A stretch of 32,550 bases of DNA from a virus: the IMG/VR virus record IMGVR_UViG_3300008117_000375, positions 1 to 32,550 of that record, one strand, 5' to 3'. Position numbers and translations under genes: made by a program. Below are positions 1-32,550 of this stretch, piece by piece; position 1 is the stretch's first letter, and every line of letters starts with the position of its first letter. Below the pieces are notes generated by a model. That model was not told the DNA's origin and did no database searches. It worked only from the letters and a program-made list of their open reading frames with translations.

Positions 1-339
1 TAATTCCCTACTCACAATTTTGTTTTGACTTATAATCTCCTTTAAAACGATTTTAAGTGTATCATTGTCCACACTATCCAAATAGGTTACTTGAGAAAAG
101 AAAGCCTTTAAAATCGCTCCAGTATCAACATTGGATGGTATTGGGTTATTGATGATGTGAATGGGTTGCCCCGGTGGTAAATTTATTGTTTGTGGTGGCA
201 AATTCACTATAATGGTATCTCTGCTTATTATTGTATCACTACCAAGCAAAATGCCACTCTTTCTCAAATCAATGTAAATGCCAATGCCAAATAATATGGC
301 AATAAACAAAATCAAATCTTTTATTGAAAATTTAGCCAA
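1..339 (-). CDS. Membrane-anchored protein of unknown function, C-terminus outside the window
   Basis: The reading frame stays open through position 1, so about 113 residues are seen and the C-terminus is missing. The only sensible start is a TTG that overlaps the end of the holin-like gene by 8 bp, matching the overlap style of the rest of the operon. Residues about 8-24 (DLILFIAILFGIGIYI) form one hydrophobic segment. It is followed by a polar stretch rich in Pro, Asn and Ile (NLPPQTINLPPGQP) that should lie outside the membrane. This N-terminal-anchor plus extracytoplasmic-domain layout, directly after a two-helix holin-like gene, would fit a spanin-like lysis component or a virion-release accessory. 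No family signature was recognised, so the role is inferred only from context. Confidence 0.55.
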   Translation of the reverse strand, partial: MAKFSIKDLILFIAILFGIGIYIDLRKSGILLGSDTIISRDTIIVNLPPQTINLPPGQPIHIINNPIPSNVDTGAILKAFFSQVTYLDSVDNDTLKIVLKEIISQNKIVSREL

Positions 340-526
340 TTTTCTTATAAGCAGTTCTTATTCCAAGCAATCCAGTACCCAAAAGAATAAGTTCAATTGT
401 TTTGGTTATGTCTGAAGTCTTATGATAATGAAATAGGGCAAGTGCAATAAAGCCCATTGCAGACAATATCGTTTTGCTTTTGTACCATGCTTTGACCATT
501 CTATTGTTTTTTAAATTGTTTATCAT
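332..526 (-). CDS. Small two-helix membrane protein, holin-like
   Basis: The 64-residue product has a basic N-terminus (MINNLKNNRMVKAWYKSK) and two hydrophobic segments, about 19-34 (TILSAMGFIALALFHY) and 43-56 (TIELILLGTGLLGI), with a short basic tail. Size, charge distribution and two-helix topology are those of small phage holins, which open the inner membrane at the end of infection. It overlaps the gene upstream by 4 bp (523-526) and the one downstream by 8 bp, so the three membrane-protein genes are probably translated together. No endolysin gene is visible in the window; it may lie beyond position 1. The holin call rests on topology and position only, and any small membrane protein would look similar. 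Confidence 0.5.
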   Translation of the reverse strand: MINNLKNNRMVKAWYKSKTILSAMGFIALALFHYHKTSDITKTIELILLGTGLLGIRTAYKKIG

Positions 527-771
527 GGGTTTTTTGCAGAAATCTTTGCATTGTTTTGAATATGGTAAAGATTCCTTATGTCAATTTTTATTTCTTCAAC
601 ATCTTTGTCATTCCTTTTCAGTTTTTCCTTATGTGTTATTATTTCCTCATACATTTCATCTATCTTACTTGTCAAGGATGAAAACTGGTAACCAGCTATG
701 CCTAACAATGCCCATGTGACAATGTTTTTTAACCAATTTAAAGTATCTGAAGTGTTGCCCTTTGTTGTCAT
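523..771 (-). CDS. Membrane-anchored coiled-coil protein, possible lysis accessory
   Basis: This 82-residue protein has an N-terminal hydrophobic segment (about residues 14-31, LKNIVTWALLGIAGYQF). A strongly charged heptad-like region (about 33-75, rich in E, K, D and I) probably forms a coiled coil. The layout recalls the XhlA/haemolysin-type phage proteins and inner-membrane spanins, but XhlA has the coil first and the membrane segment last, so the order here is reversed. The gene starts 4 nt after the stop of the structural gene at 776-1483 and overlaps the holin-like gene by 4 bp. A role in lysis or as a membrane tether is inferred from context; no family motif was recognised. Confidence 0.5.
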   Translation of the reverse strand: MTTKGNTSDTLNWLKNIVTWALLGIAGYQFSSLTSKIDEMYEEIITHKEKLKRNDKDVEEIKIDIRNLYHIQNNAKISAKNP

Positions 772-775
772 TGTT

Positions 776-1483
776 TTAGCAATCTGTCATTGTATCAGTA
801 TAAGATTCAAATCTTGAATTCAATAATATTAAAGATGGATTACTACCAAAATAATAGGCATTTGTAATTGTCATGGTATATGTACCATCTAAATTATCTA
901 CAATGCTATATACTGCTGAATTACCATAGATTTGATTAATCAAGGTAGTCATATCAACTACATTTGTCACATTAATATAATTGTATAACGGTGCTGAAGA
1001 ATTTATTTCTGGTGCTATTGGTGTAAGAGGGGCAAAAGAAAATTGAAATATTGCTAAATTATTATAACCTACTGGAAAAGTCATAGTATAGCAAGAAAAT
1101 GGTCTACATTCAATACCATTGTCACTTAATGGTGTAAAGTATATAGTTCCAAAATATGAACCTAAAAAGTTTACATCAATATTATTGGCTGATGTTCCTA
1201 CATAATAAACATGGATGCCATTAGATATAAAGTTTGCAGAATCATTAATCAATGCATAAGCATCACCTTGTTGTGATTGCATCAATGTTTTTAAATAACC
1301 ATTGCCATATGCATCATTTAATAAAGGAGTGGTATTATCATCCAAAGTATAATCAGCTAAACCACCACCTCCATTCAATTGAATAAAGCCAACATAAAGG
1401 CATTCACTTTCCTCCCTATTGCTTGGATATTGACCAATGATTTGTTTGATTATGAAGTTGCAACATTTACGCCAAGTAGCCAT
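776..1483 (-). CDS. Putative virion structural protein, unknown
   Basis: The 235-residue product starts with a short basic, Cys-containing segment (MATWRKCCNFIIKQIIGQYP). It continues with a beta-rich sequence full of Asn, Tyr, Thr and Gly, a typical composition for phage tail or capsid surface proteins. A poly-Gly turn (NGGGG) lies near residue 40. There is no signal peptide or membrane segment. The gene overlaps the tail-completion-like gene upstream by 17 bp and lies just before the membrane-protein cluster, so it is the last structural gene of this module. It could be a minor tail or head decoration protein. No family was recognised. Confidence 0.5.
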   Translation of the reverse strand: MATWRKCCNFIIKQIIGQYPSNREESECLYVGFIQLNGGGGLADYTLDDNTTPLLNDAYGNGYLKTLMQSQQGDAYALINDSANFISNGIHVYYVGTSANNIDVNFLGSYFGTIYFTPLSDNGIECRPFSCYTMTFPVGYNNLAIFQFSFAPLTPIAPEINSSAPLYNYINVTNVVDMTTLINQIYGNSAVYSIVDNLDGTYTMTITNAYYFGSNPSLILLNSRFESYTDTMTDC

Positions 1484-2072
1484 TTTTTAAACAATTTTGA
1501 AGACAAGTCAACTTGCCTTTTATTTGAACATTAAAATCAATAGCAACATATGAAAATCTATAAACCACACTTTCATCAAATATCACCCCTTTATTTTCAC
1601 TTGACCAAATGCTAAGTGAATTGGTATCATAACTATTAATAAGCAACCTTACACTTGTTGCATCCATATCATTTGCAGTTGAAAAATAATCACCTTGCAA
1701 AGCACCCATCAAATCAGCAACCAATATATCATCCACCAATGGCGAATCTTCAAGCTTGTCCTTTGGTATTGCAACAACAAGCCTTAATGGATAGGTCATT
1801 GTAGCATAACTAAGCATATCCTCTTGGCAACTGGTAATCTTTACAACTGATGTATCAAGTTCAATTCTTACATTAGATGTTTTACGAATGTAACCAATAC
1901 CATTTTTATCAAAGTTTTGGACATCTATATAACCACTTTGCTTACCCTTGTAATACATCGGTCTTATAGTTCCATTGCCCCTATCTATTAACTCCGTATA
2001 TTCATAAACAACATCAAAAAAGCCAGTAGCTTTTAATCTTTGGGCAATGTCACAAAATAGGGTTGTAATCAT
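1467..2072 (-). CDS. Putative tail-completion or tail-terminator protein
   Basis: The 201-residue product begins MITTLFCDIAQRL, a short helix-like start often seen in tail terminator and head-tail completion proteins, followed by a mixed alpha/beta region. Its gene lies after the capsid and connector genes and overlaps the preceding gene by an ATGA tetranucleotide, the place where such joining proteins are normally encoded. The sequence has no membrane segment. The C-terminus has two Cys close together (LTCLQNC). The assignment is positional plus a general resemblance in length and start; gpU-like or gp17-like function could be tested by structure prediction. Confidence 0.4.
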   Translation of the reverse strand: MITTLFCDIAQRLKATGFFDVVYEYTELIDRGNGTIRPMYYKGKQSGYIDVQNFDKNGIGYIRKTSNVRIELDTSVVKITSCQEDMLSYATMTYPLRLVVAIPKDKLEDSPLVDDILVADLMGALQGDYFSTANDMDATSVRLLINSYDTNSLSIWSSENKGVIFDESVVYRFSYVAIDFNVQIKGKLTCLQNCLKNGYLA

Positions 2073-2707
2073 TTTTCAGTTGCAAGTCTTATAAATTCAG
2101 CACCAGCTATACGGTAAAATTCTTCAATTTCAAATTTAGATAATCCAAACACATTACCATATTTTTCATTAAACTTTTCCACCTTTTTAGTGCTTAATAT
2201 TTTATTCAGTTTAATAATATATTCATGCACATCAACCTTTGTTGGTGTTGGCTCCTTGCCTTTTGGGTTTTCAAAATCAGATTTTAATTCACCACTTAAT
2301 TGTAAATTAACCTTTTCAGTCTTAAAACCTATTTCATCCCTATAAGCCTTATAACTTGGAAACCATTTTGATTTTCTATCTGTTTCAATTTTTGAAACTT
2401 TGCCACTTGAAAAACCAGCACCACCAAATTTAATATTTGCCTTTTTTTTGGTTGCCCCCTTTTCGCCTTCGGCTTTTGGTTTACCTCTTGGCTTGAACTT
2501 TTTACCCGGTGAAGTATCGGGATTTACATACAAAGGGTCAGTTGAATTATATTGATGTGTTATACCTTCGGCATTTTGTCCCTTTGTAAATATTCTTTCA
2601 GATTGAATTGCCAATACTGAATAAGATGCCAATTTTAAAGGTTCATCCTCTGAAAGAATCCTTTCTTTCAGCTTATTGGTTTTAATTATAAATTCTTCAA
2701 TGGTCAA
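2069..2707 (-). CDS. Putative neck / head-tail joining protein
   Basis: The 212-residue protein has a basic low-complexity middle (about residues 70-95, KPRGKPKAEGEKGATKKKAN). This is followed by a segment with the feel of phage virion-morphogenesis or head-closure proteins (YKAYRDEIGF, NLQLSGELKSDFEN). The start is TTG at 2707: the 36-codon gene upstream ends in TGA at 2704-2706, giving a TTGA stop/start overlap that strongly suggests coupled translation from the TTG. It overlaps the next gene by 4 bp as well. It probably acts in joining head to tail, but no enzyme or binding motif was recognised. Confidence 0.45.
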   Translation of the reverse strand: MTIEEFIIKTNKLKERILSEDEPLKLASYSVLAIQSERIFTKGQNAEGITHQYNSTDPLYVNPDTSPGKKFKPRGKPKAEGEKGATKKKANIKFGGAGFSSGKVSKIETDRKSKWFPSYKAYRDEIGFKTEKVNLQLSGELKSDFENPKGKEPTPTKVDVHEYIIKLNKILSTKKVEKFNEKYGNVFGLSKFEIEEFYRIAGAEFIRLATEK

Positions 2708-2814
2708 GGCAATGTGATTTTATGCCTTGTTTGGCTATTGCATACAAAACACCTATTGTTGGGTAGTTTCATATTGCCAAGCCAACCACCCATAAACTCA
2801 TTGTACTTGTTCAT
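2704..2814 (-). CDS. 36-residue protein with a CxxC motif
   Basis: This cistron fits exactly between its neighbours. ATG (2812-2814) overlaps the TGA of the upstream 270-residue gene as ATGA, and its own TGA overlaps the TTG start of the downstream gene. The product contains one CFVC pair followed by Arg and His (CNSQTRH), which could bind a metal ion or form a disulfide. The N-terminal part has a Gly/Trp-rich patch (MGGWLGNMKLP). Such tiny genes between connector genes are easily lost from annotations, but the double overlap is hard to explain unless it is translated. Function is unknown; a minor virion part or assembly factor is possible. Confidence 0.6.
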   Translation of the reverse strand: MNKYNEFMGGWLGNMKLPNNRCFVCNSQTRHKITLP

Positions 2815-3623
2815 GTAAAAAGTAAATCTTTCTTGTAATTGTCAGCAGTCTTGTAAGCCAATGGCAAGGCAAGGCTTTCAGCATGGCTACAAATCCAACT
2901 GGTATGGTCGCACTTTACATCATACACAATTGAAAGACCGGCAGTATGATTTAAATAATCAATATTGCTTTCATATTTTGTACCATTGACCTCAACACCT
3001 TGAGATGATAAATAAGAGTTTGCACAACTTACCTTGCCACAACAAAGACCGGCTTTTATTGGTGTAACATATGCATCAATGCCAGTAGCATCATAACCTA
3101 TAAACAAATTCAAAGGTTGCTTATCTGATTTGAAAGATTTATGAAGGTAAACGGTGGCAATTTCTCCGGCAATTGTATCAACTTGTACCATGTCAAGTTG
3201 TTTGTTCTGCCTCAAATCCCAAACCTCTATGTCAATTGTTCCAGTATAATCAACAAGCAAACTTATTTCACCAATTGATACAGAATAAAAACTATCTGCT
3301 TGGTTAAATTTCATTTGTATGCCCCTATAATTTTGACCGGCATACAAGGTTTGTGTTCCATTGTAAATCCCCAACCTATGTGAATCAATCAAAGATGTAG
3401 CAAGGTACTTGTCTTGAAAATGATTGTAAATATGTTGGGACATTTCCCTAACTGCTTGGGTCTGTTTTGCAGAAAAATAATCCTTTGCAGTTGGGTATTG
3501 ACTTGTAATAAATGATTCAATGTCATTCAAAGACAAACCCACATCATCCAAATAAATGGAACTTTTTGGGGTTTGTGTGTTGCATAAAGCTTTAACACCA
3601 ATAAGATTGTTGAAACATTCCAT
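2811..3623 (-). CDS. Putative head-associated structural protein
   Basis: The 270-residue protein is encoded directly after the major capsid gene. It contains seven Cys, including a CC pair (GLCCGK) and nearby Cys (VSCAN, VKCDH, WICSH), so metal binding or cross-linking in the virion is conceivable. The N-terminal third looks helical, with an early motif LDDVGLSLNDIESFI; the rest is beta-rich. No transmembrane segment is present. Position right after the capsid gene suits a head-completion adaptor, a decoration protein or a connector. A GC-rich hairpin separates it from the capsid stop codon, which may lower its expression relative to the capsid. Family not recognised. Confidence 0.5.
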   Translation of the reverse strand: MECFNNLIGVKALCNTQTPKSSIYLDDVGLSLNDIESFITSQYPTAKDYFSAKQTQAVREMSQHIYNHFQDKYLATSLIDSHRLGIYNGTQTLYAGQNYRGIQMKFNQADSFYSVSIGEISLLVDYTGTIDIEVWDLRQNKQLDMVQVDTIAGEIATVYLHKSFKSDKQPLNLFIGYDATGIDAYVTPIKAGLCCGKVSCANSYLSSQGVEVNGTKYESNIDYLNHTAGLSIVYDVKCDHTSWICSHAESLALPLAYKTADNYKKDLLFT

Positions 3624-3638
3624 TTATTTAATGATAAT

Positions 3639-3663
3639 GGGAGAGGGCTTTTGACCCTCTCCC
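3639..3663 (-). terminator. GC-rich hairpin between the capsid gene and the next gene
   Basis: A perfect 9-bp stem GGGAGAGGG / CCCTCTCCC with a 7-nt loop lies 20 nt after the capsid stop and 15 nt before the next start. On the minus-strand transcript it is followed by ATTATCATTAAAT, which is AT-rich but not a clean U-run. It could therefore be a partial terminator or a 3' stabiliser or processing hairpin, setting capsid mRNA above that of the genes downstream. Confidence 0.6.
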
Positions 3664-3683
3664 GATTAATACTAAAGAAACAA

Positions 3684-4745
3684 TTAAGGATTTACTACCT
3701 CAATGATGTTGGCGAAAGTAACACCATCCAAAGCGTCACCACTTGGGAACATATCGGTAGGCATACCAACAAGCTTGGTTGAAGTGGTAGCAATCAAGGA
3801 AAGAGTTCCACAATTGTTGCTTACAACCAAATCAAAAGGAATACCATAACGAGGAGTAACCAAAGGAAGTATTTCAAAATTGGATGCTGAACCACTTGCA
3901 ATTGGTGAAAAACCGGCTTCAGTTCCAAGAGTGAAAACCAACATTTGCAAAGCACCCAATTGGGTCATCAATGAAATGTTATCAGAACCAAAAGCACTTA
4001 CTATATACGGATCCCATGCTACTGATTTTCCATAGCGTTGCATAACACCCATCAAATCATAACCGGCATCAACACAACATCCAACATTCAACATATCAGT
4101 TGAAAGATAAAGTTCAGAACCACCGAATATTCCGATGGGAGCACAATAACCAGTTTGCTTTGATGCAAGAGTAATTTTAGGCAAGAAATATGGGTTAACA
4201 TTTACACCACCACTTTGCTTTGTAGCAACTTGCAAAACATCACCGGTAACATCAGCAACATCAGAAGCCCAATTGCCAACAAGAGCAACAGACTCTTCAG
4301 CAGTTTTTTGAGCAAGTTTCTCTTCAATAGCTGAAGCCATTGCATTGATTCGTGAAGTCAAAAATTGCTCATTGGTACGGCAAATAGAAGTAAGGTCATA
4401 AACATTCCAACCCTCTTCTACTTTGATTTTGTTGCAAACATCCATTGAATATTCAGCAGATGCATCACCTCTTTTGGTGGTAGCAGTGCAATCAAGTTCA
4501 CAAGAGGTAACCTCTTCAACTGCTGATACTGGAATTTTTTGGTCATAACGCAAAACAACGGTACGAGTTTTAGCACCACCGGGGTTTACGATTTGATTAA
4601 TACCACTTGTGTTTTCAGCAGAGGTAATCATTTGCAAAAATGGGGACTCACGCACAAATGAGGCATGACCACATGATTGGAAATATGCAGTTAATTCAGC
4701 TTGTACATCGGGACAAGCCAATAAAGTTGATGATACGGTTGACAT
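3684..4745 (-). CDS. Major capsid protein (probable)
   Basis: The 353-residue product follows the scaffold gene, has its own promoter and long leader, and has the length and mixed alpha/beta composition of an HK97-fold shell protein. Near the C-terminus a Gly/Pro-containing stretch (TPRYGIPFDLVVSNNCGT) resembles the P-domain region of capsid proteins. It carries ten Cys, including a CC pair (NVGCC) and SCELDC, unusual for a cytoplasmically assembled phage shell. Its base composition appears less AT-rich than that of neighbouring genes, as often seen in highly expressed phage genes. No separate prohead protease gene was found. The capsid call is from position, expression signals and size rather than from an unmistakable motif. 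Confidence 0.7.
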   Translation of the reverse strand: MSTVSSTLLACPDVQAELTAYFQSCGHASFVRESPFLQMITSAENTSGINQIVNPGGAKTRTVVLRYDQKIPVSAVEEVTSCELDCTATTKRGDASAEYSMDVCNKIKVEEGWNVYDLTSICRTNEQFLTSRINAMASAIEEKLAQKTAEESVALVGNWASDVADVTGDVLQVATKQSGGVNVNPYFLPKITLASKQTGYCAPIGIFGGSELYLSTDMLNVGCCVDAGYDLMGVMQRYGKSVAWDPYIVSAFGSDNISLMTQLGALQMLVFTLGTEAGFSPIASGSASNFEILPLVTPRYGIPFDLVVSNNCGTLSLIATTSTKLVGMPTDMFPSGDALDGVTFANIIEVVNP

Positions 4746-4780
4746 TTTTCTAAATAGTTTAAATTAAGATTTAATTAATT

Positions 4781-4848
4781 GTGCCGTTATTCTTTTGCTA
4801 CGGAAAGCAACCAATTTGAAAATCCCTCACTATGCAGAGCAGTCGCAC
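4781..4848 (-). ncRNA. Structured 5' leader of the capsid mRNA with possible pseudoknot
   Basis: Downstream of the predicted start site, the leader can form several helices. An outer GUGC (4845-4848) pairs with GCAC (4781-4784). A bulged hairpin is built on TGC-TCT-GCA near 4830-4842. An H-type pseudoknot is possible in which UUGCU (4806-4810) pairs with AGCAA (4795-4799), while the loop CCGU (4800-4803) pairs with ACGG (4784-4787) across an A-rich 7-nt loop. One nucleotide (4784) is claimed by two helices, so not all can form fully at once. It could be a cis-regulator, a translation enhancer or an RNA stabiliser. Fold predicted by eye only; it matches no riboswitch consensus I know. Confidence 0.4.
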
Positions 4849-4858
4849 CTTTATTTTG

Positions 4859-4866
4859 CAAATATA
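4859..4866 (-). promoter_or_regulatory. Bacteroidetes-type promoter -7 box for the capsid gene
   Basis: On the minus strand the box reads TATATTTG and continues CA, an exact match to the TAnnTTTG consensus. It lies 114 bp before the capsid ATG and only 1 bp after the terminator element for the scaffold transcript. A good -33 TTTG is not obvious: the nearest, in the terminator stem, leaves a 14-bp spacer, shorter than usual. Confidence 0.6.
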
Positions 4867-4867
4867 A

Positions 4868-4899
4868 ATAAAAAAACCCCCAAATTACTTTGAGGGTTT
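4868..4899 (-). terminator. Rho-independent terminator after the scaffold gene
   Basis: On the minus strand an 11-bp stem (AAACCCTCAAA with TTTGGGGGTTT, one T-G wobble) closes a GTAA loop and runs straight into seven T. It lies about 50 nt beyond the scaffold stop codon and directly before the capsid promoter, so scaffold and capsid are separate transcription units. Confidence 0.85.
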
Positions 4900-4946
4900 C
4901 AACTAAACAATTTAACCAAAATGAAGATAATCCAAACAATGCAAAT

Positions 4947-5795
4947 TTACTTTAAAGCTTTTGGATGTACAAGCACTTTTTTACCCTCTTGTGGTACTAC
5001 TGGTTGTTGTGACCTCATACCAAACATAGAGGGAACATTTGGTTGAACCATTGGTGCTGATTTGCCACCATGTGGATTTGTTTCACCAAGTCCAAGTTCA
5101 TTAATGATGTCTTGCATTGCCTCTTCGGGTGGCATAAAGTCACCGGCTTTAATCTTAGATTTGATTCTTTCACCATTGGCATTCATGGTAATTAATTGAC
5201 CGGTTGACTCATCAAGGTCAAACTTTAGCCTTGTGTTTAATATTGCTTCAAATCCATGCCTTTCAGCTTCGTTAAGCTTTGGTCTAAACTTTAATGTTTC
5301 TTTTGCCTTACTAACCTTAAAGCTTATCTCTTTATGCTTCATATTAGAAGCAACATCAACCTTGTATTTCTCAAATTGGTCAGCAGTATCTTTCCAAGCA
5401 TTCTTGATTTCTTGCCTTTCCTTTTCAAGCTTGGAAATCCTTTCAGTATATTCTTTTACTTTCTCATCAATACCAACCCCACTCATTTTTTTTGTTTCTT
5501 CAATCTGATTGATGTACCCACCTTTAAGCTTATTCAAAGCAAGGGCTACCATTTCCTCATTCTTTTTAATTTCCTTAAACTCATCCTCATTAAATTCAAT
5601 GCCCTCACTCTTAAACATCCTTTTAAGGTTTGTCATTTCAGAACCCAAAACCTTACCACTTATTTGGTTTATAATTTCGGGGTCTTTGTGAGCATTGTCT
5701 TTTAGCACAAACTTACTTTGGAATTGCTCCTTGAACTGGTCAAAGGTTTCAGCCGATGTACCGGCAAATTCATTTAGGCTTTTAATGTCAATCAT
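4947..5795 (-). CDS. Probable capsid scaffolding protein
   Basis: The 282-residue product is highly charged and mostly helical. A long coiled-coil-like region (about residues 60-165, for example EYTERISKLEKERQEIKNAW) is followed by a Pro/Gln/Met-rich disordered segment and a short basic C-terminal tail (GKKVLVHPKALK), the part that normally contacts the capsid subunit. It is encoded immediately upstream of the capsid gene, the classic scaffold position. It has no serine-protease motif, so it is a scaffold rather than a protease-scaffold fusion. The gene overlaps the upstream gene by 4 bp and is followed by a strong terminator, consistent with separate control of scaffold and shell. Confidence 0.7.
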   Translation of the reverse strand: MIDIKSLNEFAGTSAETFDQFKEQFQSKFVLKDNAHKDPEIINQISGKVLGSEMTNLKRMFKSEGIEFNEDEFKEIKKNEEMVALALNKLKGGYINQIEETKKMSGVGIDEKVKEYTERISKLEKERQEIKNAWKDTADQFEKYKVDVASNMKHKEISFKVSKAKETLKFRPKLNEAERHGFEAILNTRLKFDLDESTGQLITMNANGERIKSKIKAGDFMPPEEAMQDIINELGLGETNPHGGKSAPMVQPNVPSMFGMRSQQPVVPQEGKKVLVHPKALK

Positions 5796-6112
5796 ATGTT
5801 ATTGGATTTAGATTTTCTACCTCTTTTTTTTGTTTCAATTTTTGGCTCTTCACTTGAACCCAAATACATTTCCATGAGGCTTTTTGTTTTCTCATCCAAT
5901 GTAACCGGTTCACTTATTGGGGCAGTTGTGTTTTGTGGCAAATCAACTTTTGGTGCTATGGTTGTGGTATTCTCTTCAAATTGCTCTATGATTTTCCAAC
6001 CACCACTTTGCATTCTTATTGGGTTTTTCCAAATGCTTGGTGGAAGCTTTGCCCTTCTACCAGTTACCATTGAAATGGCTTCCCTCAACTGAAGTGTTTT
6101 GTCTTTGTCCAT
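5792..6112 (-). CDS. Small charged head-module protein, unknown
   Basis: A TTG at 6133 would extend this frame, but that codon lies inside the TATATTTG promoter box. The start is therefore put at the ATG at 6112 (MDKDKTLQLREAISMVTG), giving 106 residues. The N-terminal 45 residues are helix-like with a conserved-looking GRRAKLPPSIWKNP segment. The middle is Thr/Pro-rich and probably disordered. The C-terminus is basic (KKRGRKSKS), like a nucleic-acid-binding tail. It is the first gene of the transcript that also makes scaffold, with a leader of only about 10 nt. It might assist capsid assembly or packaging. No family recognised. Confidence 0.6.
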   Translation of the reverse strand: MDKDKTLQLREAISMVTGRRAKLPPSIWKNPIRMQSGGWKIIEQFEENTTTIAPKVDLPQNTTAPISEPVTLDEKTKSLMEMYLGSSEEPKIETKKRGRKSKSNNI

Positions 6113-6130
6113 ATCTCTCTGATTTATTTG

Positions 6131-6138
6131 CAAATATA
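6131..6138 (-). promoter_or_regulatory. Bacteroidetes-type -7 box for the scaffold operon
   Basis: TATATTTG followed by CA on the minus strand matches TAnnTTTG exactly and lies about 20 bp before the ATG at 6112. The same TATATTTGCA is found before the capsid and tail-tube genes. No clear -33 TTTG is visible at normal spacing; an inverted repeat lies there instead. Confidence 0.6.
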
Positions 6139-6155
6139 ATGTAAGAAATTACATT
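6138..6155. promoter_or_regulatory. Inverted repeat between divergent promoters, candidate operator
   Basis: AATGTAA and TTACATT form a perfect 7-bp inverted repeat with a 4-bp spacer (GAAA). It begins at the edge of the leftward -7 box (6131-6138) and ends 8 bp before the rightward -7 box (6164-6171). A dimeric regulator bound here would block or switch both promoters. The binding protein is not identifiable from this window. Confidence 0.45.
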
Positions 6156-6163
6156 TTAGTGTT

Positions 6164-6171
6164 TATGTTTG
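6164..6171 (+). promoter_or_regulatory. Bacteroidetes-type -7 box for the rightward mini-operon
   Basis: TATGTTTG on the plus strand fits TAnnTTTG exactly and would start transcription near 6178, some 14 nt before the ATG at 6192. It lies back to back with the leftward box at 6131-6138. No convincing -33 element is seen at standard spacing. Confidence 0.45.
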
Positions 6172-6250
6172 TACTGATTAGTACCAATAGTATGAGGGAT
6201 AAAAATGATGATAATTTGATTGCTCTGTTTTGGGTGGTACTGATTTGTAC
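6171..6250. repeat. Two copies of a 14-bp near-palindrome, candidate operator pair
   Basis: GTACTGATTAGTAC at 6171-6184 and GTACTGATTTGTAC at 6237-6250 differ at one position and their starts are 66 bp apart. The half-sites GTAC(T) are inverted, so each copy is a near-palindrome as expected for a dimeric repressor. The first overlaps the predicted rightward transcription start and the second lies inside the first small reading frame, a layout that would allow looping or roadblock repression. Confidence 0.5.
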
Positions 6251-6293
6251 TTGCATTATATTTTGGACTTGGTTAATATGCAATTACTATTAA
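6192..6293 (+). CDS. 33-residue single-pass membrane peptide
   Basis: This plus-strand frame starts with ATG 8 nt after the first operator-like repeat. It encodes a charged N-terminus (MRDKNDDN) followed by an uninterrupted hydrophobic, Trp/Cys-containing segment (about residues 9-29, ending FWTWLI). The next small frame begins before it ends (15-nt overlap in another phase), which suggests a compact operon. Its orientation is opposite to all surrounding head genes. Tiny phage membrane peptides can be superinfection-exclusion factors, toxins or lysis regulators; none can be assigned. The frame is short enough to occur by chance, so the call is tentative. Confidence 0.4.
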   Translation: MRDKNDDNLIALFWVVLICTCIIFWTWLICNYY

Positions 6294-6370
6294 GCTTCAT
6301 TTTATTTATCATATGTTTAATCCTTCTAATCATTGACTCAAATGCGACCAAAACAAAAAAAGACCGGTAA
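6278..6370 (+). CDS. 30-residue hydrophobic membrane peptide
   Basis: The ATG lies inside the end of the 33-codon frame. The product has a long hydrophobic run (about residues 2-19, QLLLSFILFIICLILLII) and ends in a basic tail (TKTKKDR), so positive-inside topology would leave the C-terminus in the cytoplasm. Its last part overlaps the start of the DUF1508-like gene in another frame. Together with the preceding frame this gives two consecutive tiny membrane peptides, which is less likely by chance than one. Function unknown. Confidence 0.35.
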   Translation: MQLLLSFILFIICLILLIIDSNATKTKKDR

Positions 6371-6554
6371 AACCATTACAAAAATCAAAGGCACTAAAGC
6401 CACTTGGGAGATTTATGTTTCTATAAATAAAGGAGTAAAAACCTTTGGCAATAGGCTTGTAAGCAAAAATGGTTATATAATTTGCAACAATTGGGGTTTC
6501 AAGTCTGAGAATGCTTGTCTTCACAATATTAAAGCAATTACCGAAGCCGTTTAA
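6342..6554 (+). CDS. Small DUF1508/YegP-like protein
   Basis: From the ATG at 6342 the product has 70 residues; an in-frame TTG at 6333 would add three. After a basic N-terminus (RPKQKKTGKTITKIKG) it shows the layout of a single YegP/DUF1508 repeat. A WEIYVSINKG strand pair is followed by a turn, a RLVSKNGYI strand, and a helix with ENACLHNIKAI, where the ..C..NI..I pattern is typical of that fold. Members are small proteins of unknown molecular function. The gene is on the plus strand within the minus-strand head module and is followed 21 nt later by a strong terminator. The opposite-strand frame across the same bases looks like a shadow because it has no overlaps or signals. Confidence 0.6.
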   Translation: MRPKQKKTGKTITKIKGTKATWEIYVSINKGVKTFGNRLVSKNGYIICNNWGFKSENACLHNIKAITEAV

Positions 6555-6575
6555 AAGTTTTATATTTTTGGGTTT

Positions 6576-6613
6576 AAAGCCAATTGACCCCGTAAGGTCT
6601 TTGGCTTTTTTTT
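6576..6613 (+). terminator. Rho-independent terminator of the rightward mini-operon
   Basis: AAAGCCAA (6576-6583) pairs with TTGGCTTT (6601-6608) and GACC (6586-6589) with GGTC (6596-6599), leaving a CCGTAA loop. The hairpin is followed by T down to 6613. The U-tract is on the plus strand only, so it acts on the plus-strand genes; the minus-strand gene at 6612 ends in it. Confidence 0.85.
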
Positions 6614-7517
6614 ATAAATCCAATTGATTCAATAATGATTCAGAAGGTTCAAAATTGCCATTATCTATATTCCTTCTAATGTCATCCTTTGGTACTGCAA
6701 AAATTGATACTGGTATGATTGAATGCCTACAATTATAACCACCGGCAGTTGAGTAAATGGTTTTTTCATTTGTGCCATCAATCTTGCCTTGCCATTCCTC
6801 ATCAGCCCATTCCTCTATTTCCTTATAGTAAAAGAATCTGTTGTGCCTTTCCCTACAAAATTCCCTTGTGCTTTCTATGGTATCACCACTATACTTGAAC
6901 CATTCAGCACCAATCTCATCAGCCATAGCTGATGTATATGACCTATCAGCAATTGCAAATTGGTCATGTGCTACTTGCTTGGCATATTGCTGAAGCTTTC
7001 CATCAATCTCATCATTGCCGGTAACAACATCCCTAACGGCTTTGATTGTATCTTTAAAAGAGGCATTATTTGATACTGCTAATTCTATTTGCTCACTTAC
7101 TGCATCAGCAAAAGCCTCATCACCTATTGAATTAATAAGAATGTCGGCAGTATTTTTTTTGCTAATCTTATTGAGTTGATTTGCCAACTCAGTTTCTACA
7201 TTGTCAAATCCTTTTCTTAATAATTGGTTTGTAATCTTTGCTTGTTGGTCAAATTGTTTAGCAAACTCTTTAACGGCACTCACATAATCAGATTGTAACA
7301 ATATATCTTTCAACTGCTCTTTTAATTCAGCAGTCAATTGCAAATTGGTATTGTTAAAAATTATGTTGCCTTGAGCATCAACCTCAAGTTGATTCAACAA
7401 ATCAATTACATCGGGATATAATTCTTTTGTGGCTTTTTCAACGGCAGTTAAAAACTCATCCGGAACCCTTGTAAGCCTAAAAGTTTTCTCCTTAATTAAC
7501 TCATCAAGTGTTGGCAT
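6612..7517 (-). CDS. Mu F / SPP1 gp7-like minor head protein
   Basis: The 301-residue product is helical over its first two thirds and ends in the signature of the phage Mu F-like domain. About residues 217-223 read STREFCRE, then follow RHNRFFYY, a Trp-rich segment (EEWADEEWQGKI), and GGYNCRH near residue 261. The spaced Cys/His residues are the conserved, probably metal-binding, part of the family. These proteins bind the portal and are few per virion, helping procapsid assembly or DNA ejection. Its ATG overlaps the portal stop codon by 1 nt, and portal followed by Mu-F is a standard phage order. No toxin domain is fused at the C-terminus. Confidence 0.8.
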   Translation of the reverse strand: MPTLDELIKEKTFRLTRVPDEFLTAVEKATKELYPDVIDLLNQLEVDAQGNIIFNNTNLQLTAELKEQLKDILLQSDYVSAVKEFAKQFDQQAKITNQLLRKGFDNVETELANQLNKISKKNTADILINSIGDEAFADAVSEQIELAVSNNASFKDTIKAVRDVVTGNDEIDGKLQQYAKQVAHDQFAIADRSYTSAMADEIGAEWFKYSGDTIESTREFCRERHNRFFYYKEIEEWADEEWQGKIDGTNEKTIYSTAGGYNCRHSIIPVSIFAVPKDDIRRNIDNGNFEPSESLLNQLDL

Positions 7518-9421
7518 TAAATTTCATTATTGTTCACAATGTCATTTATTACAGACCTTGAATTGAATTGGCTTGGGCTTTGAATGGTAATACTATCTGC
7601 AACCTCTTTGGCTTTGGCAATCAACAATTGCATTTGTATGTCAAAATCTTGCTCCAAAAATTCTTGGTTTTCCATCATCAAGCCATTCACAAAATTAATT
7701 GCTGAATCATGAAGAACCACCTCCCATTTGTCAACCAAGCCTTTTGCAAGTTTCATATTAATCTCATCCAATGTCATGGTCATCAACCTATCAGTTTGAC
7801 TAATGAGATTAAAGACCTTTTGACCTTTGACATCGGGGTAATACAAGGTTTGCAAATACTTATAAATGATGGACTGGATTACAAAAGGTGGTTGCTTTGA
7901 TGCAATAGCCTCATTGATTTGAGCCATATAATCAGACTCAAGGTAAAAGTCATAATTTACTGGTCTTTTTATTGTAGGCTTTCTATAATTCTCACCATAC
8001 CTCATAAGACCAATCACATCAATGCACCACTCATAAAGGTCAAACAATTGAACAGAGTTTTGCTTAATACCGGCAATCAAACTCTTTTGGTCACTTGCTA
8101 CCTCTGTTGCAGTCAACCCGGCACTACCTTGTACCTTGTTGTCTGTTTTCTTAAGATGCAAAATATCATAAGCCATAGCCATTCCTTGTGCAATCTCATT
8201 GCGTAGAAATACCGGTGTTTCAGTTGATGGCGAAGCATAATACATAGCCCTATCGGGTGTAACCGTATCACCTTGACTTGTTCCTTTTTGTGGCTTAATC
8301 AACAAAGTGCCATAAGGACTAACTCTGTCTTTTGCTCCGGTTCCATTACATTCGGGGCAAATGCTTTTTGTTCCATCTGCTCTGTAATGATATCCATTAT
8401 CACAAACCAATTGCTCACCATTATCCCTTATGCTAAACTCACAATACTCACCAACCATTACTCTGAATGGGTAGGTGCAAGTTGGTTTTATGCCTCTCAA
8501 TAAAGCACTATCCAAAAGAACCTCATCCAATATGTCTGTCGCATAAAGAAAGGGGCTTTGTTGCATCATGGTTTCATCAATCTGAATTGAAATGCCATCA
8601 ACCCTTTTTACTGGCACTATTCCAGTAGCATGATTGAACCACTCAACAACCTCAAATTGATAATCTATTTTTTTGCCAACTTGAATGGCTTTATAAATCC
8701 ACTCATCATCAAAAATGTAAAATACCAACCCATCATAAACCTCTTTACCATTGTATTCAACTGAACTTAGCTCTTCACTTTCTATTACTGCATAATTAAT
8801 ATCATAAGCCAAAACCCTTGTTGTATGATAAAACTTTGTATAAGGCTTAATCAGTTGTTCGGGGTCAATGATTTGTTCACCATCCTTTTCAATTACTGGA
8901 ATATCATAGGGCAATACTGCAACCACACCCATTGCATCCATCATTTTAAGAGGTGGCAAGAATGTAAAAACAAAATTGTCCAAGCTTCCATATTCGGGAA
9001 ATTCAGAATCCAAATACTGCTGAAGCGTTGTATTTGTATTTATATATTGGTCTGCATCGGTCACATATTGGATTGACCAGTTGTTTTCATGGTATGCCCT
9101 TCCATATGTATCAACCATATCCTTAAAAACTTGTATGGTTGTTTGCTTGTAGTTTGCCCTAACATAATCTGCCTCTGCCGGGGTTTGGTTGGGGGCTTGT
9201 TTCATAAACAACTCATAAGGGTAAACACCTTTTTGAGCATGAACCCTAATCTGATTGAGCCATTTTACTGATAACCCATAACCATTATAAAACTCTGCAT
9301 TGTGGTAATCTTCAGAATGACCAACATATTGTGACCCAAGTTTTGGTTTTGACTTGGCAGATGTTTTCTTTTTGTCCACAAGACTTTGGACAAGTTCAAA
9401 TATAAATTCGGGTGAAATCAT
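7517..9421 (-). CDS. Portal protein with a zinc-ribbon-like insert
   Basis: The 634-residue product precedes the Mu-F-like gene. Its sequence matches large portal proteins of Bacteroidetes siphophages: a clip/stem region in the middle, NEIAQGMAMAYDIL and a helix with GLTATEVASDQKSL in the second half, and a charged helical C-terminus. Portal subunits form the dodecameric ring through which DNA enters and leaves the head. Around residues 338-362 it holds LVCDN followed by CPECNGTGAKDR, a four-Cys arrangement like half of a DnaJ-type zinc ribbon. The start at 9421 lies 4 nt after the tiny cistron at 9426-9488. Confidence 0.8.
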   Translation of the reverse strand: MISPEFIFELVQSLVDKKKTSAKSKPKLGSQYVGHSEDYHNAEFYNGYGLSVKWLNQIRVHAQKGVYPYELFMKQAPNQTPAEADYVRANYKQTTIQVFKDMVDTYGRAYHENNWSIQYVTDADQYINTNTTLQQYLDSEFPEYGSLDNFVFTFLPPLKMMDAMGVVAVLPYDIPVIEKDGEQIIDPEQLIKPYTKFYHTTRVLAYDINYAVIESEELSSVEYNGKEVYDGLVFYIFDDEWIYKAIQVGKKIDYQFEVVEWFNHATGIVPVKRVDGISIQIDETMMQQSPFLYATDILDEVLLDSALLRGIKPTCTYPFRVMVGEYCEFSIRDNGEQLVCDNGYHYRADGTKSICPECNGTGAKDRVSPYGTLLIKPQKGTSQGDTVTPDRAMYYASPSTETPVFLRNEIAQGMAMAYDILHLKKTDNKVQGSAGLTATEVASDQKSLIAGIKQNSVQLFDLYEWCIDVIGLMRYGENYRKPTIKRPVNYDFYLESDYMAQINEAIASKQPPFVIQSIIYKYLQTLYYPDVKGQKVFNLISQTDRLMTMTLDEINMKLAKGLVDKWEVVLHDSAINFVNGLMMENQEFLEQDFDIQMQLLIAKAKEVADSITIQSPSQFNSRSVINDIVNNNEI

Positions 9422-9425
9422 TTTT

Positions 9426-9488
9426 TTATCTTGGTTTAGGTCTTGGGAGTGGTTTAGGTCTTCCGGATGAGCAAGGTTTACAAGCCAT
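9426..9488 (-). CDS. 20-residue basic Pro-rich peptide with CxxC
   Basis: The peptide MACKPCSSGRPKPLPRPKPR is encoded by a frame that overlaps the end of the glycosyltransferase gene by 11 bp and stops 4 nt before the portal start, exactly as a real cistron in this operon would. It holds one CKPC pair and a Pro/Arg/Lys tail that could bind nucleic acid or an acidic partner. It may equally be a leader peptide that couples translation of the portal to the upstream gene. Evidence is spacing and unusual composition only. Confidence 0.4.
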   Translation of the reverse strand: MACKPCSSGRPKPLPRPKPR

Positions 9489-10260
9489 TGTTTTGAGGTA
9501 TTATGTAAGACTTAGAATGATTTATTCGTGTTGAATTTCCAAACAATTCCTTTGTACTTATTGGGTATTTGAATTTTTTACTTTGTAATCTTTTCCAATT
9601 CCTATACAAAGATGCATAACCTTTGTAATATTTGGACTTAAAAACCACATCAGACTCAAAATAATACGAATAATGCTCATACACTTGAGGTAAAGCCTTT
9701 ATTGATTTTTGATATTGCATAATTGGTGGCTCATGGCTTATGAAAGTTTGACCAGTCCACCACCATAGCCTTGTATGTAGGTTGTCACCCCAATCACCTT
9801 TTCCAACCAATTGTTTACCATCCATGTCTTTACAAAGCAAATGATTGAAATGGAAAGCACCGGCAACAGAAACATCTTTGGTCATCATACTTTCAGCCTC
9901 TTCAAAATCTGTTTCTTTCCATTGCTCATCAACATCAATTTGCCAAAGCCAACCATTGGACTCTGATTTAAGCAAACTTATTGCCTTGTTCACTTGCTCA
10001 TCCTTGCTTAACCAACCACCTTTTTTGGAATGGAATAAAATATTAGGGTATTTCTCCATCAATTGAGCAATGTGTTCAATTGTTCCATCAGTTGAATTTT
10101 TTGGAATATTGAGATTATTGCACCAAGCAGTTGAACCTTTATTTCCACTAAACCCTTCAACAATTACCCACTTGTCAAATGAGTTAACCATCACATCAAC
10201 AAAATTACCATTGGTAAGATGATGCAACCCATTGTAGATTATTGTAAAGGCATACCTCAT
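9478..10260 (-). CDS. Glycosyltransferase, GT-A fold (GT2/GT17-like)
   Basis: The best start is the ATG at 10260 (MRYAFTIIYNGLHHL), which forms an ATGA overlap with the methyltransferase stop; an upstream ATG at 10305 would overlap that gene by 49 bp. The 260-residue product has the early GT-A pattern (FDKWVIVEGFSGNKG, then STDGTIEHI). IDVDE at about residues 108-112 contains the metal- and nucleotide-sugar-binding DxD motif. It resembles GT2/GT17 enzymes that transfer sugars from UDP- or GDP-donors. It has no membrane segment, so it works in the cytoplasm on proteins or soluble acceptors. Placed next to the portal gene, it probably decorates phage particles. The acceptor is unknown. Confidence 0.7.
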   Translation of the reverse strand: MRYAFTIIYNGLHHLTNGNFVDVMVNSFDKWVIVEGFSGNKGSTAWCNNLNIPKNSTDGTIEHIAQLMEKYPNILFHSKKGGWLSKDEQVNKAISLLKSESNGWLWQIDVDEQWKETDFEEAESMMTKDVSVAGAFHFNHLLCKDMDGKQLVGKGDWGDNLHTRLWWWTGQTFISHEPPIMQYQKSIKALPQVYEHYSYYFESDVVFKSKYYKGYASLYRNWKRLQSKKFKYPISTKELFGNSTRINHSKSYIIPQNNGL

Positions 10261-10895
10261 TCTATATAATAAATTGCAGAGCCAAAGCCCTCTGATGTTT
10301 CCCAAATCTTTGTAAATCCTCTCTCATCCAATAACTGGCAAGAATGGTAATGCTTTACATGGTTGGTATCATCCAAAGCCAAATAAAAAGGAGCAATTGC
10401 CGTTTTCATAAGTTCTTTAAATTCTATGCAACCAATATGTCCGGCACTATCAAGTATAATCAAATCGGGTTGATACTCTACTTTTTCCAATGCATACTTT
10501 AGCATATTGTCCGGTACTTTAAAGCTTACCTCTTGCTTATACAATAATTCTCTATTGTGGTCAAGATGGTCAACTATAATGTTTTCGGGAACATCAAATG
10601 TAAAATCTGTTGGTAATAATGGTCTTTCAATGGATAAGCCCAAAAGAAAATTTATAGATGTGTTTTTGTGTTTCTTTCTTGCAATTTCATAAAATCTTGG
10701 GTTTACCTCAATGCTATAAACTATCTCATCACCAACCATTGCATCAACAATGGCTTGTGTTGTACCCTCACCCAAATAAGAACCGGTTTCAATTATTCTT
10801 TTGAGCCGATATGTTTTTATAAGTTCAGTTATTGCATACTTAAATTCACCCTTTGCACTCATGCCATTGGGCATTAATTGTTGTGCTATTTGCAT
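10257..10895 (-). CDS. SAM-dependent methyltransferase (class I)
   Basis: The 212-residue product has the Rossmann methyltransferase motifs in order. Motif I is IIETGSYLGEGTT (about residues 34-46), an acidic residue follows in YSIEVNPRF (E63), and the mid-domain strand is DLIILDSAGH. The pattern resembles Methyltransf_24-type enzymes that act on sugars or small molecules, rather than DNA methylases, since no DPPY-like motif or target-recognition domain is present. Lying between glycosyltransferase genes with short overlaps (4 bp downstream, 10 bp upstream), it probably methylates the glycan these enzymes build. Another possibility is methylation of a virion protein. Confidence 0.7.
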   Translation of the reverse strand: MQIAQQLMPNGMSAKGEFKYAITELIKTYRLKRIIETGSYLGEGTTQAIVDAMVGDEIVYSIEVNPRFYEIARKKHKNTSINFLLGLSIERPLLPTDFTFDVPENIIVDHLDHNRELLYKQEVSFKVPDNMLKYALEKVEYQPDLIILDSAGHIGCIEFKELMKTAIAPFYLALDDTNHVKHYHSCQLLDERGFTKIWETSEGFGSAIYYIE

Positions 10896-11119
10896 CTCAT
10901 TATTTTTTTTACAACATCATATGTTTCATTTACAACCAATGTATCACCATTGTTAAAATTCAATAAGGTGCATTCTGTATCTGTTTCATTGATGTAGGTT
11001 TGATTGAAAGAATATACCTCTGCAAGGTTTACCATTGCCCTTACACTTTTTGAAGATGTCACCCCAACCTCTTCAAGTTGCTTGTCATAAACGGTTACGC
11101 TAAACTCGTACCAAATCAT
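10886..11119 (-). CDS. Small protein, FlbD-like
   Basis: This 77-residue protein is short and beta-rich with a C-terminal pattern (LLNFNNGDTLVVNETYDVV) that recalls FlbD-type small domains, in which a strand, a tight NGD turn and a VxE segment precede the last helix. FlbD proteins were first seen in flagellar operons and their exact role is unclear. It overlaps the glycosyltransferase upstream by 20 bp and the methyltransferase by 10 bp, so it belongs to the same transcript. It could be an accessory factor of the glycan cassette. The family link is from memory of the pattern and is weak. Confidence 0.5.
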   Translation of the reverse strand: MIWYEFSVTVYDKQLEEVGVTSSKSVRAMVNLAEVYSFNQTYINETDTECTLLNFNNGDTLVVNETYDVVKKIMRCK

Positions 11120-12002
11120 AAGAATGCCATTTTTTAGTGAGTATTGTCCGGTCTGCCCTCATTGGTACTTTATCAGTTATGTAATAATAAAGTTCAGCTT
11201 TCAAATCCTTGAAGCTATCAACAAAGTTAACTAAGCTTGAGTCTATACAATGTATTTCTGAAGCATTCTCAATCACTTTTGCCCAATCAAAAATCTGATA
11301 GTTTTTCCCAACAATCGGCTCAAAATATACCACCCTCTTATCAGTAACCACATCAATGGCAGTACCATAATCAGAACCCCTATGCACAAGGATATAATCA
11401 CCCCCATTGTCCAATCCAAGATGATTAAAAAGAGCATTCTCCAATTCATTGTTCCGTGTATAATTAAGATTGCGAAGAGCCAATAAAGGGACTCCAGCAA
11501 TTTGGTATTTGAGTTCAACAAATGACTTGAGTCTGTTTTTTTGCCTAATCCAAAGCCTATGCACATCCGAATTTGTAATGATTCCAAAAGACATATCAAT
11601 GATTTTATCATATTGATTGTCTTGAGTAGCAACTGGCTTGGCATAATCCACATAATTGAAAAGTGAATGATATTGATTAGGGCATAACCATTCAACAACC
11701 CAACCTTGCTTTGAATAATGCTCTGCAATAGGTAAACAACATATGATGTCACCAACTTTGCCCGGTTGATGTATCAAAAGTTTTTTGGATTTGTATTTTG
11801 TCCAATCTTCAATTTTCACCGGTATTACTTGACCTTGCAACCTATCTTTTTCTGTATAATTCCTTTTGTTGGTTATATGCAAATGATATGATTTGATTGA
11901 CAATGATGGATTGATTGGTTGTAATCCTATTTGTGCAAGTTCATAAGCAAAACGATTATCACAAGCCGGTAGCCCCATTGTAAAATTTATATTTTCCATC
12001 AA
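11100..12002 (-). CDS. Glycosyltransferase, GT-B fold (GT9-like), with a foreign N-terminus
   Basis: Most of the 300-residue product looks like a heptosyltransferase-type GT-B enzyme. LIHQPGKVGDIICCLP (about residues 76-91) matches the N-terminal donor/acceptor loop, YILVHRGSDYG lies near 207-217, and IHCIDSSLVNFVDSF near 252-266 is the usual C-terminal motif. The first 55 residues do not belong to this fold: LPACDNRFAYELAQIG followed by NPSLSIKSYHLH and NKRNY is a pattern I associate with the C-terminal end of another phage glycosyltransferase type. The gene overlaps its upstream neighbour by ATGA. The foreign N-terminus is discussed as a finding. Confidence 0.65.
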   Translation of the reverse strand: MMENINFTMGLPACDNRFAYELAQIGLQPINPSLSIKSYHLHITNKRNYTEKDRLQGQVIPVKIEDWTKYKSKKLLIHQPGKVGDIICCLPIAEHYSKQGWVVEWLCPNQYHSLFNYVDYAKPVATQDNQYDKIIDMSFGIITNSDVHRLWIRQKNRLKSFVELKYQIAGVPLLALRNLNYTRNNELENALFNHLGLDNGGDYILVHRGSDYGTAIDVVTDKRVVYFEPIVGKNYQIFDWAKVIENASEIHCIDSSLVNFVDSFKDLKAELYYYITDKVPMRADRTILTKKWHSYDLVRV

Positions 12003-13111
12003 TGGTGGCTTTCCATTAAATACCCATGTGTCTTGACTCCATTTTCATAATGCTTACCCAAATTAATTATAAGGTCAATGGATTGGCAATTTATGTTTGC
12101 TTCCATTACCTTTCTTAATTCCCTTTGCCTATCATTATACCTTTGCTCAAAGTATGAAGTCAAGAGAATAACTTTACCCTCTTTCTTTGGGTATTTTTTA
12201 GCATCGGGTTTTATTAAATTTGAGCCAATGATTGCCTTTTGATGGTTTGCCCTATTGCTTGTTTGATTTGCAATTTTATCACCTTTGATTAGATGGCTTT
12301 TAAATATATGCCTTCCCCCTCTTGAAGCACACATTTTTTGTAAAAGCTTATCATAATACTCCCAAAAGAAAAGCTTTATGTTGTTTCTCCATCCAAAATA
12401 TGAAATGAAATAATGGGTTTGAACCAGTTCATGTGGTCGCTTTTCTCCATTGTTGCCAAACCACATGGTGTTAATTCCAATGTGATTTATTTCTCCTTGC
12501 TTGGCAAGTGCAACATTTAAATATAACTCATCCGGTTGACCACCACCCCACTTGTTTCTAAGCCTTTCCAATGGTATTGGATTATCAAAAGCCTCATTAA
12601 ATAAATGGTAAAGTTCTTTGGTCTTTTTACAATCTTTAATGTACTGGATTGAGCTTTGGGTTGCCGGAAATTTAGTTGTATGGTCAAACCCATAATGTTG
12701 CCAAATGTCCTCTTTATATGCCCAATACATATCGGGCAAAATGTTAGGAGCATTTATGTCATAAATTGCGTTTATATATGTGGCATAATGCTTATCACTT
12801 TCTATAAGCCTATCAAATAAGGGCTCAATGGGTTGAATACACAAGCCATCAACATCTAAAAACAATGTATGTTTGAATGGTAGCTTATACCCTATTTCAG
12901 CTTTGAACCTACCGGGGTCGGGGGGGCTTTGTTCCAACCATTCTATAAAATCAAAAACTGAATGGTCTGTTACCTCTTTTAAAACCTCTCTTGTTGCAAT
13001 TAAATGGATAGGAATATTGGGACTATAATACTTGCAAGAGAGGGCAAGGTTATAAGCCATAAAGCCATATCCTCGCCTCCCAAATGCAAGTAATAAAATC
13101 CCTTTATCCAT
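11999..13111 (-). CDS. Glycosyltransferase, GT-A (GT8-like), with a foreign C-terminus
   Basis: The 370-residue product begins with a Rossmann-like strand (GILLLAFGRRGYG) and carries the DxD metal motif in LFLDVDGLC (about residues 83-91), then GGGQPDELYLNVAL (about 189-202) and HYFISYFGWRNN, which fits GT8-like nucleotide-sugar transferases. From about residue 313 a new domain seems to begin: VILLTSYFEQRYNDRQREL looks like the N-terminal start of a second transferase type, but the protein stops 50 residues later (GYLMESHH). It is the first gene of the cassette, 9 nt after the tail-tube gene, so the cassette is probably co-transcribed with the tail tube. Confidence 0.65.
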   Translation of the reverse strand: MDKGILLLAFGRRGYGFMAYNLALSCKYYSPNIPIHLIATREVLKEVTDHSVFDFIEWLEQSPPDPGRFKAEIGYKLPFKHTLFLDVDGLCIQPIEPLFDRLIESDKHYATYINAIYDINAPNILPDMYWAYKEDIWQHYGFDHTTKFPATQSSIQYIKDCKKTKELYHLFNEAFDNPIPLERLRNKWGGGQPDELYLNVALAKQGEINHIGINTMWFGNNGEKRPHELVQTHYFISYFGWRNNIKLFFWEYYDKLLQKMCASRGGRHIFKSHLIKGDKIANQTSNRANHQKAIIGSNLIKPDAKKYPKKEGKVILLTSYFEQRYNDRQRELRKVMEANINCQSIDLIINLGKHYENGVKTHGYLMESHH

Positions 13112-13120
13112 TCAATGGAT

Positions 13121-13675
13121 TTATGCAGAGAATACACCCGATGGGGTTGGAATCAAAGAAACAGAACCTTTGTACTGATAAGTGATATTGAAGGATGCCG
13201 GTTCTTCATCAGTATCAGCAACAACTGGACTACCACTAAAGGCAACCTCACCATCCATAAATAAAGACTCATCATCAAAACCGGCTTTAGGGCAAAGCCT
13301 CGCAATTATACCACTAATGGTATAACCACTTGTCAATGTTGTCCAAAAATCCATGTTTTGCTGATTGAAAGAATAATCTGTGATTGCACCCGAATAAGTA
13401 ACATAAAGAGTTTGTGGCAGACCACAAGCAGTTACTTTAGGTGATTGGGTAACCTCACCGGCTCCAAGACCCATACGAATGTTTTGTACAAGTTTGGCTT
13501 CGCCACTTGTGATTAATGCATTTACCTCAACACCATCTGATGGGTCTGTTAGGTTTGCACTACAAAGAATAAATACGGCTTCAGAAATACCGGCTGGTCT
13601 CGGACCTTTACAAGCCAATGTTGAAACCTCATGGTCTGTGAGAGTATCACAATTGTAATTAAGACAAGTTGCCAT
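13121..13675 (-). CDS. Probable major tail tube protein
   Basis: The 184-residue product has its own promoter and leader like the capsid gene, and has the size and beta-rich, Gly/Thr/Ser-rich composition of siphophage tail tube subunits. It ends with a strand pattern (FNITYQYKGSVSLIPTPSG) that fits a beta-barrel edge. It holds six Cys, several near the N-terminus (MATCLNYNC, LACKGP), matching the Cys-rich trend of the capsid. A strongly expressed single structural gene separate from the tape-measure operon favours the tube protein, but a head decoration or neck protein cannot be excluded. Confidence 0.55.
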   Translation of the reverse strand: MATCLNYNCDTLTDHEVSTLACKGPRPAGISEAVFILCSANLTDPSDGVEVNALITSGEAKLVQNIRMGLGAGEVTQSPKVTACGLPQTLYVTYSGAITDYSFNQQNMDFWTTLTSGYTISGIIARLCPKAGFDDESLFMDGEVAFSGSPVVADTDEEPASFNITYQYKGSVSLIPTPSGVFSA

Positions 13676-13755
13676 TAAATTAATTTTTTTTGGTGTTTAC
13701 ATTTAAGTTTTTTTGGGGTTACTTAATGACTCACCCGTACTTGTCACCATTTATG

Positions 13756-13763
13756 CAAATATA
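13756..13763 (-). promoter_or_regulatory. Bacteroidetes-type -7 box for the tail-tube gene
   Basis: TATATTTG, followed by CA, lies about 80 bp before the ATG of the tail-tube gene. A TTG 22 bp further upstream could serve as the -33 element. The transcript would have a leader of about 74 nt in which the 4-bp segments GGTG/CACC, AAGT/ACTT and GGGT/ACCC could nest as weak helices. Confidence 0.6.
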
Positions 13764-13767
13764 AATA

Positions 13768-16116
13768 CTAAATATGTCTGTTGAACAACTGCCCTTTATC
13801 TTTTATCCTTAAATTGATTACGGCAGTTGCCAAGCTATAAGCCCCATCACCATTCCAATTTGGTTGGTATGAATCTGTATCAGCTATGTATTCCTTGAAG
13901 TCATCTTGGGTATCACCAATCCCAAAATGGTCACAATCCACTTGCACACTTAAACAATCATGGAAAGTTTCAGAGGCAAAATCTGTATGTAACTCCCAAT
14001 ACTTTTCTATTTCAGAATATACAACCCTTGCATTTCCAGTACCACTTTTTTGAATCTGTTTTTCTTTGGGGTATGTTGGATTTATTGACCTTATGATTGC
14101 TCTTTGTGTTAATTTGAATCCAGTATTTACAAAATCAAAACCAAAAGCATTTTGGTCACAATAGGCAACAAGCATTTTGCTTCTTGGTATTGGGGTTGAT
14201 GAAAACCTTATGCATTCACTTGTATAAGTAGCCTCAAATGGTTCTGTCTTATATACATTTATATTATCTACAATTATATAACCTATAACATAATTCAATT
14301 GGAAATAATCATTGGAACTTTTTTCAAAAGCCCCATTAATTTGGACATAACCACCATTTGCATTATATGTTTGAGTATATGAATAAACACCATTTGCATT
14401 TTGGTATAAACCAATTGGGCTACCATTAACAATGTAAGCCCTTACACCAATATTTGGGTCTGAACTATTTACAATTTCATACTCTGTTTGATATGTACCC
14501 GGAGTGAATAAAGGTTGAACTGCATTGGTTATAATTGGGTAAGCAGAATTTCCCGATGTGAAAACCATTGCAACATCATCAATTGAACCATCAAAATCAC
14601 TTGATGGGGTAAATGTTATCCTTGATGCTCCAAGTTGGTATGGTGTATATATTTGACAAAACCTATCATTGCCTTTCCATGTATAGCTTGTACTATTTAC
14701 GGCAGTACCAACTTTGCAAGTTATCGTTCCGGCAGTTGAGCCACTAATGGTGAATTTAACCCAATAATTAAAATTAGTGCCGGGTGGTGGTGTAAATAAT
14801 AAATTTAAGTCTTGGTATAATGTAGCAGTACTACCCGGTGTATGTTGTGCCTTGTTTGATGATAAAGCCCAATTTGTTCCAAAATTCCAATTTGAACTTG
14901 TTGCAAAATTTCCATTTGTTATCCAATCAATATATCCATTACTAAATGGGTCAAATATCAATTTCATTTGATTGCCGGTATTGTCATATTGGACAACTGC
15001 GTTGTTTCTTGACCAATATGTATAACCATCATCAAAAGAGGGGTCAATTACAATATTATCAGAGGTCAATATACACTCATCATAAATGGTTAAATTGTAA
15101 CACCCATCAATTAAATCATAATTTTCAAATGCAAAATCTATGGTTACAAATTCATTGAAATAAGTAATTGAATCAGATACATCAGTTATAAATCCATCTT
15201 GGTCAACCAATTCAAGACCATAATTTTTTTTTAACTCATATACCTCAATATTGGAAATTGTACCTTGAAAGGTTGCAGACCTATCAAAAAACAAAGTACC
15301 ATTTACGGTAGGTGTTAGATAAAATACATAATCACCATCTGCTGAAACATTTGTTGTTGTTGCATCAGATATGTTGCCAGTCAATGTACCATCAATATAA
15401 TTTGTAACCCTAAATTTCAGTTGATAATATGAATTGGCACTATATGTATCTGTTGTGTTTTCCAAAATAGAACCTAAACCAGTTGCTCCAGTTATTGCAT
15501 CAACAGAACCATCAAGATTTATAACCCACCTACAATTATTATCCCAATGGGTGTATGTAATTGGGTATGCATATATTGAATCAACTGAACCATTAAAATC
15601 AGCACTTGGTAAAATATCAATTACATTGAATAATGATATGTTTACCATATTAAATTCAATTGTACCACTTGTTTGCAGTATAGGGCTATAAGTATATGAG
15701 CCAAAAGCTCCAAATCTTATTCTAATATATCCGGCAGTTGTGGTCATTGTGATGCTGATTTTAAATTGACCACAAGAGATTATTGAGGCATTTGATTGAG
15801 TGGTTGGTGAAATGGTTGGTGGGGTTGGTGTATTTGTAATTTTATCTCCCCCATATGTCCAAGTTGTTCCTAATGTCCAACCGGCAGAGCCTCCAGTAAA
15901 CCCACCGTTTACAATAATATTGCCACCTAAAGTATAAGTTTGAAAATTAGCATCTGTAATTAAATTGTTGTTATTACATGGTGTTTGATAGAATTGGGTT
16001 GAAACCCTATCACCGGTTTGTATAGGAAAACAATATTTTTCAGAACCACATATGTAATTATTGGGGCTATCAATATCCGGAAAATATGGTTGATGTTTGT
16101 TAAGTAAAAGAGGCAT
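13768..16116 (-). CDS. Tail protein with repeated carbohydrate-binding-like modules
   Basis: The 782-residue product is a beta-rich mosaic. Segments starting at about residues 66 (NIIVNGGFTGGSAGWTLG), 194 (NCRWVINLDGS), 353 (NIVIDPSFDDGYTYWS) and 397 (DWITNGNFATSSNWNFG) share the Asn-Gly-Phe...Trp opening of galactose-binding-like (CBM) modules. Their ends share FNGSVDSI (174), FQGTISNI (284), FDGSIDDV (508) and VDNINVY near 637. Such modules bind host surface glycans in phage adhesins. The C-terminal 130 residues are not repetitive and may anchor the protein to the tail tip. It overlaps the hub-like gene by 17 bp. Receptor binding is inferred from domain type and location. Confidence 0.6.
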   Translation of the reverse strand: MPLLLNKHQPYFPDIDSPNNYICGSEKYCFPIQTGDRVSTQFYQTPCNNNNLITDANFQTYTLGGNIIVNGGFTGGSAGWTLGTTWTYGGDKITNTPTPPTISPTTQSNASIISCGQFKISITMTTTAGYIRIRFGAFGSYTYSPILQTSGTIEFNMVNISLFNVIDILPSADFNGSVDSIYAYPITYTHWDNNCRWVINLDGSVDAITGATGLGSILENTTDTYSANSYYQLKFRVTNYIDGTLTGNISDATTTNVSADGDYVFYLTPTVNGTLFFDRSATFQGTISNIEVYELKKNYGLELVDQDGFITDVSDSITYFNEFVTIDFAFENYDLIDGCYNLTIYDECILTSDNIVIDPSFDDGYTYWSRNNAVVQYDNTGNQMKLIFDPFSNGYIDWITNGNFATSSNWNFGTNWALSSNKAQHTPGSTATLYQDLNLLFTPPPGTNFNYWVKFTISGSTAGTITCKVGTAVNSTSYTWKGNDRFCQIYTPYQLGASRITFTPSSDFDGSIDDVAMVFTSGNSAYPIITNAVQPLFTPGTYQTEYEIVNSSDPNIGVRAYIVNGSPIGLYQNANGVYSYTQTYNANGGYVQINGAFEKSSNDYFQLNYVIGYIIVDNINVYKTEPFEATYTSECIRFSSTPIPRSKMLVAYCDQNAFGFDFVNTGFKLTQRAIIRSINPTYPKEKQIQKSGTGNARVVYSEIEKYWELHTDFASETFHDCLSVQVDCDHFGIGDTQDDFKEYIADTDSYQPNWNGDGAYSLATAVINLRIKDKGQLFNRHI

Positions 16117-18160
16117 ATTTTGAGGTTATTATTTTTATTTGAGTTAAACCATTCCAATCATTTCTTTTCATACTATCTATCCAACCAATTCTTGTAACAC
16201 CATCTTTTTCAAACTCTATTTTTCTTGTCACATTGGTTAACAAATTTATATAATCTTCTTGGGGTATTTCATAATCAAAATCATATAAATATTTATTAGC
16301 ATTGTTGTTACCCGAACCACCACCACCACCAACATATGAAGGTGTTACAATAGTTGAATAGGTTGCTTCATTTATATTTAAAATTGGTATATTATTAGGA
16401 AATAATGTAAGTGTATTATAAAATATTGCAACATCTAAGGAACAAATCGCATAATCACCGGCAACACCAGTTACAACAAATGTTGCAGTATCAGTATATA
16501 AACCATTAAATCGTTTATATGGAATTATAAATTCATTTTGTGTAATTAGGTTATTTGCTGAATCATATAGACCCAATTTTAATTTCAATCTAAAATAATA
16601 TGAGTCTAAAGTAAACCCACCATTATTACAATTCACAACATTATAAGTGGTTTCAAATAAAAAATTATAAGTTCCATCTACTGGCAATGTATATCTCCCA
16701 TTTGTATTGTTATAGTTACCACCATCATCAAAATTTCCAGTAGAAGTTTCATCGGGAAATATAACTAATGGATAGTTATACCAAATTGGTGGTGGGTTGT
16801 TTGCACCAGTACCACAACAAATATAATTTGTCAAACCTATGGGATTACCATAAGATGGATTATTTGAAAAGGATATTGGATTTGTCCCTAATGATGCATG
16901 AAAACCATACCCACCCAATCCATTAAAGTTGCCAAAGGTTGTAAGAAATTGATTTGAATATCTTTGAACTTTATTAAAATTATTTATTCCAATGTTGTAC
17001 CAACAATTACCACCGGCTTGTGGATATTGAACGGCAGATGCAGTTTTATTTATATAATCAACACCATTGCATTCTATTATAAATATCTCATCAATAAGAT
17101 TGGTTGATGTTCCGATTATAGTATCATGTATGGAGTTTGTATCAATTATAAAACTATTAACAAGGTTTAATTCATTGTCAATATTACATTGACCAAGTGG
17201 AAAAAATTCTTCTTTAACCCATCCATAATATGAAATACTATTGTCAAATGAACCACTTGTTACTTTATTTGAGCCAACCAATACTTTGCTATAAATAGAT
17301 TGTGCATCTATTGAAACATTCAACTCCTTTATATCATTAAATGAATATGCAATTCCATCATTAAATGATGTATCATAAGTTTCAAGTCTTAATATAGGGT
17401 TGTTTAAATCAGTTGTATCAATCCAAAAAAATACATTGTAAAGCTTTCGCATCTCATCAAAAAGCTTTTCAAATGTTAGTTTGATAACTGGCTCTTGTGC
17501 ATTGGGGTATATTGTATAAGGGTTCAACAAATCTTGACCCTTGCACAAAAATGGCTTTTCATTTAAGTCAATTAAAAATTGAGAGTAAAAGGATATTTTG
17601 TTATCACTAATTGCCCTAACTATCAAATCAAATACATCATAAACCAAATATGCCTCATAATATGCTCCAGTTGTTGAACCATAAACACAAGTATTGTGGT
17701 TAAACAAATTCAATGAATACTTAGATATTTGTGTTAGTAGAAAATCTGATTTTGTTACTATTGCACTTAAATTTACCTCAAGGTTTTTATTGTTGTTTAT
17801 ATATGAATAAAAGCTATTGTCTTGAATCTTTGTCTTTAAGGTTTGGGTATGATACTCAAATTTTATGCTTGGTATTTTTATTGTGCCTACATAAAATAGC
17901 CTTGTATCTGTATTGCTGAAAACATCATAAATTTTTATTTCTGCCTCATTACAAGCACCGGAGTCAAACAAGTTTTTCAAGTATGCATAACCCGAAATTG
18001 TACCAACTGGCAAATCATTGTTAGCGTTCAACTCCAATTCAACATCTTGGGTAACCAACAAATTGTTCAGTCTTCTATCCCTTTTTATGGAACTGGATAA
18101 GTCTGTATCATTAATTGGTTGGTCAATCAACTGACCATCTATGTAAAATAAAAATGCCAT
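16100..18160 (-). CDS. Putative tail hub / baseplate protein
   Basis: The 686-residue product follows the fibre gene. Its N-terminal third (for example FYVGTIKIPSIKFEYHTQTL) resembles the start of phage tail-associated hub proteins, which form the ring under the tail tube and attach fibres. A long beta-rich region rich in Asn and Tyr follows, then a flexible Gly-linker (GGGGGSG) near residue 620 and a C-terminal domain (YEIPQEDYINLL to the end). No peptidase or lysozyme motif was seen, so any wall-degrading function is not visible. It overlaps its neighbours by 1 and 17 bp, making one tail-tip operon. The assignment is from position, size and composition. Confidence 0.5.
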   Translation of the reverse strand: MAFLFYIDGQLIDQPINDTDLSSSIKRDRRLNNLLVTQDVELELNANNDLPVGTISGYAYLKNLFDSGACNEAEIKIYDVFSNTDTRLFYVGTIKIPSIKFEYHTQTLKTKIQDNSFYSYINNNKNLEVNLSAIVTKSDFLLTQISKYSLNLFNHNTCVYGSTTGAYYEAYLVYDVFDLIVRAISDNKISFYSQFLIDLNEKPFLCKGQDLLNPYTIYPNAQEPVIKLTFEKLFDEMRKLYNVFFWIDTTDLNNPILRLETYDTSFNDGIAYSFNDIKELNVSIDAQSIYSKVLVGSNKVTSGSFDNSISYYGWVKEEFFPLGQCNIDNELNLVNSFIIDTNSIHDTIIGTSTNLIDEIFIIECNGVDYINKTASAVQYPQAGGNCWYNIGINNFNKVQRYSNQFLTTFGNFNGLGGYGFHASLGTNPISFSNNPSYGNPIGLTNYICCGTGANNPPPIWYNYPLVIFPDETSTGNFDDGGNYNNTNGRYTLPVDGTYNFLFETTYNVVNCNNGGFTLDSYYFRLKLKLGLYDSANNLITQNEFIIPYKRFNGLYTDTATFVVTGVAGDYAICSLDVAIFYNTLTLFPNNIPILNINEATYSTIVTPSYVGGGGGSGNNNANKYLYDFDYEIPQEDYINLLTNVTRKIEFEKDGVTRIGWIDSMKRNDWNGLTQIKIITSKYASFT

Positions 18161-18459
18161 TATACCAAAGTCAATTGTAGTTCTTGTGCAACATAATCAA
18201 AAATAGGTTGGTCATCAGCACCCCAATTGGCAACCAATGGATAAGTCAAAGGTATGTTGCCCTCTGCCAATACCGTTTCAATTATTGAGCCATCAACATC
18301 TTCCTCATGTTGTATTAGGTCATAATGAACTTGACCCGGTGAGGCTATAAAATCATAACCAGTATAAAGGCAAAGCTTCAAAACATTTGCTTGATAGGTA
18401 AAACCTTGTGACCATATATCTATTGGGGTTATCTCCCTTTGATTCGCTTGTAAATTCAT
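18160..18459 (-). CDS. Small tail protein, unknown
   Basis: The start is put at the ATG at 18459, which forms a TAATG overlap with the fibre gene stop; a longer in-frame start at 18513 would overlap by 54 bp. The 99-residue product begins MNLQANQREITPIDIW and is a mixed helix/strand protein without membrane segments. The sequence includes DVDGSIIET, a likely loop. It sits between the fibre and hub-like genes, suggesting a small adaptor or assembly factor of the tail tip. Family unknown. Confidence 0.5.
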   Translation of the reverse strand: MNLQANQREITPIDIWSQGFTYQANVLKLCLYTGYDFIASPGQVHYDLIQHEEDVDGSIIETVLAEGNIPLTYPLVANWGADDQPIFDYVAQELQLTLV

Positions 18460-20240
18460 TATTCTATGTATATATATCCACCAAATATAGTTGTCAAAGG
18501 GTTGGTTGCCCAAGTTGGATTGATAAATTTAATCTCAATGTAATCACCGGCAACAACCACAATGCTCAAAGATGAGTTGCTAAAGACCCTCTCATTGGTT
18601 GCAACTGATAAAGTTTGTATTAAAGTATCTGTTAAATTGTTTAACCTAATATAACCACTCCAAGCTTGGTTTGTACCGGCAGTACCACTATAACAATATA
18701 TCTCTGCCCTTTTTATTGTACCACTTTTTGGAATGTAAACCTTGCTGATGTTTGCAGTTGTCACCGGTGCTTTAGGCAAATTGCCAAAGTATATTGTTTG
18801 AGCATCAACCGGTGATGATGTCAAGGCTTGAACTGATAAAGTGTAACCGGGAATAGGTATTGAACCACTCCCAAGAATGCTTGTCCCATTAATGGTTTTT
18901 ATATTAGTTCCACTTACAAGCAAATCTTGTTTGCCATTGAAGGTTGTCCAATCAGCACTTGCCAAGTATCCACTTTGTGAACCATTGGCTTGAGCAACTT
19001 GAATTGTTGTACCAGTTCCAATAACTGCATTTGTGCCACCACTAATGGTTAATATTGATGATGTTGCTTCAGTCAAATTTCCCTTTGTAAGTGCCGGTTC
19101 TTTGCTATTGAAAGTTGACCAATCACTTGTTGAAAGCAAACCCCTATTTGTTGCTGATGCAGTTGGTATGTTGAATGTATGTACATTGGTAGCTGATGCA
19201 ATGTTAAAATCTGTACCACTTGAACCAGTTGCAAATGTTTGGCTTGTTCCGGTTTCAGAATTTAATGATGTTATGCCACTACCACTTGAAGGGGCTTGGG
19301 CAATCCACAAAGAGCCATCATAGGTTAATACATCACCGGCAATTGGTGGGGTGGTAATCAAATCCACATCATGTATTTCTGCAAGTTCATAACCGTTTTG
19401 AGGTCTTACATAAATCTCACCATTTGCATTGGCTTTCTCAACAACACCAATGTAAACAAGGTGTTCCGGTGCATATGGCTTGACATTTGTCAAATCACCA
19501 AATGTGTTTGCAAGATATAAAGTATCACCTTCAGAAAACAAGGATGTATCAACACCCTTTATTTGACCTTGACAAATTACCATACCATTTTGACCAGCCC
19601 CAATATCTTCAGCACATAACCCCAATGTCTTGGCACTATATTGGTCTGATGTATTCTTTGCCAATTTTACCGAAGCCTTGTTGCCAGTAGCTTGGTATAA
19701 ATAAACTGCATCACCTTTATAAATGGTTGAACCTTCTGCATTGTGTACATAGGCATGAAGTGTTTGACCAATATTGCTTTCAACATTGGAATTATTGAGC
19801 ATATATGTCAAAGAGCCAGTTGAACCATCATAAGCAATTTGACCCGGAGCCGGTGAGTTGAATGGGTTTAAACTGAATGCAACAAAATCAGTATTTAAAC
19901 CATACCCACCCAAATCAACATTGTTTGTAGCACCGGTATAAGGGACATAATATTGAAAGTTTAAATATATGTTGTCCCAAGCAGAAACAATATAACTATT
20001 TAAAACGGTTTGTATTTCAAATGCACTTGATGGGGTGATATAACCAAAAAGCACATCATTGTAATCAATTGTAAGGCTTCGTGTAATACCATTACCCGGA
20101 TTTTCCGTATCAGTCCAATACAAAGTAATATTTGGGTTGTCAATTGTCCACCTTAATCTGAATTTTGGAATATACCATTCTCTCCATCCATCTGTAATGT
20201 AGATGTCAATTTCACTATTGTCTGAAATATTAAAAGTCAT
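18459..20240 (-). CDS. Tail fibre / receptor-binding protein with repeats
   Basis: The 593-residue product follows the tape measure and has a fibre layout. The N-terminal ~95 residues probably attach to the tail. A PYTGATNNVDLGGYGL segment follows (about 100-115). Two repeats, NRGLLSTSDWSTFNSKEPAL (about 365-384) and SGYLASADWTTFNGKQDLL (about 423-441), are typical of trimeric fibre shafts in Bacteroidetes phages. The C-terminal 120 residues form a non-repetitive tip, the likely receptor contact. It ends in overlap with the small tail gene. Fibre assignment is good; the exact receptor is unknown. Confidence 0.7.
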   Translation of the reverse strand: MTFNISDNSEIDIYITDGWREWYIPKFRLRWTIDNPNITLYWTDTENPGNGITRSLTIDYNDVLFGYITPSSAFEIQTVLNSYIVSAWDNIYLNFQYYVPYTGATNNVDLGGYGLNTDFVAFSLNPFNSPAPGQIAYDGSTGSLTYMLNNSNVESNIGQTLHAYVHNAEGSTIYKGDAVYLYQATGNKASVKLAKNTSDQYSAKTLGLCAEDIGAGQNGMVICQGQIKGVDTSLFSEGDTLYLANTFGDLTNVKPYAPEHLVYIGVVEKANANGEIYVRPQNGYELAEIHDVDLITTPPIAGDVLTYDGSLWIAQAPSSGSGITSLNSETGTSQTFATGSSGTDFNIASATNVHTFNIPTASATNRGLLSTSDWSTFNSKEPALTKGNLTEATSSILTISGGTNAVIGTGTTIQVAQANGSQSGYLASADWTTFNGKQDLLVSGTNIKTINGTSILGSGSIPIPGYTLSVQALTSSPVDAQTIYFGNLPKAPVTTANISKVYIPKSGTIKRAEIYCYSGTAGTNQAWSGYIRLNNLTDTLIQTLSVATNERVFSNSSLSIVVVAGDYIEIKFINPTWATNPLTTIFGGYIYIE

Positions 20241-20243
20241 TTA

Positions 20244-23200
20244 TTATCTCCTATAAGGGTCATACATTGGCAATTTGGATGCAATGGCTTTAGCTATCTC
20301 ATCAACATTGGTTATTGGTTGCCCTTTTCTCCTAACCCTTTCCAAATCTATTGCATTCAAACCACCATTGTAATAAATGGACTTGCTGATGTTTTCGGCA
20401 AATGATGATTGTTTGTCATTCTCATAAGCTACCTTTTGCCTTTCAAGAGCCGGGGCAATATATGTTTTTGCAATGTATTTGTTTAGGTTGTTGTCAAACA
20501 TTGCATCCAATATTTCACTATATTCTTTTGTTTGCCTTGCCGGTAATACCTTTGAATGGCTTGGCATATAAACTATCTCCTCACCCTCTTCTCCAACTCT
20601 TGCCATGTGTCCTTTTGAACCAGTATCTTTTGAACCCTTCCGGTATGGTATTGGTTGAGCAAGTACGGTAGCAGTTTGTAAACCGGCTAATGCAAGTATC
20701 AAACCACTTAAAATACCACCAGTTGTAAGGTTTTTTACATCAGCCAAAGCTTGAGCCGTATTTATTGCAATTTGAAACAATGCATTTGCCTTATCCAATA
20801 TGGCTTGTTTCTTTTTTATTTCCCTAATCTTTTTCTGTGCTTCCTCTTCAGCTTTTACTTTTGCATCTTCAAGTTGTTGCTTTTGTAATTTGGCTTGTTC
20901 ATCTGTAATCCTTCTAAATTCCAAATCCTCTTCAACTTTCGCCAAACTCTCATCTATTGCATCAATTTCAGCTTGTTTAATTTGCTCAATCTGTTCAATC
21001 CTTTTTTCTGCAAATACATCATACAAATTGCTTAACTCCCCAAGTATTGCCCCAACTTGTTGCAATGCTTGTGCATTTTGACTGACAAAATCCAATACAC
21101 CTTGACCAAGCTTTGTTTGAGCATCATTGTATTGTTGCTCTGCCTCATCAAATTGCTTTTGTGCATTGTCAGTTATTTCCTTTCTTTTCTTATCAAACTC
21201 AAGGGTGATATTGGTTTTTCTTTGAGTGGCATTGGCAAAACCTTTTACTGAATCCTTTTCTGCTTCCTCTTGTTTGTTCAACTCATCAATCTTGGCTTGT
21301 GTTTCCTCATCCAAAGCTTGTTTAAACAATATTAACCTTTGGTCTAAATTCTTTTTTGCCTCACCCCTTTGAGCAATACCAATACCCTTTTCAATATCCT
21401 TAATTATATTCTCAAATTGCTTCCCTTGTTGTTCAGTCTGTTTAGATATTTCTAAAATGTTGCCTTCGGCTATGAGCCTTCTTGCTTGTTCCTTTAGTTT
21501 TTTTAACTCATCTACCGTAGTTTGTTCAAGTGTTAGAATCTCTTTGGCACTCTTTTGGTCAATCAAATCCTTTCTGCCTTGCCTAATGCTTTCAAACAAT
21601 TCTTGAGCCTCTTTGGTCAAAGTGTTGTTTGCTTTGGCTTGGGCAATCTTTAAATTAATATCCTCATCAACAAATTCTTTGTTCAAATCCCTTATTTGCT
21701 CAATTTTGTCAACTGCCTCAGCAAAAGATTTTGGTTCTATCAATTCAATGGGGGCAGTCCTTAATTCCCTTTGTATTTGGTTTAATTCATTTTTTAAACC
21801 TTCTAAAAGTTGCTTTCTTGCTTGAGCAGTCTTTTCAGCCTCTTGCCTTGCTTTCTCTTCAGCCTTTTGCCTCTCTTCCAATTCCCTTGTGATAAGGGTT
21901 ATATTTGATTTGATTACTGACCTATTCACATTGCCATTTTCCTCAACATACTGGTTTAATTCCTTTGTTGATTTGGCTTTAATTTTGTCAAGGCTCAACT
22001 CATCTTGCTTATCCTTTATCAATTGTTTTTGATTGTCAATGCCACTTTTTATGGCTTTGATGTTTTCCTCATAAACAATCTTATTTATTCCGGCTTGTTC
22101 CCTTTCAGCTTCAATTTGTTCACGCAATTTTACATTGAGTGCCTCTTTATTCTTTACTTGCCTATTCAATGCAACCTCATTCTTTGCAAGTGCATCCTCA
22201 TATTTTTTTAGGTTGTCCAATAAACCTTTTAAAATCTCATCATCAGTTTTGCCAAGTTCCTTTTGGTCTTTAATAAAAGCATCAACATTTCGTGGGGCTG
22301 ACTCTGTTGCTATTGCTCTTGTATCATCCAATTGTTCATTGTAACCCAATAGGGATGCAGTAGCTTGTAAGATTGCATTTTTAACACTAAGCCAAGCCGG
22401 TGCCAATTGTTGACCCACAAAGTCTGATAATCTTGAAGCAATTTTCTCTTGCTCAAGCAACTGGTCATTGATACTTTCAGCCTCAAGGTCTGCTTTACCC
22501 AAAAACTTTTCTGTGCCTTGCAAGATGGCGTTGTAGTTTTCCAATTCTGTTTTTGTTGTGCTTATTTGCACACCCAAGTTTTGGAACTGCTTACCAGTAC
22601 CATTTAAGGCATTTCCAACAGATTGGGAAGCACCAACAATGTCTTGACCGGTTATTTTTGCATAACCAACAAGCTTTGGTATCAACTCATCAATTTGCTG
22701 ACCAGTCAAACCAAAAGCCGACAATATGCCTTGTGCTTGTCTTATTTGCTCACTTGAAAAAATGGTTGTCCTTCCTAATGTTTCAGCTTGTTGGTTTAAC
22801 CCTTCAAATACATTTGTTGACTCACCACCAATGGTAACAATGGTGTCCCTTAATGTTTCAACTGATTTTTCAGCCCTTGCAAATGATTCTACTGCATTCC
22901 TTGTAAAGCTTACAATTGCCTCCAATGAAAAGGCTATACCAAAAGCACCGGCAATTCTATTAAGGCTATTGGTTATTTGATTAAATGCTTTCTCTGTATT
23001 GTTACCAACTTGGGTAGCACCGGCACCAACCTCATTAAGCCTAAATTTTGTTTCGTTTAGTTTGTTATTGTAACCAGTAAGAAAAGCCGGGTCAAATGCT
23101 TTTTTGTTTTCCTCTCTTATTTGCTTCAGCCTTTCAACATCAACTTTGAGGTTTTGTAACCTTTTCTTTTGTGCTTCGTTTTGCTTATTGGTATTCTTTT

Positions 23201-23327
23201 GTATCTCATCAGATGTCTGCTTGGTAGCATTTGCAAGTTGTGTTTGTGATGCAACCAATTTACCCAAGTCTTGCTCTAACTCGCTTACATCTGCTTTGTA
23301 TTTTATAATTATGTCTTCGGTTGCCAT
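20244..23327 (-). CDS. Tape measure protein
   Basis: The 1027-residue product is by far the longest in the window. It has an N-terminal coiled coil rich in Gln, Lys and Glu, then a hydrophobic segment (FGIAFSLEAIVSF), and very long heptad regions in the middle. Near the C-terminus is a hydrophobic stretch (GGILSGLILALAGLQTATVL), then GHMARVGEEGEEIVYMPSHS, a C-terminal pattern common in phage tape measures. It sets tail length; at the usual 1.5 angstroms per residue the tail would be about 150 nm (inference). It follows the two chaperone-like genes and precedes the fibre gene, the standard siphophage order. Confidence 0.85.
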   Translation of the reverse strand: MATEDIIIKYKADVSELEQDLGKLVASQTQLANATKQTSDEIQKNTNKQNEAQKKRLQNLKVDVERLKQIREENKKAFDPAFLTGYNNKLNETKFRLNEVGAGATQVGNNTEKAFNQITNSLNRIAGAFGIAFSLEAIVSFTRNAVESFARAEKSVETLRDTIVTIGGESTNVFEGLNQQAETLGRTTIFSSEQIRQAQGILSAFGLTGQQIDELIPKLVGYAKITGQDIVGASQSVGNALNGTGKQFQNLGVQISTTKTELENYNAILQGTEKFLGKADLEAESINDQLLEQEKIASRLSDFVGQQLAPAWLSVKNAILQATASLLGYNEQLDDTRAIATESAPRNVDAFIKDQKELGKTDDEILKGLLDNLKKYEDALAKNEVALNRQVKNKEALNVKLREQIEAEREQAGINKIVYEENIKAIKSGIDNQKQLIKDKQDELSLDKIKAKSTKELNQYVEENGNVNRSVIKSNITLITRELEERQKAEEKARQEAEKTAQARKQLLEGLKNELNQIQRELRTAPIELIEPKSFAEAVDKIEQIRDLNKEFVDEDINLKIAQAKANNTLTKEAQELFESIRQGRKDLIDQKSAKEILTLEQTTVDELKKLKEQARRLIAEGNILEISKQTEQQGKQFENIIKDIEKGIGIAQRGEAKKNLDQRLILFKQALDEETQAKIDELNKQEEAEKDSVKGFANATQRKTNITLEFDKKRKEITDNAQKQFDEAEQQYNDAQTKLGQGVLDFVSQNAQALQQVGAILGELSNLYDVFAEKRIEQIEQIKQAEIDAIDESLAKVEEDLEFRRITDEQAKLQKQQLEDAKVKAEEEAQKKIREIKKKQAILDKANALFQIAINTAQALADVKNLTTGGILSGLILALAGLQTATVLAQPIPYRKGSKDTGSKGHMARVGEEGEEIVYMPSHSKVLPARQTKEYSEILDAMFDNNLNKYIAKTYIAPALERQKVAYENDKQSSFAENISKSIYYNGGLNAIDLERVRRKGQPITNVDEIAKAIASKLPMYDPYRR

Positions 23328-23364
23328 GTCACAAAGTAAGGGTTAAAAATCAATTATCATGTAA

Positions 23365-23372
23365 CAAAGTTA
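23365..23372 (-). promoter_or_regulatory. Possible promoter -7 box for the tape measure gene
   Basis: TAACTTTG on the minus strand fits TAnnTTTG and overlaps the stop codon of the 49-codon gene, 38 bp before the tape measure ATG. A -33 element is not evident, so it may be chance. Confidence 0.3.
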
Positions 23373-23519
23373 AGCCTTTTTAACTTTTATATGAGAATCT
23401 TTTTTAGGTTGCAAAGACTTGATTTTCTTGACATAGGTAGCCAAAGCAATAAGGTAGGTTTCACAAGTTGATGCAAGGATTTGCTCATAGTTTTTTATAT
23501 CCCCATCAACCAAAACCAT
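23370..23519 (-). CDS. Small protein between chaperone and tape measure
   Basis: The 49-residue frame starts with an ATG that overlaps the preceding stop codon as TAATG, and ends 42 bp before the tape measure. It has a helix-like core (YEQILASTCETYLIALATYV) and a Lys-rich tail (KDSHIKVKKA). In many siphophages two chaperone proteins (gpG and gpGT) are encoded here, the second by a ribosomal frameshift. In this phage the second seems to be a separate, coupled cistron. It is probably a tail-assembly factor. The overlap supports translation, but there is no family match. Confidence 0.5.
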   Translation of the reverse strand: MVLVDGDIKNYEQILASTCETYLIALATYVKKIKSLQPKKDSHIKVKKA

Positions 23520-24217
23520 TATGTGTATTCTTTGGTCTTCTTGCCTTTGCCTAACCCTCTCTCTCCACGCAATAATGAAATCGTTTTCTTTAACCTTTCC
23601 CTCTCCCGAACTGAGGTCTGCAAGTATGTTGCCAAGTCTTCGGGTGAAAACCTCAACAAGTCGTTTAGAAGCCTCAATTCGGGATTGTGAAAAAAAGAGT
23701 AATCATCGTTATGATAGTAAAGTTGTTGAAGTGCTTCAACCTTCTCATCATGTATTTTCTGTATAAACCTTGCTGAAGGCTCATCCTCTCTCACCAACTG
23801 AACTGCCATAAATTGCCACATCAACTGGTCATGCAGTATCAAGGATTGTCTTTCTTTAATTTGATTTAGCACCACACCAATCTTTGTTACATCTGCTTTT
23901 TTACCGGCAAATGCCAAAGCAAGTTCATTGGTTGCCACATCAATCAAAGCCTCAAGTTCTGAAGCATCAAGACCGGCACCCATCATGGTTAAGAAATCTT
24001 GCATCTTGCCCATTCTTTCCAATGGCATTATGGTTGTTGAACCGGTAAATCTATAATATACCTTGCCATCCAAATCAACCAAAGCCTTTTCCATTGTGAG
24101 TTTGTCACCTTGTGGAATTTCTTTGGCATAGATTTTTAAAAACTCTTCCCTATGTTTTACCCATAGGTCTTTAACAGAGTCTTCACTCTTTTGCTTTTTT
24201 CTGAATATCATTTTCAA
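23519..24217 (-). CDS. Putative tail assembly chaperone
   Basis: The 232-residue product is mainly helical and charged, with no membrane segment, and sits two genes upstream of the tape measure, where gpG-like tail chaperones are encoded. The middle (GKMQDFLTMMGAGLDASEL) is a helix-turn-helix-like array. An internal ATG two codons on (MIFRKK) could also be the start. Its end meets the next gene as TAATG instead of a slippery frameshift site, which differs from the lambda gpG-gpT arrangement. The call is from position and helical nature. Confidence 0.45.
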   Translation of the reverse strand: MKMIFRKKQKSEDSVKDLWVKHREEFLKIYAKEIPQGDKLTMEKALVDLDGKVYYRFTGSTTIMPLERMGKMQDFLTMMGAGLDASELEALIDVATNELALAFAGKKADVTKIGVVLNQIKERQSLILHDQLMWQFMAVQLVREDEPSARFIQKIHDEKVEALQQLYYHNDDYSFFHNPELRLLNDLLRFSPEDLATYLQTSVRERERLKKTISLLRGERGLGKGKKTKEYT

Positions 24218-24341
24218 TTATTATTGGTAGTTTAATATCTGCTCTTGGTGGACTGCATTTATACCACTTGTTTGCAATCATAACATACCAGTCATTACCT
24301 TTTAAGATATAATGAAAACCATTTAGCCTTTGGTATTTCAT
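24183..24341 (-). CDS. 52-residue protein, unknown
   Basis: The ATG (24339-24341) overlaps the preceding TGA as ATGA and the stop lies inside the next gene, which it overlaps by 35 bp in another frame. The product MKYQRLNGFHYILKGNDWYV... has aromatic and Cys residues (WYKCSPPRAD) and a basic, helix-like end. It looks like a small soluble protein. The exact overlap with the upstream gene is the main evidence. Function unknown; a tail-assembly role is only suggested by location. Confidence 0.5.
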   Translation of the reverse strand: MKYQRLNGFHYILKGNDWYVMIANKWYKCSPPRADIKLPIIIENDIQKKAKE

Positions 24342-24679
24342 ATATCAAGGTTGTATCTTATCAAGGAGTTTAAACCACAAGTGCAAAGGGCAAAGAATGG
24401 AAATGCAATCAATGGCAAATCTAACCATACAAAGCTTGGAATTGACCACAAAGAACCCATGCAAGGCAAACAAAAATACAAGGGTTTTCTAAACTGATAA
24501 GGCAAATAAGAACCATACCACCTAACCCACCATAATAACATTGGATGCTTGGGATATCCTTTAATCCTATGTTGCTTGGGGTCTTCATCAAACAAATCAG
24601 ATGCATCCCAAGTGGTGGCAACATAAACACCAATGGACATAAGGCTTGAAACAACTATGCCAAGTATGATGTCAACCAT
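24338..24679 (-). CDS. Two-segment membrane protein with Cys motifs
   Basis: The start at 24679 (MVDIILGIV) overlaps the preceding gene by 8 bp; a longer start at 24718 would overlap by 47 bp. The 113-residue product has a hydrophobic segment at about residues 3-23 (DIILGIVVSSLMSIGVYVAT) and another near the C-terminus (LDLPLIAFPFFALCTCGL), with FCLPCMGSLW between. The CLPC and CTC motifs might coordinate a metal. It is flanked by terminase-adjacent and tail genes. Family unknown; an inner membrane factor of infection is one guess. Confidence 0.5.
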   Translation of the reverse strand: MVDIILGIVVSSLMSIGVYVATTWDASDLFDEDPKQHRIKGYPKHPMLLWWVRWYGSYLPYQFRKPLYFCLPCMGSLWSIPSFVWLDLPLIAFPFFALCTCGLNSLIRYNLDI

Positions 24680-25076
24680 TGCAAACTGGTAATGATAGTT
24701 GATACACCCCATCACCACTCAAACCATTCACAACCTTAAAGTCAATGCAACAACCCGTTTGACCATCAACAACAACCTCAATGGTTTCAAGTGTAAGCTT
24801 GTCCATAAACTTAAACTTGTAGTGGTGATTCATTAAGTCATATGCCTCTGATATGTCCAAGCCATTGGTTGGCACTCCATCTGTTTCAATGATGTCACCA
24901 TTGCCATCAGTTGTGGCAGTCCACATAATGGTTGAATCACTTGAGTAATTATGTAACACAACAAATATTTCAGAGTTCAAATAGGTTGGTATGTTTATAC
25001 CATCAATAAGAATTTGACCACTTGGCTCAAGGCATTTGGGCAAAGGATTAACCTTTATACAATTTTGGCAGTTCAT
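24672..25076 (-). CDS. Conserved-looking Cys-rich phage protein, unknown
   Basis: The 134-residue product starts MNCQNCIKVNPLPKC, where three Cys close together could bind metal, and has further Cys in TGCCIDF and LPVCNG. The rest is beta-rich with GDIIETDGVPTNG. No membrane segment is seen. It overlaps the large terminase gene by 4 bp and is the first gene after it on the transcript. It could be a virion part or a packaging accessory. Confidence 0.5.
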   Translation of the reverse strand: MNCQNCIKVNPLPKCLEPSGQILIDGINIPTYLNSEIFVVLHNYSSDSTIMWTATTDGNGDIIETDGVPTNGLDISEAYDLMNHHYKFKFMDKLTLETIEVVVDGQTGCCIDFKVVNGLSGDGVYQLSLPVCNG

Positions 25077-26377
25077 TTGAATTTAATATTTCCAAAGTTA
25101 GTTTTTTGATGTCTTTCTATATCAGCTTTCACAAATGTATTAACTAAATACCTTGCACAATCAAGGTGGTCGGCTTTTTGTGTTATGTCCTTTCTGTTGG
25201 CTTTCATTATGTGACCTTCAGCATCACATTGAACCATTCGCATATCGTGAGCAAGACCGGGGCAGTTTGTGGGGTTGACTCTAAAAAATATACGGTTTCT
25301 TTTGTCTTGTGATATGTGCAATAAATAGTTAAAATCATTCCTTGAGGTTTCATGTGTTGGGTTGCTTGTTACTTGTATTTGCCCATTCCTTAAACCCAAT
25401 AATCTCCTTAGTGTTTCGTAGTTACTGGCATTGTCTGATACTGCAATATTTCTATTGTTGCCCATTGCATCACCGGTCATTTTGCAGTTAAAGAGCAAAG
25501 GGTTGTAAAGTGCTTTTATTCTTTGTGCCATCAATTGTAAAGAGCCGTTGTCAATGGACATCTCGTTAACTATGTTGATATGAAGACCAGCCTCATCCTT
25601 GTAAATATTTCCAAAGATTACTGCAAATGGGTTAATGTTAAAGTCAATCCCAATATACAATTGTTTTTTCCAATCAAGTTGTACACTATTATCAAAGTGT
25701 GCATCAGTCAAAGCATAAAGGAAAGGGTTCATTGCCTTGCTATCCACATCTTCAGCCAAATACTCACATTGAAAAACCAATGGTGGTAATATTGACCTCA
25801 TCATTTCAATCTCTGCCTTGTCAATGTGTGGATTGTCATAAGTAGAATAAACAAATGTTTTCCATTGTTCGGGCATTTGGTTTTCTTGTTTGCACAACCT
25901 TTTAAAATATGTTTCACCAAATTGTGGTGTTGAAAGGAAATAAGCATCCCCACCATAATCTGTAAGGGTTGGTGATATTGCTTGTTCCCAAGCCTCTTGG
26001 AACTTTGAAGCTTTCTCACACTCATCAATCAGAACCCGGTGGTACTTTCTACCCCTTCCACTATTTGGTTCATCCATTGACCAAAAGTCAACCTTTGCAC
26101 CATTGACAAAAACTATTTGCTTAATGGTTTCAGACTTTGATTTAATGACATTGTAAAAGTTGTTGAGGGTTGTTTTCCAAACCTCGTACAAATCCTTATA
26201 AGTTGGACTGAAGTAACCAACATACTGCCCCTTTTCAAATGATTCAAGTATTAACTCTTGGCATAGTTCTGTTTTCCCAAACCTTCTACCACATTTAAGC
26301 ACATTGAAGCGTTTACGATTGTCCAACAAAAATTGTTGTTTAGAATGTGGCTTTGGTAGTTCCAGTTCTATGGTCAT
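25073..26377 (-). CDS. Terminase large subunit
   Basis: The 434-residue product contains the ATPase and nuclease halves of a phage DNA-packaging motor. Walker A is GRRFGKTE (residues 30-37) and Walker B is VLIDECE (115-121). The nuclease half has YIGIDFNINPF (D245), NIVNEM (E272), TGDAMGNN (D303) and KADHLDCARY (D403, D406), with acidic residues where RNase H-like terminase nucleases have them. It cuts concatemeric DNA and pumps it into the head through the portal. The small-terminase-like gene lies upstream at 26922, with three tiny genes between. Unusually, the portal is over 15 kb away. Confidence 0.9.
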   Translation of the reverse strand: MTIELELPKPHSKQQFLLDNRKRFNVLKCGRRFGKTELCQELILESFEKGQYVGYFSPTYKDLYEVWKTTLNNFYNVIKSKSETIKQIVFVNGAKVDFWSMDEPNSGRGRKYHRVLIDECEKASKFQEAWEQAISPTLTDYGGDAYFLSTPQFGETYFKRLCKQENQMPEQWKTFVYSTYDNPHIDKAEIEMMRSILPPLVFQCEYLAEDVDSKAMNPFLYALTDAHFDNSVQLDWKKQLYIGIDFNINPFAVIFGNIYKDEAGLHINIVNEMSIDNGSLQLMAQRIKALYNPLLFNCKMTGDAMGNNRNIAVSDNASNYETLRRLLGLRNGQIQVTSNPTHETSRNDFNYLLHISQDKRNRIFFRVNPTNCPGLAHDMRMVQCDAEGHIMKANRKDITQKADHLDCARYLVNTFVKADIERHQKTNFGNIKFK

Positions 26378-26531
26378 TGGGGTAGCCTACATTAAACAAC
26401 AAACACAATAAGACAAGCAATATTAATTTAAATGATTCCCAATAAGAGATTTGCACTCTTGTTTCACCCGGTAGTGGTGCGTTTTGCTCTTTGCTACTCT
26501 TGTAGTCCAAACTAATAGGGGTATCATTCAT
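26340..26531 (-). CDS. Single-pass membrane protein, unknown
   Basis: The 63-residue frame starts 8 bp inside the previous gene and ends 38 bp inside the large terminase gene. It has a polar N-terminus (MNDTPISLDYKSSKEQ) and one hydrophobic helix (about residues 34-48, FKLILLVLLCLLFNV) followed by a polar tail. The 38-bp overlap with the terminase is larger than elsewhere in the operon, so one of the two frames may be shorter than shown. Function unknown; no signature recognised. Confidence 0.45.
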   Translation of the reverse strand: MNDTPISLDYKSSKEQNAPLPGETRVQISYWESFKLILLVLLCLLFNVGYPNDHRTGTTKATF

Positions 26532-26769
26532 TATCCTTTATGCTGAAATACCAACTATGGCAATTCCATTCTAATGCATCATAACCATTTCTTGGCTCTT
26601 TATTCATATCAGAGTAAGCTTGTTGGTAACCATCTTCCCAAGTGGTTATGATAATGTCATGCTCCTTGTCAATCAATGACTGAATGTTTTTACCAAACCA
26701 TTGGTCAAAATCATCTTTATTGGTTTTATCAATCCAAACTTGAAAGACTTGCTGAAGCACGGTAGCCAT
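26524..26769 (-). CDS. Small soluble protein, unknown
   Basis: The start is the ATG at 26769 (MATVLQQVFQVW): the upstream 51-codon gene ends at 26774, and an earlier in-frame start at 26820 would lie inside that gene. The 81-residue product is acidic and helical, with DDFDQWFGKNIQSLIDKEH and TTWEDGYQQAYSDMN. It has no membrane segment. It lies between the small and large terminase genes, so a role in packaging is possible. Family unknown. Confidence 0.55.
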   Translation of the reverse strand: MATVLQQVFQVWIDKTNKDDFDQWFGKNIQSLIDKEHDIIITTWEDGYQQAYSDMNKEPRNGYDALEWNCHSWYFSIKDNE

Positions 26770-26773
26770 TACA

Positions 26774-26929
26774 CTACTGGTTATATCTTGCCAAGTTAAA
26801 AACAAAACCAACAAATCCAATTGATAGGATTATAAACCAAATAAAGTTACCAAACTCTGTAAGCATAATACTAAGACCGGCAACCATTATAATGAAAAAT
26901 ACCAATGTCCATAATAGTCTTTTACTCAT
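26774..26929 (-). CDS. 51-residue two-helix membrane protein
   Basis: The ATG lies 8 bp inside the end of the small-terminase-like gene and the stop lies 4 nt before the next gene, so the frame fits the operon exactly. The product has a short basic start (MSKR) and two hydrophobic segments (LLWTLVFFIIMVAGLSIMLT, about 5-24, and WFIILSIGFVGFVF, about 31-44), separated by EFGNF. It is a small hairpin membrane protein of holin-like size, but its location beside the packaging genes rather than lysis genes makes that label unsafe. Confidence 0.55.
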   Translation of the reverse strand: MSKRLLWTLVFFIIMVAGLSIMLTEFGNFIWFIILSIGFVGFVFNLARYNQ

Positions 26930-27215
26930 CACCTTTTCGTTTAATAACTATTTCCATTTGTTGTACACCCTCTTGTTTTACCTCTGTCCTTGCTTGTTTT
27001 GGTTTGAAGTATTCAAGAGATTTTAAATAAAGTTCTGAAGCCATAGCCTTATCATTCTTATTGCCATCCCACAACTCATCAAGGTAGTTGTTGAATTTTT
27101 CGGCTTGTCTGCCCATAATAGCCTCACCCAAAGCATCCCATTGCTTTGTTTTCTCACCTATTGCCCCAACTGGTTTTCCTTTTGGGTTACCACTTTGTCC
27201 TTTTACAAACGGCAT
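26922..27215 (-). CDS. Terminase small subunit-like protein
   Basis: The 97-residue product begins MPFVKGQSGNPKGKPVGAIG, the KGQSGNPKGxP hallmark of a family (DUF5681-like) commonly found just before large terminases. The rest is a helical region with LDELWDGNKND and SLEYFKPKQAR, which fits a DNA-binding or adaptor subunit. It lies three tiny genes before the large subunit. Small terminases recognise the packaging site on phage DNA. The role is inferred from motif and position; the family also includes proteins of unknown function. Confidence 0.65.
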   Translation of the reverse strand: MPFVKGQSGNPKGKPVGAIGEKTKQWDALGEAIMGRQAEKFNNYLDELWDGNKNDKAMASELYLKSLEYFKPKQARTEVKQEGVQQMEIVIKRKGDE

Positions 27216-27237
27216 TTATTTTGTTTTTTGTTGATAG

Positions 27238-27432
27238 TTACAATATTGTACCTTCAAGTTGAACCTCTGCCTTTGATTTGGTTTGTTCCTCACTTACCTT
27301 AAGGTGAATATTCAACTCATTAAGTTTTTTTTTGAGTTTGTCAGCAAGGTAAATTATTTCTTGCACCTCTTTTTCAAACTCTTCTTTGTTGGTGGTATAA
27401 TTCACCTTAACCTCAATCATTGGTTGGTTCAT
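27238..27432 (-). CDS. Small coiled-coil-like phage protein, unknown
   Basis: The 64-residue product (MNQPMIEVKVNYTTNKEEF...) has a short strand followed by a charged helix (EVQEIIYLADKLKKKLNEL) and a C-terminal strand. The start overlaps the stop of the preceding 40-codon gene as ATGA. It has no membrane segment or catalytic motif. Short helical proteins of this kind occur often in the early-to-packaging gap of phages. Function unknown. Confidence 0.55.
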   Translation of the reverse strand: MNQPMIEVKVNYTTNKEEFEKEVQEIIYLADKLKKKLNELNIHLKVSEEQTKSKAEVQLEGTIL

Positions 27433-27551
27433 TTCTTTTTCTTTCTTGTTACAATTAGTTTGCCATTTCTTTCAGTTACTTTCATTCCGGCTTGTTCAGT
27501 TTGCTTTTTCAACTGGCTATACTTTTGGGCAGTAGTTAGTTTTTTTGCCAT
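27429..27551 (-). CDS. 40-residue basic phage protein
   Basis: The product MAKKLTTAQKYSQLKKQTEQ... has a helix, a strand ending in AGMKVTERNGKLIVTRKKKK, and a strongly basic C-terminus. This helix-strand pattern with NGKLIVTRK is familiar from small phage proteins of unknown function. The ATG overlaps the upstream stop by 1 nt (TAATG) and the TGA overlaps the downstream start (ATGA), so the frame is well supported although short. Nucleic-acid binding is possible from charge. Confidence 0.6.
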   Translation of the reverse strand: MAKKLTTAQKYSQLKKQTEQAGMKVTERNGKLIVTRKKKK

Positions 27552-27682
27552 TATTTCTTTTTCTTTAGTTTTTCGGGTAATGACTTGTAAGCACTTTTAG
27601 AAGTCTTTTTGGCAAACTCTCTGCAAAGTTCCTTATTGGTTGCACAGATAAACCTTTGTTGTGCTTTTGATACAAATGGCAT
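27551..27682 (-). CDS. 43-residue phage protein of the SKAQQRF type
   Basis: The product MPFVSKAQQRFICATNKELC... matches a small widespread phage pattern, beginning (K)SKAQQRF and ending KSLPEKLKKKK, with a Ser/Thr linker between. Members are of unknown function and probably bind nucleic acid or another small phage protein. It overlaps the next gene by 1 nt as TAATG and ends 3 nt from the preceding one. It has no membrane segment. The family memory is good but the molecular role is not known. Confidence 0.6.
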   Translation of the reverse strand: MPFVSKAQQRFICATNKELCREFAKKTSKSAYKSLPEKLKKKK

Positions 27683-27685
27683 TGG

Positions 27686-27946
27686 TTATGGTAGTTTAGT
27701 TTTTCCAAAGAATGGTTTACTGCTTACTGATTTTTTGCCTCTGCAAGACCATAACTGCCTTGCCCAATAGTTGGCACTTGATGGGTCATTAGCCCCTTTA
27801 ATTGCTGATGACCTTGCACAATAGCTATCTCCGGCATCAGTACCGGGTTTTATTCTATAACCTTTAGCACCAAAGTTTATTGTTTTGCCTTTGTATTCAA
27901 CTGCATACTTTTTGTCTTTGGTTTGTGACCTTGTGATTTTTGCCAT
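27686..27946 (-). CDS. Small phage protein with GDSYCARS motif
   Basis: The start at 27946 (MAKITRSQTKDKKYAVEYKG) is preferred because a longer in-frame start at 28000 would overlap the nuclease gene by 35 bp. The 86-residue product has the pattern INFGAKGYRIKPGTDAGDSY, CARSSAIKG and LWSCRGKKS, a common signature of small phage proteins of unknown function with two conserved Cys. A metal-binding or nucleic-acid-binding role is suspected. It is followed closely by the SKAQQRF-type gene. Confidence 0.6.
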   Translation of the reverse strand: MAKITRSQTKDKKYAVEYKGKTINFGAKGYRIKPGTDAGDSYCARSSAIKGANDPSSANYWARQLWSCRGKKSVSSKPFFGKTKLP

Positions 27947-27965
27947 ACCCAAAGATAAATAAGAA

Positions 27966-28271
27966 TTAAAAGATTTGTGTTTGCTTGGGTAAATAGTCAA
28001 CCAGTTGCCCGATGTTTAGTGTGGTGAATCGGTACACTTTTATACCCATTTTTTGTGCTTCATTGTATTTTTCGCAATCATTGGTATAACCTTTAATGGA
28101 TGTATGCCGTGATTTGAGAGAGCCAATACCCTCAAACTCATAAGCCGTTTTTGTTTTGGGGTGGTAAAAATCAAATCTCCATTTTCTTGTGTTATGAAAT
28201 TTATATTCGGCTTCAATACCTTCAACTTGGGATAGTATCAATTGAAAGTGACTTTTTGCATCTGAGGTCAT
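27966..28271 (-). CDS. PDDEXK-type nuclease, possibly a Holliday-junction resolvase
   Basis: The 101-residue product has the nuclease core KWRFDFYHPKTKTAYEFEG, in which the D of FDF and the E of YEFEG with the following segment fit the PDDEXK motif. It then shows SRHTSIKGYTNDCEKYNEAQ and a final strand KVYRFTTLNI. This whole pattern is typical of small phage nucleases (VRR-NUC-like or restriction-like) that process branched DNA. The ATG overlaps the helicase stop by 1 nt, placing it in the replication operon. Structure-specific cleavage is inferred, not shown. Confidence 0.65.
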   Translation of the reverse strand: MTSDAKSHFQLILSQVEGIEAEYKFHNTRKWRFDFYHPKTKTAYEFEGIGSLKSRHTSIKGYTNDCEKYNEAQKMGIKVYRFTTLNIGQLVDYLPKQTQIF

Positions 28272-29638
28272 TAAAATGGGTTTTGAGGCAAAGATAGTAT
28301 TGGACTCTTGCCATCCATATCAAAAAACCCAAAATATCCTTTTTGAACTTGAAGCTTAACCGGGTCATCAATGGTGGTAGGTCTGCCACCGGTTTGTGTG
28401 TCTTTTATTTTTCTGATGTGTATATGGGTTTGGTTGAAGTCTGTTGTATGTTGTAGGTACCGGTGAATGGTTATAAAGTCATCAGCACGGTTTGAGAATT
28501 TACCACCACCCTCAACATCTGCTTTTTGTGGGGGCATAGGAAAACCATTATAGTTGCCACTTGTATGGATTTTTCTCAAGGCTTCTGTAACTGCATGGGT
28601 TGAAAGGTAAATGCAACAATTGTGTTTTTTTATAAAGTTCCTCATTCTGTTTGTCACTTGGTAATGGTATTCATGGCTTGACATCCATTTGTCCTTTATG
28701 GTAATATCAAGGGCATTGTAAGGGTCAATAAAAAAAGCATCATAGTGTGATTGTTTGCAAAGCTTTGAGGCTATTTGTAAAAGCCTATCGGCACTCATTT
28801 CAGTTTGAATGCGTAGAATGGTAAAGTTATCAGTTGCCCATTTGTAATAAACTTGGTATTCTGTTTCAGTCATTTTGCTGATATGCTTACCACTTTTGAA
28901 CTGCATTAGGTCTTGTCTAATCCTTCCCTCTTGGTTTTCCATACAACACAATATCCATTTCCAGTTGTGAAGATGATTGCTGACAACTGCAAGGTAAAGC
29001 ATTATATAGGTTTTGCCAACATTGTCATGTCCATTGATGATGACAAAGGAATTTGGCTTGAATCTAAAGTGCTTGTCAAGTTCCTCAAACCCGGTGCTTA
29101 ACCCACTTTTAATTTCACCACTCAAGGATTGGTTTAGAAATGGAACCTCATTTTCCTTATTGCTTATGATATTGGCTATTGAACTTGTTGGCTCAAAGAT
29201 GTTATTTATTCGTTCCATGTTCAAGCTATAGTCATCCAGTATCTCAAAGCAATCTGTTGTTGGGTCATAAGCTTGTGTAATGGTTTCTTGTGCTACCCTT
29301 ATCATTTCCCTTTTAATGAAAAATTGTTGAAGTATTCTTGCAAAGTATTCAACACTTGCCATATTTAAGTAATGGGTGGTGAGGGATATGAGGTATTGCA
29401 GACCACCGGCTTTTTCCAAAAGCTTGTTGGCTTTTAGGTATTGGTGGACTGATGGAATATTTACGGCTTCAACAACCAGTATGGATGAGTAAATCAATTG
29501 GTGTTTGTCATCATAAAAGTGTTCGGGTTTCAAAAAAGGAATCTCTTCCCTTATGTTTGGGTAGGTCAATAGTGCTGAAAGAATATTTATTTCAACATCT
29601 AATGCATAGGGTTGTTGTTTAATCTCCATAGAAGTCAT
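28271..29638 (-). CDS. Replicative DNA helicase, DnaB-like
   Basis: The 455-residue product has an N-terminal helical domain (about 15-140) and a C-terminal RecA-like domain. Walker A is GHDNVGKT (203-210) and the Walker B strand AFFID ends at 305. Sensor-like LSTHAV (345-350) is followed by VEGGGKFSNRADDFITIH, the characteristic DnaB C-terminal motif. It would unwind the phage DNA for replication, loaded by the initiator encoded just upstream. The start at 29638 overlaps that gene by 20 bp; a second ATG at 29629 (MEIKQQ) is possible. No fused primase domain is present. Confidence 0.85.
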   Translation of the reverse strand: MTSMEIKQQPYALDVEINILSALLTYPNIREEIPFLKPEHFYDDKHQLIYSSILVVEAVNIPSVHQYLKANKLLEKAGGLQYLISLTTHYLNMASVEYFARILQQFFIKREMIRVAQETITQAYDPTTDCFEILDDYSLNMERINNIFEPTSSIANIISNKENEVPFLNQSLSGEIKSGLSTGFEELDKHFRFKPNSFVIINGHDNVGKTYIMLYLAVVSNHLHNWKWILCCMENQEGRIRQDLMQFKSGKHISKMTETEYQVYYKWATDNFTILRIQTEMSADRLLQIASKLCKQSHYDAFFIDPYNALDITIKDKWMSSHEYHYQVTNRMRNFIKKHNCCIYLSTHAVTEALRKIHTSGNYNGFPMPPQKADVEGGGKFSNRADDFITIHRYLQHTTDFNQTHIHIRKIKDTQTGGRPTTIDDPVKLQVQKGYFGFFDMDGKSPILSLPQNPF

Positions 29639-30362
29639 CCATTAAATTTGGTTTAGAATCGGGTTGGTTTGTTTGTTGCTTGGTTTGGTTCAATGCACCG
29701 TGTTTGTATTTTTCAATTGTGGTTAATCTTAGAATAAATTCGGGTGTGCAATATTTATAACCGGTTTCAATATGATATTGGGTAGCCTTTAGGTTTTGTA
29801 TGACATCAAAGATTTCTTGCTTGGTCACCTTGTCTTTGGTGAGCCTTGCTTTGTAGTGTGATACTATTTTGTCCCCAACCCTAAAGTGTTTGTTAAAGGT
29901 TTGATTTATGAAGTCAACCAATTTTTTGCAATCTTGACTATATATATTACTTATTACATTCTTACATTCTTGTTTAGTGTTCATTCGTTGTTCATTCGTT
30001 GTTCGCTCGTTGTTCATTCGTTGTTCAAAAGGTTGTTCACCCTTTTGGAATTTGTTCCAATTACATATTGATATTAAACGGCTTGTGGTTGTTTTTCGTT
30101 GTTCAATTTGTTGTTCGTTTTTGAAGTAATTGAGTATTCTCTCAACTGAACTTTCATTGACTCCAGTTTCTTCACTTATTTTTTTTCTGCCAGTAATAAA
30201 TTCACCCTCTTGAAGGACAATGGTTTTGCCATTCCAAAAGTATTCCCTCGGTTCGTGTGTTGCTTCTTTCAAGAGATACACCCATACTGCCACATAGTTG
30301 GGATGTTTAGACCATCCTTTGTCCCACATTTGCCGGTACAATTTTATATAGCCTTGCTCCAT
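29619..30362 (-). CDS. Replication initiator / DnaD-like helicase loader
   Basis: The 247-residue product begins with a winged-helix pattern (GYIKLYRQMWDKGW, then EFITGRKKISEETGV and ESSVERILNYF). This is followed by ICNWNKFQ and a low-complexity Glu/Gln/Arg/Asn linker (about residues 110-132) encoded by tandem 11-bp repeats. The C-terminal half (KLVDFINQTFNKHFR to the end) resembles the conserved C-terminal domain of phage replisome organisers. Such proteins bind origin iterons and recruit the helicase. The helicase gene follows with a 20-bp overlap, and the repeats inside the gene fit an origin like that of lambda O. Its ATG is 1 nt after the DUF3820-like gene. Confidence 0.75.
   Translation of the reverse strand: MEQGYIKLYRQMWDKGWSKHPNYVAVWVYLLKEATHEPREYFWNGKTIVLQEGEFITGRKKISEETGVNESSVERILNYFKNEQQIEQRKTTTSRLISICNWNKFQKGEQPFEQRMNNERTTNEQRMNTKQECKNVISNIYSQDCKKLVDFINQTFNKHFRVGDKIVSHYKARLTKDKVTKQEIFDVIQNLKATQYHIETGYKYCTPEFILRLTTIEKYKHGALNQTKQQTNQPDSKPNLMDDFYGD
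29980..30035. repeat. Tandem 11-bp iterons inside the initiator gene, candidate replication origin
   Basis: The unit TTCATTCGTTG occurs at 29980-29990 and 29991-30001, as a variant (TTCGCTCGTTG) at 30002-30012, and again at 30013-30023. A degenerate 12-bp copy follows at 30024-30035, with weaker copies near 30095-30118. Because the period is 11, the encoded protein cycles through frames, which gives the odd linker. An AT-rich stretch (29938-29972) adjoins the array on the left, as a DNA-unwinding element would. Confidence 0.65.
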
Positions 30363-30363
30363 T

Positions 30364-30522
30364 TCATTGATGGATTAAAGTATAGATAAGCCTTTTCAAA
30401 TCCTTTTTTACAATGCCTTTGTCAGCCAACCAAAGTAGGTATTGCCTACCCTCTTTTGTGGTCATCACATCCCTTACAGACATCCCTTTGTACTTTCCAA
30501 ATTTCAATGTGTGGTTTATCAT
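30364..30522 (-). CDS. 52-residue DUF3820-like protein
   Basis: The product begins MINHTLKFGKYKGMSVRDV and continues EGRQYLLWLADKG, which fits the FGKYKG...YLLWL signature of DUF3820-type proteins, small phage and bacterial domains sometimes found beside exonuclease-like genes. The stop TGA is 1 nt before the initiator start and its ATG is 4 nt after the preceding stop codon, so it is the second gene of the replication operon. Its molecular role is unknown; a replication or nuclease accessory is likely. Confidence 0.65.
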   Translation of the reverse strand: MINHTLKFGKYKGMSVRDVMTTKEGRQYLLWLADKGIVKKDLKRLIYTLIHQ

Positions 30523-30526
30523 CTTA

Positions 30527-30643
30527 TTATTTTTTGGTCAAAAAGAAACCCCCAAAGTGGTTGGAGTCACAATGGGGGTTGGGATATGGTAAGCATCCCT
30601 TTGGGTTAGATGGGCAACCCTTATTTTTTTTGTGTATCTCCAA
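30527..30643 (-). CDS. 38-residue Cys-rich peptide, tentative
   Basis: From the TTG at 30643 (or the TTG just before it) the frame reads MEIHKKNKGCPSNPKGC and continues PYPNPHCDSNHFGGF. The Cys spacing CX6C and CX7C, with Gly, Pro and His, looks purposeful. The stop lies 4 nt before the DUF3820-like gene. However, there is no ATG start, and a terminator-like hairpin lies inside the frame, so the same bases may instead be an attenuator in the leader of the replication operon. Both views are reported. Confidence 0.4.
   Translation of the reverse strand: MEIHKKNKGCPSNPKGCLPYPNPHCDSNHFGGFFLTKK
30541..30580 (-). terminator. Terminator-like hairpin upstream of the replication genes
   Basis: AACCCCCA pairs with TGGGGGTT (8 bp, plus GTG/CAC inside), and on the minus strand the stem is followed by TTTCTTTTT. 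It lies about 20 bp before the DUF3820-like start, inside the leader or inside the 38-residue frame. It could attenuate transcription of the replication operon or end an upstream transcript. Confidence 0.5.
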
Positions 30644-30685
30644 CAATACATGGTAAAAGTATATATCAAATCAATTTCTTGTGGC

Positions 30686-30693
30686 TATATTTG
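30686..30693 (+). promoter_or_regulatory. Bacteroidetes-type -7 box for the rightward zincin/phosphoesterase operon
   Basis: TATATTTG on the plus strand, 58 bp before the GTG start at 30752, matches TAnnTTTG. No standard -33 element is evident. The region 30644-30751 is the divergent promoter zone between the replication operon and this pair. A leftward box is less clear (TACTTTTA near 30655). Confidence 0.5.
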
Positions 30694-30751
30694 GACATGA
30701 AAGTAGTAGGGTTATATACATTCTTTTCTACACCCCTTTACCTTTACCAAA

Positions 30752-31126
30752 GTGAAATATAAAAAAATAGTCCTCAACCACTTGCCTTTTACATTGCACA
30801 TTTTTGTGAATGCAAAGCCATTGGACATTGTTAAAAAATTAAACAAATCAAGAAACAAAAACCAAAGGTTTAAAGTAGATGATTTTGAAATTTCTGATTC
30901 AGCAGTTGCATCATCCTATGAATTGGAATATAATTTGCCCGGTCATTGGCTTATAGTATTCAGAGCAACAGACCTAAACACCATTGCACATGAGGTTTTC
31001 CATGTTGTCATGTGGCATAACAAATACATCGGGCAAAGGTTCAACTCAAGTTCTGAAGAGTCATACGCTTACCTATTTGGTTACCTAATCCAAGAAATAT
31101 ATGAGTTTGTCAAGGCAAGTAAGTGA
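30752..31126 (+). CDS. Zincin-like metallopeptidase-type protein (HExxH)
   Basis: The start is GTG at 30752. The 124-residue product contains DLNTIAHEVFHVVMWH: H80, E81 and H84 form an HExxH zinc site in a helix, with Glu residues at 102-103 (SSEESYAYLFGY) as candidate third ligand. This is the core of small phage zincins (SprT- or ImmA-like folds). It may be a protease acting on a host or phage protein, or a structural zinc protein. It has no signal peptide, so it works in the cytoplasm. It overlaps the next gene by 26 bp. Confidence 0.65.
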   Translation: MKYKKIVLNHLPFTLHIFVNAKPLDIVKKLNKSRNKNQRFKVDDFEISDSAVASSYELEYNLPGHWLIVFRATDLNTIAHEVFHVVMWHNKYIGQRFNSSSEESYAYLFGYLIQEIYEFVKASK

Positions 31127-32174
31127 GTGGATTATTAAAAGCGACAAAGAGGGCTTAACATCCAATTTAAGCAATAATGAAGCATCAAAGGTTTTCAAAA
31201 TTCTTATGCCACAAGTAGAAATAAGTTTTGATAGCTTAAAGACTTACATACAAAGGGCAAGGAGTGGTAACATTCCAAACTGGAAGGAAAAAGTTGACAT
31301 CAATGATATTGCAAAAAGCATAGAGAAAAACCTTGAAGAGGCAAAAATATTTTACAATGAGGATGCAGAGGTATTGCCCGATTTCAATGACCCACTTGGC
31401 TATCTTATTGATTTTCCAAATTCATGGTCTGAAGTCAATGAGCCGGTAATCATACAAGGCATTAAACGGCTTGGTGTTTGCAATGATATTCATTTACCTT
31501 ACCATTGCCCTTATGGTGTTAGGGCTTGTTTTAGTGAGTTTAAAAAAAGGGGTGTTGATGGCATTTATTTAAATGGTGATATCATGGATATGGAAGAGGT
31601 TAGCCGTTTTGAGAAAATGCCCACCGGTAAGTTTTTAAAGGATGAGATTGAGGTGGGTAGAAAGTTTTTGGAATCAATGAGAAAAATGTTTCCAAACATT
31701 CCCATTTACTGGAAAGATGGCAACCATGAAAAGCGTTTTCAATCATACATAAATACCAAGTGTGAGGATTTGGCTAACCTTTATGGAATGGACATACCAA
31801 CCCAATTGCAGTTTGATAAGTATGACATTCAGTATGTCCCGGAGCATAAGGTTGCAAAGTTTGGCAAACTATGGATTGCTCATGGGCATGAACTTGGTTT
31901 GAAAAGTGGAACGGTCAACATAGCAAGACAAGTAAGGATGAGGGTAGGGGTCAATGTTATGTTTGGTCATTGGCATAAAAACCAAAATGACTCATCAAGA
32001 AATTTGGCTGATGAGGTTCATAGTGCTTGGGCAATTGGTTGTTTGTGTTATTTGAAACCAAGATACACCGGTGTGTTAAACCAATGGACTCAAGGGGGTG
32101 CTACCGTTGATTTGCATGATGATGGAAATTTTACCGTTTCTGCTTTTCAGATTCAAGATGGTGTGGTAATTTAA
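31101..32174 (+). CDS. Calcineurin-like phosphoesterase with N-terminal HTH-like region
   Basis: The 357-residue product has all metallophosphoesterase motifs: CNDIH (D129, H131), NGDIMD (D160), DGNHE (N208, H209), AHGHE (H261, H263) and FGHWH (H290, H292). These bind two metal ions for phosphoester cleavage. The first ~60 residues (DSLKTYIQRARSG) look like a small helical, helix-turn-helix-like segment. It could be a nuclease, phosphatase or nucleotidase; phage members are often DNA-processing. It overlaps the zincin gene by 26 bp and converges with a minus-strand gene by 4 bp. Confidence 0.75.
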   Translation: MSLSRQVSEWIIKSDKEGLTSNLSNNEASKVFKILMPQVEISFDSLKTYIQRARSGNIPNWKEKVDINDIAKSIEKNLEEAKIFYNEDAEVLPDFNDPLGYLIDFPNSWSEVNEPVIIQGIKRLGVCNDIHLPYHCPYGVRACFSEFKKRGVDGIYLNGDIMDMEEVSRFEKMPTGKFLKDEIEVGRKFLESMRKMFPNIPIYWKDGNHEKRFQSYINTKCEDLANLYGMDIPTQLQFDKYDIQYVPEHKVAKFGKLWIAHGHELGLKSGTVNIARQVRMRVGVNVMFGHWHKNQNDSSRNLADEVHSAWAIGCLCYLKPRYTGVLNQWTQGGATVDLHDDGNFTVSAFQIQDGVVI

Positions 32175-32416
32175 TACATTAAATTGTCATCACAAAAAAT
32201 TGGTTGTTTATCATCTATATAAGCATTATAGATATTTAAATAGAAATAATCAACTGCCATGCTAATTGGCATATCTTTCATAAGTATTTCAATGCATTTT
32301 TTTGTTGAATATATCAAAACCATTTTTTCTTCATAAACTCCCAGTAATGCATCATCAAAACCCTCAAGAATAATAAATGTATTCCCTTCGTGCTTTTCCA
32401 ATAATTCTTGCAACAT
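32171..32416 (-). CDS. Small conserved phage protein, unknown
   Basis: The 81-residue product has the pattern EGFDDALLGVYEE, then VLIYSTKKCIEILMKDM and a final YLNIYNAYIDDKQPIF. This resembles a frequent small phage family in which a strand-turn-helix with Y(D/S)xxKxIEIL is followed by a helix and xxAY...xPIF. Its function is not known. It starts 8 nt after the end of the cut-off gene upstream and its stop codon meets the phosphoesterase end head-on. Confidence 0.55.
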   Translation of the reverse strand: MLQELLEKHEGNTFIILEGFDDALLGVYEEKMVLIYSTKKCIEILMKDMPISMAVDYFYLNIYNAYIDDKQPIFCDDNLMY

Positions 32417-32423
32417 ATTTATT

Positions 32424-32550
32424 TTATTTAAGTTCGTATAAATTATCCATTGTGATAAAGTAATTATCCCTTATTGCTTCACCTCCTTCAATGTTTTTTT
32501 TGGTCTTGGTCTGATGCTCTTCAAAGGAACAAACAAGGTCACCTTTGTCA
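32424..32550 (-). CDS. Partial gene, only C-terminal ~42 codons seen
   Basis: An open frame enters from the right window edge and ends at TAA (32424-32426). The visible end (for example CSFEEHQTKTKKNIEGG, then RDNYFITMDNLYEL) is polar and helical with no motif that allows a name. It is 7 nt upstream of the small conserved gene, so the two are probably co-transcribed. The start and most of the gene are outside the window. Confidence 0.5.
   Translation of the reverse strand, partial: DKGDLVCSFEEHQTKTKKNIEGGEAIRDNYFITMDNLYELK

What the first reader, a model, noticed from the sequence alone, without database searches (positions are those of the whole stretch)
11100..13111. A deleted third glycosyltransferase seems to survive as two halves fused to its neighbours
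The C-terminal ~58 residues of the GT8-like gene (VILLTSYFEQRYNDRQREL and on) look like the N-terminal start of a GT2-type phage transferase. The first ~55 residues of the next gene (CDNRFAYELAQIG, NPSLSIKSYHLH) look like the C-terminal end of that same type. They face each other across the ATGA junction at 11999-12002 and are in different frames, as if an internal deletion with a frame change removed the middle of a third gene and left its ends attached to both neighbours. The family patterns are recalled, not searched.
Basis: partly seen in the sequence, partly recalled or inferred. Interest (0 to 1): 0.65.

Follow-up and report, generated by a model that had tools for sequence, protein, structure and literature searches.

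The report
Broken three-part phage sugar-transfer enzyme
The two neighbouring phage genes are the two ends of what is, in 25 of 27 related contigs, a single three-part sugar-transferring enzyme; here 223 bases of the middle part are missing, and comparison with near-identical contigs suggests this is more likely an assembly error than real evolution.

Summary
Residues 313-354 of the first protein match positions 1-42, and residues 3-51 of the second match positions 138-186, of one profile built only from standalone phage homologues (E 2.6e-5 and 2.1e-15; best of 10,000 shuffles 0.12). The deletion with frame change is also right at sequence level. A contig 98-99% identical (L001) and 24 other related contigs carry ONE open frame of about 740-757 codons: GT8-like, GT-A/GT2-like middle, GT9-like. 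The window lacks 223 bp of the middle domain, including the NSD motif. The first protein's tail VKTHGYLMESHH is the wrong-frame reading of SQDTWVFNGKPPL.

Two corrections follow. There was no third gene between two neighbours: all three domains are ancestrally one gene. And the deletion is probably not biological. The window has a second, 73-bp frame-breaking gap at 2841|2842 that a 99.4% identical contig lacks. Other contigs of this phage group carry one to five private 11-255 bp gaps each, in various genes, against partners 98-100% identical. The window's two junctions occur in no other IMG/VR contig. Assembly or library artefact is favoured (about 0.7) over a real recent deletion (about 0.25).

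The parts
12182..13111 (-). Domain 1, GT8-like glycosyltransferase (residues 1-310 of the broken 744-codon gene), with LDVD as DxD-like motif
   Evidence: 99% identical to L001 codons 1-310; full-length model of the L001 protein matches glycogenin/LgtC structures by fold, low-confidence model
12041..12178 (-). N-terminal remnant (46 residues) of the middle GT-A/GT2-like domain
   Evidence: 100% identical to L001 middle-domain residues 1-46 (L004 row); matches standalone-homologue profile positions 1-42
12040..12043 (.). Deletion junction: 223 bp present in L001 are missing; 4-bp junction homology AATG, within an imperfect repeat TTATGAA(AA)TG
   Evidence: base-by-base comparison with L001 and L002
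11999..12040 (-). Out-of-frame tail of the first ORF (VKTHGYLMESHH and stop TGA), a wrong-frame reading of SQDTWVFNGKPPL; the stop overlaps ATG (TGATG)
   Evidence: translations in three frames; tail maps to L001 7292-7333 in another frame
11829..12039 (-). C-terminal remnant (about 71 residues, WSQDTWVF...DNRFAYE...YHLH) of the middle domain
   Evidence: 98% identical to L001 middle-domain residues 120-191; profile positions 138-186 matched
11100..11819 (-). Domain 3, GT9-like (heptosyltransferase-type) domain with stop
   Evidence: 99% identical to L001 codons 506-744; low-confidence model matches heptosyltransferase II, TibC and a GT9 structure by fold
10257..10895 (-). Next gene of the presumed cassette (212 aa, no family hit)
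   Evidence: conserved in the same order in the related contigs; no family hit
9478..10260 (-). Next gene, GT2-like glycosyltransferase (ATG at 10260)
   Evidence: Pfam Glycos_transf_2 E 2.7e-4, just below the curated cut-off; conserved order
2841..2842 (.). Second frame-breaking lesion of the same kind: 73 bp missing near the 3' end of a conserved ~343-aa gene (window ORF 2811-3623 is cut to 270 aa)
   Evidence: intact in G002, G003, G007, G011, G015 and in the 99.4% identical contig G016/L214

Best explanation
The two ORFs are the two ends of one conserved gene for a three-domain glycosyltransferase: GT8-like, then a GT-A/GT2-like middle domain, then GT9-like. In this record 223 bp (about 74 codons) of the middle domain are missing. 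This changes the frame, stops the first ORF after 12 wrong-frame codons, and makes the rest look like a second gene starting at an internal ATG. The gap most likely arose during library construction or assembly, not in the phage. The intact enzyme probably adds sugars in succession to a virion or host glycan, in a cassette with the neighbouring genes. Shown: the one-gene architecture in relatives, the 223-bp gap, the frame change, and private gaps of the same kind in sister contigs. Inferred: the artefactual origin and the sugar-transfer role.
For: Architecture: L001 and L002 carry single intact 744-codon ORFs, as do 25 of 27 related contigs. Gap: 223 bp at 12043-12040. Both remnants match one profile. 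The middle domain of L001 folds with confidence as a GT-A transferase (pLDDT 91) matching chondroitin synthase/polymerase and GalNAc-T2. Domains 1 and 3 resemble GT8 glycogenin and GT9 heptosyltransferase. Artefact: (1) the window has a second frame-breaking gap, 73 bp at 2841|2842, intact in G016, which is 99.4% identical; G016 ends just past that point. (2) G016 itself lacks 87 bp that the window and G001 both have. (3) G003 lacks 121, 255 and 157 bp against G004, 99.7-100% identical; G006 lacks 113, 133 and 88 bp, and has gaps of 49 and 11 bases, against G007, with which G008 and G009 agree without gaps. (4) Each of these lesions is seen in one contig only and they fall in several genes; both window junctions are absent from IMG/VR viral contigs. 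(5) Across 142 near-identical locus pairs, most large gaps lie in the G003 and G006 contigs. (6) No relaxed constraint in the retained middle-domain codons: 3 synonymous and 0 non-synonymous differences from L001.
Against: The closest contig covering the junction (G001) differs from the window by about 1.2-1.6%, so the gap was not shown against an identical genome. The junction has 4 bp of homology inside a longer imperfect repeat, as in real slippage deletions. The window has only two such gaps, fewer per kb than G003 or G006. No reads were available. The tools warn that records very near the window may be left out of the searches.
Confidence: 0.7

Rival explanations
1. A real, recent 223-bp deletion by slippage between short imperfect repeats in this phage lineage. 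The middle transferase is dead; the GT8-like and GT9-like domains may still be made as two proteins, the second by re-initiation at TGATG.
For: Junction homology AATG within TTATGAA(AA)TG; the stop overlaps a usable ATG that is also a Met codon in L001, L002 and L003; both halves otherwise intact, with few non-synonymous changes from L001.
Against: Second unrelated frame-breaking gap in the same contig, intact in a 99.4% identical contig; private gaps of the same kind in sister contigs, including 3 in about 10 kb against a 99.7-100% identical partner; junction seen nowhere else.
Confidence: 0.25
2. Two separate full-length genes that merely have terminal extensions resembling a GT2 family.
For: Two ORFs with overlapping stop and start, as in ordinary phage operons.
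Against: No related contig found has the two-ORF form with the same ends; 25 of 27 have one ORF with a complete middle domain. The first protein's tail is a wrong-frame reading of a conserved motif.
Confidence: 0.02
3. Recurrent biological loss in this gene (phase-variation-like or relaxed selection) across the phage group.
For: Three contigs have independent frame-breaking gaps in this one gene: window 223 bp, L013 121 bp, L003 173 bp.
Against: The same or related contigs also have gaps elsewhere (neighbour gene in L103; several in G003 and G006); L013 is 99.7-100% identical to intact L007; no lesion is shared.
Confidence: 0.03

Closest known systems
GT-A fold, GT2-like transferases (chondroitin polymerase K4CP, ppGalNAc-T2, WrtF)
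   Same: The middle domain of the intact relative folds as GT-A (Foldseek E 1e-7 to 1e-5), with a conserved NSD motif resembling DxD
   Different: Short (about 190 aa); no meaningful Pfam or PHROG hit; about 10% sequence identity to solved structures
Standalone phage homologues of the middle domain (Synechococcus phage S-SKS1 SWZG_00036; uncultured Caudovirales protein A0A6J5PQ76)
   Same: Same domain over 96-97% of its length; best viral structure match E 2e-19, TM 0.88
   Different: A gene of its own, not fused to GT8-like and GT9-like domains
GT8 (glycogenin, LgtC)
   Same: Fold match of domain 1 in a low-confidence full-length model; LDVD motif
   Different: Very low sequence identity; no Pfam hit
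GT9 heptosyltransferases (E. coli heptosyltransferase II, TibC)
   Same: Fold match of domain 3 in the same low-confidence model
   Different: Very low sequence identity; no Pfam hit; substrate unknown
Intact three-domain proteins in IMG/VR contigs 3300007094_000038 and 3300016263_000308
   Same: Same gene, same neighbours, domains 99-100% and 80-91% identical
   Different: Uninterrupted 744-codon ORF

Membership tests
GT-A/GT2-like transferase (middle domain) | GT-A nucleotide-sugar-binding fold in the intact relative | tested here: met
   Confident model of the L001 domain (pLDDT 91) matches GT-A enzymes
GT-A/GT2-like transferase (middle domain) | DxD-like metal/nucleotide motif present in the window copy | tested here: not met
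   NSDIYF lies in the deleted stretch; 10 of 24 near-invariant positions are lost; the window copy is not a working member
GT-A/GT2-like transferase (middle domain) | Sugar transfer activity | not testable with these tools
   needs an enzyme assay
Both ends from one family | Complementary, non-overlapping matches to one independent profile, above shuffles | tested here: met
   E 2.6e-5 and 2.1e-15 versus best shuffle 0.12
GT8 (domain 1) | GT8 fold | tested here: inconclusive
   Glycogenin matches E 4e-5, but model pLDDT is 55 overall
GT9 (domain 3) | GT-B heptosyltransferase fold | tested here: inconclusive
   1psw, TibC and 3tov matches E about 6e-4 to 1e-3 on the same low-confidence model
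Biological gene fission | Split form shared by at least one independent genome | tested here: not met
   Junction absent from other IMG/VR viral contigs; relatives fused or with different private gaps
Assembly/library artefact | Gaps private to one contig, in various genes, without matching sequence divergence | tested here: inconclusive
   Met for sister contigs G003, G006; for the window the second gap is absent from a 99.4% identical contig, but at the 223-bp site the nearest comparator is 98-99%, not identical
Assembly/library artefact | Reads contradict the junction | not testable with these tools
   raw reads not available

The most novel reading that the evidence does not exclude
The deletion is real: a phage lineage has recently split a three-domain glycosyltransferase into two coupled proteins by deleting the catalytic core of the middle enzyme, so that one sugar-transfer step is lost while the two flanking ones remain. 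This would be natural domain loss caught in the act.
Probability: 0.2. Interest if true: 0.45.

Novelty: not a real feature. Interest (0 to 1): 0.22.

Why it matters
It shows how a reasonable reading of raw sequence (domain loss with gene fission) can reflect a contig defect; annotators would otherwise record two false genes with false ends. The useful by-product is a conserved, unannotated three-domain (GT8-like, GT-A/GT2-like, GT9-like) glycosyltransferase in a group of related phage contigs, lying among virion structural genes and suited to a test of stepwise sugar addition by one phage protein. It is also a warning to users of such contigs: short private gaps of about 10-255 bp occur in several of these IMG/VR records.

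Tried and rejected
Family libraries: Pfam, PHROGs and NCBIfam gave no meaningful hits for the three-domain protein, and Pfam and PHROGs none for the middle domain; PDB sequence searches gave nothing convincing. Bacterial genomes: one genome-contig scan with the middle domain found no relative. Idea rejected: recurrent biological loss in this gene, first suggested by three independent gaps, because whole-contig controls showed the same kind of gap elsewhere in these contigs. Idea rejected: two genes with natural extensions, because relatives are fused. The first full-length structure model was of low confidence, so domains 1 and 3 are only tentatively placed. Paper searches for the assembler problem or the sample identifiers gave nothing usable, so no cause inside a particular assembly pipeline is claimed. 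In one search my script was off by one for the window/G001 junction (printed 224 bp, 9 bp homology) and stopped with an error before its last step; the direct comparison (223 bp, AATG) is used.

Full report
What is in the window. On the minus strand, ORF 13111-11999 (370 aa, P0001) is followed by ORF 12002-11100 (300 aa, P0002). The stop TGA (12001-11999) overlaps an ATG (11999-11997), giving TGATG.

Test of the observation. I collected middle-domain relatives from viral contigs and built a profile from 27 standalone phage homologues only, excluding the window's own gene family. P0001 residues 313-354 match profile positions 1-42 (E 2.6e-5) and P0002 residues 3-51 match positions 138-186 (E 2.1e-15); the best of 10,000 shuffled sequences had E 0.12. 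Synechococcus phage S-SKS1 carries the domain as a gene of its own.

Relatives with the complete gene. L001 (98-99% identical) and L002 (about 83% at DNA level in this gene) each have one 744-codon ORF covering P0001, the middle and P0002. A search with domain 1 gave 25 contigs, and L014 and L015 bring the number to 27; 25 of the 27 have the intact fused ORF (about 740-757 codons where complete), generally in the order 184-aa gene, three-domain gene, 212-aa gene, GT2-like gene. So the ancestral state is one gene, not a third gene between two neighbours.

The lesion. Against L001 the window lacks 223 bp, joined at AATG (12043-12040), inside an imperfect repeat TTATGAA(AA)TG. 223 is not a multiple of three. 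The last residues of P0001, VKTHGYLMESHH, are therefore the wrong-frame reading of SQDTWVFNGKPPL. The missing piece contains the NSDIYF and LSRWD motifs and 10 of the 24 near-invariant positions.

What the domains are. The intact middle domain gives a confident model (pLDDT 91, pTM 0.89) whose nearest solved structures are GT-A enzymes such as chondroitin synthase/polymerase and GalNAc-T2; its nearest viral models are phage and giant-virus proteins, several of them named glycosyltransferases. The full-length model is poor (pLDDT 55), but domain 1 resembles glycogenin (GT8) and domain 3 heptosyltransferases (GT9). No Pfam, PHROG or NCBIfam family describes the protein. A transferase that adds sugars in succession is the likely function; this is inference.

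Is the deletion biological? Two other contigs have frame-breaking gaps in the same gene: L013 (121 bp) and L003 (173 bp), which first suggested recurrent loss. The control was to compare whole contigs. G003 (the L013 contig) matches G004 at 99.7-100% yet lacks 121, 255 and 157 bp. G006 is 100% identical to G007 over its first 7.5 kb and 98.7-99% beyond (the difference being mostly gaps), yet lacks 113, 133 and 88 bp and has gaps of 49 and 11 bases, while G007, G008 and G009 agree without gaps. Among 142 near-identical locus pairs most large gaps lie in these two contigs; the exceptions are a 415-bp gap in L026 and a 23-bp gap in L020. Three to five deletions in 10-12 kb with almost no substitutions is not a plausible natural pattern, and the affected stretches are not confined to one gene.

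The window shows the same signs. At 2841|2842 it lacks 73 bp of a conserved ~343-aa gene; contig G016 (L214), 99.4% identical there, has the intact sequence and ends just beyond it. G016 in turn lacks 87 bp that the window and G001 both have, and G001 lacks 122 bp, with a 14-bp repeat, that the window has. Neither window junction occurs in another IMG/VR viral contig. Each of these gaps was seen in one contig only. The retained middle-domain codons show 3 synonymous and no non-synonymous differences from L001, so there has been no visible decay.

Limits. At the 223-bp site the nearest comparator is 98-99% identical, not identical; the window has fewer gaps per kb than G003 or G006; junction homology would also suit a real slippage deletion; the tools warn that records very near the window may be left out; and no reads were available. 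I therefore put artefact at about 0.7 and a real recent deletion at about 0.25.

Verdict. Observation confirmed; interpretation partly supported. The two ORFs should be annotated as one interrupted three-domain glycosyltransferase gene, with the interruption flagged as a probable assembly or library error until reads are checked. The label 'not a real feature' refers to the split; the intact three-domain gene in the relatives is real and would count as a new member of a known kind (multi-domain glycosyltransferases).

Noticed in passing
window 2841|2842: 73 bp missing near the 3' end of a conserved ~343-aa gene; the window ORF is cut short and frame-shifted, while a 99.4% identical contig (L214/G016) is intact.
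   Followed up: yes
window 27431-27552: 122 bp present in the window but absent from the 98.4% identical contig G001, flanked by a 14-bp repeat ATTTCTTTTTCTTT.
   Followed up: partly
window 6735-6821: 87 bp present in the window and G001 but absent from G016 (IMG/VR 3300008266_007028), inside the head-morphogenesis-like gene.
   Followed up: partly
L103 (contig 3300008266_008236) 3851-3854: 113-bp frame-breaking gap in the gene next to the three-domain gene, absent from near-identical contigs L104-L107.
   Followed up: yes
L026 versus L016, L017, L022: A 415-bp presence/absence difference upstream of a standalone middle-domain gene, at 97-98% identity; could be real gene gain or loss.
   Followed up: no
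window 9478-10895: The two genes after the three-domain gene (212 aa of unknown function; GT2-like, 260 aa from its ATG) are conserved in order and may belong to one glycan cassette placed just before the portal gene.
   Followed up: partly
middle-domain model of L001 6934-7506: Close structural matches in giant viruses (Cedratvirus, Pithovirus), some in larger proteins: the domain is shared between phages and giant viruses.
   Followed up: no
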